Of a DNA stretch of 64,000 bases, positions 1-64,000 are shown in pieces; position 1 is the first letter of the stretch; each line of letters starts with the position of its first letter. The position numbers and the translations under genes were made by a program. Location: positions 682,001-746,000 of the forward strand of contig NC_019964.1 in assembly GCF_000328525.1 (NCBI RefSeq), read 5' to 3'. This DNA comes from Halovivax ruber XH-70. Its GTDB lineage: Archaea > Halobacteriota > Halobacteria > Halobacteriales > Natrialbaceae. The notes beneath the pieces were generated by a model. It ran no database searches. It was not told the DNA's origin and saw only the letters and a list, made by a program, of their open reading frames with translations.

Positions 1-1
1 C

Positions 2-1147
2 GGGAGTCCGTGGGCGCTCGCGTTCGCCACCCCCGTCTCCGTCGCCACCAGCCTGCAGGAGGCGGCCAGGAAGGGGGTCGTCGTCTTCGACGAAACTGTC
101 TTCGGCCGACTCAGGGACGTCGACACCGTCGTCTTCGACAAGACGGGCACGCTCACGACCGGCGAGATGACGGTCCGCGACGCGACGGGGCCGGATCGGG
201 TCCTCCGGGCCGCCGCGGCGCTCGAACGCCGTGCCGCACACCCTGCTGCCGACGCCATCGTCGAAGCGTTCCTGCCGGACGCGGCCAGTGGCTCCGGCGG
301 AGGTGCTGGGACGGACGGAGCGGGTGACCATCTCGTCCCGCAGGCCGACGGCGCGACTGACGAGTCGGTGCCCACGGACGGTGCAGTCGCCGGCGGCGTG
401 CCGACGGTCGACGCGTTCGAGACCGCCCCGACCGGTGTCGCCGGCGAGGTCGACGGTGAGCCGACCCTCGTCGGGCATCCGTCGCTGTTCGCCGTCCGGG
501 GCTGGTCCATCGACGAGGCGATCGAAACGCGGGTCGAGGCGATCCGGGAGGCAGGCCACCTGCCGGTCGTCGTGGGTCAGCACGGACGGGCCGAGGGCGT
601 CGTCGCGGTCGGCGACCAGCCACGCGACGCGTGGACCGGGACGGTCGAGTCGCTCGCTGATCGCGACGTCGACGTCGTCGTCCTCACCGGCGACGACGCG
701 GCTGGGGCCGACTTTCTGACCGGGCGTGACGGCATCACGGCGATCTACGCCGACGTGCCGCCGACGGGGAAGGTCGAGGCGGTGCGGCGACTCGCCGCCG
801 AGGGACGCGTCGCGATGGTCGGCGACGGGACGAACGATGCACCGGCGCTCGCGGCGGCCGATCTCGGGATCGCCCTAGGCGGCGGGACTGCGCTGGCGGC
901 CGACGCCGCTGCCCTCGCGATCGCGGACGACGACCTCGCCGGCGTCGAGCGAGCGTTCGCGCTCGCTGCACGCGCACGAAGACGTCGTCGCGGGACGCGC
1001 TGGCTGGCGTTCTCGTACAACGCGATCGCCATCCCCGCCGTCCTCGTCGGTCTGGCGAGCCCGCTGGTGACGATGGCCGGTGCCGTCGTCGCCACTGGAT
1101 CTATTCTCGCGTACGCGACGTATCCGATCAGGTTTGGACGGGACTGA
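2..1147 (+). CDS. Heavy-metal P-type ATPase (P1B), C-terminal part, 5' truncated by window edge
   Basis: The frame is open from the window edge and holds the catalytic half of a metal-exporting P-type ATPase of the cytoplasmic membrane. In order one sees the end of the transmembrane metal site (SPWALAFATPV), the phosphorylation motif DKTGT (Asp coded near 136-138), an HP dipeptide in AAHPAADA that marks the P1B nucleotide-binding domain, an acidic Gly-rich insert, and the hinge motif GDGTNDAPAL near 820-850, followed by two membrane segments. The usual CPC/CPH metal motif reads SPW here, so neither Cys is present; this could mean a different metal or a non-Cys site. The metal cannot be named from the sequence. 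The N-terminal half lies outside the window. Confidence 0.93.
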   Translation, partial: GSPWALAFATPVSVATSLQEAARKGVVVFDETVFGRLRDVDTVVFDKTGTLTTGEMTVRDATGPDRVLRAAAALERRAAHPAADAIVEAFLPDAASGSGGGAGTDGAGDHLVPQADGATDESVPTDGAVAGGVPTVDAFETAPTGVAGEVDGEPTLVGHPSLFAVRGWSIDEAIETRVEAIREAGHLPVVVGQHGRAEGVVAVGDQPRDAWTGTVESLADRDVDVVVLTGDDAAGADFLTGRDGITAIYADVPPTGKVEAVRRLAAEGRVAMVGDGTNDAPALAAADLGIALGGGTALAADAAALAIADDDLAGVERAFALAARARRRRRGTRWLAFSYNAIAIPAVLVGLASPLVTMAGAVVATGSILAYATYPIRFGRD

Positions 1148-1333
1148 GACGTTCGGCCTCGGTTGCGACTGAGTACCCCGAAGATCGACCGGCGGAGCGG
1201 TGCAGTCCGAGGAGTTGGCGAGACGCGACGGGTCGGAGGGCTGTCGGACGAGTCGAGGGTCTGTCGGGCAGGGCGGGGCGGAGCGCCGTCCGAGACGAAC
1301 AGGATTATGCCTCCCTCGTGAGTGGCGGGTCGT

Positions 1334-2107
1334 ATGAGCACGATCGTCACCGAGCGCCTCGACGACGACCCACTGGCACGCGTCGTTATCTCGAAACCCG
1401 AACGCCGAAACGCCGTCTCGCGCGCAGAGACACAGGAACTGGCCGCGACGATCCGCGACCTCGACGCGGACGACGGTATCCGTGCGGTCGTCCTCACCGG
1501 CGAGGGTGACGCCTTCTGCGCGGGACTGGACCTGACGACCGTCGGTGAGGAACCCTCGACTGGGCTGGTCAACCGCAGCTTCCACGCGGCGGTGCGCGAA
1601 ATCGCGACGGCGTCGATGCCCGTGATCGCCCGCGTCGACGGCCCAGCAGTCGGCGCCGGCGCAGCGCTCGCGATCGCCTGCGACCTCGTCTACGCCGCCG
1701 AAGACGCCAGCATCGGGTTCTCCTTCGCGAAGATCGGCCTCTCGGCCGACACCGGCGCGACCTGGACGCTCCCCCGACTCGTCGGCGTCCAGACCGCCTT
1801 CGAACTGCTCTCGACCGGCCGAATGGTCGACGCCACCGAGGCGGCGTCGCTGGGACTCGTTACCGAAACCGCGAGCGGCGACGCGCTCGACGAACTCGTC
1901 ACGACGCGCGCGGTCGAACTGGCCAACGGTCCGACGCGTGCGTTCGCTGCCATCCGCAGACTCCTCCTCCGGGCCAACGCGAACACGTTAGAGGAGCATC
2001 TAGAACGCGAGGCCACGGCCCAGATCGAAGCCTACCACACCGACGACTCGTCGGAGGGGATCGAGGCGTTCGTCGCCGACCGCGACCCGGACTTTCAGGG
2101 GCAGTAG
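1334..2107 (+). CDS. Enoyl-CoA hydratase/isomerase family protein (PaaG-like)
   Basis: This 257-aa crotonase has the family oxyanion-hole segment (FCAGLDL) and the second glycine-rich block (AVGAGAALAIACDL). The region that carries the first catalytic Glu in hydratases reads FAKIGLSADTG, so that Glu is absent; the Asp-Thr-Gly resembles the Asp-Ser-Gly of PaaG-type isomerases. An acyl-CoA isomerase role is therefore more likely than hydration, but this is inference. A GTG at 1322 is in frame; I prefer the ATG at 1334 because the protein then begins MSTIVTERL as in related crotonases. It stands alone, with 226 bp upstream to 167 bp downstream without other genes. Confidence 0.9.
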   Translation: MSTIVTERLDDDPLARVVISKPERRNAVSRAETQELAATIRDLDADDGIRAVVLTGEGDAFCAGLDLTTVGEEPSTGLVNRSFHAAVREIATASMPVIARVDGPAVGAGAALAIACDLVYAAEDASIGFSFAKIGLSADTGATWTLPRLVGVQTAFELLSTGRMVDATEAASLGLVTETASGDALDELVTTRAVELANGPTRAFAAIRRLLLRANANTLEEHLEREATAQIEAYHTDDSSEGIEAFVADRDPDFQGQ

Positions 2108-2274
2108 CACGCCTGCACGGCGAGCCCAACCACACGGCACGTTCGGCCACCCCTCCCGAAGCCGGTTCGGCCGCTACATCGGTCGGCTCCCGTCGCGACT
2201 GTCATCCGTGCTCGACAATCACGGTTTGAAGGCGGTCCCAAGAGTCATTGCACCGCTCGAAGTAGACCGGTGCC

Positions 2275-2874
2275 ATGCTGGAACGGGCGCTGCACTGGTT
2301 CGGCTACGGGTTCGCCCACCTCCTGTTCGTTCGAGCGCACTCGCCCGAAGCGGTCGTCCGCCGATTGCGCCTGGCCTACCGACTGGTTGGTGTACGGATC
2401 GTCGAGACGCCGCGGGTTGACGGCACCGAGCGGACGATCTTCCGCTGTCCGTACCGAAACCTGGCCGCGGGCCGGTGGGGGCCGACGTGGCTCTGTCACG
2501 AAAAACTCGATCGCGTCGACGACGGCTACGTCACGTTCCTCCGGCGACACCGCGATATCGAGTACGATCGCCCGCGGAGCTGTACGAATCTGGCGTACTG
2601 CGAGGCGTCCGCACACTGTTACTCGGACGTCTCCGCCGCGGGGAGTGCCGACACATCCAGCGCGAGGAACACCGGCACCGACAACCCGAACGCGAGGAAC
2701 ACCGGCACCGACAACCCGAACGCGAGGAACACCGGGACTGACACCCCGATCGCGGGGGACACCGGGACTGACACCCCGAACGCAGGGGACGTCATCACTG
2801 GCGGTTCCACCCCGGAGCAGACCGGCTCGACCGTCGACACCACCGAGGCGGTGACCGGAGGGCGAGACGAGTGA
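2275..2874 (+). CDS. Cys-rich hypothetical protein with decapeptide repeats
   Basis: I do not recognise a named family. Residues 1-120 are a compact region with an amphipathic N-terminus (MLERALHWFGYGFAHLLF) and five Cys in the pattern FRCPYRN, LCHEKLD, SCTNLAYC and HCYS, which could bind a metal or Fe-S centre. Residues 129-172 are about four copies of a decapeptide of the form ARNTGTDNPN, and the tail is Thr/Gly/Glu-rich and probably unstructured. The stop overlaps the start of the methyltransferase at 2871 (GTGA), so the two are translated together and probably act together. Confidence 0.75.
   Translation: MLERALHWFGYGFAHLLFVRAHSPEAVVRRLRLAYRLVGVRIVETPRVDGTERTIFRCPYRNLAAGRWGPTWLCHEKLDRVDDGYVTFLRRHRDIEYDRPRSCTNLAYCEASAHCYSDVSAAGSADTSSARNTGTDNPNARNTGTDNPNARNTGTDTPIAGDTGTDTPNAGDVITGGSTPEQTGSTVDTTEAVTGGRDE
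2661..2790 (+). repeat. 30-bp minisatellite inside a coding sequence
   Basis: Four tandem 30-bp units begin at 2661, 2691, 2721 and 2751, with a partial fifth to 2790. Units 1 and 2 are identical; units 3 and 4 differ from them at several bases. The unit length keeps frame and gives a decapeptide repeat. There are no spacers, so this is not a CRISPR array. Copy number could vary between strains by slippage. Confidence 0.95.
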
Positions 2875-3800
2875 CGGGCCGCCCGTTCGTCCCCGACGGT
2901 GCGTCGCGAGGGAGCGATCATCGCGATCGGGCAGACCGGCTGTCGGCACAGTTCGGAAACAGCGAGCAGCGCAACGATGTCTGGCGAGCGCTCGACCTCG
3001 TGTTGCCCACTGACGCGTACCTCAACATGGGCTATTCCCGGGCGTGGCAGACGCACCTGATCGGCGCACCGCAGCGACGCCTCGTCGAGCGAGCCCTCTC
3101 GGAACTGTCCTCGCTCGATCCGCACTGGCACGAGCGGCGCGTCCTCGATCTCGGATGCGGCCGCGGCGGCGCCACGCGGGACGTCGCAGCGCGCTACGCC
3201 GCCGACATCGTCGGCGTCGACCTCGTTCCCGACAACGTGGCCATCGCGCGGCGACACTCGACGTCCGACGACGCCGAACCGACGGCCGTCCCGTCGTTCG
3301 TCGCGGGCGACGCGACCCACCTGCCGTTCGATCGCGATGCGTTCGGCGCCTGCCTGTCGCTCGACGCCATCGTCTACGAACCCGAAAAGGAGCGCCTGTT
3401 CGGCGAACTCGCCCGTGTGATCGCGCCGCGCGGTGTCTGTGTCGTCTCCGACCTCCTCGCCGTCCCCGGCGTCGTCGACGAACGGGCACTCGCGCGCTTC
3501 CAGGACGCCTGGGACATGCCACCGCTGTGGACGCGCCACGCCTACCGGGAAGCGATCGAGTCGGCCGATCTCTCCGTGCCACTCATCACTGACATCTCCG
3601 CCTACAGCGTTCGTCGTTTTCGGGCGTGGACGCGACGGTTTCTCGTAGTCGCCGACGGGCCGCTCGGTCGACTCCTGAAACGCACGCTCGTTCACCTGGG
3701 TACCGACGCCGAGACGGTGGTCGAGCAGGTCCGCGCGGCCCACGACGCGCTCCCCGCGCTCCGACACGTACTCGTGCCGATATACGGGTCGGAGAAGTGA
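2871..3800 (+). CDS. Class I SAM-dependent methyltransferase
   Basis: The 309-aa protein has a Rossmann methyltransferase core with motif I VLDLGCGRGG near residues 90-100, an acidic residue after the second strand (VGVDLVPDN), and the post-II segment GDATHLPFD typical of small-molecule methyltransferases of the UbiE/Coq5/sterol type. The region before the core (LVLPTDAYLNMGYS) and the final segment (long basic helix RRFRAWTRRF) are like those of lipid or quinone methyltransferases, but the substrate is unknown. It starts at a GTG overlapping the stop of the Cys-rich gene, indicating translational coupling. Confidence 0.88.
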   Translation: MTGRPFVPDGASRGSDHRDRADRLSAQFGNSEQRNDVWRALDLVLPTDAYLNMGYSRAWQTHLIGAPQRRLVERALSELSSLDPHWHERRVLDLGCGRGGATRDVAARYAADIVGVDLVPDNVAIARRHSTSDDAEPTAVPSFVAGDATHLPFDRDAFGACLSLDAIVYEPEKERLFGELARVIAPRGVCVVSDLLAVPGVVDERALARFQDAWDMPPLWTRHAYREAIESADLSVPLITDISAYSVRRFRAWTRRFLVVADGPLGRLLKRTLVHLGTDAETVVEQVRAAHDALPALRHVLVPIYGSEK

Positions 3801-3890
3801 GTAGCGGACCGGATCGATCGTCGAGGCACCGCCAATCAGCCGACGAGCGGAGTTCGACGATTGGGCCGTCGTCCGATGTCACGGTCCCCA

Positions 3891-5237
3891 TTACAGGCGT
3901 TCGAGAAACGTATCGAACGCGCCGCTCTCGGGGTGGACGTGGGCGTAGGTGCCGAGTGTCTGATGCTCGGTCAATCCGTCGTGGGTCCCGTCGATCCCCG
4001 TTCCCCGGACGGTCTCGAACGCGAACCGAGCGTCATCGTCGACGGTCGCCTCCGAGTAGTGGAACTCGTGGCCGCGAAGTCGTGCCCCGTTTCGTGCCGT
4101 CAGCGTCTCGTCGGTGGCGACGAGTTCGACGTGATCGAGCGCCTGGTACCGCTCCTGCATGGTCACGTCGGCGGGGAGAAGGTCGGCCATCGTGTGCGTG
4201 TCGCCCTCGGTAGTGGTCAGTGATTGCGACAGCGCCATCAGTCCGCCACACTCGCCCAGGATCGGGAGGCTGTCACTCGCGAGTCGCCCGAGTTCGGTGA
4301 GCGTCCCCGTTGATTCGAGTGCCTCGGCGTGCAGTTCCGGATAGCCGCCGGGGAGATAGACGCCATCGCACTCGGGAACGGGGTCGCCGGCGACCGGTGA
4401 GAACGTCACCAGGGTGGCTCGCTCGCGAACGCGCTCGATCGTCGCGAGATAGCGAAAGCAAAAGGCCGCATCGTCGGCGACCGCGACCGTGGGACCGCCC
4501 GGGGACGGCCCTGCCTCACAGGCTGCCGACGGCGGTGCCGGATCTCGCGCGACGTCGACGAGTTGCTCGACGTCGATCGGCTCCGCGGCCTCGGCGAGCG
4601 CGTCTTCCGGGACCGGCGCCTCGTCGGCCAGCTCGAGCCCGAGGTGGCGATCGGGAATTTCCAGGGCGGGAGTCGGCGGAATCCGGCCGAAATACGTGAG
4701 ACTGTCCGGCAACGCCTCCCGGATACCCGTCTCGTGGCGACCGCCGTGGGCCCGCTGGGCGACGATCCCGGCGACATCGATCTCCCGCCCGATATCGTCG
4801 GCGTAGGTCTGGAACCCACGGGCCGTCGCCGCGACACTTTCCATGCCCGCACTCGCGTCGACGACGAGGACGACCGGCAGGCCGAGGGCCTCGGCCACCA
4901 TCGCTGTACTCGATCCGTCACCGTCGTACAGTCCCATGACGCCCTCGACGACGCAGACGTCACCCTCGCCGCGGTGGTAGTTGCGCCGGAGGCCGTCTTC
5001 CCCGCAGAGCCACAGATCGAGCGTCCGGGATGGACGACCCGCGACCGCCTCGTGGTGACTTGGATCGATGAAATCCGGGCCCGTCTTCGCAGGTTGAACG
5101 TCGTAGCTGGCGCCTTCGAGGGCCGTCGTGATTACGAGCGTCGCGACGGTCTTGCCGACTCCTGAGCTGACGCCGCCGAGGACGAACCCGGGCGGTCCGG
5201 CCTCCCGTTCGGATCCGGCTGCCGCTCGGTCGCTCAT
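3891..5237 (-). CDS. cbiA: Cobyrinate a,c-diamide synthase
   Basis: This 448-aa enzyme amidates the a and c side chains of cobyrinate using glutamine and ATP in cobamide synthesis. The N-terminal dethiobiotin-synthetase-like ATPase has the P-loop GVSSGVGKT and the segment KTGPDFIDPSHH, and VVEGVMGLYDG follows. The C-terminal half is a class I glutamine amidotransferase with the nucleophile in GECGGLMAL and a final His in YAHVHPE. Length fits the family. No other cobalamin gene lies beside it, although a short open frame upstream overlaps its start codon. Confidence 0.95.
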   Translation of the reverse strand: MSDRAAAGSEREAGPPGFVLGGVSSGVGKTVATLVITTALEGASYDVQPAKTGPDFIDPSHHEAVAGRPSRTLDLWLCGEDGLRRNYHRGEGDVCVVEGVMGLYDGDGSSTAMVAEALGLPVVLVVDASAGMESVAATARGFQTYADDIGREIDVAGIVAQRAHGGRHETGIREALPDSLTYFGRIPPTPALEIPDRHLGLELADEAPVPEDALAEAAEPIDVEQLVDVARDPAPPSAACEAGPSPGGPTVAVADDAAFCFRYLATIERVRERATLVTFSPVAGDPVPECDGVYLPGGYPELHAEALESTGTLTELGRLASDSLPILGECGGLMALSQSLTTTEGDTHTMADLLPADVTMQERYQALDHVELVATDETLTARNGARLRGHEFHYSEATVDDDARFAFETVRGTGIDGTHDGLTEHQTLGTYAHVHPESGAFDTFLERL

Positions 5238-5606
5238 CCGGTCGTCACCTCCCGCCAGCCGGGTTGTTCCAACAGATCAGCGACCATCGATGTCCCCGTT
5301 GGCCCCACCGTTACCGGCCGCGGAATGCCATTGGACCGATCGAGGACTCGACGCAACGGTGAGAGACTCCCGCGTCGTGGCGCTCGAACTCGCAGCTGCA
5401 GTCTCGGTACTATCGCCGCTTCCCGCCCGATTCTCGTCGTGGTGACTCCCCCGCTCGCCGACATCGGTGACGAAAGTGTGTTTGTGCAGCCACAAATACG
5501 ATTGCATCTCGGTAGAGATCGTCTTTGGACGTCGTTTTCGATGTACAACGAAATGGTGACCGGAGCCGATACTGGTTTATTCGTCGACACCGAACGGTTC
5601 GATAAA
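5238..5606. other. Intergenic region before the CHAT-like pair; possible 3' gene remnant
   Basis: On the minus strand a frame that ends at 5234 and overlaps the cbiA start reads NGIPRPVTVGPTGTSMVADLL near its end. This Gly/Pro/Val-rich tail could be the last ~30 codons of a lost gene that once preceded cbiA, but upstream of it the translation turns Arg/Ser-rich and non-coding in look. The rest holds only the TATA-like box of the next gene. Confidence 0.3.
5576..5581 (+). promoter_or_regulatory. TATA-like box of the first CHAT-like gene
   Basis: TTTATT centred about 28 nt before the ATG at 5607. This spacing predicts a leaderless or nearly leaderless mRNA, and it supports 5607 rather than any of the earlier in-frame starts, whose peptides match nothing in the paralogue. 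Confidence 0.5.
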
Positions 5607-7700
5607 ATGGGCTCCGGGAGTCATCGATCGCCGGTGTCCTTCGACCGGGACGGGGCGATCGTTCGCGTGGGGGACGATATCGAACGAGCGGAAGTGCGTA
5701 TCGAGGTCGACGGAGCGTCGGGACTCGAGCCGGCGCTCCCCGACGTATTCTTGTTTCCCGTCGACGAGGCAGTTTCGGTCACGGTCACCCAGCTGCGCTT
5801 CGCCGAGACGTTCGGCCAGACGCTCTGGGATGCGAACGGAAATCAGGTCGGAACGATCGCGGACGGGATCAGCGAGATGGCGCGGGGGACGTACTACGCT
5901 TCGCTCACCGGCGCAGTGAAGCTTCACCTCCGGATCGAGGACGCCACCTTCTGGGCCGAGGAGCATCTGGACGACGCGGGGCGATCGATCGTCGAGATGC
6001 GCTTCGACGAGCCGACGTCGGTGGCCATCGGCGCCCGCTCCCTTCGCTCGCATCCGACGGCGACGATCACGGTTCCCGACGATCCCGGAGCGCTCCTCGA
6101 CGCGCTCCCGTACCTGGCCGCCTCGGTCAAGGAACACACCTGTGAACGGTCCTGGCCGACGATCCGACAGCACCCACCAGCACTCGAGCGGGGCGAGCAG
6201 TTGGACGTGCCAGCCGAACTCCGAGCGCCGGAGACGGGTGTCGAAATCCGAGTACCGTCGACGTACGAGCACTGCTACCGGGTGGCGCCGCTCGCGTTCT
6301 ACCTCGGGGCAGACGTAAGCGCCGGCGAGTCACCGGCACTGATCCTCGAGAACGGCCACGTCGAACCGCTCGAGACGCGCCGGGCGACCCTGGCCGAACG
6401 CGTCGGAGACCTCCTCGACCGGTGTCTGTTGCTCGACTCGCTGGTGAGAGAAGCGGGTTACCAGCCGATGGGGAACGCCGAGTACGAGCGGCTGGCCCCG
6501 CAACTGCCGTTCTACCCGCCGAATCTCTACGACCTGCCCCCGGCCGACCAGTTGCTCGAGTACCTGGAGGTGCCACGTGAGGTACTCGAGCCCTTTACCC
6601 CGTGCTGGCCGAAGCGCGCCGTGTTGCGCCCGGCTCCCGAAGACGTCTCTGTGCTCCCCTCGTTACTCCACGAACTCGCGCGGATCGACGTCGCCCGCTC
6701 ACCCGACGCGATCCCACCGACGGTCCCGTCCGACTCGACGGCTGGCGAGGGCCGCGATCGAGGGGGTGAAAAGCGTCGGTCGGATGCGCTACTGACCGCC
6801 CACACGTTCCCAGCGCAGGTACCGGGAACTTGCCGGTTGCACCCGGAGGCGATGGAACGGGCACGGACCGTCGAACGTCCCACGCCGGACGGAGCATCGC
6901 TGACGCTCGCGACGGCCGACTCGGCGCGGGCCCGGTCGTTCCGACAATTCGCCGACCAGGCTCGTAACGAGACAGCGATCACGGTCCTCGAACAGCCCAC
7001 GGCGGCCGCCCTCCGCGACGCGGTCGAGGCGGATCGAACCGCCCTGTACTGTGAGATCCCGACTACCGAAGCGGGAATTCGCTGTGCCGACCGGACGCTC
7101 TCGTTCGACGAGCTGGGGCCCGTCGGCTCGCCGGTCGTCTGGCTCTCAGACGTCGCGCCCGGCGTGACGGGCGAACCGCTCGTTTCTGCTGGGGCGATCG
7201 CCATCGTGCTCACGGACGACGAACCGGACCTGGGGGCGGTCTGGGGTGCGCTCGACCAGCTGTGCGCCGGGTTCTCGGTCGCCGACGCGGTGTACACGGC
7301 CGACGTCGATCACGGAGTCGACGTCAGGTTCGTCGGTGACGCGTCCGTGACGGTCGTCCGCCGCGTGAGCAAAACGCCGACGGTCGTCGACGTCCGCCCG
7401 CTCGACGAGGACCGCTACGCCTTCACGATCAGAAGTTACCCCACTGACGTCGTCCGGCAGGGGACGGCCGTCAAACCCGTCAGCGCGGAAGACGTCGTGG
7501 GTCGCGTCCTGGAGGAGTGCAATCACGACGGCTACTGGCTGGTCGGCGCGGACGCGAGGCAAGCCCTGCCCATCACGTCGGCGGAGGTCGCCTCGCTCGT
7601 CGAGAACGACGGGTTCGCCGTCCGTCTCGACGGTCGTCTTCTGACCACCGCCGACGCCGACGACTGCCCGCTCCAGGAAGTCGTACAGGGTGGTCCCTGA
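5607..7700 (+). CDS. CHAT-like protein lacking catalytic His and Cys (paralogue 1)
   Basis: 697 aa. The N-terminal 350 residues follow the layout I know from haloarchaeal CHAT-domain proteins: an acidic beta-rich start (DLFLFP-type PVDEAVSV segment), YPTLR/WPTIRQHPP, TGVEIRVPSTYEH, VAPLAFYLGA, and YPPNLYDLP before a helical linker. The C-terminal part matches the caspase-like CHAT domain around GIRCADR, an SAGAIAIVLTDD helix-strand and a C-terminal GYWLVGADA block. Where active CHAT proteases have Gly-His, this protein has Ile-Pro, and where they have Asn-Ala-Cys it has LSD. It is thus predicted to be inactive as a protease. Start chosen by alignment with paralogue 2 and the TATA spacing. Function unknown. 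Confidence 0.72.
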   Translation: MGSGSHRSPVSFDRDGAIVRVGDDIERAEVRIEVDGASGLEPALPDVFLFPVDEAVSVTVTQLRFAETFGQTLWDANGNQVGTIADGISEMARGTYYASLTGAVKLHLRIEDATFWAEEHLDDAGRSIVEMRFDEPTSVAIGARSLRSHPTATITVPDDPGALLDALPYLAASVKEHTCERSWPTIRQHPPALERGEQLDVPAELRAPETGVEIRVPSTYEHCYRVAPLAFYLGADVSAGESPALILENGHVEPLETRRATLAERVGDLLDRCLLLDSLVREAGYQPMGNAEYERLAPQLPFYPPNLYDLPPADQLLEYLEVPREVLEPFTPCWPKRAVLRPAPEDVSVLPSLLHELARIDVARSPDAIPPTVPSDSTAGEGRDRGGEKRRSDALLTAHTFPAQVPGTCRLHPEAMERARTVERPTPDGASLTLATADSARARSFRQFADQARNETAITVLEQPTAAALRDAVEADRTALYCEIPTTEAGIRCADRTLSFDELGPVGSPVVWLSDVAPGVTGEPLVSAGAIAIVLTDDEPDLGAVWGALDQLCAGFSVADAVYTADVDHGVDVRFVGDASVTVVRRVSKTPTVVDVRPLDEDRYAFTIRSYPTDVVRQGTAVKPVSAEDVVGRVLEECNHDGYWLVGADARQALPITSAEVASLVENDGFAVRLDGRLLTTADADDCPLQEVVQGGP

Positions 7701-7884
7701 CAGCTCCACGGCGAGCACGTGGACGGTCGTCGCTACTGCTGTCACCGCGAGCGATCACACCAGTCGGTCCACGTGCAACACGCACGACCCGAGCGTCTTC
7801 GGATCGTCGTGGCTACCACGCCAGCAGCTCGACGACCCAACTGTGACAGAACGGCACGATCGTCGCACAGACCGGAGACGGCAA

Positions 7885-7892
7885 AAATATAT
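7885..7892 (+). promoter_or_regulatory. TATA box of the second CHAT-like gene
   Basis: AAATATAT in a GC-rich setting, about 30 nt before the ATG at 7922. It shows that paralogue 2 has its own promoter and is not only read through from paralogue 1, from which it is separated by 221 bp. Confidence 0.65.
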
Positions 7893-7921
7893 CCTGCATA
7901 GACGAACAGCCAGAAGACGTG

Positions 7922-10021
7922 ATGGATCGCAGTCCCAGCTCACCTGTTACCATCGAACGGGACGGCTCGACTGTTCGCGTGGGGGACGACATCGAACGTG
8001 CCGAAGTGCGGATCGAGGTCGACGGGGAGCCGGGCCTCGAGCCAGCGATGCCCGACCTGTTCTTGTTCCCCATCGACGATGCAGTCTCCGTCACCGTCTC
8101 CCGGATGCGGTTGCAGGGAACGGTCGGCCGAACGCTCTGGGACGGAAACGGGACACCGGTGGCCGAACTCTCCGACGGCCGAAACGAGGTTCCGAACGGG
8201 ACGTACTACGCCTCGATCACCGGAACGGTGAAGATTCACCTCCGGATCGAGAACGCGGCGGTCAGCGCCGAACAGCACATCGACGACGATCAGGCGATCG
8301 TCGACCTGCGCTTCGACGAGCCGACGTCGGTGGCCATCGGCGCCCGCTCGCTCCGCTCACACCCGTCTGCGACCATCACCGTCCCCGACGATCCCGGAAC
8401 CCTCCTCGAGGCCCTCCCCTACCTGGCGTCCTCGATCAAGGAGTTCACCTGCGAGCGCTCCTGGCCCACGCTCAGACAGCACCCGCCAGCGATCGAGCGT
8501 GGGAACGAACTGCACGTGCCGCCGGAGCTCCGAATCCCGGAGACCGGCGTGGAGATCCGCATTCCCCCGACGTACGAACACTGCTATCGGGTGGCGCCGC
8601 TCGCGTTCTACCTCGGCGCCGAGCTTACCCCAGCGGACGCCCCCGAACTCGTCCTCGAGAACGGCCACGTCGAACCGCTCGTCACCGAGCGCGCCAGCCT
8701 CGACGAGCGCGTTGCCGACATCCTCTCCCGGTGTCTGCTGCTCGACTCGCTCGTGAGAGCGGACGGTTACCAGTCGCTGAAGAAGGCCGAGTACGACCAG
8801 CTGGCACCGCAACTGCCGTTCTACCCGCCGAACCTCTACGACCTGCCCCTCGCCGATCAGTTGCTCGAGTACCTCGACGTGCCGCGCGACGTGCTCTCAC
8901 CGTTTCTGGCGCGCTGGCCGAAGCGCGCCGTGTTGCGCCCGGAGCCCGAAGACGTCTCTGTGCTCCCCTCGTTGCTTCACGAACTCGCGCGGATCGATGT
9001 CGCCCGATCCGTCGAGCACGTTCCGCCGACAGTTCCGGCCGGCGAGAGCACAGCCGCCGACGGCGACCCGGCCAGCGGCGTGAGACGACCGGGCGCACTG
9101 CTGAGCGCTCACACGTTCCCCGACGACACGCCGGGAACCTGCCGCCTGCGCCCGGACGCAATGGAGCACGGACAGTTCCTCGAACGCACCACGACCGACT
9201 CGGCCCACCTCACGCTCGTAACGGCCGACCCGGACCGGGCGCGAGCGTTCAGTCGGTTCGCCGAGCGTACCGACGACGAGGCAGTGGTCTCGGTCCTCGA
9301 ACAGCCCACGGCGGCCGCCCTCCACGACGCGCTCGAAGCCGATCGAACCGCCTGCTACTGCGAGTTGCCGGCGACAGAGGACGGCATCCGTTGTGCCGAC
9401 CGTCCCCTACTGTTCGATGCGATCGACGACGTATCGACGCCGGTCGTCTGGCTCGCCGAAACCCCACCCGAGCCGATCGGCGACGCGCTCGTCGCCGCCG
9501 GATCGGTTGCGGTCGTACTCACCGACGGGGCGCCGTCTCCAGCCGCGATTCGGGCCACCCTCACCCAGTTGCTCGATGGCTACTCGGTCGCGGACGCAGC
9601 GTACACGGCCAGTCTCGACCGTGAAGTCGATCTCCGGTTCGTCGGTGACGCGTCCGTGACGGTCGTCCGCCAAGTGAGCAATTCGCCGACGATCGTCGAT
9701 CTCACCGCGACCGGAACCGACCGGTATGCCGCCACAATCCGCTATTACCCCACAGACGTTATACGACAGGGATCAGTCGCGAAGAGAATCGGCGGAGCTG
9801 ACGCCCTTAGCCGACCCCTGGAGGAGTCCGCCCGTGATGGGTACTGGCTGGTCGGCGCCGATGCGGAGCAAGGACTTTCGGTCACGCCGGCGGAAGTCTC
9901 GGCGTTCGTCGACGACGTCGGAGTCACCGTCCGGCTCGACAACCGCTTGCTGACCACGACGGACGACGAAGCACTCCAGACGCCGACGCTCACTCGAGGC
10001 GCGAACGAGGACAGCGGCTGA
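7922..10021 (+). CDS. CHAT-like protein lacking catalytic His and Cys (paralogue 2)
   Basis: 699 aa, collinear with its upstream neighbour over its whole length and identical in many blocks (YPPNLYDLP, DQLLEYL, ARSLRSHP, CERSWPT, RFVGDASVTVVR). The predicted active-site positions of the CHAT domain read CELP instead of a Gly-His and WLAETP instead of Asn-Ala-Cys, so both catalytic residues are missing here too. It is likely a scaffold, decoy or regulatory partner, perhaps pairing with paralogue 1; that is inference. A GTG at 7919 directly precedes the ATG. It probably arose by local tandem duplication. Confidence 0.72.
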   Translation: MDRSPSSPVTIERDGSTVRVGDDIERAEVRIEVDGEPGLEPAMPDLFLFPIDDAVSVTVSRMRLQGTVGRTLWDGNGTPVAELSDGRNEVPNGTYYASITGTVKIHLRIENAAVSAEQHIDDDQAIVDLRFDEPTSVAIGARSLRSHPSATITVPDDPGTLLEALPYLASSIKEFTCERSWPTLRQHPPAIERGNELHVPPELRIPETGVEIRIPPTYEHCYRVAPLAFYLGAELTPADAPELVLENGHVEPLVTERASLDERVADILSRCLLLDSLVRADGYQSLKKAEYDQLAPQLPFYPPNLYDLPLADQLLEYLDVPRDVLSPFLARWPKRAVLRPEPEDVSVLPSLLHELARIDVARSVEHVPPTVPAGESTAADGDPASGVRRPGALLSAHTFPDDTPGTCRLRPDAMEHGQFLERTTTDSAHLTLVTADPDRARAFSRFAERTDDEAVVSVLEQPTAAALHDALEADRTACYCELPATEDGIRCADRPLLFDAIDDVSTPVVWLAETPPEPIGDALVAAGSVAVVLTDGAPSPAAIRATLTQLLDGYSVADAAYTASLDREVDLRFVGDASVTVVRQVSNSPTIVDLTATGTDRYAATIRYYPTDVIRQGSVAKRIGGADALSRPLEESARDGYWLVGADAEQGLSVTPAEVSAFVDDVGVTVRLDNRLLTTTDDEALQTPTLTRGANEDSG

Positions 10022-10401
10022 CACGCTCGATCCAGCGACGGATAGCGATACGACTCCCTGGCCAACGGGCGTACGAGACTTATTGTTTCGATAGTGTGTT
10101 TCGGAACATGGCTGACAAATCCCGTGTGGGGATTTGGAAGCCACGTCCCGGGTATCATCACCACCCGGGGCACTTTCGTACCCATATGGACGCGGCTTCA
10201 GTGCGGATAATTGACGTGATGGGTGCTATGGGTACTGGTTAGCGTATGGAATACAGCGGGGGTAGGAGCATAGAATATCCGGATAACCATCTCGCTAGCC
10301 CAGTCACACTGACGCGGACGGAGATCGTTCGGCGGCCCCGACGAGTCGCTGTCCGGCGTTGCCGGCGGCCAGGATGGACCGGCTGAAATCGGTGTGGCGG
10401 C
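10022..10401. other. Intergenic region with paired hairpins
   Basis: No protein gene is supported here. A TATA-like stretch (ACTTATTG, about 10078-10085) is followed by two short perfect hairpins (10117-10135 and 10147-10169). After 10200 nothing recognisable is seen. Confidence 0.6.
10105..10175 (+). ncRNA. Candidate small structured RNA with two hairpins
   Basis: AAATCCC (10117-10123) pairs perfectly with GGGATTT (10129-10135) over a 5-nt loop, and CCCGGGT (10147-10153) pairs with ACCCGGG (10163-10169) over a 9-nt loop. A TATA-like ACTTATTG lies ~25 nt before the region on the plus strand. Strand and exact ends are guesses; it could also be the transcription stop of the second CHAT-like gene. 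Confidence 0.25.
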
Positions 10402-10545
10402 TCAGTCCCACGTCATCGAGATGTAAACCAGCGCGATCATGCACACGATCGCGACGAGAAAGATGGCGATCGTCGCGATCTCGGGGTAGAGCTGATCGAT
10501 CAGCGCCGGGGTCGCGAACGCGCCGGCGATGGCGTCTCCGGTCAT
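10402..10545 (-). CDS. Small single-span membrane protein
   Basis: 47 aa starting MTGDAIAGAFATP with one long hydrophobic helix (IATIAIFLVAIVCMIALVYI) and a short MTWD tail. The longer open frame to 10611 adds an Arg-rich unlikely N-terminus, so I start at 10545. It is followed upstream on the same strand by purB, 62 bp away. Function unknown; the size and lone helix fit the many haloarchaeal micro-proteins. Confidence 0.6.
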   Translation of the reverse strand: MTGDAIAGAFATPALIDQLYPEIATIAIFLVAIVCMIALVYISMTWD

Positions 10546-10607
10546 TATCGGGCGTTGGCGTTCCGATAGCAAAGCGTTGCTGATTCGACGGCAATCGAGG
10601 TCGCCGC

Positions 10608-11996
10608 TCACTCGTCGAGTTCGTCGACCAGCTCCGCCGCGACGCCGGTGTAGCCGGCCGGAGTCAGTGCCAGCAGTTCTTCGCGGACGCCTTCGTCGAC
10701 GTCCAAGTCGGCGAAGAGGTCGCGGAAGTCATCGATGGTGACGCGCTTCCCGCGAGTGAGTGCCTTGACCTGTTCGTAGGCGTCGTCGCGGCCCTCGCGG
10801 CGGAGGATGGTCTGGACGGCCTCGCCGATGACTTCGGGCGTGGCCGCGAGCTCGTCGTCCATCACCTGCTCGGTGGGGGTGACCTTCGCGAGGCCGTCTT
10901 CGACCTTGGTGTAGCCGATCAGGCAGTGGGCGAAGGCGGCCCCGATATTGCGCTTGACCGTCGAGTCCGAGAGGTCGCGCTGGAGGCGGGAGGTAGTGAC
11001 GTACTCGCCGAGGAACTGCAGGTCCGAGTTGGCCTTCGAGAGGTTGCCCTCCGAGTTTTCGAAGTCGATCGGGTTCACCTTGTGGGGCATCGTCGAGGAG
11101 CCCGTCTCGCCGGCGGCGGCCTCCTGGCCGAGGTAGCGATCGGAGACGTAGAGCCAGTCGTCGAGATCGAGGTCGAGGACGATCTGGTTCGCACCACGGA
11201 ACGCGTCGAAGAGGGCTGCGAGGTCGTCGCAGGGGTTGACCTGGGTGGTCAGGGGTTCGAAGTCGAGGCCGAGATCCGTGACGAACGCCCGGGCAAAGAC
11301 GGGCCAGTCGACGTCCGGGTAGGCAGCGTGGTGGGCGGCATAGGTGCCAGACGCCCCGCCGAGTTTCCCGCGCAGGCGATCGGTCGCGTCCGAAATGCGG
11401 TCGATCGCGGTGTCGAGCCGGCTCGCGTAGACGGCCATCTCCTTGCCGAACGTGGTCGGCGTGGCGGGCTGACCGTGGGTGCGCGCGAGCATCGGGCGAT
11501 CGCGGTACTCGCGGGCCTGGTCGGCGAGGGCTTTGCGAACGTCTTCGAGGGCGGGCAGCAGGACCTCGCGCACGGCGTCGCGCACGTTCAGTCGGTGAGC
11601 GAGGTTGTTGACGTCCTCGCTGGTCAGGCCGAAGTGGATCCACGGAACGGCGTCGTGTTCGTCGGGGAGCTGGAGCCGGAGGAAGTACTCGACGGCCTTG
11701 ACGTCGTGGTTGGTCGCCTCGAACGGGCCGTGCCCGGTCGTCTCGATCGCCTTGACGACGGCAGCGTCCTCGGCGTCGAACTCCTCGTAGGCCGCTCGGA
11801 GGGTAGCTCGGGTCTCTTCGTCTATGGAAAGCGGCGTCGCCTCGAGGTCGGCGAGCGCGAGGAGGTACTCGACCTCCACGCGAACGCGCGCCTGCATCAG
11901 GCCCGCCTCGCTCGCGTAGGGTCGGAGGGGCTCGGTTCGCCCGGCATACCGCCCGTCGAGCGGCGAGACGGCGTACAGCGAATCCACAGTTGTCAT
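10608..11996 (-). CDS. purB: Adenylosuccinate lyase
   Basis: 462 aa of the fumarase/aspartase superfamily. It releases fumarate from SAICAR and from adenylosuccinate, so serves both purine synthesis and AMP formation. Visible are TGHGPFEATNHD (substrate contact), HFGLTSEDVNN, ARTHGQPATP with a conserved His, and the signature GSSTMPHKVNP in the flexible catalytic loop. Full length. It diverges from the purN/purH fusion gene at 12173, so the 176-bp gap between them is a two-way promoter region for purine genes. Confidence 0.97.
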   Translation of the reverse strand: MTTVDSLYAVSPLDGRYAGRTEPLRPYASEAGLMQARVRVEVEYLLALADLEATPLSIDEETRATLRAAYEEFDAEDAAVVKAIETTGHGPFEATNHDVKAVEYFLRLQLPDEHDAVPWIHFGLTSEDVNNLAHRLNVRDAVREVLLPALEDVRKALADQAREYRDRPMLARTHGQPATPTTFGKEMAVYASRLDTAIDRISDATDRLRGKLGGASGTYAAHHAAYPDVDWPVFARAFVTDLGLDFEPLTTQVNPCDDLAALFDAFRGANQIVLDLDLDDWLYVSDRYLGQEAAAGETGSSTMPHKVNPIDFENSEGNLSKANSDLQFLGEYVTTSRLQRDLSDSTVKRNIGAAFAHCLIGYTKVEDGLAKVTPTEQVMDDELAATPEVIGEAVQTILRREGRDDAYEQVKALTRGKRVTIDDFRDLFADLDVDEGVREELLALTPAGYTGVAAELVDELDE

Positions 11997-12172
11997 ACCC
12001 GCGACTCGCCCGCGAACCCGAAAAAGCGTATCGTTTGGGCGACCAGTCGGGCCGACTGGCAGCAGCGACCGATCGACGCGCAGTCGGTGATGGGCAGTCG
12101 CCCAGTGGTGACTCGTGTCAGTCCATCCGCTGAATCAGAACCCCTTTGATTCGGGTGGCCGGAGTATCGAGC

Positions 12173-13813
12173 ATGACGCGCATCGCCGGCATGGCGGGCA
12201 ATCGGGGGCGAAACCTGTTGAACATCGCAGATCGGCAACCGGGCGGCGCCGAGGTCGCGGTTATCCTCACGAACGCCGCGGACGCGCCGGTGCTGGAGGC
12301 GGCAGCCGACCGCGGGATCCCGACCGAGGTCGTTCCGCAGGCGGACGGAATGGATCGACAGGAGCACGAGGAGGCGGTCCTCGACGCACTCGCGGACCAC
12401 GACGTTGACCTCGTCTGTCTCGACGGCTACATGCGCATCCTCTCGGAGACTTTCCTCGACGCGATGCCGACGACGCTCAACGTTCACCCCTCGCTGCTGC
12501 CGGCGTTCCCCGGCATGGACGCCTGGGGTGACGCGCTCGACGCCGGCGTCTCGGTGACGGGCTGTACCGTCCACGTTGTCACCGACGCGACGGACGACGA
12601 CGGCGACGTGATCGAGGAAGAAATCGACGCCGGCCCGATCGTGACGCAGGAGCCGGTGCCGATCTACGAGGGCGACGACGAGGAGACGCTGAAAGAGCGC
12701 GTTCTCTACGAGGGCGAGTTCAGGGCGTACCCGCGCACCGTCGAGTGGTTCGCGGAAGGCGCTGTAACCGTTGATATCGAACGGGGCGAGGTGAACGTGG
12801 CCGACGACGTTGCGAGCGTTGCGGACGCGGACCACGATGGGCTACCCACCCGTCGCCTCGTCTCGAACGACCGGGTCGACACCCTCCGCTACGGCGAGAA
12901 CCCCCACCAGGACGCGGCCGTCTACGCCGACCGGACCTGCGACGAGGCGAGCGTGGTCCACGCCGACCAGTTGAACGAGGGCGCGAAGGCGCTGTCGTAC
13001 AACAACTACAACGACGCCGACGGCGCGCTGAACCTGATCAAGGAGTTCGACGAGCCCGCCGCCGCGGTCATCAAGCACACCAACCCGGCCGGCTGCGCCA
13101 CGGCCGACACCCTCGCCGGAGCCTACGAGAACGCCCTCTCCACGGACCCGATGAGCGCCTTCGGCGGGATCGTCGCGCTCAACCGCGAGTGCGACGCCGC
13201 CACCGCCGAACAGATCATCGACTCCTTCAAGGAAGTCGTCGTCGCGCCGGGCTACACCGACGACGCGCTCGACGTCCTCTTCGAGAAGGACAACCTGCGC
13301 GTCCTCGACGTTGGGTCGTTCGGGGACGAACCGTCGGAGCGATTTACCGAAAAATCCCTCGTCGGCGGCCGCCTCGTCCAGGAGCGCGACCTCCAGTCGG
13401 TCACCGTCGACGACCTCGAGGTCGTCACCGAGCGCGAGCCGACCGACGCGGAACTCGAGACGATGGTCTTCGCCTGGCAGACCCTGAAACACGTCAAGTC
13501 CAACGGCATCCTCTTCGCCGACGGCACCGAGACCGTCGGCGTCGGGATGGGACAGGTCTCCCGCGTCGACGCCGTCCGCCTCGCTGCGATGAAGGCCGAC
13601 GAACACGCCGAGGGCAAGGACGCCGAGGGCGCCGTGATGGCCTCGGACGCCTTCTTCCCGTTCCCGGACGGGATCGAGGAGGCCGCGAAGGCGGGCATCG
13701 AGGCCGTCGTTCAGCCCGGCGGATCGGTCAACGACGAGGACGTGATCCAGGCCGCCGACGAGCATGGGATGGCGATGGCCTTTACGGGACAACGGTCGTT
13801 CAAGCACGATTAG
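12173..13813 (+). CDS. purHN: Fused phosphoribosylglycinamide formyltransferase / AICAR formyltransferase
   Basis: 546 aa. Residues 1-190 are a PurN-type folate formyltransferase (MRILSETF helix, catalytic NVHPSLLPAFPG with its His, and the DDDGDVI loop). Residues ~220-546 are the AICAR transformylase half of PurH with GENPHQ, YNNYNDADGAL, and the Lys-His of KHTNPAG. The IMP cyclohydrolase domain that bacteria carry in front of AICAR transformylase is absent; haloarchaea use a separate PurO enzyme for that step. The protein therefore does both formyl transfers of the pathway. A start at 12146 is open but MTRIAGMAG at 12173 fits the PurN fold. Confidence 0.94.
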   Translation: MTRIAGMAGNRGRNLLNIADRQPGGAEVAVILTNAADAPVLEAAADRGIPTEVVPQADGMDRQEHEEAVLDALADHDVDLVCLDGYMRILSETFLDAMPTTLNVHPSLLPAFPGMDAWGDALDAGVSVTGCTVHVVTDATDDDGDVIEEEIDAGPIVTQEPVPIYEGDDEETLKERVLYEGEFRAYPRTVEWFAEGAVTVDIERGEVNVADDVASVADADHDGLPTRRLVSNDRVDTLRYGENPHQDAAVYADRTCDEASVVHADQLNEGAKALSYNNYNDADGALNLIKEFDEPAAAVIKHTNPAGCATADTLAGAYENALSTDPMSAFGGIVALNRECDAATAEQIIDSFKEVVVAPGYTDDALDVLFEKDNLRVLDVGSFGDEPSERFTEKSLVGGRLVQERDLQSVTVDDLEVVTEREPTDAELETMVFAWQTLKHVKSNGILFADGTETVGVGMGQVSRVDAVRLAAMKADEHAEGKDAEGAVMASDAFFPFPDGIEEAAKAGIEAVVQPGGSVNDEDVIQAADEHGMAMAFTGQRSFKHD

Positions 13814-14135
13814 CGCGATTCGGAGCGAACGAAGTGAGCGAGAATCGCGTAATTGCGAGCGGCGAACGAACGTGAGCCGCGAGGAGCGCGATTCGGAGCG
13901 TGCGAGGAACCGAGCGAAGCGAGGTTCCTCGGAAGCGCGAACGGGGAACGCACGTGACCCGTGAGCGAGCAAAGCGCGTGAGAACCGCGGGAAAGGCGAA
14001 CGCCAAAGCCGTGAGCGGGCGGAACGAGTTGGAACCGAACGAAGCGAGGAACCGAGTTCGGACGAGACTTTTCCGAGGCAGGCCAGCCCCGTCTCGGCGA
14101 ATCTTTTTCCCCTCGCGTGATAGTTCGAGGGTCGA
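13814..14135. repeat. Nested palindromic GCGAACGAAGTGAGC-type spacer
   Basis: The 322 bp behind purHN are built of short imperfect palindromes: GCGAACGAAGTGAGCGAGAA, GAGGAACC-GAGCGAAGC-GAGGTTCCTC (13910-13932), GTGAGCGAGCAAAGCGCGTGAG and GAACCGAACGAAGCGAGGAACCGAG. Units like these are common spill-over sequences at gene ends in haloarchaea. Nothing coding is supported. Confidence 0.7.
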
Positions 14136-14807
14136 ATGGGCCTTTCCGGGAACCCGTCGCGACGCGGACTGCTCGTCGCTGGGGTGACGGCCACAGTCGG
14201 GCTTGCGGGGTGCATCGGCGGACCGGAGCCGTTTACGAGCCTGGAAGTCGACGTTTCTGCGCCGTTCGCGTCGGAACCGCCGGTGTCGGTTCCCCTGCGA
14301 GTCACCGTGCACGTCCAGAACGTCGACTCGCCGGACGTCGCGCTTCGGACCGTCGAACTGGTCGCGTACGACGCCGACCTGACCGAACTCGCGGCCGAAC
14401 CGCTCGGCGATTTCGACTGGGCTGGGGCCGACGAGGCGAATAGAACCCGCGACGAACGCGGCGGACAGTTCGTCTCGACGACGGTCTACAGTGCCGATTG
14501 GGACGTTGAAACGAGCCTCGCGGTCGACGCGGTGCCGGAGTGGGTGACGGTTCGGGTCGGTGCGGTCTGGTTCGGCGACGAGCCGGCAGACGAAGCGTCC
14601 GCTCCAGCTGGTATCGTGAGTGCGTCGACACCGCCGCCGCTGTTCTCGGCGCACGTGGCGCGGTACGCGGGATCGCGACCGCCGCCCGAAACCGTCGAAC
14701 CCGGTGACTTCACGCGGGACCGCGTCGAGACGGGCCGCGACGTCGAGGAACCGGTCCTCCCACCCGCCTCCGCGGGAGCGACGAACGGGTCGGCGTCGGA
14801 CGGGTGA
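14136..14807 (+). CDS. Tat-exported lipoprotein of unknown function
   Basis: 223 aa. The N-terminus has SRRGLLVAGVT followed by a lipobox LAGC, typical of haloarchaeal twin-arginine lipoproteins anchored on the outer face of the membrane. The mature part is a beta-rich domain (VTVHVQNVDSPDVALRTVEL) that recalls small secreted sandwich domains, then a Pro/Glu-rich tail. No named family is recognised. It converges with the Usp gene 7 bp away. Confidence 0.8.
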   Translation: MGLSGNPSRRGLLVAGVTATVGLAGCIGGPEPFTSLEVDVSAPFASEPPVSVPLRVTVHVQNVDSPDVALRTVELVAYDADLTELAAEPLGDFDWAGADEANRTRDERGGQFVSTTVYSADWDVETSLAVDAVPEWVTVRVGAVWFGDEPADEASAPAGIVSASTPPPLFSAHVARYAGSRPPPETVEPGDFTRDRVETGRDVEEPVLPPASAGATNGSASDG

Positions 14808-14814
14808 TCCCGAC

Positions 14815-15693
14815 TCACCGGCCGATACCGCGGAGTCCATCTTGGAGTCGGTACAAGAGGGTCTTCGCTGGGCGGTCACGTTGCCGACATAGCAGGACGT
14901 CGCTGTCGGCCTGCCGGGCGACCGACTCGGCGACGTCGTCGGCGACGATCCGGTGGAGAAGGCCGCTGCCGCCGGCGCCGAGTATCGTGAGGCCGTGTTC
15001 CGCGGTGTGATCGACGATCCCCACCGACACTTCGTTGCTTCGAAGCACGGTCGTCGCCACCGAGTCGACGGCGCCGAGGGCGGGCGACGTCTGCGCCAGA
15101 AGTGCCTGCGCCTCTTCGACGGTCTCCTCGTCAGCCCCGACGGCGACCACGGTGGCGAGCTCGACGCTCGCGTCGCGTTCGCGGGCGATCGAACCCGCTA
15201 TTTCGGCGGCGTACTCGGTGTGCGGGCCGCCGGCGACGGGGACGAACACCGATTCGATCGGTCCTCTGTCGCGGTCGACGCGTTCGACGAGAACGTCGCA
15301 GGCCGCCTCGCGAAGCACCGTGTCGATGTAGCTCCCGAGGACGATGTCGCGCCGACGCGGTCGGCCGTGCCAGCCGAGTAGCATCGCCTCGACGTCGGCG
15401 CCACTCGCCAGATCGACCAGACTTCCCGCGACGTCGTGGCCGTATCGGACCAATCCCGTCGCCTCGACGCCAGCGGCGCGGGCGCGCTCGACGGTCTGCG
15501 AGACGACGGACTCGCCGGGTTCCCTGTCCATCGACGCGCGTGCCTGTTCGAGACTGGTCTGCGACGGGACGTCGATCACGTGCACGACGAGCAATTCGAG
15601 GCCACGATCCTGCGCGACGTCGACAGCCGTCTCGAGGAGCCGGTCGGCCGTCTCGGGATTGGCGACGGGCACGAGCAGGCGGTCCGCGGTCAT
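14815..15693 (-). CDS. Tandem universal stress protein (two UspA domains)
   Basis: 292 aa made of two UspA-like alpha/beta domains, about residues 1-140 and 145-275. The first begins LLVPVANPETAD and ends in LLGWHGRPRRRDIVLGS, the second begins VFVPVAGGPHTEYA and ends with ILGAGGSGLLHRIV, which retains a G-x2-G-type nucleotide loop in poor form. Such proteins bind ATP or AMP and act in stress responses. I start at ATG 15693, which is preceded by a GGTGA Shine-Dalgarno-like stretch; a GTG at 15708 is also in frame. Confidence 0.87.
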   Translation of the reverse strand: MTADRLLVPVANPETADRLLETAVDVAQDRGLELLVVHVIDVPSQTSLEQARASMDREPGESVVSQTVERARAAGVEATGLVRYGHDVAGSLVDLASGADVEAMLLGWHGRPRRRDIVLGSYIDTVLREAACDVLVERVDRDRGPIESVFVPVAGGPHTEYAAEIAGSIARERDASVELATVVAVGADEETVEEAQALLAQTSPALGAVDSVATTVLRSNEVSVGIVDHTAEHGLTILGAGGSGLLHRIVADDVAESVARQADSDVLLCRQRDRPAKTLLYRLQDGLRGIGR

Positions 15694-15838
15694 CGTCTCA
15701 CCTGCCACGGACCGGCACGTAAGCGTTGGCCCCGTTTCGCCGATAGGTGTGGGGAGTGACTGTCTGCTGTGGGTGGCCTCTGGGCCGACGACGCGAAAGC
15801 GTACTTACGTGGGAGTGTGTAGCTCGCGGTGACGGCCG

Positions 15839-16417
15839 ATGAATACGCTCCGAGACTTCGTCGATACGGCGGCCAGTACTATCGATTCTCTCGATTGCTT
15901 GTCCTGGGTATCGACCACGCCGGGTGCCGGAGACGGCGTCTTTCTCGTCGACGAGGGCGATTCGGTTCGATTCTATACGCTGGAACGCGGGCACCGGTAC
16001 TTCGACGTCGAAACGTCGTCGGCCGACGCGGCGATCCGCTACCTGCTCGCGTCGACGCCGGGCGTGTTGACCGAGCACCTGCCGTCGTCGGCGTCGGCGG
16101 CGGACGCGCGGGACCTGGTTTCCCATCGCGCGACGCTGGACAGCGCCAGGGTGGCGTGGGAACTCGGAGACGAGTCGTTGATCGTTCCCGACCCTCCTGG
16201 CTCGACGGCCCGCGACGCGATCGCGAACGCGCTCGACATTGAACCGGCGGCGATCACTCCCGTCGAGGGCCCCGCCGAACAGGTCGTGTGTCGCTGTCCG
16301 GCCGACACCGAGTCGACGACGATGGCGGTGCGGTTGCGCGACGCGTTCGTCCTCCCGGTCGCCGTCCTGATCGACGGAGACGAGACGCGGCGGGTCACGG
16401 CGCCGGACGTTCGGTAG
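15839..16417 (+). CDS. Conserved haloarchaeal hypothetical protein, 192 aa
   Basis: I do not recognise a family. The protein is soluble and acidic with a mixed alpha/beta look: N-terminal helix, a strand pair (GVFLVDEGDSVRFY), a Ser/Ala-rich middle, and a C-terminal strand-rich part (TMAVRLRDAFVLPVAVLIDG). One Cys pair (VCRCP) could bind metal or form a disulfide. It converges on carA, whose 3' end lies 81 bp away. Confidence 0.7.
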   Translation: MNTLRDFVDTAASTIDSLDCLSWVSTTPGAGDGVFLVDEGDSVRFYTLERGHRYFDVETSSADAAIRYLLASTPGVLTEHLPSSASAADARDLVSHRATLDSARVAWELGDESLIVPDPPGSTARDAIANALDIEPAAITPVEGPAEQVVCRCPADTESTTMAVRLRDAFVLPVAVLIDGDETRRVTAPDVR

Positions 16418-16497
16418 CCACGACGCTCGCTTTGCTGGAGCGCTCGAAGGTACCTCGATACGACAAGCGAAGAAGAAACCTGCTGTGCGTGTTGCGT

Positions 16498-17574
16498 TCA
16501 GTCGTCGCAGGGGATCGCGCGCGATGAGGGTGCGTCGGTCATCGTGAGGACCTCGTCGAAGAAGTCGAGGGTGTCTTCGGGGCCGGGGTTGGCTTCGGGG
16601 TGGTACTGGCGGGTGATCACGTCGCAGTCGACGCCGGTGAGACCTTCGGGCGTCTCGTCGTTGACGTTGCGCTGGGCGACCTCGAGGCGCGGACCGGGGT
16701 CGTCGACCGTGTAGCCGTGGTTCTGCGTGGTCATGACGACGCGTCCCGATTCGAGGTCGATGACGGGCTGGTTGACGCCGCGATGGCCGAACGCCATCTT
16801 TTCGGTCGTGCCGCCCAGCGCGAGGGAGACGATCTGCTGGCCGAGACAGATGCCGGCGACGGGGTACTCGTCGACGAGGTCCTGCACGAGCGAGACGGCC
16901 TCGCCGTAGTTTTCGGGATCGCCGGGACCGTTGGAGATGAACAGGATATCGGGGTCGACGTCGCGAACGTCGGCCGGCGTCGCGTCGTGAGGAAGGACGT
17001 GGACGGTCGCGCCGCGCTCGACGAACGACTCGATCATCGAGAACTTGACGCCGCAGTCGACGAGGGCGATCGTCTCGCCGTCGTTTTCGGCGCCGTAGGT
17101 CTCCGTCGACTCGACGCTGACCTGGGCGCCGATCTCGGTGTGGTCGCTCATGCCCACGCAGCGATCGAGTTCGGCCAGGGCGTCCTCGGGTGTCGCGGCT
17201 TTCCCGACGGCGATCCCGCACTTCATGGCGCCGCCGTCGCGGATGTCCGTGACGACATCGCGGGTGTCGAGGTGGTCGACGGCCGGCACGCCTTCCTCGG
17301 TGAGCCAGTCGGCGACGTCGTCGGTCAACTCGCGTGCGAGGACGGCCCGCGGGTGGACGCGCTCGGATTCGAGGCGCTCCTCGCGGACGCCGTAGTTCCC
17401 GATGAGCGGGTAGGAGAACGTCAGGATCTGTTCTTCGTACGACGGATCCGTCAGACTCTCCTCGTATCCTGTGTAGGCTGTCGTGAAAACCAGTTCCCCG
17501 CGAGCCGTACCCGGTGAACGTCCACGCCCCTCGATCACGTGGCCGCCCTCCAGTGCGACGTAGGCCGGTGGCAT
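16498..17574 (-). CDS. carA: Carbamoyl-phosphate synthase small (glutaminase) subunit
   Basis: 358 aa. This subunit hydrolyses glutamine and passes ammonia to the CarB large subunit for arginine and pyrimidine synthesis. The N-terminal domain carries the FTTAYTGYEESLTDPSY block; the C-terminal class I amidotransferase has the nucleophile in GICLGQQI and the His-Pro-Glu of QYHPEANPGP. carB is not in the window. A TATA box at 17601-17607 sits ~30 nt before the start, indicating a leaderless mRNA. It diverges from an Lrp-type regulator. Confidence 0.97.
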   Translation of the reverse strand: MPPAYVALEGGHVIEGRGRSPGTARGELVFTTAYTGYEESLTDPSYEEQILTFSYPLIGNYGVREERLESERVHPRAVLARELTDDVADWLTEEGVPAVDHLDTRDVVTDIRDGGAMKCGIAVGKAATPEDALAELDRCVGMSDHTEIGAQVSVESTETYGAENDGETIALVDCGVKFSMIESFVERGATVHVLPHDATPADVRDVDPDILFISNGPGDPENYGEAVSLVQDLVDEYPVAGICLGQQIVSLALGGTTEKMAFGHRGVNQPVIDLESGRVVMTTQNHGYTVDDPGPRLEVAQRNVNDETPEGLTGVDCDVITRQYHPEANPGPEDTLDFFDEVLTMTDAPSSRAIPCDD

Positions 17575-17600
17575 TACGAGATACGAACTCGTGCCAGGGC

Positions 17601-17607
17601 TATAAAT
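17601..17607 (-). promoter_or_regulatory. TATA box of carA
   Basis: The plus strand reads TATAAAT (TTTATA on the coding strand), centred about 30 nt upstream of the carA start at 17574. Confidence 0.65.
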
Positions 17608-17624
17608 GTTGTCTTCGAAGCTGA

Positions 17625-17641
17625 ATTACGATTTTCGTAAT
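17625..17641. promoter_or_regulatory. Candidate Lrp operator, perfect inverted repeat
   Basis: ATTACGA-TTT-TCGTAAT is a 7-bp perfect inverted repeat in the 102-bp gap between divergent carA and lrp. A second half site ATTACGA overlaps the carA start codon (17573-17579). Its centre is 44 nt before the lrp start and 59 nt before the carA start, a fair position for control of both genes. Confidence 0.5.
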
Positions 17642-17676
17642 CATCAAGTGCGACCCCACCCTATCGTCGCATCTCA

Positions 17677-18090
17677 ATGGACGACCTCGACCGAGAAATC
17701 CTCGCCGTCTTGCGACGAGACGCGCGGACGCCCTACACCGAGATCGCCGAGACGGTGGGGACCAGCGAAGGAACGGTCCGAAACCGCGTCGATCGGATGA
17801 CCGAAGACGGCGTCATCGAGCGCTTTACCGTCGCCACGCGCACGGGAAACGTAAAGGCGATGCTCGAGATCGGTGTCGCCGTCGACGTCGACGCCCGCGA
17901 GACGACCGCACGGATGGCCGAGTGGGACGAGGTCGACTACGCCTGGCAGGTCTCCGGCGAGGACGACATCGTTCTCGTCGTCGACGCCGCCGACACGCGT
18001 GGCATCAATAGTCTCATCACGCGCGCACGGGAGCAAGACGAGGTCGTCGACACGAAGACCCGCCTGATTCTCGACGAACAGCGCGGCTGA
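17677..18090 (+). CDS. Lrp/AsnC-family transcriptional regulator
   Basis: 137 aa. Residues 1-60 form the AsnC winged helix (LDREILAVLRRDARTPYTEIA, then TSEGTVRNRVDRM), and residues 65-135 are the RAM ligand-binding/oligomer domain ending in TKTRLILDEQR. Members bind small metabolites, often amino acids, and act locally. Its divergent position to carA and the palindrome between them suggest control of carbamoyl-phosphate synthesis and of itself; the ligand is unknown. Confidence 0.92.
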   Translation: MDDLDREILAVLRRDARTPYTEIAETVGTSEGTVRNRVDRMTEDGVIERFTVATRTGNVKAMLEIGVAVDVDARETTARMAEWDEVDYAWQVSGEDDIVLVVDAADTRGINSLITRAREQDEVVDTKTRLILDEQRG

Positions 18091-18147
18091 GCACGCTGTT
18101 CTCGACTGGGGCAGGTGCGTTTCCGCCAACTGGCGGTGATCGGTCGC

Positions 18148-18942
18148 TCACTGGGACCGATCCTCGCCGTTGGGGGACGATCCTGCGTCATCGTCTCTAT
18201 CCGCCGACGCTGTTGTCGATTCGGTCGTCGGTTCTTCCGGCGGCGTCCCCACGCCTGGCGTCGGTCCGGTGTCGAGGCGCTCGAACGCACGGGTGACGCC
18301 TTTTCGCTCGTGGACGCGCCGGTAGAGTCGACGGACGAACCGGTCCAGTGGGCCGCGGTCGATCCGATACTCGACGCGGCCGTCCCGGATCGCCTCGACC
18401 ACCGCGTTCGGGCTGAGTTCCGGGGCGTCGATCCGCGTGTACGCGCGACCGACTTCGAACGGATAGTGGGCGTCGCTCCCGCCGACGAGCGGGAGGTCCC
18501 ACGTCTCGGCCAGTTTCTCGACCAGCGGGAGCGATCGCGGGTGCTTCCCGTTGACCTCGATGGCGTCGAAGGCCACGTCGTCGACCTCGCGGACGGTGCT
18601 GTTGCGAAACGGGTGAGCGACGATCGCGGCACAATCGCGGTCGTGGGCCAACTCCACTGCCTCGGTGGGCGTCAGTTCGCCGGGGGTGACCTCCGACGGC
18701 GGGTCCGGCCCCACGACGAGGACGTGGCCCCGATCGGTCGAGATCTCGATCCCCGGGATGGTCACGACCCGGCCCGCCGAAAACGGCGTGTAGTAGTCGT
18801 GGTTGGTCGTCGCGAGTCCGTCGAGTCCCCGTCTGGCGGCGCTCCAGGTGAGCAAGCGGTGACCGACGGGGTCGAATCGGTCGCCGAGCGCTCGGCGCCC
18901 GTGAAAGAATCGCGTGTGCGTGTGGAGGTCGACGGTGTACAC
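18148..18942 (-). CDS. PHP-domain metal-dependent phosphoesterase
   Basis: 264 aa. The PHP motif DLHTHTRFF is at the very N-terminus when the GTG at 18942 is used; a longer frame to 18996 adds a basic peptide and would overlap the divergent gene. Further metal ligands are seen in TTNHD, VAHPFR and GGSDAHYPFEVG. Such enzymes cleave phosphoesters with two or three metal ions. The C-terminal 40 residues are acidic and Thr/Ser-rich, likely disordered. The substrate is unknown. Confidence 0.85.
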   Translation of the reverse strand: MYTVDLHTHTRFFHGRRALGDRFDPVGHRLLTWSAARRGLDGLATTNHDYYTPFSAGRVVTIPGIEISTDRGHVLVVGPDPPSEVTPGELTPTEAVELAHDRDCAAIVAHPFRNSTVREVDDVAFDAIEVNGKHPRSLPLVEKLAETWDLPLVGGSDAHYPFEVGRAYTRIDAPELSPNAVVEAIRDGRVEYRIDRGPLDRFVRRLYRRVHERKGVTRAFERLDTGPTPGVGTPPEEPTTESTTASADRDDDAGSSPNGEDRSQ

Positions 18943-18998
18943 GTCAAGGTAGTATGCTGGCCAGGGACTTTTGCACTTTCTCCGCGTGAGTGACACTC
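18943..18998. promoter_or_regulatory. Compact shared divergent promoter
   Basis: Only 56 bp separate the PHP and lipid kinase starts. The sequence CTTTTGCACTTTC (18969-18980) lies ~29 nt from each start, so one AT-rich core could serve as the TATA element in both directions. Confidence 0.35.
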
Positions 18999-19919
18999 AT
19001 GACAGCTCCCGGGTTCGAGCGAGGGGTCGTCGTGGTGAATCCCGAAAGTGGAGGCGGCGACCACGTCGATTCTGTCGTCGAACGCGCGGGTGAGCGTGGC
19101 TTCGAGACGCGATTGACCGAGCAAGCGGGCGACGCGCGCCGAGTGGCGCGCGAGGAAGCCGCCGACGCGGACCTGCTCGTCGCCGCCGGGGGCGACGGGA
19201 CGGTGAACGAGGTGGCGAACGGGATCGTGGAAGCGTCGGCACTGGATTCGACGACGCTCGCCGTCGTCCCGGCCGGCACTGGGAACAACTTCGCGGCGAA
19301 CATCGGCGTCGCGGGGATCGCGGACGCGTTCGACGTCGTCGACGGTGGTCGTCGACGAGCCCTGGATCTCGGCCTCGCGAACGACCGGGTGTTCGTCAAC
19401 TCCTGTGTGGGCGGCGTCACCGCCCAGGCGAGTACCGAGACGTCCTCCGATCAGAAGGCCTCGCTCGGCGTCCTCGCCTACGTCGTCAACACGCTCGAAC
19501 AGGTCGCCTCGTTCGACGCCCCGCCGCTGTCCGTCGACGTTGGCGGTGAGGTCACCGACGGTCCCGACTGGCACGGCGAGGCGCTGTTCGTGTTCGTCGG
19601 CAACGCACGCCGGTTCTCGGGCACGCGGACGGCCCAGGCGAACGTCGAGGACGGCCTGTTCGAGGTGGTGGTCATCGAGCGGGCGCCGCCGTCCGAACTC
19701 GTCGGCGAGGCGGCACTCGGCCGCCTGTTCGATCGCGATGGCGAGTCGATCGTCCGCCATCGGACGCCCTCCGTCCGCATCGCCTGTGACGAACGACCGG
19801 TCGAGTACAGTCTCGACGGCGAACTGCTCGAAGCCACGCACCTGGAACTGGACGTCGCGTCCGACTCGTTCTCGGTCCTGGTTGGCGACGGCTATCGACC
19901 CGATCCGGACGCAGGCTGA
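18999..19919 (+). CDS. Diacylglycerol/sphingosine kinase-like lipid kinase
   Basis: 306 aa of the DAGK catalytic family (YegS/BmrU type). The nucleotide motif GGDGTVNEVANG and the second motif PAGTGNNFA are clear. C-terminal strands include the HGEALFVFVGNARRFSG block. It probably phosphorylates a membrane lipid alcohol with ATP; the archaeal substrate is not evident. ATG 18999 is chosen over a GTG at 18990. Confidence 0.9.
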   Translation: MTAPGFERGVVVVNPESGGGDHVDSVVERAGERGFETRLTEQAGDARRVAREEAADADLLVAAGGDGTVNEVANGIVEASALDSTTLAVVPAGTGNNFAANIGVAGIADAFDVVDGGRRRALDLGLANDRVFVNSCVGGVTAQASTETSSDQKASLGVLAYVVNTLEQVASFDAPPLSVDVGGEVTDGPDWHGEALFVFVGNARRFSGTRTAQANVEDGLFEVVVIERAPPSELVGEAALGRLFDRDGESIVRHRTPSVRIACDERPVEYSLDGELLEATHLELDVASDSFSVLVGDGYRPDPDAG

Positions 19920-20030
19920 GCCCCACCAGTGACGCGACGATCCACTTTTGACCCGCTCCTGTCACGGTGACCCCGTCTCGCGTCGGACCGAGTCGATACT
20001 GGTTTGGGCTCCCTTCGCCACGTTGGGCGT

Positions 20031-20591
20031 ATGAGTACCGATCCTGACGCGGCCGAATCGCATCCGAACGCCGGCCAGGACGTCATCGCCGTCGACGAGA
20101 ACGACACCGAGCAGGGACTGGTCAACCGACTCGAGGCGCACACCGGTGACGGCATCCGCCACCGAGCCTTCACCGCGCTCGTCTTCGACGGGGACGGGAA
20201 CATCCTGTTGGCCCAGCGCGCCCCCGAGAAGCGTCTCTGGGGGACCTACTGGGACGGCACGGTCGCCTCACACCCCGTCGAGGGCCAGAGCCAGGAGGCC
20301 GCCACGCGAGAGCGCCTGGAGGAGGAACTGGGAATCACGCCCGACCAGTACGACGACGTCGAACTCACCGACCGCTTCGAGTACCGGCGCCACTTCGAGA
20401 ACGCGGGCCTCGAACACGAGGTCTGTGCCGTCCTGCAACTCACGCTCGACGACTGCGAACTCGACCCCGACGAGTCGGAGGTCGCCGGACTCATGTGGCT
20501 ACCCTACGACCGACTGCAGGACCATCCGGAGTGGTATCGACAACTCCGGCTCTGCCCCTGGTTCGAGATCGCGATGCAACGCGACGACTGA
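20031..20591 (+). CDS. idi: Isopentenyl-diphosphate delta-isomerase, type I
   Basis: 186 aa Nudix-fold enzyme that interconverts IPP and DMAPP for isoprenoid lipid and carotenoid synthesis. The family marks are the LLAQRAPEK stretch, the Nudix-like ATRERLEEELGI, the WDGTVASHP segment (typical isomerases have a Cys in TNTCCSHP; here Thr-Val-Ala precedes Ser-His) and the FEYRR strand. The missing Cys in that segment is odd for the bacterial and eukaryal enzymes, but I recall this form in haloarchaea. Confidence 0.88.
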   Translation: MSTDPDAAESHPNAGQDVIAVDENDTEQGLVNRLEAHTGDGIRHRAFTALVFDGDGNILLAQRAPEKRLWGTYWDGTVASHPVEGQSQEAATRERLEEELGITPDQYDDVELTDRFEYRRHFENAGLEHEVCAVLQLTLDDCELDPDESEVAGLMWLPYDRLQDHPEWYRQLRLCPWFEIAMQRDD

Positions 20592-20964
<373 letters not shown>

Positions 20965-21267
20965 ATGAGTTCCAGTCCGAGTAAAGCGAAGACGTACGAC
21001 GTTGATTTCACCAGGGAGCAGGCGTGGATCGCCCATCACCGGGTCGTCACACAGGTCGACGAGTCGCTCGCCGCGGGATCGCAACCGCCGGCGTGGCTCG
21101 TCGACCTCTTCGAACGGCTCGAGACCGGTGCGGATTCGATTACAGGTCGACAGGCAGCGGAACTCCAGCGACTCCTCGCTGACTACGTCGAGGACACCGA
21201 GACGCCGGCCGACGACGAACGCGTCGCGACGGCGCTCATCGACGAACTGCCGACTATTTATCCGTAG
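20965..21267 (+). CDS. Small haloarchaeal hypothetical protein, 100 aa
   Basis: Soluble and acidic with three predicted helices: a motif QAWIAHHRVVTQVDESL, then WLVDLFERLETG, and QAAELQRLLADYV. No catalytic motif or Cys. I recall similar small proteins across haloarchaea without known function. It lies downstream of the TC repeat and converges with a two-span membrane protein gene 18 bp away. Confidence 0.7.
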   Translation: MSSSPSKAKTYDVDFTREQAWIAHHRVVTQVDESLAAGSQPPAWLVDLFERLETGADSITGRQAAELQRLLADYVEDTETPADDERVATALIDELPTIYP

Positions 21268-21285
21268 AGAGGCGGCGCGACGCCC

Positions 21286-21585
21286 TCACGGGCGCGTCGT
21301 CGCCCACACGGCACCCGCTGCGAGCAACAGCGCCGGGAAGAGTGGAAAGAGGATGAGCGCGAATCGGTAGCCCTCGGCACCGGGCGGAAGTAGGTAGATG
21401 CCGGCGGGGGCGACGATGAACGCCAGTACGATGATCCCGACGAGCACCCAGCCGCGCCAGCCGAACGTCCGGTCGACTGACGTGGGGTGGACGCCGGTGA
21501 GTGTACTGTCCGACTCGTCGTCGGTTCGCTCGCCCGCCTCGTCGAACGTCGCCGGATCGTGGACGTAGCCCTCGTCGTCGCTCAC
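21286..21585 (-). CDS. Small two-span membrane protein
   Basis: 99 aa. An acidic N-terminal half is followed by two hydrophobic helices (WVLVGIIVLAFIVAPAGIYL and a second ending in LLLAAGAVWATT) separated by a short Gly-rich turn. No family is recognised. Likely an inner-face tail plus hairpin in the cytoplasmic membrane. Confidence 0.7.
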   Translation of the reverse strand: MSDDEGYVHDPATFDEAGERTDDESDSTLTGVHPTSVDRTFGWRGWVLVGIIVLAFIVAPAGIYLLPPGAEGYRFALILFPLFPALLLAAGAVWATTRP

Positions 21586-21697
21586 ACGAGCAAATTTCGT
21601 CCCATCGGATAAGTGCGCACCGTTTTCGTGGCGAACCCGGTTGGTACCGGGTAATCAACAGTTCGGAACGGGTACGACCGGCTGTCGGTGCCGACGG

Positions 21698-22738
21698 CTA
21701 CAGTTCGCTGTCGGGGACGACTACGACCTTGCCGAACCCCTCTCGTTCTTCGAGCAGTTCGTGCGCGCGGGCGGTCTCGCTCATCGGGAGCACCTCGCGG
21801 ATCGCCGGCTCGAAGGTGCCGTCCCAGACGAGTTCCATGACGTCGTCGACCTGCCCGGGTGTGGCCATCGTCGACCCGATGATCTGGAGCTGGTTCCAGA
21901 AGATCCGTGGAATGTCCGTCTCGGGATTCGGTCCACTCGTCCCGCCGCAGGTGACCAGCCGGCCACCCTTCGCCAGGCTCTTGATCGAGTCGCGCCACGT
22001 GGCCGCGCCGACGTGGTCGACGACGACGTCGACGCCGCGCTTACCCGTCTCCGCGCGGATCCACTCGGCGAAGTTTGCGTCCTCGTAGTTGCAGACGTGA
22101 TCGGCGCCATAGTCGCGAGCGGCCTCGAGTTTCGCCTCCGTCGAGCCGGTCGCGTAGACCTCGGCGCCGACGTAGTCGGCGATCTGCACTGCCGCGTGGC
22201 CGACGCCGCCGCTCGCACCGAGGACCAGGATCGATTCCGAGGGCCCCAGGTCCGCCCGATCGACGAGCATGCGCCAGGCCGTCTGGAAGACGAGGCTCGT
22301 CGAACCGGCGACGGTCCAGTCGACGCCGTCGGGGACGGGGATCAGGTTGTCCTCGGGGACCGCCGCCTGCTCCGCGTGGACGCCGGGGACGTGCTCGCCG
22401 AGGATGTGATAGGAGACACAGCGCGTCGGATCGCCGTCGCGACAGAACTCACACTCGCCGCAACTGACGCCCGCCGTGACCGCCACCCGGTCGCCGACGT
22501 CGAACCGTGTGACGTCGTCGCCGACAGCCTCGACGACGCCCGCGCCGTCGCTGCCCGGCACGTGCGGTAATTCGAGATCGATCGTCGGGAGGCCGCCCCG
22601 CGTCCACACGTCGAGGTGGTTGAGCGCACCAGCCTTCACGTCGACGAGCACCTCGTCGTCGCCGACCGTCGGGTCGGGGTACTCGCCGTACTCGATGACG
22701 TCCCGGTCGCCGTGTGCGCTGAAGGTGACTGCGTCCAT
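21698..22738 (-). CDS. Zinc-type medium-chain dehydrogenase / quinone oxidoreductase-like
   Basis: 346 aa MDR enzyme. The N-terminal GroES-like domain has the structural zinc loop CGECEFCRDGDPTRC with four Cys. The position of the catalytic zinc Cys reads Asn (GALNHLD), so it probably lacks catalytic zinc and uses NADPH for enoyl or quinone reduction. The Rossmann fold is marked by VLGASGGVGHAAVQIA. Substrate unknown. Confidence 0.9.
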   Translation of the reverse strand: MDAVTFSAHGDRDVIEYGEYPDPTVGDDEVLVDVKAGALNHLDVWTRGGLPTIDLELPHVPGSDGAGVVEAVGDDVTRFDVGDRVAVTAGVSCGECEFCRDGDPTRCVSYHILGEHVPGVHAEQAAVPEDNLIPVPDGVDWTVAGSTSLVFQTAWRMLVDRADLGPSESILVLGASGGVGHAAVQIADYVGAEVYATGSTEAKLEAARDYGADHVCNYEDANFAEWIRAETGKRGVDVVVDHVGAATWRDSIKSLAKGGRLVTCGGTSGPNPETDIPRIFWNQLQIIGSTMATPGQVDDVMELVWDGTFEPAIREVLPMSETARAHELLEEREGFGKVVVVPDSEL

Positions 22739-22901
22739 GTCTGCCCGATGGACGAGAATCGGGATAACGATTGGTATGTCAGATCTCGCCAGCGGATCGA
22801 AGCGTCCGGCTACGCCAATTCCATCAGTTCGTCGACGAATCGATTCCGGCTTCGGAGCAGTCGACGGGGGTTTGCATCACAAAGTACAATTCAAAGGAAA
22901 G

Positions 22902-22911
22902 TATTTTGTAT
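22902..22911 (+). promoter_or_regulatory. TATA-like element of the ABC export cassette
   Basis: TATTTTGTAT, about 34 nt before the permease start at 22941, in an AT-rich pocket (22880-22915). It serves the four-gene unit that follows. Confidence 0.55.
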
Positions 22912-22940
22912 TCGCTGACTGCAGTGTATGCCGAGTGACA

Positions 22941-23954
22941 ATGGGACGACGTACTCCCCACGATCAGGGACCGTCCAGGGGGCAAGAAGCGACCATCCGG
23001 GCCGAACGCACCGATTCTCGCCCGATCCTGACCGACGGTGGTGTCGGGACGACGGACGCCGACTCCACGGCCAGAACCGGTACGTCCGCGCAGTCGAACG
23101 GAGCCGCACCGTCAGAGACGGGGGTGTCGGCACCGGCGCCCGACGCCGGGATGGCCGTCTGGACGAGTCAGGTCCGTGCGTTCGCCGAACGCTGTCTCCG
23201 GGAGCTCTCGACGGGTACGACCATGCTTCTGACCCTCGTCGGCACGGCTGCCGGGATGCAACTCTTCTACGGTTCGCTCTGGGAGGAGATGTCGGCCGCG
23301 ATGATCGCCAGCGCCGCCATCGGAACGGGGATGTTCGGAGCCATCTACGTCTGTCTGTACGCTTTCGGTTACCTGCTCGCCGGCGACCTGGAGGATCGAC
23401 GATACGAAGCCTATCGGTCCATGCCGATCGCGGCCTCGGCCGATCTGACCGGACGGATGGTCGCCGCCGGAGCACTCGCCGCCGTCGCCTTCGGCCTGAC
23501 ACTCGTCGCCGGCGTCGTGACCGGGGGAACCTTCGCCCTCCGGAGCCTCGCATCGATTCCCGTCGTGGTGCTCGCGTTCGTCGTCACCTGCCTCTTCTGG
23601 ATGCTCGTGGCCCTCCCCGTTATCGCGACAGCAGCGAACGAGCGCCTCGCGGAGTACGGGGTGCCGATGATCGCCGTCCTCGGCTACATGCTCACCGGAT
23701 TCAACGGCGCGAACGTCGCGATCTCGCCGCTGCAGGGCGAGGTGTTGAACTACCTGCCGAACACGCTCTCGACACGCCTGTTGATCTACCACCTCGTTCC
23801 GACGGGCGAGTGGGCCGACGCGGGGCTGGGGCCGCCGGGGCCGCCCGTGGGGCCGGAGTACGTCCTCCTGCTGGTCGCGTACGCGGTCGTCGTCCTCGTC
23901 GCGGGGACGGTCGTCACGAACCGCGTCCTCTACGAACGAGGGTGGTGGCCGTGA
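22941..23954 (+). CDS. ABC-2 type transporter permease
   Basis: 337 aa. After a ~75-residue soluble Ser/Thr/Asp-rich N-terminus there are about six membrane spans (TMLLTLVGTAAGMQLF, MFGAIYVCLYAFGYLL, and further ones to residue ~320). A cytoplasmic loop carries DLEDRRYEAYRSMP, similar to the coupling region of ABC-2 exporters. It partners with the ATPase that starts inside its stop codon (GTGA). ATG at 22941 is preferred over the earlier open frame, which is antisense to the dehydrogenase gene. Confidence 0.82.
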   Translation: MGRRTPHDQGPSRGQEATIRAERTDSRPILTDGGVGTTDADSTARTGTSAQSNGAAPSETGVSAPAPDAGMAVWTSQVRAFAERCLRELSTGTTMLLTLVGTAAGMQLFYGSLWEEMSAAMIASAAIGTGMFGAIYVCLYAFGYLLAGDLEDRRYEAYRSMPIAASADLTGRMVAAGALAAVAFGLTLVAGVVTGGTFALRSLASIPVVVLAFVVTCLFWMLVALPVIATAANERLAEYGVPMIAVLGYMLTGFNGANVAISPLQGEVLNYLPNTLSTRLLIYHLVPTGEWADAGLGPPGPPVGPEYVLLLVAYAVVVLVAGTVVTNRVLYERGWWP

Positions 23955-24829
23955 GCTGTATCGAGGTGACGAACCTGTCGAAGTCCTTCGACGACGGGCC
24001 CGTTCTCTCGGGCGTCGATCTGACCGTCGGCGAGGGCGAGGTGCTCGCCGTGATGGGCCCGAACGGCGTCGGTAAGTCGGTGCTGTTCACCTGTCTCGCC
24101 GGGAGCACGCACCCGTCGGGTGGTGACGTGACGGTCTTCGGGGTGGACCCGACAGACCGCTCCGACACGACTAGCTTCCTCTTGCAGGACGCGCTGTGTT
24201 CGGAGCGACTCACCGGTCGGGAGAACGTCCGCTACTTCGAGCGACTCCATCCGGCGTTCACCGACGACTGGCAACGCTATGCCGACCGACTCGGCCTGGA
24301 CGCGCTCGACAAGCGCGTCGAGGACTACTCCGGCGGGATGACACGCAAGCTCGAACTCACGATCGCACTCGCCATCGACGTCCCGCTGTATCTGCTCGAC
24401 GAGCCGACGGCGGCGCTCGATCTCTCGACGATCCAGGTGGTCCATCAACTCTTGCGGGAAAAACGCGACGCGGGACGGACGATCGTGCTCTCGAGTCACC
24501 AACCGATGGACGCCGACCTCGCCGACCGAATTGCGTTCGTCGCCGACGGGCGCGTCGTCGCGACCGGCACGCCCGAGACGCTCTTCGACGACGTTCCGAC
24601 GGTCGTCGAGACGCGCCTCTCGAACGCCGACGCGCTGGACGACATCGCGCTCGCCGACGAGGTATACCCAGCCGACGGCGCGGTTCGCGCTTTCTCCCCG
24701 GACGTGGACGGCGAGTCGGCACCTGCCGGTGACGAACCGTCGCTGCCGTCGGCTGTCTCACTGGTCGATCGACCGACCTACACCGATCTCTTTACGTATT
24801 ACACGCGAGTGGTTCCGGCACTGAGGTGA
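23951..24829 (+). CDS. ABC transporter ATP-binding protein
   Basis: 292 aa. Walker A GPNGVGKS, a Q-loop in FLLQDA, the signature YSGGMTRK, Walker B YLLDEPTAALD and the switch His in SSHQP are all present. The final ~80 residues form an acidic tail with VVETRLSNADAL. This gene set looks like an export system for a drug or lipid. It starts with GTG overlapping the permease stop, so the two are co-translated. Confidence 0.93.
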   Translation: MSCIEVTNLSKSFDDGPVLSGVDLTVGEGEVLAVMGPNGVGKSVLFTCLAGSTHPSGGDVTVFGVDPTDRSDTTSFLLQDALCSERLTGRENVRYFERLHPAFTDDWQRYADRLGLDALDKRVEDYSGGMTRKLELTIALAIDVPLYLLDEPTAALDLSTIQVVHQLLREKRDAGRTIVLSSHQPMDADLADRIAFVADGRVVATGTPETLFDDVPTVVETRLSNADALDDIALADEVYPADGAVRAFSPDVDGESAPAGDEPSLPSAVSLVDRPTYTDLFTYYTRVVPALR

Positions 24830-24976
24830 CCGACGCTGACGAACACAGATCACGGCTCCGATTCGACGGAATCCGCCCTATCGACCGCCGAGAGCGGGGC
24901 CGGGCGGCCCGACGGTGATACCGGACGGCCCGATAGCGAACAGCTACGCGAGGAGCTCGGCCACATCAAACGCGCC

Positions 24977-25531
24977 GTGGGACTCTCGGAGTCACACCCG
25001 TACTGGTGGCGGTGGTGGCTCGTCGAGGGCCTCGGCGTCGCGCTCGGATTCACGCTGTTCAACGTTGGTTTCGTGTACGGCTTTTCGATACCCGTCATCG
25101 TCGGGCTGGTCGCCGTCTTCGGTGGCCACCAGTACGTCCTCTCCCGTGTCCAGCGTTCCTACGAGGAACCCACGACCGGCGTGCCCGGCTGGGGACGCTG
25201 GCACGTCGGCGTCTACGCCGGCCTCCTGGCCTGGATCGTCGGATTCTGGCCGGTTCAAAGCAGCGTCGAGGGTGTCGCCGAGACGCCGCTGATCTGGGTC
25301 GGTGCCGGTATCGTGATGGGCGTCGCCTTCGTCTACATGGGCCAGCTGCTGGGCGCCTACGACATCAGGTCGGCCGACCAGTACGCGTTCTACGTCGGCG
25401 GGTTCTGGCTGCTGGCCGTCTCGGCCGCACTGCCATGGATTCCGGCCGTCGAAAACTGGTCGTTTGCCACCCTCGGCCTCGCCTATGGCCTGTACTGCGT
25501 CGTCGCGTACGTCGTCCTCGCCCGTCGCTAA
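24977..25531 (+). CDS. Polytopic membrane protein of the ABC cassette; 5' end doubtful
   Basis: 184 aa from GTG 24977, with five to six membrane spans (WWLVEGLGVALGFTLFNVGF first). The open frame extends back to the ATPase stop without a normal start, and its translation there (ESALSTAESG, then QLREELGHIKRAV) looks like real protein. A GTG at 24826 overlapping the ATPase stop, as at the other junctions, begins VTDADEH but is in another frame. A one-base shift near 24840-24850 or an unusual start would join them. Function unknown; it may sense or assist the transporter. Confidence 0.7.
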   Translation: MGLSESHPYWWRWWLVEGLGVALGFTLFNVGFVYGFSIPVIVGLVAVFGGHQYVLSRVQRSYEEPTTGVPGWGRWHVGVYAGLLAWIVGFWPVQSSVEGVAETPLIWVGAGIVMGVAFVYMGQLLGAYDIRSADQYAFYVGGFWLLAVSAALPWIPAVENWSFATLGLAYGLYCVVAYVVLARR

Positions 25532-25533
25532 CG

Positions 25534-25836
25534 ATGGAACTCGACAAACTCGTCCACCAGCCGACCCGGTTGCAAATCTTCACCCACCTCTACGCGAACG
25601 GCGAGACGACGTTCTCCGCGCTGGCGTCCGCGCTCGACCTCACGGAGGGAAACCTCGCCAGCCACATCGAGCGGATGGAAGACGCCGATTGCGTGACCGT
25701 CGAAAAAACGTTCGTCGATCGAAAACCCCGGACGACGTACGAACTGACCGACCGTGGGGAAGCCCTGTTCGAATCCCACATCGAGTCGCTCGAGTCGCTC
25801 ATCGACCGGATCGATTCCGACGACGGCTCGGCGTGA
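25534..25836 (+). CDS. Winged-helix transcriptional regulator of the ABC cassette
   Basis: 100 aa. It has a winged helix (RLQIFTHLYANGETTFSALASALDLTEGNLASHIERME) and a beta-wing (DRKPRTTYELTDRGEALFE), then a short C-terminal helix, as in the small MarR/HTH_34-type regulators. It starts 2 bp after the membrane protein stop, so is the last gene of the unit and very likely controls it. Confidence 0.87.
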   Translation: MELDKLVHQPTRLQIFTHLYANGETTFSALASALDLTEGNLASHIERMEDADCVTVEKTFVDRKPRTTYELTDRGEALFESHIESLESLIDRIDSDDGSA

Positions 25837-25884
25837 TCTGGCCCGCGACCAAGCGATAAAGGTCCCACCGGTCTAGTCGGACGT

Positions 25885-26655
25885 ATGGACGACGACGAGG
25901 CCGGACCTGGGACAGATGGGTCCGTGTCGGAGTCTGACGGAACCGCATCGGAAGCCGATGGGACCGAACCGGGGACTGATGGGAACGAGTCTGGAACCGA
26001 CGGTCAGCCCAGCGTCGCGGACGACGGATCGGTGCTCGGCGTCGCCGTCGTTTCGATCGGTGTCGGTCTGACGGGCGAAGAGGCGACCGAGAAATCGGAC
26101 GGGGAGACGGACTCGGAGCAGAACACGGAGACGGACGATGACGTGAACGAGGTGACGGAGAAGGACGTAAACGAGGTGACGGACGAGGAGCCGACCGAAG
26201 CGACGGACGTGCTGGCTGCACTCGCGGCCTCGATCGACGGGATCGAGCACGAGATCGCAATACGGGAACGGGTCGCAGCGGACTTCGATACCGTGCAGGC
26301 GACGGTATCGCGGCTGGCCGACCGCGACGACGTCGACGTCGTCCTCACGGCCGGTGGGGTCGGCATCGAGCCCGACGACGCGACCGTCGGGGCCGTTGGC
26401 CAGTTGCTAGACGCCGAACTGCCCGCGTTCGAGACGCTGTTTACGACCCGAGTCGCCGAGCGTGTCGGCACGGACGTCCTGTGTGTGCGTCCACTCGCCG
26501 GTGTCATCGCGGGCGTTCCGGTCTTCTGTCTCCCCGCCGACGTGGAAACGGCGACGTTCGCCATGTCGGAGCTCGTCGTTCCCCAGCTACCACGTGTGGT
26601 TTCGCTTGCGAGTCTACCAGCTGCGGGGCCCGACGACGAGGCGGAACACACGTAG
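25885..26655 (+). CDS. MoaB/Mog-like molybdopterin-binding domain protein with acidic insert
   Basis: 256 aa. The C-terminal part matches the MoaB/Mog fold: DVVLTAGGVGIEPDDATV (where active proteins have a Thr-Gly-Gly-Thr-Gly motif and an Asp) and ELPAFETLFTTR, then a GIPVFCLP-type strand (AGVPVFCLPADV). Residues 1-50 and ~70-115 are low-complexity, acidic and repetitive (the DVNEVT motif occurs twice). The insert splits the first strand VAVVSIGVGLTG from the rest of the domain. It may act in molybdenum cofactor synthesis or have lost activity. Confidence 0.75.
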   Translation: MDDDEAGPGTDGSVSESDGTASEADGTEPGTDGNESGTDGQPSVADDGSVLGVAVVSIGVGLTGEEATEKSDGETDSEQNTETDDDVNEVTEKDVNEVTDEEPTEATDVLAALAASIDGIEHEIAIRERVAADFDTVQATVSRLADRDDVDVVLTAGGVGIEPDDATVGAVGQLLDAELPAFETLFTTRVAERVGTDVLCVRPLAGVIAGVPVFCLPADVETATFAMSELVVPQLPRVVSLASLPAAGPDDEAEHT

Positions 26656-26681
26656 TCTCGGCCGGTGACCGTTCGAGACGA

Positions 26682-27464
26682 ATGCCATCCGACACGACCG
26701 ATTCGGCGGCCGACGATGGTGACGAGCCCTCGGAGCTGCCGGATGCCGTCGACGGGGAACGGGCACCGGCGAAAGACGCCATCCGCGAGTACGTCTGGGA
26801 CGACCTCGAGGCCGAGGGAGTGGCGCGCTTTCCGTTTCCGCCTCACGGCCGGATCCCGAACGTCGCCGGCGCGTCGGAGGCGGCGGCGCGACTGGCCGAC
26901 CAGCCGGAGTGGCGAGACGCGGCGACGATCAAGGCCAATCCCGACGCGCCGCAATTACCCGTCCGTAGGCAGGCCCTACGGGACGGGAAACGCCTCCTCG
27001 TGGCCGTCCCGCGGCTGCGATCCGACGCGCCGTTCCTCGAACTCGATCCGGCGGTAATCGACGACTACGATGCAGCGACGACCGTTTCGGGTATCTCCGG
27101 GTACGGAACCCCGGTAACGATAGACTCGCTCCCCGAGATCGACCTCATCGTCTCCGGCAGCGTCGCCGTCACGACGGCCGGCGACCGGATCGGCAAGGGC
27201 GAGGGCTACAGCGATCTCGAGTACGCCATCCTCGCCGAACACGACTGCGTCGACGCCGACACGCCCGTCGCGACCACCGTCCACGAGCGGCAACTGGTCG
27301 ACGCGATCGACGCAGCTCCCCACGACGTCGGTCTCTCCCTGCTCGTCACCCCGGACCGGACCGTTCGACCGGAGACGGTCTCCCGTCCCGACGGCCTCGA
27401 CTGGGATCGCCTCCCCGCCAACCGGATCGAGGAGATTCCCGTTCTCTCGCAACTACAGCCGTGA
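26682..27464 (+). CDS. 5-formyltetrahydrofolate cyclo-ligase family protein
   Basis: 260 aa. The family marks are DAIREYVWDDLE near residue 30 and the nucleotide loop GKGEGYSDLEYAIL, and the strand VATTVHERQLVD. The enzyme converts 5-formyl-THF to methenyl-THF with ATP. It begins 26 bp after the MoaB-like gene on the same strand. An archaeal variant rather than the classic bacterial form; the exact substrate in haloarchaea is not certain. Confidence 0.85.
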   Translation: MPSDTTDSAADDGDEPSELPDAVDGERAPAKDAIREYVWDDLEAEGVARFPFPPHGRIPNVAGASEAAARLADQPEWRDAATIKANPDAPQLPVRRQALRDGKRLLVAVPRLRSDAPFLELDPAVIDDYDAATTVSGISGYGTPVTIDSLPEIDLIVSGSVAVTTAGDRIGKGEGYSDLEYAILAEHDCVDADTPVATTVHERQLVDAIDAAPHDVGLSLLVTPDRTVRPETVSRPDGLDWDRLPANRIEEIPVLSQLQP

Positions 27465-27801
27465 CGGCCCGACTCAGAGGTGACTCTGTACAACGTGGCG
27501 GGTTCCTATGAAAAACGAGTCCGGAGCCGGGAGGTGCTAGGCCCGGCCCGGACGACGTGGCACTGCTGAACGGTGCTGTGGTGGATGCTGGAAGCCACGG
27601 GTATCGAACGTGGATATTCGTTGTCGGTGCCCGCTGCCTCCACTCGGTTCGTTGGTCGGCGCCCCCTTCAAGGGGACCGACCGTCCAGCGCGATTGCGGA
27701 TACTCAACCGGGATTGAACTGGATTTAATTCGGTTAAATCGGCCCCCTCGCCGGGGAGAACGGTCGATTACTGTGGTCGGTGTCGAACGGGGGCGGACCG
27801 G
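27465..27801. other. Structured intergenic region between convergent genes
   Basis: Three strong hairpins are visible: TCCGGAGCCGGG with CCCGGCCCGGA (about 27510-27555), GTGGC with GCCAC (about 27557-27598) and GGTCGG-CGC-CCCC with GGGG-A-CCGACC (27654-27682), followed by an AT-rich TTTAATTCGGTTAAAT stretch. A structured RNA gene with its own promoter is possible (CCTATGAAAAAC lies before the first hairpin). I could not match SRP RNA, RNase P RNA or a tRNA. Confidence 0.4.
27654..27682. terminator. Strong GC hairpin near the ends of two convergent genes
   Basis: GGTCGG(CGC)CCCC-TTCAA-GGGG(A)CCGACC forms a two-part stem of 10 bp. It lies about 120-190 bp past the stops of the convergent genes and may stop transcription or belong to a structured RNA. 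Archaeal termination mainly uses U-tracts, so this is a weak call. Confidence 0.3.
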
Positions 27802-28152
27802 TCAGTCGTCGGTCGTCGTCAGTTCGTCGGCGACGATCGTGGCGTCCAGCAGCTGCGGATCGACGGCCAGATCGAGCTGGCCGCTGACGAACTCGGGAAG
27901 CGAATCGCGTGTGTAGCCGACGATCCGAATCTCGTCGGTCAGGTCGCGAACGATTGGTACGGCGGTCGCGTCGGCGGCATCCGTGAGGACGAACAGCGAC
28001 GCCTCGTGCACGCCGGCCGACTCGAGCGCCGGCCGGGTCGAGACGTCGTCGATCCGTCGCACCGACTGCCCTTCGGCTTCCAGTGCGGTGGCAATGTCGT
28101 CCTCGTCGGGGCCGGAAACGATTGCGACCGGCGCCTCGCGGTCTGCGCTCAT
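27802..28152 (-). CDS. Small TrkA-N-like Rossmann protein next to guaA
   Basis: 116 aa with an alternating strand-helix pattern ([20 protein letters not shown], then [21 protein letters not shown], then [14 protein letters not shown]) like the NAD-binding half of TrkA-type domains but without the full Gly-x-Gly-x2-Gly motif. Its start overlaps the guaA stop by ATGA, and I recall the same arrangement in other haloarchaea, so a link to purine nucleotide sensing is plausible but not shown. Confidence 0.75.
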
Positions 28153-29065
28153 TCGTACTCGATCGTCGCCGGTGGTTTGTGCGTGACGTCGTAGACGACG
28201 CGGGCGACGTTCTCGTTCGCGCCGGTGATTCGTGACTGGATGCGCTGGAGTGTCTCCCAGTCGATCTCCTGGGCGCGGGCGGTCATGCCGTCGCGAGAGT
28301 CGACCGATCGAACCGAGACGACCCAGCCGTGGACGCGGTTGTCTCCCTTTACGCCGGTCGCCTTGCCGATGACGGCGGCCAGGGCCTGCCAGGGGTCGTA
28401 CTCCTCGAGTTCGTCCTCGACGACGTGACAGGCCTCGCGGGCCACGTCGAGTTTCTCTTCGGTGACCTCGCCGATCACCCGGACGGCGAGTCCGGGCCCG
28501 GGGAACGGCATCCGCTCGGCGACGAGTTCGTCGAGATCGAGGTGGCGAGCCACCTCACGCACCTCGTCCTTGTAGAGGTCGCGCACCGGTTCGACGATGC
28601 CGTCGAAGTCGACGACGTCCGGGAGACCGCCGACGTTGTGGTGGGACTTGATTCCACCCTCGCTCTCGATGCGGTCGGGGTAGATCGTCCCCTGGACGAG
28701 GTAGTCTGCGTCGGCCGATTTCGCCTCGCGCTCGAACTCGCGGATGAACTGCTCGCCGATCACGGCTCGCTTTGCCTCGGGGTCGGTGACGCCGGACAGT
28801 TTCGAGAGGAAGCGGTCTTTGGCGTCGACGATCCGGAGGCTCTCCATGTAGTCGAAGGTCTCGCGGATCTGGTCGGTCTCGCCCTTGCGCATCAGGCCGG
28901 TGTCGACGTAGACGGGCGTGAGCTGTTCGCCGACGGCCTCGTAGGCGAGCGCCGCGGCGACCGAGGAGTCGACGCCGCCAGAGAGGGCGATGACGGCGTT
29001 CGCGTCGCCGATCTCGTCGCCGATCTCGTCGATCGCCTCCGGAACGAAGGAGTCGACGTCGACCA

Positions 29066-29066
<1 letters not shown>
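28149..29066 (-). CDS. guaAB: GMP synthase, ATP-pyrophosphatase subunit
   Basis: 305 aa. It adenylates XMP and uses ammonia to form GMP. The PP-loop [15 protein letters not shown] is near residue 30, with the GMP-synthase dimer and binding blocks [32 protein letters not shown] and the C-terminal KPPATIEYE. As usual in archaea it lacks the fused glutaminase, which must be encoded elsewhere. Its start overlaps the pyrG stop (ATGA). Confidence 0.96.
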
Positions 29067-30883
<1,817 letters not shown>

Positions 30884-30972
30884 CTATGCGTCGACCCGGC
30901 GCTCCACCGGCTCGTCGAACGCCAGCCCCACCGCTTCGTGCGGTTCGTCGTGGCGAATGAAACAGTCGCCCG

Positions 30973-31248
30973 TCAGTGCTCCACGTACCGTTCGACCCAC
31001 TCCTGGCGATGCTCGAGTTCACGTTTTCCTTTCGGTGTCAACGCGTAGTAGTTCGTCCGTCGGTCTAACTGTCCCTTCTCGACGAGGTCCTCTTCCACGA
31101 GGGCGTCCAAGTTCGGGTACAGTCGGCCGTGAGTGACTGGCTGTTCGACGTAGTCGTTGATGTCGTCCAGGATGTCCTGCCCGGACGGTCGGTCCATCCC
31201 CGTAATGACGTACAGGAGGTCTCGCTGGAAGCCGGTGAGCTGATCCAT
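30973..31248 (-). CDS. PadR-family transcriptional regulator
   Basis: 91 aa, the short single-domain PadR type: LTGFQRDLLYVITGMDRPSGQ, then HGRLYPNLDALVEEDLVEKG as the recognition helix and NYYALTPKGKRELE as the wing. Such proteins usually repress a nearby gene, often an exporter; here the divergent neighbour is a Nudix hydrolase at 31455. Confidence 0.92.
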   Translation of the reverse strand: MDQLTGFQRDLLYVITGMDRPSGQDILDDINDYVEQPVTHGRLYPNLDALVEEDLVEKGQLDRRTNYYALTPKGKRELEHRQEWVERYVEH

Positions 31249-31454
31249 GGTTCCCTCTGAGAGTGACTGTATCGGAATCTGGGGCTTTGTTATGTGACTG
31301 GTACGTCCTGATAACGGGTCCGAACCGGCTACGTCGCCGGGTTTCCCGTTCTCGGCGGCCGTCGGCGTCGTTCGACGGCGAATCGGCCGTCGGTCGCGAC
31401 CGACCGTCCCCGCCGGACGCGGCGCTTTTGTGGGGGCCTATCGTACCGCCTGCC

Positions 31455-32009
31455 ATGCCCGAGCCGCCGCGTCGGTGGGAAACTCGCGACGAATCGGTAG
31501 CGTACTCCTGTCCCGGCTTCGACGTGATTACGCAGACCGTTCGCCTGCCCGACGGCACCGAAACCGACTTCGACTACCTCTCGGAGCCGCCCAGTGTGGC
31601 GATTTTGCCGTTCACTCCCGACGGCGCCGTGGTGACGACCCAGGAGTGGCGCCAGGCCGTCGAGCGGTGGGTCACCGGCGTGCCGGTCGGTGGCGTCGAA
31701 TCGAGCGACGCCGATCTGTCTGCGGCCGCCCACCGCGAACTCGCCGAGGAGACCGGGTACGAGGCCGAGACGATCGACCCGCTCTGTACCGTCGAACCGG
31801 CGAACGGCCTCGCCGACAGCCTCCTGCACCTGTTCGTCGCCCGGGACTGTCGACAGACCGGCGACCAGTCCCTCGATCACGACGAGACGATCCGCGTCCG
31901 TGAGCGCCCGTACGACGACCTCAAACGGGCCGTCCTCGACGGCGAGATTCGCGACGGGCGCCCGGTTCTCGCCGTTTCGTACTACGAACTGGCGGGGCCT
32001 GCAGACTGA
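31455..32009 (+). CDS. Nudix hydrolase, ADP-ribose pyrophosphatase-like
   Basis: 184 aa. The fold begins VITQTVRLPDGTETDFDYL and continues to PSVAILPF and QEWRQAVERWVTGVPVGGVE as in ADP-ribose pyrophosphatases. The Nudix box is GVESSDADLSAAAHRELAEE followed by TGY: the metal-binding REL-AEE core is intact but the first box Glu (after G-x5) is Ala. It probably cleaves ADP-ribose or a related nucleoside diphosphate-linked compound. Start ATG at 31455. Confidence 0.88.
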   Translation: MPEPPRRWETRDESVAYSCPGFDVITQTVRLPDGTETDFDYLSEPPSVAILPFTPDGAVVTTQEWRQAVERWVTGVPVGGVESSDADLSAAAHRELAEETGYEAETIDPLCTVEPANGLADSLLHLFVARDCRQTGDQSLDHDETIRVRERPYDDLKRAVLDGEIRDGRPVLAVSYYELAGPAD

Positions 32010-32081
32010 CGCCCGTCGTGGGGCTGGTTTCCCGGCCGCCGGAACGCAACGTTTACCGACGCGGCCACGAAGCCCAACGCG

Positions 32082-33554
32082 ATGGGTGAGCGCTTCGAAC
32101 TTCAGACTGCGGACGCCGCCGGCCGGATCGGCGAACTCACGGTACCCCGGGCCGGGGTCACGGTCGAGACGCCGACGCTGTTGCCGGTGATCAACCCGCA
32201 CCTGGACACGATCGCGCCGCGTCGGCTCGCCGACGAGTTCGGTGCCGAGGCGCTCATCACGAACGCCTACATCTTCCACGGCTCCGAGGACTACCGCGAG
32301 CGCGCGTTAGACGAGGGGCTCCACGACCTGCTCGACTTCCCGGGGGCGATCATGACCGACTCCGGCTCGTTCCAGCTGGCGGAGTACGGTGAGATCGACG
32401 TCACTACCGAGGAGATCCTCGACTTCCAGTTCGACATCGGCTCGGACATCGCGACGCCGGTCGACATCCCGACCGAGCCCGGCGTCTCCCGCGAGACGGC
32501 CGAAACCGAACTCGAGACCACGCAGGAGCGCCTCGAACTCGCGGCCTCGATCGACACCGGCGACATGCTCGTCTCCGCCCCGGTTCAGGGGTCGACCCAC
32601 CCCGACCTCCGGGAGCGGGCGGGCGCACACGCCGCCGAAACCGGCCTCGACGTCTTCCCGATCGGTGCGGTCGTCCCGTTGCTGAACGAGTACCGCTACG
32701 CCGACGTCGTCGACGCGGTCGCGGCGGCGAAACGCGGCCTCGGCCCCGCCGCGCCGGTCCACCTCTTCGGCGCCGGCCATCCGATGATGTTCGCCCTCGC
32801 CGCGGCGCTCGGTTGCGACCTGTTCGATTCGGCGGCCTACGCGATCTACGCGCGCGACGACCGCTACCTCACCGTCCGCGGCACCCGCCATCTCGACGAT
32901 CTCGACCACCTGCCCTGTTCCTGTCCGATCTGCGTCGATCACGGCGCCGCGGGCCTGCGTGATCTGCCAGACGACCGCCGCGAGACGGCGCTCGCGGCGC
33001 ACAACCTCCACGTCAGCTTCGCCGAGATCAGACGCATCAAGGCGGCGATCCGCGAGGGGTCGCTGCTCGAACTCGTCGACGAGCGCGCCCGCAGCCACCC
33101 GGCCATGCTCGACGGCTACCGTGCCCTGTTAGACCACGCCGATCAGCTCGAACGCGAGGATCCGTCCTCGAAGGGCACGTTCTTCGCCACCTCCGCCGAG
33201 AGCGCTCGCCGGCCGGAGGTCGTCCGTCACCACGACCGGCTCGATCGGCTGTCGGTCCCGGACGCACTGTTCCTCACGGAGGGCCCCGATCCGCCGTCGG
33301 ACGAGTACGACGACGTCTGGCGCGTCGTCCCGCCGTTCGGCCCGGTACCGAGTGCGCTCTCGCGGACCTATCCGCTCACCGCGGAGGTACCGACGCGACC
33401 CGATCGCGCGGCGCTCGAAGCGGCAGCGAGGGGCGTCTCTCGACTCGTCTGTGCCCACCCAGAGACGACGTTCGGCCTCGCCCACCGTGGTTGGCCGCCG
33501 GCGATCCTCGAATCGCTGCCCGACGAACTGGCCCTGTTCGACGGCGAGTCTTGA
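32082..33554 (+). CDS. tgtA: tRNA-guanine(15) transglycosylase, archaeosine pathway
   Basis: 490 aa. It swaps guanine 15 of tRNA for preQ0, the first tRNA step in archaeosine synthesis. The catalytic segment MTDSGSFQL has the first Asp, and the second is in PVDIPTEPG; the zinc site CSCPICVDH follows. The C-terminal ~120 residues are the archaeal extension. The stop codon TGA (33552-33554) lies inside the first bases of the IS element right end (TTGAC at 33551), so the insertion probably set the C-terminus; the native end may have been longer. Confidence 0.95.
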
Positions 33555-33700
33555 CATCCTCCCCGCGCTGAAGCGCGAGGATTCCTCTCGTGGGAGTCTC
33601 AGTCGTCTGAGTCCCCGAGAGCGATATTCCCACCGTGAACAGTGGTACTCTGGTTTGTGTACGCCTCGTTGGCTGTTGTCTCCACGAGGGAGGGCGGGCT
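33551..33700 (-). ncRNA. Candidate omega RNA (reRNA) of the TnpB element
   Basis: In TnpB elements the guide RNA comes from the tnpB 3' end through the right end, and the guide is the flanking DNA. Here the right end finishes ...GATGTCAA on the minus strand with the hairpin at 33556-33582. The following would-be guide (33531-33550) is antisense to the last codons of tgtA. The 5' limit near 33700 is a guess; no RNA data are available. Confidence 0.35.
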
Positions 33701-34939
33701 GTGGTGTTCCCGCCAATCGTGATTGTTCCACTTGAGGTACACGGGCCGTGCCATCGACCCGACTGCAGTGGTCTGCCGTCTCAAGAACGATTTGGACGCT
33801 ACCAAATCAGCGTGCCCCTCGAACCCACACGGACACGTCAGCGTATCCTCATGACGAACCGTGTCATCACGTTCACCGCATTCAGGACATTCCTGACTCG
33901 TCCACACCTCGGATTCCTCCTCAACCGTGATACCATATTCTTCGCACACGCATTCGAGGCGGTTGATGAACCGTCGATACGCCCAGAAGTTATGCGTCTT
34001 CTCGTTCACACGAGCCGACCAATGCGTCGATAAGACACCTTTGATATCACCTACGTACAGCGTGGAGACACCCTCGTCGTAGAGTCGCTCCACGAGGTCT
34101 CGGACAAGGCTGTCCTGCGCGTGGTTTCGACGACTCGTGCGCTTACGGTACAAACAGTCGATACGCTTACTGGTCTTCCGTTGGCCTTCGAGGCGTGATT
34201 GCAGTTCTGCGATTCGGTGCGTCGTTTCGCGGAACCGCTCGAATTGCCCGCGCCCTTTGTATAGGTATTGAGACCCTGTCGAAACCGTGCAGGCGACGAG
34301 GTTGTTCGCACCTACGTCCAGAGCGGCTTCGTGGGAAGCCAGTGGTGAATCCAGTTGAGAATCATCAACAGTGACTGGTTGAAAAGCCCTGAATGTATCT
34401 GCGAGTTCGTCGTACACGAGTTCTAATCGGCCCTGCTCGCCGCTCCACTTCGGGTCACCCGACACCTCAACACGGAGACGCTGATTCCGGTTCAAGCCGA
34501 GTTCGTCTTTGAGTTCGGAGCCAATCGGGACTTCGAGTCGGGACCGTTCCCCGAGTTCGATGGTGTACTGGTCGTTGCGGACGTACGTGCGAAGTACCCG
34601 TCCGTCGTCTTCGTTGCCCCAGTATCCTGGTGGGCTGGGTTTCTCATCGAGTTTCCCAGCGTGGTACTTCTCGTTGAGGCTGAGGAACGACCGCCACGAT
34701 TCCGAGTTCTTGCGGATGATTTGCTGGGCGACGGAGCTGCTGAGGGCGGCTTTGTATTTGCCTCCGAGTGCGCCTGTCTCAGCGTCCCAGACGCTCTCAT
34801 TGCTGCCTGAGAGGAAGGCTTGGCGGCGAGCGTAGTTGGTCTCGTTCCAGAGACTGGCAGAAGCGTCCAACCAGCGTTTGAACACCTCACGCTCTTCCGT
34901 GAAGCGGGGGCGAACGTTGAACTGGTTGGCTCGCTTCAT
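33599..34939 (-). CDS. tnpB: TnpB-family protein, RuvC nuclease likely inactive
   Basis: 446 aa. It has an N-terminal helical WED/REC-like part, then a RuvC domain. The first acidic site is in ALDVGANN and the last in [10 protein letters not shown], and the zinc ribbon is CPECG and CPCG. The middle site, where active TnpB has Glu-Asp-Leu, reads YVGDIKG, so the catalytic Glu is replaced by Gly. I recall this form in a broad haloarchaeal group. It may bind a guide RNA made from its own 3' end without cutting DNA. It is read opposite to tgtA. Confidence 0.92.
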
Positions 34940-35195
34940 CCTCGATTTATTTCAATTGGGTGCTTGTAAAACTATGGGTTTTCGTTGGAGACTCGGGCTT
35001 TCTATCGAACGTGGATTGTTCAATCGTTGTCGGATTCATCCTCGCCCTAAAGGGCGAGGCTTTCTCCTCGCACTTCCGTAATCTCCGTCCAAGGGGTTGC
35101 TACACGACCCGCCGATGGTAACGCCGTAACTCCTCACGTCGCGACTCCACTCGAAGTGGAAACACCGAAGAGGGAGCGCTCGATTTCTCGGAACG

Positions 35196-35624
35196 ATGGA
35201 CGAAGGGGTCGCAACGGTTCGCGAGGTCGTCGGGGCCGGTATCGAGGCCGCGCTCGAGAAACCGATGGTAGCCGGTGGCGCGATCGGCGCGGTCGTACTG
35301 GTGATCGTCGGGTTCGTGGCCATCCGCCGCCTTCGACGTTGGTGGCGCGTCCGGCGCGACGTCCGCCGTTCTCGGACGAGTCACGAGCGTGCGCAGGACC
35401 GCGAGCCACCGGTGTCGGTCGGCGATGAGTACACCGTCGGCGTTCAGGAGTTCTCCCACCACCACTCTGGCGAGCGCCACGCGGTCGCGAAAGTCGAGGG
35501 GTTCGTCGTGTTCGTCACGGACGTCCCGTCGGACGTCGATCCGGCGGACACGATTCGCATCTCGATTCTCTCGTTCAATCGTGGGAAGACCTCTGCGACG
35601 GCCGCGTTTCAGGGCCGGGCGTAG
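35196..35624 (+). CDS. Membrane-anchored TRAM-domain protein
   Basis: 142 aa. One membrane span (AIGAVVLVIVGFVAI, residues ~28-45) followed by a basic stretch (RRLRRWWRVRRDVRR) and a C-terminal TRAM fold (VSVGDEYTVGVQEF, then GEGF-like VEGFVVFVTDVP, then DTIRISILSFNRGKTSATA). TRAM domains bind RNA; the anchor would hold it at the membrane. Its partner is unknown. The IS lies just upstream. Confidence 0.82.
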   Translation: MDEGVATVREVVGAGIEAALEKPMVAGGAIGAVVLVIVGFVAIRRLRRWWRVRRDVRRSRTSHERAQDREPPVSVGDEYTVGVQEFSHHHSGERHAVAKVEGFVVFVTDVPSDVDPADTIRISILSFNRGKTSATAAFQGRA

Positions 35625-35823
35625 TGGCCGATGGTGACGGACGATCGGCCACGTGTCGCTGTTGGTCGCCCGTACTCGTCGGACGTGCCGTCACTACCGC
35701 TCACGGTGGCTGTTAAACAGGCATTGATGCGCCCGAGGCGACCGAGACCTCCTCGACAACACTCCCTCACGTCCCGACTACAAAACCCGGTAATTTTTGA
35801 AGGTCCGCTGAATTGGTGGCCCC

Positions 35824-36282
35824 ATGAACCGAGGGTTAGTGGCCGTCAGCGACACGGACCGGCACCGGGAACTGCTCCGATCGGCGGGTGAGTTCGCCGC
35901 CGGCGCGGACGCGGAACTGATTCTGTTCTCGACGCTCAGCTACGACGAGTACGAGGACGGGAAAGACGCGATGAAAGGCTTCGAACAGATCGAAGGGACG
36001 GATTACGGGATCGATACGTTCCGTAACCAGCTCGAACAGCGGATCGAATCGCTGGCGAACCAGGTCCTCGACGATCTCGACGTCGAGTACCGCATCGTCC
36101 CCCGTATCGTCGACGATCGGTCGGAGGCCGACGAGATCTTAGACGCCGCCGAGGAGACCGAGTCGGACCACATCTTCATCGTCGGACAGAAACGGTCGCC
36201 GACTGGCAAAGCACTGTTCGGCGACGTCGCACAGTCGGTGATCCTCGGCTTCGACGGCCGGGTCACCGTCGATCTGGAGTAA
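35824..36282 (+). CDS. Universal stress protein, UspA family
   Basis: 152 aa, single domain. It begins GLVAVSDTDRHRELL and ends with IFIVGQKRSPTGKALFGDVAQSVI, the modified ATP-binding loop typical of Usp proteins. A TATA-like TAATTTTTG lies ~30 nt upstream (35791-35799). It sits between the TRAM gene and arcS without obvious functional ties. Confidence 0.88.
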   Translation: MNRGLVAVSDTDRHRELLRSAGEFAAGADAELILFSTLSYDEYEDGKDAMKGFEQIEGTDYGIDTFRNQLEQRIESLANQVLDDLDVEYRIVPRIVDDRSEADEILDAAEETESDHIFIVGQKRSPTGKALFGDVAQSVILGFDGRVTVDLE

Positions 36283-36395
36283 GTTCGACTCGTCCTCGCC
36301 AGGCGTCTCGTCGTTGCCAGCGTCTCGTCGTCGCCGGCCTTCGATCCACTGTCGGGTTTCGATACTCTCTTTCGCTTCCCGCTCGCAGTAGCGCT

Positions 36396-38165
36396 ATGAC
36401 CGAGTACTTCGAGATTCACGAGCGCGACGGGCCGGCGCGCCTCGGCGAGTTTCGCCTCGCCGACCCGCGTCAGACCCCGGCGCTCGTCGACGATATCCTG
36501 GTCGACGGCGGCTCCGAGTGGGTCGCCGACCGCGACCGGCCCGACGGCGATCCGTCGGCGCTCACCGTCCTTCCGCACCGGGCGTTCCCGGGCGGCACCG
36601 CAGCCGAGGTCCGCGATTCGTTCGCGCCAGCGACTTCTGCCGTCGACTATCCGAGCGCGGCCGTGATCTCGAGCGAGTCGCCCGTCGACTACGGCGCCGA
36701 CGCGTACGTCCTCTCCGACGCCCAGTCGATCCGGGGTCACGGCGCCGCGTTCGCCGATGCCGTCGTCGACGTCCGTGAGACGGTCGCGACGGACGCGGCC
36801 GTGATCCTCTCCGGTGTCGCGACGCCGCGAAACGTCGCCGTGCTCGCCTCCGCCGGCGTCGACGGGGTCGATGCGGCACGTGCGACCGCCGAGGGAACTC
36901 GTGGGCGCTACCTGACGACCGAGGGCGACTACCCGCTCGACGAACTCGACGAACTCCCCTGTGCCTGTCCGGCCTGCCAGGGGCCGCGAGACGCGTTCAC
37001 GCGTGCGGACTGTGTCGACCACAACCGGAACGCCCTCGCCGCGGAACTCGCGACCGTTCGCCAGCGCATCCGATCGGGCCGGCTGCGGGACTACATCGAG
37101 GGGCAAGCCCGCCACGATCAGTGGCTCACGGCCGCGATGCGCGAGCTCGACGACCAGTGGGCCTACGTCGAGGAGCGCGCGCCGATCCTCCGGGAGGCCG
37201 AGATCGCGGCAACGACGAGCGACACGCTCCGACGTACCGAGATCCAGCGCTACGCCGACCGGGTGACGAGCCGATACCGGAACCGATTCAAGAATCCGCT
37301 CGTCCTCGTCCCCTGCTCGGCCAGAAAGCCCTACAGCGAATCACAGAGCCACGGCCAGTTCCACGACGTCATCCGGTGGCGCGCCCACCTCGTCTCGATG
37401 ACGAGTCCGATCGGCGTCGTCCCGCAGGAACTCGAGACGACCTATCCGGCCCAACACTACGACACCGTCGTCACCGGCCGCTGGAGCGCCGAGGAGATCG
37501 ACTTCGTCGCCAGCATCCTCCGTCGCTATCTGGAACGCAACGAGTACTCGAAGATCGTTGCCCACGTCCCCGACGAGGGCTATCGCGACGTCGTCGAGCG
37601 CGTCGAGACCGAACTCGACCTCGGCGATCGCGTCACCTACACCGTCCCCGAGGGCGGCCATCCGACGGACGACGAATCACTTTCGAATCTCGCCGATGCG
37701 CTCGACGGCGAGCTCAAATACTCGAAGCGCGAGCGCGAACACAACACCGTTCGCGCCATCGCCGACTACCTGCTCGGTGACGGGGCCGGCGACGCCCTCT
37801 TCGCGGACGTCGACCTGCAGACGACGAGCCGCTACCCCAAGATCCAGGTGCGCGACGGCGAGGAGACGCAACTCGCGACGATGGTTCCCCAGTACGGGAC
37901 GCTCTCCTTCACGCTCGACGGCGCTCGCCTGTGGGCCGACAGCGACGCACCCACGAAGCGGGTCGAGATCGACGGCTTCGTTCCGCACGGCAGCGTCCTC
38001 GCGCCGGGCATCGTCGACGCCGACGAGGAGATCCGTGTCGGTGACGAGGTGATCGTCGAAGGTCCGAAGGCGTTCGCCGTCGGTCGCGCGGAGATGTTTG
38101 GCCGCGAGATGGCCGAGAGTACGCGCGGCGAAGCCGTGGCGGTCCGTCACGTCGAGGAGTTGTAA
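36396..38165 (+). CDS. arcS: Archaeosine synthase alpha subunit (TgtA2/ArcS)
   Basis: 589 aa. It attacks the nitrile of preQ0 at tRNA position 15 to reach archaeosine. It has a decayed TGT-like N-terminal domain with a zinc site (CACPACQGP), then the ArcS core motif LVPCSARKPYSES near residue 305 and a C-terminal PUA domain (VAPGIVD-like LAPGIVDADEEIRVGDEV). tgtA is 2.8 kb upstream and the radical SAM partner is at 61.7 kb, so the pathway is complete in the window apart from preQ0 synthesis. Confidence 0.95.
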   Translation: MTEYFEIHERDGPARLGEFRLADPRQTPALVDDILVDGGSEWVADRDRPDGDPSALTVLPHRAFPGGTAAEVRDSFAPATSAVDYPSAAVISSESPVDYGADAYVLSDAQSIRGHGAAFADAVVDVRETVATDAAVILSGVATPRNVAVLASAGVDGVDAARATAEGTRGRYLTTEGDYPLDELDELPCACPACQGPRDAFTRADCVDHNRNALAAELATVRQRIRSGRLRDYIEGQARHDQWLTAAMRELDDQWAYVEERAPILREAEIAATTSDTLRRTEIQRYADRVTSRYRNRFKNPLVLVPCSARKPYSESQSHGQFHDVIRWRAHLVSMTSPIGVVPQELETTYPAQHYDTVVTGRWSAEEIDFVASILRRYLERNEYSKIVAHVPDEGYRDVVERVETELDLGDRVTYTVPEGGHPTDDESLSNLADALDGELKYSKREREHNTVRAIADYLLGDGAGDALFADVDLQTTSRYPKIQVRDGEETQLATMVPQYGTLSFTLDGARLWADSDAPTKRVEIDGFVPHGSVLAPGIVDADEEIRVGDEVIVEGPKAFAVGRAEMFGREMAESTRGEAVAVRHVEEL

Positions 38166-38201
38166 CTGCCGCTGCCAGCCGCTGTACTCTCTCGCGGAAT
38201 C

Positions 38202-38418
38202 TATATAGATATACGTTACTCACCGATTCTCTCACGTCGCTTTTGATATACCCCCGGAATTTCTCCTATCCTCGATCACCGCATATTGACGTTCCGTTCT
38301 CGAGGAGGCGTTCTGGGCTGGATACTGGGCCTGTGGGCCGGGTATCGGTCCGATCCCCCCCGTTGTACTGGCTGCTACGGACGGCTCTATAGCACTTCGG
38401 ATTCGGATATATAGATAT
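38202..38418. promoter_or_regulatory. Promoter region of the pst operon with 11-bp direct repeat
   Basis: TATATAGATAT occurs at 38202-38212 and again at 38408-38418, 206 bp apart. The second copy is 40-50 bp before pstS and may itself hold the TATA element; the first may be a distal control site. Phosphate-responsive boxes are known before haloarchaeal pst operons, but I cannot verify a match to them. Confidence 0.4.
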
Positions 38419-38457
38419 TAGCATTCTACTTAACCCATCCCGGGAGACGCACAGGTG

Positions 38458-39447
38458 ATGTCCGACGACAGATTCGGGCGGTTCACTGGTGGTGTATCGC
38501 GGCGGAACTTCATCGCGGCAGCAGGTGCGGTCGGCGCCGTGTCGGTTGCAGGCTGTTCGGAAACCGAGGGGGACGAAGGCGAGGGCGACCTTTCCGGCAA
38601 CATCCGAATCTCCGGAAGCAGTACGGTCTATCCCGTGGCGACGGCAGTTGGCGAGCTGTTCAAAGAAGAGCAGCCGGAGGTCACGATTGACCTCAGCAAG
38701 GACGGGAGTTCCGGCGGCTTCGAGAACGTGTTCATCCCCGGCGACGCGGACATAAACAATGCGAGTCGAGCCATTAAAGAGGAAGAGATCCAGGCGTGTC
38801 AGGACAACGGTTTCGAACCCGTCGAGTTCGAAGTCGCCAAGGACGCCCTGACCGTCGTCGTCAATAACGACAACGAGTTCATCGACTCACTGACCTACGA
38901 CGAACTCGAGGCCATCTGGACGCCCGACGACACACCCGAGACGTGGGCCGACGTCAACGCCGACTGGCCCGACGAGGAAATCGAACTGTTCGGCCCGGCA
39001 TCGACGTCGGGGACGTTCGACTACTTCACCGAGACGATTCTCGGCGAAGCCGGCCGGATTCGCTCCGACTTTACCGGCACCGAGGAGGACGACCAGATTG
39101 CGGAGGGCGTCCAGGGCAACGAGTTCGCACTTGGCTATCTGCCGTTCGCCTACTACATGAACAACCCCGACGAGACGGTCGCCGTGCCGCTGGCCGCCAC
39201 CGAGAGCGAGGACCCCGTCGAGCCGAGCCTCGATGCGGCGTCGACCGGCGAGTACGCGCTCGCCCGCCCGCTGTTCTTCTACGCTAACAGCGAGAAGGTC
39301 GCCGAGAAGGAGCACCTTCAGGAGTTCATCCGGTTCTACATCGACAAGACGACGGACAAGAAACTGATGGCGGAACGCATCGGCTACGTCCAATCCTCCG
39401 AAGATCGCGCCACGGAGAACATCGAGAAACTGGAAGAGTATCTCTGA
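38458..39447 (+). CDS. pstS: Phosphate ABC transporter substrate-binding lipoprotein
   Basis: 329 aa. Tat-lipoprotein signal SRRNFIAAAGAVGAVSVAGC anchors it outside the membrane. The mature part has the phosphate loop ISGSSTVYPVATA, the NASRAIKEEE segment and GPASTSGTFDYF, which line the phosphate site in PstS. It starts the operon pstS-pstC-pstA-pstB-phoU-regulator, all on the plus strand. A GTG at 38455 is also possible. Confidence 0.95.
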   Translation: MSDDRFGRFTGGVSRRNFIAAAGAVGAVSVAGCSETEGDEGEGDLSGNIRISGSSTVYPVATAVGELFKEEQPEVTIDLSKDGSSGGFENVFIPGDADINNASRAIKEEEIQACQDNGFEPVEFEVAKDALTVVVNNDNEFIDSLTYDELEAIWTPDDTPETWADVNADWPDEEIELFGPASTSGTFDYFTETILGEAGRIRSDFTGTEEDDQIAEGVQGNEFALGYLPFAYYMNNPDETVAVPLAATESEDPVEPSLDAASTGEYALARPLFFYANSEKVAEKEHLQEFIRFYIDKTTDKKLMAERIGYVQSSEDRATENIEKLEEYL

Positions 39448-39509
39448 GGAACGCGATCCGCATGACTTCGGTTTCCAATCCGATTGTAAATTAATTATTG
39501 AGAAATAAG

Positions 39510-40502
39510 ATGGGTAACGAAATACACGTTCTACAGCGCGAGGGGATTGCGGTCCAGAAGGAGCGCCTCTACCGATACCTTTTGACCGGGTGTGCGCTCT
39601 TGACGCTGGGGGTGACACTGGGTATCGTCCTCGCGCTGTTGTTCGAGACGATTACGTTCTTTACGGAGGTATCGCTGATCGAGTATCTGACCGGCACTGA
39701 CTGGAGCCCCATGATCGGGGAGCAGTCCTACGGTGTGTTGCCGCTGATCAGCGGCACGCTCACGGTGACGATCGTCTCCGCGATGATCGCGCTGCCGATC
39801 GGGCTCGCCATCGCCATCTACCTCAGCGAGTACGCGACACAGCGCGTTAGATCGGTGTTGAAACCGGCACTCGAAATCCTGGCCGGGATTCCGACCGTCA
39901 TCTACGGCTACTTCGCGCTCGTGTACCTGACCCCGATCCTGGACAAACCGTTGCCGCTGACGATCCCGATACTACCATCGTGGCTTCCGGTAGTACCGGA
40001 GTTCTCGGTCACCATGCCGTCACTAGGGACGTTCAACGCGTTGTCGGCGTCGGTGGTCGTCGGTGTCATGATCATCCCGATGGTCTCCTCGATCAGCGAG
40101 GATGCACTGAGCGCAGTCCCGGATAGCCTCCGGAACGCAGCCTACGGGCTCGGGTCGACGAAGTTCGACGTTTCGACGAAAGTGGTCGTGCCCGCAGCCA
40201 CGTCGGGGATCATCTCATCGTACGTGCTCGCCATCTCGCGGGCCATCGGTGAGACGATGGCGGTCACCATCGCCATGGGAACGAGTCCGCGCATGCCGTC
40301 GTTCCCGAACCTCCTCGACAACCTCGCACAGGGCGGCCAGCCGATCACGGCGGCAATGGTCGAGATCGCGAACGCCGAGAATCGCGGCGGCGTCCTGTTC
40401 GAGTCGATGTTCGCGCTCGGGCTGACGCTGTTCGTGATGACGCTCGTGATGAACGTCCTCGCCGAGTTCGTGCGGCGACGCTATCGGGAGGTGTACGACT
40501 GA
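39510..40502 (+). CDS. pstC: Phosphate ABC transporter permease PstC
   Basis: 330 aa with six predicted spans. The coupling EAA loop (DSLRNAAYGLGSTKFDVSTKVVVPAA) and the following ISRAIGETMAV are classic for Pst permeases. It works with PstA as the membrane channel. The 62-bp gap after pstS is the longest in the operon; the start is ATG 39510, with TTG 39498 open upstream. Its stop overlaps the pstA start. Confidence 0.95.
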   Translation: MGNEIHVLQREGIAVQKERLYRYLLTGCALLTLGVTLGIVLALLFETITFFTEVSLIEYLTGTDWSPMIGEQSYGVLPLISGTLTVTIVSAMIALPIGLAIAIYLSEYATQRVRSVLKPALEILAGIPTVIYGYFALVYLTPILDKPLPLTIPILPSWLPVVPEFSVTMPSLGTFNALSASVVVGVMIIPMVSSISEDALSAVPDSLRNAAYGLGSTKFDVSTKVVVPAATSGIISSYVLAISRAIGETMAVTIAMGTSPRMPSFPNLLDNLAQGGQPITAAMVEIANAENRGGVLFESMFALGLTLFVMTLVMNVLAEFVRRRYREVYD

Positions 40503-42130
40503 TGGCGGCCGAAACTGGCTCCCCGCCGACCTTCGAGGCCGACAGGGAACTCTGGTGGCGCCGCGTCAAGGGGCGACTCTTCGAGGGGGCGCTCGTCGTC
40601 GCGACACTGTTCGGGCTGCTAGCGCTCGTCGCGCTGTTCGTCCTCATCGGCGCCGATGCGTTCGGCGTCGACGCGGCCTCGCCGGAGTGGTATCTCGTCT
40701 ACCTCGGCACGCTTGTCGGGCCGATCGGCGCGTACACGCTGTACGTCCGTCGACGGCCGGCGATGGCGGAGGTTAATGCGCGGTCGTACGTCGTCGTCTT
40801 CGGCTGTCTCGCGTTCAGCCTGGTCGCCTTCGCCGTTCCGGACGCGCTCGGCCCCCGCGACGTCGGCATTCACACGGTCTTCACGCTCGGTCCGCCCGCA
40901 TTCGTCCTCGCGTACGCGCGTCTCGTCGGCGAGAACCAGTACACGGGGCCGGCTATTCCGATATCGACGTTACTCGGCCTGCTCGCGGGCTTTCTCCTTT
41001 ACGACCTCGTCGCTCCGGTCGTCGCACTGGCCGCTGACTGGGTCCTATACGCGATTTTCGTGCCGATCTCCGTCGCGTTGATACTCGGCGAGATCGCTCG
41101 CCGGCGCCGGTCGCAGCGAGCAGCCGTCGTGACCGTGTCGGCCGTGCTCGGAGCCGTCGGTCTCACCGTCGTCGTCGCGTTGGTGCGTGGCGTCGACCCG
41201 TCGCTGTGGCTCGTCCTCGTCGGCGGGTTCGTGGCACCGGTCGCCTTCTTCACCGTCGACACGCTCCACCACAACCGTAACGGAGCAGCCGGGCTGCTCG
41301 GCCCGTACGTTCTCGTCGGCGGCATGCTCGCCGGGGCGTGGCTCGTGAGCTTCTTCGATGTCTCCTCGATTGAGACGTGGTTGACGCCGACACTGCTGCT
41401 GGATAGCTGGTCGGACTTTCGGCCCAGACAGGCCGGAATCTACCCGCAGTTGATCGGATCCATCGTGTTGGTGGGGCTGATGGCGCTGCTGGCGTTCCCC
41501 GTCGGCGTCGGGGCAGCGATCTATCTAGAGGAGTACGCCGCTTCTACCGGGTGGCGTGGCCGACTCGCGAGCGTGTTGGACGTCAATATCTCGAACCTTG
41601 CCGGCGTCCCGTCGGTCGTCTATGGCCTGCTCGGCCTCGCGCTATTCCGCCAGGGATTCGGCCTGACGCCGGGCATTCTCATCGCCGGCGCGGTGACGCT
41701 CGGCCTCCTGATTTTGCCGATCGTCATCGTCGCCGCACAGGAAGCGCTCCGATCCGTCCCCGACGAGTACCGCAACGCATCGTACGGGCTCGGCGCGAGC
41801 CGCTGGCAGACGGTGCGGAACGTCGTCCTCCCCGAGGCGGTTCCCGGTATCCTGACCGGGACGATTCTCGCGCTGGGACGCGCGATCGGGGAGACGGCGC
41901 CGCTCGTGATGCTCGCCATCGCGACCACGCGCTTCTCGCCCCCGGACGGTATCTTCTCCGGCGCGACCGCACTGCCACTTCAGATCTTCGCCGCGAAGGG
42001 CAACAACATCCCCGAGTACCGGACGGGCGTCGTCGCTGCGGCTGCCGTCGTCCTGCTTGCGTTGATGTTGCTGATGAACGCGGCGGCGATCCTGATCAGG
42101 AACCGGTACCAGAAGCGAGACAAATCATGA
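40502..42130 (+). CDS. pstA: Phosphate ABC transporter permease PstA, with large membrane insert
   Basis: 542 aa, against about 280-300 for a typical PstA. The first span (residues ~28-52) and the last ~260 residues are normal: [26 protein letters not shown], the EAA loop [16 protein letters not shown] and [10 protein letters not shown]. Between them, residues ~60-280 hold roughly eight more hydrophobic segments not needed for transport. The insert lies where the first extracellular loop normally is. ATGA-type overlaps join it to pstC and pstB. Confidence 0.93.
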
Positions 42131-43032
42131 GCAAGAACGACATTGACGACGCGACAGTACAGCCAGTCGACGACGGCGGAACCGTCGGTGATGGACAGCA
42201 GTCGACAGGGGAGGGTCAACGGCCGACCGGCGACGGAGCACCCCAGTTCGACACGAACGTCTCGTACCGCGAGCGCAGGTCGACCCCTTCGGTCGTCGAG
42301 GTGCGAGACCTGAATGTCTACTACGGCGACGAGCAGGCGCTCGAGAACGTTGAGATGACGATCCCACGCCAGCAGGTGACCGCGATGATCGGTCCGTCGG
42401 GTTGTGGGAAGTCGACGTTCCTCCGCTGTCTCAACCGGATGAACGACCTCGTCGAGGCCGCCCGTATTGAGGGTGAGGTCCTGCTGGAGGGAACGAACCT
42501 CTACGGCGACGACGTCGACCCCGTCGTGTTGCGTCGCCGAATCGGCATGGTGTTCCAGCAACCGAACCCGTTCCCGAAGAGCATCTACGACAACGTCGCG
42601 TTCGGCCTCCGCGTCCAGAACAAGACGGTCACTGACGAAATCATCGAGCGGGCGTTGAAGCGGGCCGCGCTCTGGGACGAAGTAAAGGACAAGCTCCACC
42701 GGAGCGCACTCGATCTCTCGGGCGGCCAGCAACAGCGCCTCTGCATCGCCCGCGCTATCGCGGTCGACCCCGACGTCATCCTCATGGACGAGCCTGCGAG
42801 TGCGCTCGACCCGGTTGCCACCTCGAAGATCGAGGACCTGATCGAGGCACTCGCCGAGGACTACACCGTCGTCATCGTCACCCACAACATGCAGCAGGCT
42901 GCCCGGATCTCCGACAAGACGGCCGTCTTCCTCACCGGTGGCGAGCTCGTCGAGTTCGACGACACCAACAAAATCTTCGAGAACCCCGAACACGACCGCG
43001 TCGAGGATTACATCTCCGGGAAGTTTGGGTGA
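42127..43032 (+). CDS. pstB: Phosphate ABC transporter ATPase
   Basis: 301 aa. After a ~45-residue disordered Gly/Asp/Thr-rich N-terminus come [10 protein letters not shown], Walker [21 protein letters not shown], the Q-loop VFQQPNPFP, signature LSGGQQQR, Walker [14 protein letters not shown] and the switch His in [13 protein letters not shown]. All sites are intact. The stop overlaps the phoU start (GTGA). Confidence 0.97.
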
Positions 43033-43715
43033 TCTCAGTGTCACGAAACTCCTACCAGGACGACCTCGATCGGCTTCGGTCGGACGTCCTCACGATGAGC
43101 GATCTCGTCTGTGACCGACTGCGACTCGCGCTCGACGCGTTCGAATCCCGCGACGGCGAACTTGCCCAGCGCGTGGTCACGGGCGATCACGAGATCAACG
43201 ACCAGTACCTCGATATCGAGGGCGACTGTATCGACCTGCTGGCGCTCCAGCAACCGGTCGCGAGCGACCTGCGGTTCGTCGTTGCATCGTTCAAGATCAT
43301 CACCGACCTCGAACGGATCGCCGATCTGGCGACCAACCTCGCACAGTACACCCTCGATGCCGACCGCGTGCGGTTTCCCGAGATCGACGCCGTCCGGATC
43401 GGCGAGGCGACGGTCGAGATGGTCGAAGACGCGGCGGTGGCCTACGCCGAGGGTGACGGGGCCACGCCCCGTGAAATCGCCGCCCGCGACGACGAGATCG
43501 ACGACCGGTGTCGACGGGCGAACGAGGTCGTGGTCCGCAACCTGTTGTCCGCCGGCGTGGCCGTCGACGCGCCGGAATCCGTCGAACCCGTTCTGGCGGA
43601 CGTCTCGCGGGTCCTGCTGACGATTCGCGACCTCGAACGGGTGGGTGACCACGCGGTCAACATCGCGGCCCGGACCCTGTACATGGTCGAAAATGACGAC
43701 GAACTGCTGTACTGA
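43029..43715 (+). CDS. phoU: Phosphate signalling protein PhoU
   Basis: 228 aa. Two three-helix repeats are seen, each with the metal motif ([15 protein letters not shown] near residue 95 and [15 protein letters not shown] near residue 205). PhoU binds metal clusters and restrains phosphate uptake by contact with PstB. It starts with GTG at the pstB stop; a second GTG at 43038 is possible. Confidence 0.95.
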
Positions 43716-43727
43716 TCAACCGAATCA

Positions 43728-44711
43728 ATGAGCACCGAGATGTCAGACGCCGTCGAGCGGACCGTTCAGCTGGCCGGGAACTCGACCTTCGTCGTTTCCC
43801 TCCCGAAGACGTGGGCGCTCGAACAGGGGATCGAACGCGGCGCGTCGATCCGCCTCTACCCGCACGACGACCGGCTCGTCCTCGCGCCGGAGGCGCTCGA
43901 ACCGGCGGCGCGTTCGACCCGCATCGACGCCGAGTCGGCGGACGCCTCGCTGGTACTCTCTCGCGTTCGGGACGCCTACGCTGCGGGGTGCGGGCGGATC
44001 GCGGTCGTCGACGCTGCGGCCATCGACCCGCCACTCCGGCGCGATCTGTCGACTCTGGTCGCCGAACTGATCGGTCTCGAGATCCACCGGGAATCCGAAA
44101 CCGAACTCGTCGCGACGGACCTCCTCGACGCGGCCGATGTCTCGCTCGCCCAGACGGTGTCCCAGATCCGCCACCGCACGAACTCGGCGTACGACGCGGC
44201 GATCGAGGCCCTGGTTGCAGACGATGCTGCGTTCACGACTCGCGCCCTGGATTTGTCCGACGATGTCGATCGACTGGTTGCGTTCGTGTGCCGCGGCTTC
44301 CGCCGTGGCCTGGCCGACGTGACGGAACTCGACCGGCTCGGCGCCGATCGGACCGCCGCGTTCACGCACTACCGGACGGCCCGATCTCTCTCCCGGCTCG
44401 TCGACGAGGTCAAACGGATCGCGACCGCCGCCGCTCGCCAGTCGAGTCCACCGGAACCGCCGATACGGGAGGCCTTCGAGCCGGCCGACGAAGCGGTTCG
44501 GGCCGTCCTGGATCCGGCACTCGCCGGCCGGCCCGAACCCGTCCTGGATCGGTACGCTCGCGCCACGACCGAGGTAGCGGCGCTGTCGGAAGTGGCACGC
44601 GCGTCGGACGCCGTCCGCTACGAACTCGTCGCCGACTCCCTTCACCGGATCGCCGCCGCCGCTCGTTCGGCCTCGGAGGCGATCGACGCGGCCGACGGTG
44701 ATTGTTGCTGA
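43728..44711 (+). CDS. AbrB-PhoU fusion regulator of the pst operon
   Basis: 327 aa. The N-terminus (residues ~8-50: RTVQLAGNSTFVVSLPKTWALEQGI and then IRLYPHDDRLVLAPE) is an AbrB/SpoVT beta-barrel that binds DNA. Residues ~110-325 are PhoU-like helices but the metal motifs are weak. A DNA-binding PhoU at the end of the pst operon is likely the phosphate-responsive regulator. It is 12 bp behind phoU. Confidence 0.88.
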   Translation: MSTEMSDAVERTVQLAGNSTFVVSLPKTWALEQGIERGASIRLYPHDDRLVLAPEALEPAARSTRIDAESADASLVLSRVRDAYAAGCGRIAVVDAAAIDPPLRRDLSTLVAELIGLEIHRESETELVATDLLDAADVSLAQTVSQIRHRTNSAYDAAIEALVADDAAFTTRALDLSDDVDRLVAFVCRGFRRGLADVTELDRLGADRTAAFTHYRTARSLSRLVDEVKRIATAAARQSSPPEPPIREAFEPADEAVRAVLDPALAGRPEPVLDRYARATTEVAALSEVARASDAVRYELVADSLHRIAAAARSASEAIDAADGDCC

Positions 44712-44876
44712 GACATTCGGCGGGCCGTGCCGCGATGGTCCGATCGTCGCCTGTTGACACCGTAACAGGATTCGCGAGCGCGTCTTCGCGCCACGGCGCA
44801 TCGAGGTACCCGCGTCGGATCGTCGGCGGATCGAGTACCCCGGCGAACGTATCCCTACATAGTCTCCCGTACGCCT

Positions 44877-44884
44877 CATATAAC
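44877..44884 (+). promoter_or_regulatory. TATA box of the following hypothetical gene
   Basis: CATATAAC, about 36 nt before the GTG at 44917, in a short AT-rich pocket after the phosphate operon. It marks the following gene as a new transcription unit. Confidence 0.5.
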
Positions 44885-44916
44885 GGCTTAACAAGCCCCA
44901 GAAAGCCGGTACAGAT

Positions 44917-45696
44917 GTGAATGAATCGACCCGCTCGCCGGCGAACCCCGTCGACCGAATGGTGGCGGCGAAACGAGCACTCAGGGGAGAGCGGCGCCGT
45001 CTTTTGGCGGAAGCCCGCGCGTTCGAGACGTTCCTGGACGCGGTCGACGATGTCCCGGTCGCGACGTCGCCGACGACTGGTGGCGGGCAGTTCCTCGTTG
45101 GATCGGGCGCGGATCGATCCGGCGCCGCGGCGGTCAGGCGGGCCTACGAAGATACTGTCATGGATGTCTTTCACTACGCAGCCGACTACGACGACACGTA
45201 TCCCGACAGCATCGCGGCCGAGTTCGGTCCGGACGTGGCGTCCGCGCTGCTAGCGGGCCCCTTCACCGACCTGTGCAAACGCGCGGTCCGCACGGCGGCG
45301 AGCGATGCGCGAGACCGTCGAACCCGATTTCTGGCCACTCTCGACGACGAACGGCACTCTCTCGAGGTGGCCGAACGGCCGATTCGTCAACTCTCGACGG
45401 GCCTCGAATCGCTCGCCGCGTCGTCCTCGTCACGTGACCCGTTCGACGACCGCGACGCGGTTCGCTCGACGCTCGTCACGATGGAGCGACGCTGCAAGTC
45501 CGTCGCGGCCGATCGACAGGAAGCGATCCAGGAGCACGCGCTCACCGGTAGCTGGCGGGTAGACACCAGCCACGTTCAGGAGTACCTCTACGCCGATCTC
45601 GAGTCGACATATCCGGTTCTCGCGACTGTCGCCGACATACTCTCCCGAATCGAGCGGCGCTACGAGTGCGACGAACGCCCCCTCGCCCGTGCCTGA
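44917..45696 (+). CDS. Haloarchaeal coiled-coil hypothetical protein (DUF7260-like)
   Basis: 259 aa, almost all helical and rich in Arg/Asp/Glu. It begins with a long helix (VDRMVAAKRALRGERRRLLAEARAFETFLDAV) and later has VRRAYEDTVMDVFHYAADYDDTYP, which I recall from a widespread haloarchaeal family without known function. No membrane span. It starts with GTG. Confidence 0.75.
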   Translation: MNESTRSPANPVDRMVAAKRALRGERRRLLAEARAFETFLDAVDDVPVATSPTTGGGQFLVGSGADRSGAAAVRRAYEDTVMDVFHYAADYDDTYPDSIAAEFGPDVASALLAGPFTDLCKRAVRTAASDARDRRTRFLATLDDERHSLEVAERPIRQLSTGLESLAASSSSRDPFDDRDAVRSTLVTMERRCKSVAADRQEAIQEHALTGSWRVDTSHVQEYLYADLESTYPVLATVADILSRIERRYECDERPLARA

Positions 45697-45981
45697 GACG
45701 TCCCCGCTTGGCCGCTCACCCTCGCGTTCCGGTGGGCCGTCCACCTGGTAACCGTTTGGCCGCCGATTTCTCCCTGTCGACCGCTCGATTTCCGTTTGTC
45801 CGGTCCGACGACGTTCGTCCGCCTGGTTCGCCGCCGTCGATTCCGCACTCGCGTCGTTGCCACCCGAGCTGCGTCGGCTGCGCGCTCTGATCGGTCCGGA
45901 TCACTCAATAGTCCTCTTAGCAGTCGTTTTTACCCCGCTCCCGATACCCGAAATCGGAGTGGTCGCACGCCCCGGAGTTCC

Positions 45982-46200
45982 ATGACAGCCGACAGCCACA
46001 CGCGGGGAAACCCGACCGACCAGATAGTGGACGATGGCCCAGCCCACGCCCCGGTCGATCTCGTCTCGACGGTCGTCCGGAACGACGCCGCCCCGGACCG
46101 ACGCACCGTGTACCCGCGTCAGTGTTACGAGTGGGCGCGCCTGACGGCGTGGCTCTCCGCGGACGACGAGGTGTTTCTGGCCCTCGACGAGTGCCGGTGA
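45982..46200 (+). CDS. Small haloarchaeal hypothetical protein (DUF7511-like)
   Basis: 72 aa. The core LVSTVVRNDAAPDRRTVYP followed by YEWARLTAWLSADDEVFLAL is a pattern I recall from many small haloarchaeal proteins. There is one Cys (QCYEW) and one at the end. No function is known. The 285 bp before it hold nothing but a TATA-like GTTTTTAC near 45926. Confidence 0.7.
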   Translation: MTADSHTRGNPTDQIVDDGPAHAPVDLVSTVVRNDAAPDRRTVYPRQCYEWARLTAWLSADDEVFLALDECR

Positions 46201-46251
46201 GCGGCTTCCTACTGGGTCTGCACGTCACCGGCGCACATCGACCCGAACATC

Positions 46252-46258
46252 TATATGA
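46252..46258 (+). promoter_or_regulatory. TATA box of the arsenic operon
   Basis: TATATGA, 27-33 nt before the arsR ATG at 46285; the mRNA is probably leaderless. Between them lies the near repeat TCAGATATTCAGATACT (46267-46283), a candidate ArsR site. Confidence 0.55.
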
Positions 46259-46284
46259 GGGCCTGTTCAGATATTCAGATACTG

Positions 46285-46683
46285 ATGCCCCAGTCATCCT
46301 CGCTCCGTCGATTGCTCGAAACACAACTCGACGAGTGCTGTGACGCGGACGTCGCCGACCGCGTGCGCGAACTCGAGTCGCTCGACGAGGCGGTTCCGAC
46401 CGACCCGTCGGCCGATCTCGACGCACTCTCGACGCTCGGCAACGAGACCCGCTACCGACTCGTCTCGTTGCTCGTCGCAGCGGCGGACGAACTCTGTGTC
46501 TGTGAACTGTCACCGCTGGTCGACGTCAGCGACAGCGCGATCAGCCACGCGCTGTCGGACCTGACCGACGCGGGGCTCGTCACCCGACGGAAGGAGGGTA
46601 CCTGGCGGTACTACCGTTCGACCGAACGTGCCGAAGTACTCGTCGCCGCGCTCGATGCGACGCGGGGTGAAGGGAGTGACTGA
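46285..46683 (+). CDS. arsR: ArsR-family metalloid-responsive repressor
   Basis: 132 aa. The winged helix is LGNETRYRLVSLLVAAADELCVCELSPLVDVSDSAISHAL and a wing (RKEGTWRYYRST). The Cys-Val-Cys in the third-helix site ELCVCELS is the classic As(III)/Sb(III) site of ArsR. The N-terminus adds a vicinal Cys pair (DECCD). It is the first gene of the operon and likely represses it until arsenite binds. Its stop overlaps arsC. Confidence 0.93.
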   Translation: MPQSSSLRRLLETQLDECCDADVADRVRELESLDEAVPTDPSADLDALSTLGNETRYRLVSLLVAAADELCVCELSPLVDVSDSAISHALSDLTDAGLVTRRKEGTWRYYRSTERAEVLVAALDATRGEGSD

Positions 46684-47140
46684 CGCCCGCGACGTGGCGG
46701 TGGACGCGGACGCTTCCACCCTTCGGCTCGCGTTCGTCTGCGTCCAGAACGCCGGGCGCAGTCAACTGGCGACGGCGCTCGCCGAACGTGAACGCGACCG
46801 CCGTGGCCTGGAGGCCGTCGAAATCGTGACCGGCGGCACCGATCCCGCCGACGCGGTTCACCCGGTCGTCGCCGACGCGATGGCCGAGGCCGGACTCGAC
46901 CCCGTGGACCGCGAGCCCCGGGCGATCACGCCCGACGAGTTGGCCGCTTGCGACGTGGTCTGTACGATGGGCTGTTCGATCGACGGCATCTGTCCAGCCA
47001 CCTGGCGCGGTGACGCCCGGGACTGGGATCTGCCCGACCCCCACGGCGCGGATATCGAAACTGTCCGCGAGATTCGGGCTACGATCGCGGACCGGGTTCG
47101 GAACCTGTTCGACGAACTGGAGGGAAGCCACGATGAGTGA
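46676..47140 (+). CDS. arsC: Arsenate reductase, low-molecular-weight phosphatase type
   Basis: 154 aa. The phosphatase-like P-loop FVCVQNAGRSQLA holds the nucleophilic Cys, and the general acid is in DLPDPHG. A further Cys pair (VCTMGCS) fits the thioredoxin-linked relay that reduces As(V) to As(III). It starts at a GTG inside arsR and overlaps the acr3 start by 8 bp, so all three genes are tightly coupled. Confidence 0.93.
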   Translation: MTDARDVAVDADASTLRLAFVCVQNAGRSQLATALAERERDRRGLEAVEIVTGGTDPADAVHPVVADAMAEAGLDPVDREPRAITPDELAACDVVCTMGCSIDGICPATWRGDARDWDLPDPHGADIETVREIRATIADRVRNLFDELEGSHDE

Positions 47141-48377
47141 TGGAACGTCCACGGCCGGCACCGATTCGGACCCGGTCGCTCAGCACGACCAGCGGTCCGA
47201 CCCGGCCGTCCAGCACGACCACGGCCCGGACTGTGGCTGTCCGGATTGCGGCGACCCCCGGACAATGGATTTTCTCGATAAGTACCTCTCCGTCTGGATC
47301 GTCGCCGCGATGGTGGTCGGCGTGGGACTCGGCTCCGTCGCACCCGGCGTGGTCGACCCCATTCAGGACCTCCACCTCGTCGAGATCGGGTTGATCGCGA
47401 TGATGTACCCGCCGCTCGCGAAGGTCGACTACGCGCGCCTCCCGCGCGTGTTCAGCCAGTGGCGAATCCTCTCGCTTTCCCTCGTGCAGAACTGGCTCAT
47501 CGGGCCGACGCTGATGTTCGCCCTCGCCGTGGTCTTCTTCAGCGGCGTCGTCCCCTGGTTCCCCGCCCGCCCCGAGTACTTCCTCGGCCTGCTCTTCATC
47601 GGGATGGCGCGCTGTATCGCGATGGTGCTCGTCTGGAACGACCTCGCCGACGGCTCGAGCGAGTACGCCGCCGGCCTCGTCGCGTTCAACAGCGTCTTCC
47701 AGATCCTCACCTACGGCGTCTACGTCTGGTTCTTCGCCCTCTTCCTGCCGGGCCAGCTCGGCCTCGACGCGATGGCCACCGGCATCGAGACGTTCGACAT
47801 CGGTCCGTGGGACGTCTTCGGAGCGATCGCCGTCTTCCTCGGGGTTCCCTTTGCCGCAGGTATCGGCTCGCGGTACGTCGGAACCCGCGCGAAGGGCGAG
47901 CGGTGGTACGACGAGACGTTCGCGCCGTCGATCAGCCCCCTCACGCTCGTCGCACTCCTGTTCACTATCGTCGTGATGTTCGCTACGCAGGGCGATCGGA
48001 TCGTCGCCCAGCCGACGGACGTCCTGTGGATCGCCGTCCCGCTGACGATCTACTTCGTCGTCATGTTCCTCGTCAGCTTCGGGATGGGCCACGGGATCGG
48101 CGCGGACTACTCGACGACGACCGCGATCGGCTTCACCGCGGCGTCGAACAACTTCGAACTCGCGATCGCCGTCGCGGTCGCCATCTTCGGCGTCAGTTCC
48201 GGCGTCGCCTTCGCGACTGTCGTCGGCCCGCTGATCGAGGTACCCGTCTTACTCGCGCTCGTCCACGTCGCGATCCGCTTTCAACGCCGGTTCGATTGGA
48301 CCGGTCACGAGACCGGTCGGCTGGACCGTGCGCCATCGGCCGACGGCTCCCCGGTCGATACTGGCGGTGATGAGTGA
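47133..48377 (+). CDS. acr3: Arsenite efflux permease Acr3, with Cys-rich N-terminal extension
   Basis: 414 aa with ten predicted spans. The Acr3 marks are MARCIAMVLVWNDLADGS (with the conserved Cys) and NNFELAIAVA. An N-terminal ~45-residue extension, rich in His/Asp/Gln, has the cluster DCGCPDCGDP, which could capture As(III) ahead of the pore. It expels arsenite from the cytoplasm. The last ~30 residues are a disordered tail. Confidence 0.95.
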   Translation: MSDGTSTAGTDSDPVAQHDQRSDPAVQHDHGPDCGCPDCGDPRTMDFLDKYLSVWIVAAMVVGVGLGSVAPGVVDPIQDLHLVEIGLIAMMYPPLAKVDYARLPRVFSQWRILSLSLVQNWLIGPTLMFALAVVFFSGVVPWFPARPEYFLGLLFIGMARCIAMVLVWNDLADGSSEYAAGLVAFNSVFQILTYGVYVWFFALFLPGQLGLDAMATGIETFDIGPWDVFGAIAVFLGVPFAAGIGSRYVGTRAKGERWYDETFAPSISPLTLVALLFTIVVMFATQGDRIVAQPTDVLWIAVPLTIYFVVMFLVSFGMGHGIGADYSTTTAIGFTAASNNFELAIAVAVAIFGVSSGVAFATVVGPLIEVPVLLALVHVAIRFQRRFDWTGHETGRLDRAPSADGSPVDTGGDE

Positions 48378-48456
48378 GTTGCCGTCGCTATCGCCGCCGT
48401 GGCGCACCAGACTCGTACTCGTGGGCCGAACACGCGACCGAGTACCGAACCCGTCA

Positions 48457-50835
48457 TCACGCGCCGAACGCCGACAACGAGACCGGTTGGCTCTCCGCGA
48501 GAGAGGCACGGATCCGGTCGCGATCCCAGCCGAGCGGCGAGACGACGCTCTCGGCCGCCCGGATCAATAGGGTGGTGTAATACTCGACGTCGTAGTCCGG
48601 GCCCGAGCCGGTCTCGAGTTCGCCGTCGAGTTCGAGTCGCAATCGGACGCGCTCGCTCGTCCGACTCGCACCGTCGTCGACCACGACGTACTCGACCGAC
48701 TGGCCCGGCTGGCGGGGCACGCCGACCGCCTCGTGGCGCTCCAGTGCGGCTACGGTGTGGGTCGCCTGCGTGTACGCCTCGAGCGACTTCGAGACACGCT
48801 TCGTCGCAACGAGATCGGCCGGTTCTACGGCGCCGCGCTCGAGCATGGAGACGTGGCGTCGGAGTCGATCACAGACGGCCGCTGGCTCGCGCTCACCGTC
48901 TATGACGTCCACGTACTCATGCTGGCAGTCGGCCACGAACGCCGGCGTCGAGCGCTGGCGAAGCTCGATCCCGCGGAACTTGTACTCGCCGGACGCGCGC
49001 TTGCCGAAGTAGCGGGTGAGAGCGCCCGGCGCCGTGGACGGCCCCCGCTCGGTCCCAGAGCCGCTCACCGTCCGCCCGCCCGTTCCGCGCGTCTCGCCAC
49101 CACCGACCGAGTCGCGCAGCGGCACGAAACACACCCACTCGTAGGTCCCGTCGTGTTCGAGCGGGATGCCGACGTCGTCACTCACGTCGGCGATCACGTC
49201 CGCGAGCGGTTCCGGATCGTCGACGGCCGGCGTCACCCAGAGGCTGTCGACGATGCCGTGGACGATTCGCCAGCCGCCGGTCTCCAGGCGCTGTTTGGCC
49301 GAGAGGGCGATCTCTCGCGCGTACGCGTTGATCGCCTCGTGGCACTCGATGCGGCCGAACTTGGCGTTGCGATAGCCCTGATAGCCGAAACACGAGACGA
49401 GGACCCACTTGATCGCGCCCGACTGGCCGCGCAGCCGTCGACGCTCGCCCGCATCGAGGTCGTCTTCGGCTAGCCGTCGCTTGATCCCGGCGCGGTCTGT
49501 CAGCAGGTCTGCCAGTACGTCGGGGAGAAACCCTCGGTCCTGGCAGACGTGGGAGGCGAGTCCGGGAACCTCGTCACGCGGTTGCCGGTCGCCGTCCGGC
49601 CCGCAGCACGCACAGTCGACGGTGTCCGGACTCACGTTTCGCTCGCAGATGATCCGGGGATACAGCGACGCGAAGTCGATCTCGTGGACGTTCTCGTGGA
49701 GGCCCACCTCCGGGGCGAAGGTAAAGCCCCCACGGTCGGCCGCGTGCAGCGTCCGGACGTCTTTGAACGCTTCGGGCTCCCACTTGTTCCAGGGGGCGGG
49801 GACGTCTCGTGCCCGTGCCAGTCGAATCTGTCGCGAGGTGAGGAGCGTCCCGATACTCCCCCACGCCGCCTCCTGGAGTGGTCGACCGCTCGCTTCGACC
49901 ATGTACAGCAGTCCCGAGAGCCCCGACTGATGCCAGAGAAAGCTGTTCGACTCGTCGACGATCGCCCGGCCGGGAACGCGGTATCGAGCCGGCGAGTGGC
50001 CGACCTGCCCGTAACTGGCGTACGTGTTCTCGCCCGCGATACGCGTCCAGCCCGGCAGCCGGCCCAGTTGGAAGTCGGCGATCCCTTCCTCGGCCGCCGT
50101 CTCGCAGAGCAGCGGGACCAGTTCGGCGTGACTCAGCACGAGCACGTCGGGATCCACCTGCGCCAGCCGATCCGATAGCGCCCGGAGGACCGCAACTGGC
50201 CCCCCATCGAGGCGCTCGGACTCGATCGACCCGTCGTCGGCCGTCCCACGTCCGACTCGCAGGGACGAGACGTCGCCGGCTGCGAGCGCTCGCTCGTCGA
50301 CGGCGATGTGGAATCGCCGAAGCGCCCGGCCGGGGGCCGACGACGCTGGCGACTCGCCCCGATCCAGACAGTACCGGAATCCCGGGGCGAGATCCACGTC
50401 GAACAGGCGGAACGTCCCGGGAGCGAACTGTGGCTCACAATCGCGCCGTCCCCGGTCCCGGCTGGCGGTCGACCGACCGCCGTGCTCGCCCGATCGATCC
50501 GATACCGGTCCCTCGTACCGGTGGACGAGTTCCCGTGCGAGCGTCCGAACCTCGCCCATTCGGTCGAGCGAGACCGAAAGCATCGGGTCAGTCGCCGACC
50601 CTCGTTTCGTATCGCGTAATGTGGTATATTTCTCGACGAGCCGGGCGCTCGATACCTTCGGATCGGTCGCGAGATCGTCCCGAACGGTCGCCAACGCGTC
50701 CGGCGGTCCGTGGAGATACGTGGTCGGCTCGTACGACTCGTCGACGACTGCCTCCGCGCCGGTTTCGGTCAGGTACCAGGCACGGACCTCGTCGCCCTCG
50801 CACTCGATGGTGAACGGCCCCGTCTCTCTCGTCAC
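48457..50835 (-). CDS. polB2: Family B DNA polymerase, PolB2 type, catalytic site degenerate
   Basis: 792 aa. Motif A DFASLYPRII keeps its Asp. Motif B reads KWVLVSCFGYQGY, with Lys kept and Asn lost. Motif C, normally Tyr-Gly-Asp-Thr-Asp-Ser, reads HGIVDS, so one of the two metal Asp is gone. A Cys pair (CACC) lies between A and B. The N-terminal exonuclease-like domain lacks clear Asp-x-Glu pairs. This fits the archaeal PolB2 class thought to be inactive or of low activity and linked to DNA damage. It ends a minus-strand unit with a RecA-like protein. Confidence 0.85.
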   Translation of the reverse strand: MTRETGPFTIECEGDEVRAWYLTETGAEAVVDESYEPTTYLHGPPDALATVRDDLATDPKVSSARLVEKYTTLRDTKRGSATDPMLSVSLDRMGEVRTLARELVHRYEGPVSDRSGEHGGRSTASRDRGRRDCEPQFAPGTFRLFDVDLAPGFRYCLDRGESPASSAPGRALRRFHIAVDERALAAGDVSSLRVGRGTADDGSIESERLDGGPVAVLRALSDRLAQVDPDVLVLSHAELVPLLCETAAEEGIADFQLGRLPGWTRIAGENTYASYGQVGHSPARYRVPGRAIVDESNSFLWHQSGLSGLLYMVEASGRPLQEAAWGSIGTLLTSRQIRLARARDVPAPWNKWEPEAFKDVRTLHAADRGGFTFAPEVGLHENVHEIDFASLYPRIICERNVSPDTVDCACCGPDGDRQPRDEVPGLASHVCQDRGFLPDVLADLLTDRAGIKRRLAEDDLDAGERRRLRGQSGAIKWVLVSCFGYQGYRNAKFGRIECHEAINAYAREIALSAKQRLETGGWRIVHGIVDSLWVTPAVDDPEPLADVIADVSDDVGIPLEHDGTYEWVCFVPLRDSVGGGETRGTGGRTVSGSGTERGPSTAPGALTRYFGKRASGEYKFRGIELRQRSTPAFVADCQHEYVDVIDGEREPAAVCDRLRRHVSMLERGAVEPADLVATKRVSKSLEAYTQATHTVAALERHEAVGVPRQPGQSVEYVVVDDGASRTSERVRLRLELDGELETGSGPDYDVEYYTTLLIRAAESVVSPLGWDRDRIRASLAESQPVSLSAFGA

Positions 50836-51191
50836 TCCGCACCCACCCCCGTATCGGCATCGTGGGTACAGTCACAGGCCGTTCCCGTGTCCGCTCCCAT
50901 CGACGTCTCCTTCGTCTCGGAGGTGCCTGATTGGTGCGACCGTTCGAGCTCGTCGAGTCGGTCGTTGAGGCGGCGAATCTCGGCTTCGTGAGCGAGCAAG
51001 AGTGAGAGGACGAGTGCACGTTCGGGATCCGGCGGGTTCGCGTAGCCCGCTGCATCGGCGTACCCGCGCGCCCGATCGAACAGCCGGTCGAAGTCGTGCT
51101 GGTACTCGCGACGGAGCGCGCGTCGCATCGGTTTCCACTCCGCCTCGAGTTGTGCGAGGGCGTCGCGATAGGTCGGGTTGGTTCGTCCCAT
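50832..51191 (-). CDS. Small helical protein between RecA-like and PolB2 genes
   Basis: 119 aa. The N-terminal 60 residues are helical and basic (YRDALAQLEAEWKPMRRALRREYQHDFDRLFDRA), followed by a coiled-coil stretch (EIRRLNDRLDELERSH) and a Cys-containing tail (GTACDCTHDADTG). Its start overlaps the RecA-like stop and its stop overlaps the polB2 start (both ATGA), so it is one co-translated block. Probably an adaptor; function unknown. Confidence 0.75.
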   Translation of the reverse strand: MGRTNPTYRDALAQLEAEWKPMRRALRREYQHDFDRLFDRARGYADAAGYANPPDPERALVLSLLLAHEAEIRRLNDRLDELERSHQSGTSETKETSMGADTGTACDCTHDADTGVGAE

Positions 51192-51925
51192 CAGGCCTCA
51201 CCACCGTCGATGGCTGGCGTCGAGCGCGTCAGTGGACCGCTCGCTCGATCCGTCGTCGGTGGTTCCCACTCCCGGGTGAGGTCGGGTGCGAGCAGTCCTC
51301 GGTCGTGGGCTGCGATCGCGGGATCGAGCGCGTCGGTGGTCCCGTAGCGGTCCGCCCAGTAGGGGATCGTCGTCTGCCAGCCGTGGCGGTCCCAGTAGCC
51401 GACCGATTCGACGCCGTCACCGTCCAGGCGCGTGCCCACGCGCGTGGTGACGGATTCGAGTGTGTGATCGGCGTACTCGTCGAGTCGCGGCGAAACAGTG
51501 TCACCGGTGGTCGTCACGAGCACCGGGACGTCGAGCGAGTGGCCGAGTTCCCGGAGCGTCGAGAGCGATGCCGCGAGCAATCGCTCTCGTTCCCACTCGT
51601 CGAGATCGTCGTCGTGGTACAGCGAGTCGACGTTCGGCGCCACGAGCATCGACGAACGCGCCGAGGCCTGGCGTGCCAGCGCCTGGACCAGTGAGTGGTG
51701 CTGATACGCGGTGAACGCTCTGGCGATGCGGAGCGGGGCCAGCGTCGTCGCGCTCGGCGCCTGGTCGTACAGGACGTGCGTACTCGCGGTGTTTCTCGCG
51801 TCGACCCAGTGGATCGGACCCGATTCGTCGACCAGTCTGGTACAGACGAGCTCGGGGACGACCGTCGACCGCGGCGACGTCACCCGGAGCACCGTCAGGC
51901 CGGTGTCGAACTCGACGTGATGCAT
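51191..51925 (-). CDS. RecA/RadA-like protein without Walker A
   Basis: 244 aa. The segment LRIARAFTAYQHHSLVQAL matches the RadA/RecA core, and SMLVAPNVDSLY sits where the Walker B strand should be. No P-loop is present, and the region before it is short (STHVLYDQAP). It is thus a RecA-fold protein that cannot bind ATP in the normal way. I recall RecA-like partners beside archaeal polB2 genes. First of the three-gene minus-strand block. Confidence 0.7.
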   Translation of the reverse strand: MHHVEFDTGLTVLRVTSPRSTVVPELVCTRLVDESGPIHWVDARNTASTHVLYDQAPSATTLAPLRIARAFTAYQHHSLVQALARQASARSSMLVAPNVDSLYHDDDLDEWERERLLAASLSTLRELGHSLDVPVLVTTTGDTVSPRLDEYADHTLESVTTRVGTRLDGDGVESVGYWDRHGWQTTIPYWADRYGTTDALDPAIAAHDRGLLAPDLTREWEPPTTDRASGPLTRSTPAIDGGEA

Positions 51926-52003
51926 ACCGGCACGTCACTGGCCCGGGAGTTAAGGGTCGGAATACCGTTTCCGGAATTTCCGATACCGGCGTTCCTCATC
52001 GTG

Positions 52004-52432
52004 TTATCGGCGCGTATCGGACTCCGTGGGTGTCCGCCCGGTCGTGGTGGTGTCGGTGTACCAGGCGACGTCGGTGGCCGCTGCCTCGCGGACGCACGCG
52101 AGGTACGGTTCGAGCCGGTCGCCGCGATCGGCGAGCGTCACCGCGTCCGTTTCGCGGTCGTACGTGACGAGTCCAGTATCGGCAAGTGTCGGAAGGATGG
52201 CGTGGCGGAGTCGTTTTTGGGCGTGTCTGTTGGTGGGTGCGTCGGCGTCGCCCTGTTCCCCCGCGGTGAGCTCGTCGGCGAGTTCGCCGACCGGGACGGT
52301 TCCCCCACGATCGTACAGCGTCGTCAGCAGCCGTCGCCCACCGTCGCTCGCGAGCAGTGCGAAGACGTGCGCCGGTGAGTGACCGCTCTCGTCCCGCACC
52401 ACTGGCTCGTCGCCCTCGCCAGATGCGCCCAT
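52004..52432 (-). CDS. Haloarchaeal winged-helix regulator (DUF7344-like)
   Basis: 142 aa. The core HVFALLASDGGRRLLTTLYDRGGTVPVGELADEL followed by RLRHAILPTLADTGLVTYD is the common haloarchaeal winged helix that starts with a 'RRR/L' helix and ends in a T/D wing. The tail is Thr-rich. It is 78 bp upstream of the RecA-like gene on the same strand and may regulate it. Confidence 0.8.
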   Translation of the reverse strand: MGASGEGDEPVVRDESGHSPAHVFALLASDGGRRLLTTLYDRGGTVPVGELADELTAGEQGDADAPTNRHAQKRLRHAILPTLADTGLVTYDRETDAVTLADRGDRLEPYLACVREAAATDVAWYTDTTTTGRTPTESDTRR

Positions 52433-52628
52433 ACCCGTCAGTCACTCCCTGCCACGAAAACACTCCGGCGTGCACGTCCCACCACCTTTAGTCAGTCGTC
52501 CGGCCGGCGTCGCTCGGCGTGTCCATTCGATCGTTCGATAGTGCTCGTTCGCTCGCCCGATATCGCCCGGTTGTGCCGTAGATCGGATGGCTCGTCCGAT
52601 AGTGGGTGCGGTGTACCGCCGCGGCTCC

Positions 52629-53651
52629 TTAGGGCGTGTCTACGACGGTCGACTCGACGATCCGGTACGTCCGTCCGCGGTTCTCTCCGGTGGCCTCGAC
52701 GAGGTCGTAGTGGGCCATCTTCGTGAGGTAGTTGCGGACGGTCCGGCGCGTCTTCGGCTCGTCGGCGCGGTCCTCGTAGGCTTCGTAGAGGTCGCTGGGT
52801 TCGATCTCGCCGTGTTCGTCGATCACGTCGTAGAGCGTCCGCTGGTGGGTGGGGAGGTTCTCGATGGTCTTCTGGCGGATCGCGTTCCGGGCGTCCGGAA
52901 TGGCATCTTCGAGCAGCGAGTCGGTGAGGCGATCGTCGCCGCGTCCCTGGGCACGCGTCGCGGCCGATCGAAGGATCCCGATCGCGACCCGGGCGTCGCC
53001 CGCCGCCGCGTCGGCGATCCGGCGGAGCTGCTCGTCGGTCACACTCTCGGGTTCGAGCCCCTGTCGGACCCGTTCTGCGAGGATGGCGACGAGCTCGTCC
53101 ACGCCGTAGCGGTCCAGCGTGACGCGTGTGCCAGCTCGAAACCGCGACCGAACCCGGTCGTCGAAGCGAGCGAACAGCTCTTCTTCGCGATTGGCGACGA
53201 GGACGACCGAGACGTGCGGTAACCGGTGGACGTCGTAGAGCACCTCGCTCTCTTCTAGCTGGTCGACCTCGTCGAGAATGACCACGATCGGCGCCTCGTC
53301 GGCCGATCGGAGTCGACCGTACAACTCGTCCTGGGCGGTCGAGCGGTGGACGTCGTACGCCTGATCGACCGCTTCGAGGAGGCTGTAGAGGACGCGAAAC
53401 CGGGTGTACTCCTGCCAGCAGTTGACGTACGCGACGCGAATGGAGGGCCGTCGCTCGGCCAGTTGATCCAGGGTGTACCGGGCGATGCACGTCTTCCCGA
53501 CGCCCGTGGGACCGAAGAGGAACGCGGGATCGGCCCGTCCGCCGGAGAGCAGCGGTTCGACGGCCTCGGAGAGGCGTGAGATCTCCTCGTGCCGGTGAAC
53601 CACTTCGCTCGGGACGAACGCTTCGGTCAGGACACGGTCGTCGACGATCAC
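52629..53651 (-). CDS. orc: Orc1/Cdc6 family replication initiator
   Basis: 340 aa. AAA+ domain with Walker A GPTGVGKT, Walker B VVILDEVDQL, sensor 1 LVANR and an arginine-finger region (DDRVRSRF). The C-terminal winged helix (TLYDVIDEHGEIEPSDLYE) contacts origin DNA. It is shorter than the main haloarchaeal Orc1 (about 400-560 aa), so is likely an accessory copy. A TATA-like CTTAAGA (53676-53682) lies ~28 nt before the start. Confidence 0.93.
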   Translation of the reverse strand: MIVDDRVLTEAFVPSEVVHRHEEISRLSEAVEPLLSGGRADPAFLFGPTGVGKTCIARYTLDQLAERRPSIRVAYVNCWQEYTRFRVLYSLLEAVDQAYDVHRSTAQDELYGRLRSADEAPIVVILDEVDQLEESEVLYDVHRLPHVSVVLVANREEELFARFDDRVRSRFRAGTRVTLDRYGVDELVAILAERVRQGLEPESVTDEQLRRIADAAAGDARVAIGILRSAATRAQGRGDDRLTDSLLEDAIPDARNAIRQKTIENLPTHQRTLYDVIDEHGEIEPSDLYEAYEDRADEPKTRRTVRNYLTKMAHYDLVEATGENRGRTYRIVESTVVDTP

Positions 53652-53980
53652 GGTCGTCTGTACCCGTTGGAGAATCTTAAGCGACGGTGACCGTCTTCCA
53701 ATTTTCCGATTCCGCCGCCGAACGGGAAACGATTACGCCTGGAGCCGGCCCCCTCGCGACTACTTTATATGGTATATTGCATAGTGCGATACGAAATTTT
53801 GGTGACGGAGCGTCCCTCGAACGGTCGCAGTATCGGCCGAAATAGCTGTGTATCGGGCCTGAATGTGGAATTTGCACGTATGGTTTATATGGTTTAATTG
53901 ATTGTCGGAGAGAACTAGCCGGGACGATATCGGAGTCCGCCGGTGGATTGGCCGATGTGCCGGTCGAACGCGGAGTGAGA
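53652..53980. other. AT-rich region upstream of orc, candidate origin
   Basis: This 329-bp gap is clearly more AT-rich than the surroundings. TTTATATGGT occurs at 53764-53773 and 53884-53893, exactly 120 bp apart on the same strand. Each copy is followed by another TTTAA/TATA stretch (GGTATATTGC and GGTTTAATTG). GGGAAACGA at 53724-53732 recalls part of known haloarchaeal origin boxes. No coding gene is seen. Confidence 0.4.
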
Positions 53981-55216
53981 TCAGTGACCGCTCCCAGCTC
54001 GTTCCACGTACACCAGTTCGTCGGCCCGTTCTAACATCCGGACGCCCCAGGTGACCGTCACGGGGACGAGCGCGGTCGTGAAGATAGCGATGAAGACCAG
54101 AATCGAGAACAGCTCGGTGTCGATGACGCCGGCCGACAGCGCGACCGAGGCGATGATGATCTCGACGGTGCCGCGGCCGTTCATGCCGAAACCGATGACG
54201 AGGCCCTCACGCGACGTCAGCGAGGTGGGCAGGGCGAACAGCCACGAGCCGAGGATCTTGCCGAGGAAGGCGATCGCGACGAGGACGACCAGGATGCCGA
54301 ACGAGTCGGCGAAGACGTCGAACGTGATGTCGAACCCGACGGTGACGAAGAACACGGGGGCGAACACGCCCATCGCGAGGGTGTAGATCACCGTGTGGAT
54401 GTGCTCGTGCAGGCCCGGTTCGACGTCTGACTGGCGGAGGAACATCCCGGCGACGAAGCCGCCGATGATCATGTGCAACTCGGCGAGCGTCGCGAGCTGG
54501 GCGAACAGGAGCGAGACCAGCAGGGCGAACGTCAATCCGGTCGTCTGATCGACGAAGCCGTATCGCTCGCGTAACGTCTCGATGAGCGCCCACGCCCGCG
54601 GCAGGAAGAGGTAGCCGAGCAGGAGTGTGACGACGAAGAAGCCGAGTGCCTTCCCGAGGATCGTCACGACCTCGACGGGGTCGAGCGTCCCGGCCGTGAC
54701 GTAGCTGTCGACGCCGGCGAAGACGACCAGCACGCCGACGTCGGAGGCGAGCGCGCCGCCGAGGAGGACGTTCGCGATTCGGGTGTCGAGCAGGTCGAGA
54801 TCGGCGAGGATGCGCGATTTCGTCGCTAGCGAGGTCGCCGCCATCGCGAGCCCGAGAAAGAGCGCCGCGCCGGTCGACACGCCCAGCCAGACGCCGGCTC
54901 CGTACCCGAGTCCGAAGGGGACGACGAACGCGCCGAAGGCGATCAGCAGCGACGGCGGGCCGAGTTTGAACAGCTCCCGGAGGTCGACCTCCATGCCGAC
55001 GTAGACCATCAGGAGGAAGATACCGAACTCCGCGAACACGGAGAGCAGGGTCGACGGTTCGAGCAGGCCCAGCAGCGGCGGGCCGAAGGCGATGCCGGCG
55101 AACAGCTCGCCCATCATCGTCGGGTAGCCGAACCGCTCGGCGACCGCCCCGAAGACCCACGCGACGGTGAGGACCAGCAGAAGACTGAGAATGTCGATGC
55201 TGACGGTTTCGACCAT
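53981..55216 (-). CDS. Kef-type cation:proton antiporter (CPA2)
   Basis: 411 aa with about 12 membrane spans. The CPA2 marks are YPTMMGELFAGIAFGP at the start and the GGALASDVGVLVV and GFGMNGRGTVEIIIA segments, with the central Asp in the former. It swaps Na+ or K+ for H+. It lacks the C-terminal TrkA-N domain of full Kef proteins. The last 15 residues are charged. Confidence 0.92.
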   Translation of the reverse strand: MVETVSIDILSLLLVLTVAWVFGAVAERFGYPTMMGELFAGIAFGPPLLGLLEPSTLLSVFAEFGIFLLMVYVGMEVDLRELFKLGPPSLLIAFGAFVVPFGLGYGAGVWLGVSTGAALFLGLAMAATSLATKSRILADLDLLDTRIANVLLGGALASDVGVLVVFAGVDSYVTAGTLDPVEVVTILGKALGFFVVTLLLGYLFLPRAWALIETLRERYGFVDQTTGLTFALLVSLLFAQLATLAELHMIIGGFVAGMFLRQSDVEPGLHEHIHTVIYTLAMGVFAPVFFVTVGFDITFDVFADSFGILVVLVAIAFLGKILGSWLFALPTSLTSREGLVIGFGMNGRGTVEIIIASVALSAGVIDTELFSILVFIAIFTTALVPVTVTWGVRMLERADELVYVERAGSGH

Positions 55217-55642
55217 TGTCGAGGACCTCGATCGTTCGTCTGGGGACTGTCCACCCGTACGCTCTGACCAGAACCGTCCGAACCCGGTGACCGTCCGAAC
55301 CCGTGCCGTGTCGCCGTCGATTCACTCGTATCGCGTCGGTACCCGAGCGAGTACGTTCCGGCGGCTGGTCTTCCTGTACCCGTCGTATGCCGGTGCCGAC
55401 TGTGGACCCTCGAACACGGTGTCGAAGCGAAAGACGGAGGGCTGACTAATTGGATAGTTAGTTCATGCAGAACCGCGTCGATCGCGCTCGGTCGAGCTGG
55501 GTCGCGACGGCGGGACACTCGACGGTGCGACTCGAAACGGTAGGGTTCGCTACGGGGAACGTCCGGGTTGGTGTGTGGTCCGTGGCGCCGACCGCGATCG
55601 AACCACGTACATGCGTTCGGCCCCCAGCTGGGGCCGAGACCG
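55217..55642. other. Intergenic region between antiporter and MFS gene
   Basis: The 426 bp between divergent genes hold one copy of the ACTAA...TTAGT motif (55445-55462). An open frame from ATG 55465 is not supported by its composition. The remaining sequence shows no recognisable gene. Confidence 0.6.
55445..55462. promoter_or_regulatory. Candidate TetR-type operator, site A
   Basis: ACTAATTGGATAGTTAGT: outer arms ACTAA and TTAGT are inverted repeats. Its first 14 bases match site C in 12 of 14. It is 181 bp before the MFS start. Confidence 0.4.
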
Positions 55643-56818
55643 ATGACCGATCGATCGCGCCTCGCGCTCGTCGTCTGGAGCGTCCTCGTCTCGCAGGTGT
55701 TCCTCTACCCGGGGCTCTCGGAGACGGTCGTCGCGCTGGGCGGCGGCGACGACATCCTCGCCGGCACGTGGTTCCTCGTCGCGGAGTTCGGTGCGTTCGT
55801 CGGCTGTGCCGTGCTGTGGGGGGTGGCGAGCGACGCGCTCGGTCGGCGGACGCCGCTGGTCGTGCTCGGCGCCGTCGGCGGCGCGGCGAGCTACCTCGCG
55901 GTCGCGCTGTCACCGACGCTGGGCCTTGGGTTCGGTGTCGTGCTGGCGCTTCGTGTCGTCGGCGGGGCGTTCACGATCGGCGCCTTCTCGCTGGCGATCA
56001 CCATGCTGATGGATCTCTCGGGCGGCCACGGCCGTAACATGGGTGCGGCGGGGACGGCGATCGGCCTCGGAGCGGCGCTCGGCTCGGTCGTCGGCGGGCA
56101 GTTCGCGACGATCGATCCACTGGCCCCACTGTACGCCGGCGCCGCGCTGCTCGCCGGCGCTGCAGCCCTCGCGGCGACCGTCCCCGACCGTGGACCCGGG
56201 GACGGCCTCCCCGTCGGGACCCTCGTCGCGCGCGTTCGCGACCGACCGACCCTCCTCGTCCCCTACGCGTTCGGCTACGTCGACCGGTTGACGGCCGGGT
56301 TCTTCGCACTGACTGGCGTCGCGTACTTCCGGGACGCGTTCGGCATCGACGCGGGGCAGGCGGGACTGACGCTGGCGCTCTTCTTCGTCCCGTTCGCCGT
56401 CTTGCAGTACCCGGTCGGCTCGCTCTCGGATCGTGTCGGCCGATTCCTCCCGGTCGTCGTCGGCTCGATGCTCTACGGTGTGGCGATCATTGCGGTCGGG
56501 CTCGCCCCGACCTACCTCCTCGCTGCCGGGCTGATGGTCGTCGTCGGGATCTGCGGCGCACTCGTCTCGCCGACGACGATGGCGCTGGTCACCGACATCG
56601 TCCCGTCGTCGGGCCGCGGTGCGGCGATGGGTGGGTTCAACGTCTTCGGCAGTCTCGGGATGTTCTCTGGCTTCCTCGTCGGAGGACTCGTCACGGACGC
56701 GTACGGCTACCTGGCGGCGTTCCTCGTCGCGGGTGGGCTCGAAATCGCGATCGCCACCATCGCGTCGGGAGCCGTCAGACGAATCACGTGGGAGTCGGCG
56801 ACGGCGACGGGAAGCTAG
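55643..56818 (+). CDS. Major facilitator superfamily transporter
   Basis: 391 aa with about 12 spans and typical MFS signatures: GVASDALGRRTPLVV in the loop after span 2 and SDRVGRFLPVV in the loop after span 8. The acidic residues and lack of charged residues in other spans fit a drug or sugar exporter, not further definable. Start ATG 55643; it is preceded by 180 bp with the site A motif. Confidence 0.9.
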   Translation: MTDRSRLALVVWSVLVSQVFLYPGLSETVVALGGGDDILAGTWFLVAEFGAFVGCAVLWGVASDALGRRTPLVVLGAVGGAASYLAVALSPTLGLGFGVVLALRVVGGAFTIGAFSLAITMLMDLSGGHGRNMGAAGTAIGLGAALGSVVGGQFATIDPLAPLYAGAALLAGAAALAATVPDRGPGDGLPVGTLVARVRDRPTLLVPYAFGYVDRLTAGFFALTGVAYFRDAFGIDAGQAGLTLALFFVPFAVLQYPVGSLSDRVGRFLPVVVGSMLYGVAIIAVGLAPTYLLAAGLMVVVGICGALVSPTTMALVTDIVPSSGRGAAMGGFNVFGSLGMFSGFLVGGLVTDAYGYLAAFLVAGGLEIAIATIASGAVRRITWESATATGS

Positions 56819-56869
56819 CGGACTCGCGAACGTCCGCCCCACGTGACCGGTGTGAAAGGCTTATTGCTT

Positions 56870-56883
56870 ACTATCCGGTTAGT
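56870..56883. promoter_or_regulatory. Candidate TetR-type operator, site B
   Basis: ACTATCCGGTTAGT, 12 of 14 matches to site C. It lies between a TATA-like CTTATTGC (56860-56867) and the start at 56890, where a bound repressor would block transcription. Confidence 0.5.
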
Positions 56884-56889
56884 TCTCGT

Positions 56890-57300
56890 ATGGGCCACTC
56901 GATCTCGCAGAAACGGCCGTGGCTCGCCGCGGTGCTCGCGACGCTCGTGACCGGGCTCGGCCACCTGTACCTCAGGCGGTGGCGGCGTGCACTCGGCTGG
57001 CTGCTCGTCGTCTTCGTGACCGGTGCGCTGTTCGTCCCGCCGGAAGCGATGGAGGCGCTCGTCAACGAGGGTGCGATCGACCCTGTCGCCCTCGCCCCGT
57101 CGCTCCTCGTCGGTGCGTTCAGCGTCGTCGACGCCTATCTCGTCGCCCGCGCCCTGAACAGACGAAACCAGGCGGCTGCGGCGGCGATGGACGAAGCCGA
57201 GTCGGCGGTCAGTACCTGCCCGAATTGCGGGAAGGAACTCGACCCGGACCTCGACTTCTGTCAGTGGTGTACGACGTCGATCGACGACGCCGAACGGTGA
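56890..57300 (+). CDS. Membrane protein with C-terminal zinc ribbon
   Basis: 136 aa. Three hydrophobic segments (AAVLATLVTGLGHLYLRRW, WLLVVFVTGALFV, LLVGAFSVVDAYLVARAL) precede a zinc ribbon CPNCGKELDPDLDFCQWC. The first has the GLGHLYLRRW pattern of TM2-type small membrane proteins. A TATA box and the site B motif sit directly upstream. Function unknown, but the zinc ribbon suggests a nucleic acid or protein partner. Confidence 0.82.
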   Translation: MGHSISQKRPWLAAVLATLVTGLGHLYLRRWRRALGWLLVVFVTGALFVPPEAMEALVNEGAIDPVALAPSLLVGAFSVVDAYLVARALNRRNQAAAAAMDEAESAVSTCPNCGKELDPDLDFCQWCTTSIDDAER

Positions 57301-57420
57301 TGCCCACGCCGAACGGTACACATGTCGAACGGTGACACACACCAAGCGGTGACGCACACGTCGGCGTGTTCGCGCGGGAAAATTGTCCTCTCTATCGTCC
57401 CAGTTCTATCGCCCGGTCGA

Positions 57421-58035
57421 TCACGCCGGTCGGTGATCGAGCGTCCCCGCGAGGTACTCGGCGGCGGCCCTCCTCGCGGTCGCTAACGCCGTCTCCTCGT
57501 CGAGCACGACCGCCCGGGTGCGCGCCCCGTCGACGATCGTCATGAGCGCCCGGGCGACGTGTTCGGCGTCCGCGTCGGCGAAGACGTCCGCGTCGATCCC
57601 CTGGTCGATCACGGTCTCGAGCAGGTACCGCACGTAGGCGTCGTTCTGTCGAAATCGCTCGCTGAACGGTTCGTTGTACGGTGCCTGACTTCGCATCTCG
57701 AGCATCGCGACCAGGAGATCGCTGTGGTCGCCCGCGCTCACCAGTAACTGATCGAGCAGTAACTCCAGGCGCTCCTCAGGGTCGGTCGTCTCGACCTCGT
57801 GGACGGCGTCCTTGAATCGCCCGAGAACGAAGTCGAGAAACGCGGCGAGCAGGTCGTCTTTCGTGTCGTAGTGGTAGTGGATCGCCGCCGTGGACTTGCC
57901 GTACTCCGCGGCGATCCGTTTCATCGTGAGATCCGCGTACCCGTGTGCAGAAAGCGCGCGATAGGTCGCACGCATAATCGCCTCGTCAGGGTCCGCGCTC
58001 GATCGATCCGGATCGTCGACCATCGAATACAGCAT
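57421..58035 (-). CDS. TetR-family transcriptional regulator
   Basis: 204 aa. The TetR helix-turn-helix is IMRATYRALSAHGYADLTMKRIAAEYGKSTAAIHYHYDTKDDLLAAFL in pattern form (DLTMKRIA, then IHYHYDTKDDLL). The C-terminal helical part binds a ligand. It faces a drug exporter (MATE) across a divergent 196-bp gap. The start may be 58023 instead. Most likely it represses the neighbouring exporter genes through the ACTAAC..GTTAGT motif. Confidence 0.92.
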   Translation of the reverse strand: MLYSMVDDPDRSSADPDEAIMRATYRALSAHGYADLTMKRIAAEYGKSTAAIHYHYDTKDDLLAAFLDFVLGRFKDAVHEVETTDPEERLELLLDQLLVSAGDHSDLLVAMLEMRSQAPYNEPFSERFRQNDAYVRYLLETVIDQGIDADVFADADAEHVARALMTIVDGARTRAVVLDEETALATARRAAAEYLAGTLDHRPA

Positions 58036-58202
58036 ACACGGTCGGAGGGATAACGGTTTTGTACGCCAGTTATCGCCGTTCTCCCGATCGTGAGGGGCCT
58101 GTCGGGTTTCGGGCCCGGCTGGGATTCGCCGTCGGAATCGGTCGTCGGTCCGGCTGGCCACCCGGCTCGGCGACACACGCGGCCGCGTTCCCAAGGTTTT
58201 TG

Positions 58203-58216
58203 ACTAACTGGTTAGT
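58203..58216. promoter_or_regulatory. Candidate TetR-type operator, site C
   Basis: ACTAAC-TG-GTTAGT, a perfect inverted repeat with a 2-bp centre, directly behind a TATA-like GTTTTTGA (58196-58203). It is 16 bp before the start of the TetR remnant that leads into the MATE gene. Confidence 0.6.
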
Positions 58217-58231
58217 AAGCACTGCTACTCA

Positions 58232-58375
58232 ATGGACGACTCGGGACGGACGATCCTCGACGCGGCCTATCGCGCTCTCTGCGAACGCGGTGACGCGGAT
58301 CTGCCGATACAGCGTATCGCGGGCGGGGTCGACGCGTCTCTCGTCGGTGAGGACGCCGCAGAGGTGTGCGCCTGA
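58232..58375 (+). pseudogene. Truncated TetR-family N-terminus, coupled to MATE gene
   Basis: A 47-aa frame reads ILDAAYRALCERGDADLPIQRIA, the first helices of a TetR DNA-binding domain (compare IMRATYRALSAHGYADLTMKRIA in the nearby regulator), then runs out after the turn. The recognition helix and the ligand domain are missing. Its stop overlaps the MATE ATG (TGATG/ATGA), so it may now serve as a leader peptide. It kept its own promoter and operator, which now drive the transporter. Confidence 0.65.
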
Positions 58376-59877
58376 TGGGGCTCCGGGAGTCCGTCGACTC
58401 GCTGTTCAGAGGGCCCGAGGGAATGGACCTCACATCGGGTGGCATCGGCTGGCCGCTCTTTTACCTCTCGTTGCCGATCATCGTCCAGAACCTCTTTCAG
58501 GTGCTGTACAACCTGGCCGACACCTTCTGGCTCGGCCGTCACAGCACCGAGGCGCTGTCGGCAATCACGTTCGCGTTTCCGATCGTCTTCCTGATGATCT
58601 CGCTCGCGCTGGGCGTCTCGGTCGCGGGGAGCGTCCTCGTCGCCCAGCACGTTGGGGCCGGCAACGAGGGGCGCGCCGCGTACGCCGCCTCGCAGACGAT
58701 GGCCTACGCGGCTGTCATCTCCATCGTGCTGGGGGTCCTGGGCTACGCCTTCGTCGACGACGTCACCGCGCTCATGGGCGTGAACGCCTCCGTCGAACCG
58801 CTCGTCGTGGAGTACATGCGCGTCTACGCGATCGGCCTGTTCGCGGTCTTCGGCTTCGCCGTCTTCATGGCGCTCATGCGCGGCTACGGCGACACCGTGA
58901 CGCCGATGTACGTCATGGCCGGCTCCGTGGTACTCAACATCGTCTTCGACCCGATCCTCATCTTCGGTTTCGAGGCGAACCCGCTGTTCGGGGCGTTCGG
59001 ACTCGACGGCCTCGAAGCCGCGGCGCTTGCCGCGACGGGCTTTACCGGCTGGGGGATCGGCGGCGCCGCCATCGCGACGGTCGGCTCCCGGGCGCTCGCA
59101 CTCGTCGTCGGGCTCGTGATCATGTTCCGCGGGAATCACGGCGTGCAGATCCGCCTCTCGGAGATGCTGCCCGACCGCTCGTTCGGGCGGACCATCGTCG
59201 AGATCGGCCTGCCAGCCTCCGTCGAGGGGGCGGCTCGGTCGCTCTCGATCACGCTCTTGCTGGTCGTCGTGGCGACCTTCCCGAACGCCGTCAGCGGGGC
59301 GTACGGCATCGGAACGCGAGTGTTCTCGGTGATCTTCCTGCCGGCGCTCGCCGTCTCGCAGGGGATCGAGACGATGACCGGCCAGAACATCGGCGCCGAC
59401 GCGGTGGAACGCGCCGCCGAGACGAACCATTTCGGCGCACGCGCCATGCTCGTGCTCCTCACGGTGGGCGGCGGCCTCATCATGCTCGCTGCGGGACCGA
59501 TCGCCAGCATCTTCTCACCCGATCCCGCGGTGGTCGACCACTCCACGACCTTCCTCCGCGTGACCGGGCTCACCTTCGGCTTCATCGGCGTCATGCGCGC
59601 CTACACCGGTGGGTTCCGCGGTGCCGGGCACACGATGGTCGCGGCCGTCATCTCGCTCGTGACGCTCGGCTTCGTCCGCCTTCCGGTCGCCTGGATCGCG
59701 TCGGGCCCGCTCGGTGTAATGGGCCTGTGGATCGCGTTCCCGATCTCGAATATCGTCGGCGGCGTCGTCGCGTACTGCTGGTTCAAACGCGGGACCTGGC
59801 GCGACGGTACCCTGACGCAGAGCGGCCCGACGCCCGACGTGCCGGCACCCGACGCCCAACCGACAGACGACGACTGA
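58375..59877 (+). CDS. MATE-family multidrug efflux protein
   Basis: 500 aa with 12 predicted spans. The MATE signatures are seen in IIVQNLFQVLYNLADTFWLGRHS, VLVAQHVGAGNEGRA and RGYGDTVTPMYV. It uses Na+ or H+ to expel cationic drugs. The repeated fold halves are clear. A GTG at 58366 is open but the ATG coupled to the TetR remnant is preferred. The last 30 residues are Pro/Asp-rich. Confidence 0.93.
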   Translation: MGLRESVDSLFRGPEGMDLTSGGIGWPLFYLSLPIIVQNLFQVLYNLADTFWLGRHSTEALSAITFAFPIVFLMISLALGVSVAGSVLVAQHVGAGNEGRAAYAASQTMAYAAVISIVLGVLGYAFVDDVTALMGVNASVEPLVVEYMRVYAIGLFAVFGFAVFMALMRGYGDTVTPMYVMAGSVVLNIVFDPILIFGFEANPLFGAFGLDGLEAAALAATGFTGWGIGGAAIATVGSRALALVVGLVIMFRGNHGVQIRLSEMLPDRSFGRTIVEIGLPASVEGAARSLSITLLLVVVATFPNAVSGAYGIGTRVFSVIFLPALAVSQGIETMTGQNIGADAVERAAETNHFGARAMLVLLTVGGGLIMLAAGPIASIFSPDPAVVDHSTTFLRVTGLTFGFIGVMRAYTGGFRGAGHTMVAAVISLVTLGFVRLPVAWIASGPLGVMGLWIAFPISNIVGGVVAYCWFKRGTWRDGTLTQSGPTPDVPAPDAQPTDDD

Positions 59878-59879
59878 CG

Positions 59880-60752
59880 ATGATGCACCTCACCGACCAC
59901 ACGGACCGACGCGCAGCGATCGACCAGTCAATCGAACATGCACTCCCGTCCGACCCGACCGGCTGTCTGGCGCCTGCCGACGCGCAGATGGACGCGTTCG
60001 AGGACCGGTGGTACGGCCGGCTCGTCTTCGTATCAGCCGCGGCGGGACAGGCCGGTGACGCACCGGCAGGCGATGTACCCGACTCGACGACCGGGGCGGC
60101 GTTCGGTGACGAAACAGGGTCAACAGCCGGCGCCGCGGCTGCCATCGAGTTACTTCGTGGCTACTGTTCGCTCCGGTACGCGCTTCTGTGCGATGGCGAC
60201 GATCGCTCCCTCGAGTCGGTGACGCCGGAACTCCTCTCGAGTGACTATCTCTTCGCCGCAGCGTTCGAGCGCCTGGGGGATTCCGTGACCAGCGACGACG
60301 ATACCGCCCGGCTCGAGTCGTGCTTCGAGACCCTCGCCGGGACCGCCGAGCGGAGTATCGAGGCGATGGCCACCGACGTACGCCGGTCGCCATCTCCCGA
60401 CGCCTACGCGGATGTGATCGGGGAGACGGCGGGAGCACTCGGCTGGTGGGCGGCACGAACCGGGGCGGTGCTGGCTGGTTCCTCCACCGGTCACCGCCAG
60501 ACGATCGCGTCGATCGGTCGTCTGGCGAGTGTCCACCGGCAACTTCGCCACGTCCTCGATCCGTCGACCGTTCCCGGGCCCGTGACGCCGTTTCCTGGCG
60601 TCGAGTGCGACGGTTCGGCGCCCGGAGACGCCGATCTCCGTCGCCTGGCGGGAAAGCGGCGTGACGAGGTGCTAACGGCGATCGAATCCTTGCCGGCGAC
60701 CATCGACGCGACTGCACTGCGCTCACTCGTCCGGGCCGACTCTCGGAGATAG
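59880..60752 (+). CDS. Degenerate polyprenyl-synthetase-like protein (DUF7114-like)
   Basis: 290 aa, all helical. LLSSDYLFAAAFERLGD resembles the LLAGDYLLARA helix of trans-prenyl diphosphate synthases, and AAIELLRGYCSLRYALL sits where AAIELLHTASLVHDD is expected. The Asp-rich motifs (DDxxD) that bind diphosphate are absent, so no prenyl transfer is expected. An acidic Gly/Ala insert precedes it. It begins at the second ATG near the MATE stop and ends the operon. Confidence 0.7.
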   Translation: MMHLTDHTDRRAAIDQSIEHALPSDPTGCLAPADAQMDAFEDRWYGRLVFVSAAAGQAGDAPAGDVPDSTTGAAFGDETGSTAGAAAAIELLRGYCSLRYALLCDGDDRSLESVTPELLSSDYLFAAAFERLGDSVTSDDDTARLESCFETLAGTAERSIEAMATDVRRSPSPDAYADVIGETAGALGWWAARTGAVLAGSSTGHRQTIASIGRLASVHRQLRHVLDPSTVPGPVTPFPGVECDGSAPGDADLRRLAGKRRDEVLTAIESLPATIDATALRSLVRADSRR

Positions 60753-60980
60753 ACGCTGATTTGTGATCGATCAACTGGGGTCCCGATCCGGAGTCAAGCG
60801 ACGTGAGTATCGTCCGTCCTCCAGAATTGGATAGTATCGCGGCTTCAGCCCATCTCGGTCGGTACTCTTGTCGAGGGCGGAATCCCAGCTTGGAAGTCGA
60901 CGACCGCAGGAGTGTTGTCACGCCGGGGTCCTCGGCTGGCTGTCGACCGAACCGTCCGTTCGATGGGTCCAGATTGGCCC
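60753..60980. other. Short convergent spacer
   Basis: 228 bp between converging genes. A TTGTGATCGATCAACTGG stretch has the palindrome TGATCGATCA (60765-60774). Nothing else is recognised. Confidence 0.5.
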
Positions 60981-61166
60981 TCAAAGCAAGAGCGCGACGA
61001 TGGCGAGGACGATGAACAGCAGGACGAAGATTCGAGCGATCTCCATCGAAATGCCGGCGACACCGCGGGCGCCGATCGCAGCGGCCACGAGCGCCAGCAC
61101 GAAGAAGATGATTGCCCAGTACAGGAACCCGCCGTTGCCGAGCTGGAGTGAGATGGCGTCGACCAT
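60981..61166 (-). CDS. DUF1328-family small membrane protein
   Basis: 61 aa with two hydrophobic segments: [18 protein letters not shown] and [19 protein letters not shown], joined by [12 protein letters not shown]. This [12 protein letters not shown]-type linker is the family mark. These are very short membrane proteins of unknown role, often stress-induced in bacteria. Start ATG 61166 is chosen over an upstream ATG at 61181. Confidence 0.85.
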
Positions 61167-61378
61167 AGCCTGTGTCGCCACGGAGTCGTACTTAAGTGAT
61201 GCACACTGTTCGGTTTACAAATTGGTCAGATGACACGAGTAGTGAGTGCGTACCTCTCGTATTCAGCGATCTGGTCGGCCCATCTCTGCCGTCCCCTTTC
61301 CCACAGTGTGTGTCAGTACGAGCGTGCTCGGGGCGTGCCGGCGGTAGCGTTATCAGCTCCTGTGTGGTATGATAGCAC

Positions 61379-61573
61379 ATGACTGTGTTCGCCGTCGTCA
61401 GTCCGTTCGATCGGCTGCGTCGAACGTACGAAGCCGACGCTCGATGTACGTCCTGCGGGAGTGAGGATGCGAGCGAGTGGACCGTGCGCGCCAGCGGTCG
61501 CTCGGTCCGGTACGAGCGCGAGTGTCGCAGCTGCGGCGCTCGTGAGCGTCGCGAAATTCGCCTCCCGGCGTAG
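61379..61573 (+). CDS. Small zinc-finger protein
   Basis: 64 aa with CTSCGSEDA and CRSCGARER as a two-CxxC zinc ribbon; the loop between them is RSVRYEREC. It resembles a widespread family of haloarchaeal micro-proteins I know as HVO_0649-like. They probably bind nucleic acid or partner proteins. The 212 bp upstream hold a TATA-like stretch only. Confidence 0.8.
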   Translation: MTVFAVVSPFDRLRRTYEADARCTSCGSEDASEWTVRASGRSVRYERECRSCGARERREIRLPA

Positions 61574-61690
61574 CAAACCGCGTGGATGGTGACCGGCTGC
61601 GGTCGAGCAGAGCGATCCGGGACGATTGTGCGACGAGCACCCGCCCGGTGAGACGAAGCGGCTATACGCGTCGGGGCGCTTTGCCCGGCA

Positions 61691-62791
61691 ATGAGTACTC
61701 CCACGCCCGAGGTCTACGAGCAGGGCAAGGGCATGGACGCCCACAACCAGGTGATGCGGGAGATCCGCTCGCGCAAGGAGGCGAGCTACGACCCCCACGA
61801 GCCGACGCGCGTCTGGCTGGACGAAGACAACACGCCCGACGGCGTCAAACGGAGTCTGACGATCATCCTCAACACGGGCGGCTGTCGCTGGGCCCGTGCC
61901 GGCGGCTGTACGATGTGTGGCTACGTCGCCGAGAGCGTCGACGGCGGCAGTGTCTCTCACGACGCGCTGATGGACCAGATCGACGTCTGCCTGGCACACG
62001 AGGACGACAATGCCGAGGCGCCCGCCGAACTCATCAAGATCTACACCTCCGGCTCCTTCTTAGACGAGCGCGAGGTTGGTGCCGAGACTCGCCGGGCCAT
62101 CGCCGAGACGTTCGCCGACCGCGAGCGAATCGTCGTCGAATCGCTCCCCGATTTCGTCGACCGCGAGAAAATCGCTGATTTCACCCAGCACGGCATCGAC
62201 ACGGACGTCGCTATCGGCCTGGAGACGGCCACGGACCGTGTGCGCCACGACTGCGTGAACAAGTACTTCGACTTCGCCGACTTCGAGGCCGCCTGCGCGG
62301 AGGCAGCCGTGGCGAACGCCGATGCGGATGGCGATACCGAAGCCGGCATCAAGGCCTACCTCCTGATGAAGCCGCCGTTTCTCGCGGAATCGGAGGCCGT
62401 CGAGGACATGATCTCGTCGATCGAACGCTGTGCCGACGTCGAGGGCTGTCACACCGTCTCGATGAACCCGTGTAACGTCCAGCGCTACACGATGGTCGAC
62501 GACCTCTACTTCAACGACGGCTACCGCCCGCCGTGGCTCTGGTCGGTCGCCCACGTTCTCGAAGAGACCGCCGACGTCGACGCCATCGTCGTTTCCGACC
62601 CCGTCGGCCACGGCTCAGATCGTGGGCCACACAACTGCACGGAGTGCGACGATCTCGTCCAGAAGGCGATCAAGGACTTCGACCTCCGGCAGGATCCCAC
62701 CGTCTTCGAGCAGGTCTCCTGTGAGTGCGAGACGACCTGGGAGACGGTGATGGAACAGGAGACGAGTTACAACATGCCGCTGGTTCGGTGA
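61691..62791 (+). CDS. Radical SAM protein of archaeosine synthesis (RaSEA)
   Basis: 366 aa. The Fe-S motif GGCRWARAGGCTMCGY has the unusual C-x7-C-x2-C spacing of the archaeosine radical SAM enzyme, in a fold of the Elp3/MiaB-like type. IYTSGSFLDEREV and ESLPDFVDREKI (later substrate and SAM segments) and GLETATDRVRHDCVNK follow. With ArcS it forms archaeosine from lysine-modified preQ0 at tRNA position 15. A second Cys set lies at the C-terminus (HNCTECDD, CECETTW). Confidence 0.93.
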   Translation: MSTPTPEVYEQGKGMDAHNQVMREIRSRKEASYDPHEPTRVWLDEDNTPDGVKRSLTIILNTGGCRWARAGGCTMCGYVAESVDGGSVSHDALMDQIDVCLAHEDDNAEAPAELIKIYTSGSFLDEREVGAETRRAIAETFADRERIVVESLPDFVDREKIADFTQHGIDTDVAIGLETATDRVRHDCVNKYFDFADFEAACAEAAVANADADGDTEAGIKAYLLMKPPFLAESEAVEDMISSIERCADVEGCHTVSMNPCNVQRYTMVDDLYFNDGYRPPWLWSVAHVLEETADVDAIVVSDPVGHGSDRGPHNCTECDDLVQKAIKDFDLRQDPTVFEQVSCECETTWETVMEQETSYNMPLVR

Positions 62792-62851
62792 AGATCTGTG
62801 ATGATGTGAACTCTCTGTCTCTAATTTAGACTAGAATCATATATGTAAAAA
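62792..62851. other. Sharp switch to AT-rich sequence
   Basis: The base composition falls abruptly here (TTTAGACTAGAATCATATATG...). It marks the start of a low-GC segment that runs to the window end, maybe the edge of an integrated element. No attachment repeat can be seen. Confidence 0.55.
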
Positions 62852-63094
62852 TTATGCTAAAACGAATATCGCCAGTAGCCATAGGATGGCGGCAGTGCTT
62901 GAAAGATACTTCGCTAACAGTTCTCGCTCAGCCGGGAGCAATGATGCAAGCCCTAAAACAACCAACGGAGGAATGGAGAGGAGGCTAATAAGTTCGTTTT
63001 TGTGGGTGTAGAGTGCCCCATTAGACATGGCAAGAAAAAAACATATTAATGCCCAAAGAATGCTTATCGGTTGATAGTCCTCAGAATGCGCCAT
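62852..63094 (-). CDS. Small membrane protein in the low-GC segment
   Basis: 80 aa with about three hydrophobic segments (ILWALICFFLAMSNG, LISLLSIPPLVVLGLASLL, AAILWLLAIFVLA). Its codon use is AT-rich and unlike the rest of the window. It follows the secreted protein at 63107 by 12 bp on the same strand, so they are likely an operon. Unknown function; it may serve as an immunity or anchor protein for the upstream product, which is only a guess. Confidence 0.6.
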   Translation of the reverse strand: MAHSEDYQPISILWALICFFLAMSNGALYTHKNELISLLSIPPLVVLGLASLLPAERELLAKYLSSTAAILWLLAIFVLA

Positions 63095-63106
63095 TTGTAG
63101 AGTTTC

Positions 63107-64000
63107 CTATACGGCCTTTATTTCAATATTTGTGAAATCCAGACCCCATACGCCTACAATATCCTTCATATCTACTTTGGCCTTTGATAGCCCTGTTGCA
63201 CTAATTGCACATCCGCCCATAAGAATTAACCTATATGTGTAGTCACTATCTAAATTGCCAACTGTTATGGTCTCTGAATAGTTGTTTGTGTTACTATGGC
63301 TGAAGGTCCCGGAGTCATTAAAGTCATATAAGTCACCATAATCTATGATCCGAGAGTTTGGATCGTTTGTGCTTTGGTCTATCCGGTCAATTGCATAGCC
63401 AATCGAGTAACTCCCACCCGAGTTAGTTAGTGCTGCCAATAAGCTAACAGTTCCGACTCCCAAAGCAGCAATCGGAAGTATAAGTGGGGCTCCTTTCGGT
63501 TCATATTCCTCCCCATTAACGAACGTTGTGTTTTCGCTGATAGCCTCCCCTTCAACATTATTAGTGAGATCCGCATTTGAGAGGAGGGACCACCCTTCTG
63601 CCTCTACGTTTAGATCATAGTCAATGGTCAATTCCAATTCTTCTACGTCGTTGGAGATGTCGAAATAACACCAACCTGCTCCTGCGCGAAGAGTTTGTGA
63701 ACGAATCACCTGCCCACCTGTATATAGGTCCATTGCTTGGCCTACTTCACCAACGACTGCTTTCGTGTTGCCGCCACCTTCACGCGCTACTGCGGTTCCG
63801 TGGAATTTCCAAGGGCTGATGGAGCGTCCTTCCTTTACTTTTCGAACCGTTGATCCGCCCGTTTCAACTCCACTTGGTAATTCAAATTCGGAGATCCCTT
63901 CACTACTCTGAGATTGTTCGGCTGCCACTCCTCTCATTAAACCTATGGCACCAACTGTTCCAGCCGATCCTCCGACCACGCTCTTCACAAATTTTCTTCT
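63107..64000 (-). CDS. Tat-exported protein of unknown function, 5' cut by window edge
   Basis: At least 298 aa; the frame is open to the edge and the first visible residues are RRKFVKSVVGGSAG, a twin-arginine signal, so only a few N-terminal residues are missing. The mature part is beta-rich and Asn/Ser/Gly/Thr-rich (ELELTIDYDLNVEAEGW and YSIGYAIDRIDQS), with a hydrophobic stretch APLILPIAALGVGTVSLLAAL near residue 180. No family is recognised. Low GC and a different codon bias point to transfer from another source. Confidence 0.65.
   Translation of the reverse strand, partial: RRKFVKSVVGGSAGTVGAIGLMRGVAAEQSQSSEGISEFELPSGVETGGSTVRKVKEGRSISPWKFHGTAVAREGGGNTKAVVGEVGQAMDLYTGGQVIRSQTLRAGAGWCYFDISNDVEELELTIDYDLNVEAEGWSLLSNADLTNNVEGEAISENTTFVNGEEYEPKGAPLILPIAALGVGTVSLLAALTNSGGSYSIGYAIDRIDQSTNDPNSRIIDYGDLYDFNDSGTFSHSNTNNYSETITVGNLDSDYTYRLILMGGCAISATGLSKAKVDMKDIVGVWGLDFTNIEIKAV

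Follow-up and report, generated by a model that had tools for sequence, protein, structure and literature searches.

Two tandem pseudo-CHAT proteins of Halovivax ruber with a degenerate active site and a conserved N-terminal module

Background

Caspase homologues that have lost the His-Cys dyad have been described in bacteria as pseudo-orthocaspases, p20-domain proteins in which the dyad is most often Tyr-Ser (Klemencic et al. 2019, PMC6426788). They were found mainly in Alphaproteobacteria and Cyanobacteria, and none was found in Archaea (PMC6426788). The products of the two Halovivax ruber genes analysed here, A and B, resemble them in being caspase homologues without the dyad, but differ from those proteins (PMC6426788) in having a CHAT instead of a p20 domain, in their varying replacement residues and in belonging to Archaea. 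TPR-CHAT / Csx29 of Craspase (PMC10028731, PMC9729208) likewise has a CHAT peptidase within a larger protein that includes a regulatory part, but it has TPR repeats, an RNA-guided partner and an active dyad (PMC10028731, PMC9729208), while neither a CRISPR link nor a TPR match was seen for A and B. With the haloarchaeal CHAT peptidases (PF12770) the likeness covers the whole length, A and B being homologous throughout to PF12770-matching proteins. Unlike them, both have no His-Cys dyad or active-site surroundings, no direct PF12770 match and no DUF7504 neighbour. A caspase-like activity has also been reported in Haloferax volcanii, although the protein was not identified in that 2012 paper (PMC3615174). 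In the subset of open-access literature that we searched there were no papers on haloarchaeal CHAT proteins, haloarchaeal pseudoproteases or DUF7504.

Results and discussion

Genomic setting of the pair

The window, that is the whole 64-kb stretch analysed, covers bases 682001-746000 of the 3.22 Mb Halovivax genome. As the original prediction had it, A and B are ORFs of about 700 aa found in tandem on the same strand, separated by 218-221 bp according to the ORF calls. An alternative GTG start of B at 7919 would give 700 aa. The proteins are 64-66% identical to each other, and the nearest named record to B is a protein from Halovivax asiaticus (89% identity). The features are, in window coordinates:

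5607..7700, plus strand: gene A, pseudo-CHAT protein of 697 aa (ORF; family member by blastp, HMM and hhalign)
5607..6716, plus strand: conserved N-terminal module of A, residues 1-370, no Pfam match (identity; dN/dS 0.14)
6879..7406, plus strand: degenerate CHAT core of A, residues ~425-600 (domain-only hhalign of dead against intact, probability 99.2; dN/dS 0.40)
7059..7061, plus strand: Pro485 of A at the catalytic His position (alignment; codon checked)
7152..7154, plus strand: Val516 of A at the catalytic Cys position (alignment; codon checked)
7922..10021, plus strand: gene B, pseudo-CHAT protein of 699 aa (ORF; family member by blastp, HMM and hhalign)
7922..9025, plus strand: conserved N-terminal module of B, residues 1-368 (dN/dS 0.13)
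9188..9715, plus strand: degenerate CHAT core of B, residues ~423-598 (hhalign; dN/dS 0.27)
9368..9370, plus strand: Pro483 of B at the catalytic His position (alignment; codon checked)
9461..9463, plus strand: Thr514 of B at the catalytic Cys position (alignment; codon checked)
3891..5237, minus strand: neighbour outside the pair, cobyrinic acid a,c-diamide synthase, cbiA (CbiA/GATase_3; Pfam PF07685 and PF01656)

The other flank of the pair carries a minus-strand gene that we take from its sequence to code for adenylosuccinate lyase.

The main CHAT family of haloarchaea

Neither protein matched any Pfam model, CHAT (PF12770) and p20 (C14) included, and no credible NCBIfam match was found for them. 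Of the 293 Halobacteriales genomes sampled, 267 had at least one match to their family, and the H. ruber genome itself encodes five members of full length, A, B, C1:1016541, C1:1819612 and C1:786027. The first two of the remaining three bear the dyad and are unlinked to A and B in the genome, so that the search for active paralogues suggested with the original prediction gave two dyad-bearing candidates. PF12770 was found over its curated cut-off in 21 of 195 Halobacteriales genomes, and all 30 loci that were fetched carry a member of the A/B family, the main CHAT family of haloarchaea. One member with the HYIGH and LNAC motifs matched PF12770 at residues 444-592 (E 7.5e-5), and two plasmid-borne members carry the annotations 'CHAT domain-containing protein' and 'caspase family protein', almost every other member being listed as 'hypothetical protein'. 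The members carrying both motifs can accordingly be classified, by motif and profile match, as CHAT peptidases. We call A and B CHAT relatives because these intact members match PF12770 and carry CHAT or caspase annotations, not by direct Pfam detection. Actually, a Pfam CHAT search of the H. ruber genome gave no match despite its two dyad-bearing paralogues, and Pfam alone is therefore too insensitive here.

The CHAT-like layout claimed for the whole length of A and B was borne out by hhalign, in which the profile of the dead group aligned over its full length with the dyad-bearing CHAT homologues (probability 100, E 4e-117). When the C-terminal core of about 165 residues was compared alone, with both groups realigned separately, dead and intact CHAT cores still aligned with a probability of 99.2 (E 2.5e-19), against 0.2 for the reversed dead core and 0.9 when the dead core was compared with the N-terminal profile of intact members. 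These alignments show A and B to be homologous to CHAT proteins, and their C-terminal remnant may have a caspase fold. AlphaFold models built from only three sequences, drawn from the window and the H. asiaticus orthologue of B, had a pLDDT of 30.7 for full-length B and 36.6 for its CHAT core, both too low for a usable model. Ahead of the core, both proteins carry the N-terminal module of about 350 aa with the motifs GARSxHxRP, ERSxPTLRGHPP and YLGA. Sequence-profile searches of the PDB with the full length and with this module gave no convincing match, PADLOC gave none for the intact members, and no relatives of the family were found in viral contigs.

An active site lost in one old clade

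In the family alignment the catalytic His column is occupied by Pro in both A (YCEIP) and B (YCELP), as had been predicted, and the codons agree. The predicted loss of the catalytic Cys also holds, but the residues named for it, Asp and Glu, were one column off: WLSDV of A and WLAET of B align with FLNAC, placing Asp and Glu in the Ala column of NAC and Val (A) or Thr (B) in that of the Cys. Among 142 aligned members, 100 have both His and Cys and 42 are without at least one of them. The degeneration extends well around the dyad. In intact members W427, N464, M468, Y479, H513, G516, H517, N546, C548 and S550 vary little or not at all, whereas only 0-23% of the clade that includes A and B (clade I, see below) keep them; in A and B all ten are changed, the dyad together with W427, N464, M468, Y479, H513, G516, N546 and S550. 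G561, G615 and G658, by contrast, are kept in 90-100% of clade I. One member of this clade (L014) has the Cys and not the His. A substitute His-Cys pair elsewhere in the domain, which would have spoken against the prediction, was not found, His staying below 30% in every column of the clade I CHAT core. A and B have thus lost the dyad along with much of the surrounding active site, and they presumably carry out no proteolysis.

The original prediction took the same loss in two divergent paralogues as an argument for selection. In trees of the N-terminal module alone, A and B fall inside a single clade (clade I, SH-aLRT 99-100) whose 39 dead members come from four haloarchaeal families, so that on these trees they share one old inherited loss and not two, and the argument fails in that form. 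A better one is provided by the independent losses of whole clades. Clade II consists of 16 dead sequences, including C1:786027 of H. ruber, and typically has Asp, Glu or Thr for the His and Pro for the Cys, while a third dead group is a tandem pair in a single genome (G155). The N-terminal tree gives three losses (SH-aLRT 96-100), and the AU test rejected both the grouping of all dead members (p 0.008) and that of clades I and II (p 0.007), although the trees were built rapidly, some of their branches are long, and the groups were chosen with the first tree already in view, which makes the p-values somewhat optimistic. On this phylogeny, haloarchaea have lost the protease dyad at least three independent times.

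The neighbourhood of the genes differs between the two types as well. Of 122 intact loci, 52 have a DUF7504 (PF24336) gene beside them, which at 36 lies directly upstream on the same strand, versus none of 47 dead loci (Fisher p 1e-9, with related loci treated as independent). The H. ruber genome has six DUF7504 genes, none of them within the window.

Selection on the N-terminal module

Mean pairwise identity among intact members was 45.5% in the N-terminal module and 51.8% in the CHAT core, versus 47.5% and 25.7% in clade I. The contrast recurs in clade II, with 39.0% and 33.6%, whereas the intact members nearest to it have 40.4% and 63.4%. Between H. ruber and H. asiaticus the dN/dS of the N-terminal module was 0.14 for A and 0.13 for B, and that of the CHAT core 0.40 and 0.27, all these figures resting on short stretches. 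An intact orthologue pair gave 0.10 for the module and 0.05 for the core, with dS >1 and near saturation. The claim that these dead CHAT proteases are under selection is consequently supported, the selection being purifying and strongest in the N-terminal module. By these measures the CHAT core of the dead members is relaxed but not free, and it is the N-terminal module that selection has kept.

In the reading that we favour, and hold to be somewhat probable, the selected function of the pseudoproteases A and B is that of the N-terminal module, and both would act as non-proteolytic regulators or competitors of the intact paralogues. The ancestral protein would have joined the module, known only from the A/B family, to a CHAT peptidase, and its gene would often have stood beside one for DUF7504. 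Clade I has lost the dyad and much of the surrounding active site and lacks the DUF7504 neighbour, and its CHAT core drifts under weak constraint, keeping some structural glycines, while the module is still strongly selected. Given the conserved module and the relaxed core, it is most economical to suppose that A and B still perform the role of the module without proteolysis. The module may bind the same ligand or partner as that of the intact paralogues, or co-assemble with them, and since the cell also contains intact paralogues carrying this module, competition for their partners or co-assembly is likely. A and B would then probably regulate the intact CHAT proteases or compete with them. 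The coexistence of dead and dyad-bearing copies in most genomes chosen for dead-type members (see below) speaks for this reading, though weakly, as intact copies are common anyway and those of H. ruber are unlinked to A and B.

The concentration of constraint in the N-terminal module would also fit a function of this module separate from the intact CHAT paralogues, for instance in metabolism near the cobalamin genes, the C-terminal part being a decaying remnant. Besides cbiA next to the pair in the window, a corrin-ring synthesis cluster separates the orthologues of A and B in H. asiaticus, and cobalamin genes lie near homologues in three more genomes (G087, G261 and G169) and thus in other Halovivax too. 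The cluster was probably lost in H. ruber, leaving A and B adjacent, since the Mg/Co-chelatase gene that precedes the A orthologue of H. asiaticus was not found in the H. ruber genome. A link with this chelatase was considered and rejected; it is part of a cobalamin cluster that accompanies these genes in Halovivax and is no general partner of clade I. Against a separate function, most of the other clade I loci examined showed no cobalamin genes, and against simple decay of the C-terminal part, two of its glycines are invariant and the CHAT core has a dN/dS below 1, indicating some constraint. We regard this reading as possible but rather doubtful.

The original prediction proposed a decoy, scaffold or regulator. 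For a decoy, in which the pseudo-CHAT domain sequesters substrates or inhibitors of an active CHAT protease, one can invoke that some residues typical of the fold are kept and that pseudo- and dyad-bearing copies coexist in 28 of the 29 genomes picked for their dead-type members (the exception is G155, and in G281 the frame of the dyad-bearing copy is split). However, a decoy would be expected to keep its binding surface intact, and the CHAT core and active-site surroundings of the dead clades are poorly conserved. A decoy acting through the CHAT surface is therefore improbable, while an N-terminal scaffold or regulator remains compatible with the data. It is still less probable that the C-terminal domain gained another activity, for example through the Cys pair at columns H-3 and H+11. 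Cys occupies each of these columns in 64% of clade I and both in 14 of 39 members, A and B among them, but the pair is not universal in the clade and has no conserved His alongside, and the H+11 Cys is invariant in intact members and inherited from these. Finally, in spite of the relaxed constraint in the CHAT core, we reject as highly improbable that A and B are pseudogenes heading for loss, since both constraint and distribution oppose it (an N-terminal module strongly conserved at the dN/dS given above, and open frames in four haloarchaeal families).

Conclusions

Dyad-bearing CHAT proteins span most Halobacteriales, mostly annotated as 'hypothetical', and three clades have lost the dyad independently. 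The family bears on the reported absence of pseudo-orthocaspases from Archaea (PMC6426788) and on the caspase-like activity of Haloferax (PMC3615174). A and B cannot account for the latter in H. volcanii; the dyad-bearing members are candidates only. Since catalysis was lost repeatedly and the N-terminal module was kept, the module, and not proteolysis, seems to be under the most persistent selection. Pseudo-copies, having arisen at least three times with this module retained, might also form a control layer over the intact CHAT proteases. We advance this idea only tentatively and consider it somewhat unlikely, but if true it would be the first archaeal pseudo-caspase regulatory system.

Dead members of the family

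The two adjacent pseudo-CHAT genes, A and B, belong to dead clade I, in which Cys was found in 64% of the sequences three columns before the catalytic His column of the intact members (H-3) and also in 64% at H+11. Both Cys are present in 14 of the 39 sequences, including A and B.

Window 7050-7052, Cys of YCEIP (A)
Window 9359-9361, Cys of YCELP (B)

In H. asiaticus (L061:2597-18505) the orthologues of A and B are set apart by corrin-ring synthesis genes, whereas the corresponding region of H. ruber (window 3891-10021) has none between the two, and the cluster was likely lost from this genome. Farther upstream (window 2275-2874), an ORF carries near its 3' end short tandem repeats coding for RNTGTDxPNA and lies just upstream of a methyltransferase gene.

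Window 2871-3800, methyltransferase gene

A fifth family member in the H. ruber genome has Thr/Pro at the dyad positions and belongs to dead clade II, which is expanded in genomes G087 and G261, the former with three in a run (L227). It overlaps the 3' end of a histidine kinase gene.

C1:786027-787586 (L060:6701-8776), fifth family member
L060:4833-6704, same strand, PAS/GAF histidine kinase gene

Intact members and their upstream genes

The intact paralogue of H. ruber (L058:6512-8668) is unusually different from that of H. asiaticus (L197), with 81% protein identity and dS >1; the genes flanking A and B are 91-94% identical in DNA between both genomes. Replacement or fast evolution of the intact paralogue is possible.

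At many loci (including L041, L044, L045, L049, L053, L079 and L080) a DUF7504 (PF24336) gene is found directly upstream of the dyad-bearing CHAT gene. Another subset has an AAA_16/Cdc6-like ATPase gene at this position.

L038:5243-6409, AAA_16/Cdc6-like ATPase gene
L040:7410-8561, AAA_16/Cdc6-like ATPase gene
L042:6758-7822, AAA_16/Cdc6-like ATPase gene

The DUF7504 gene and the dyad-bearing CHAT gene, a pair of which no description was found in the open-access literature searched, may together make up a two-gene CHAT system in haloarchaea.
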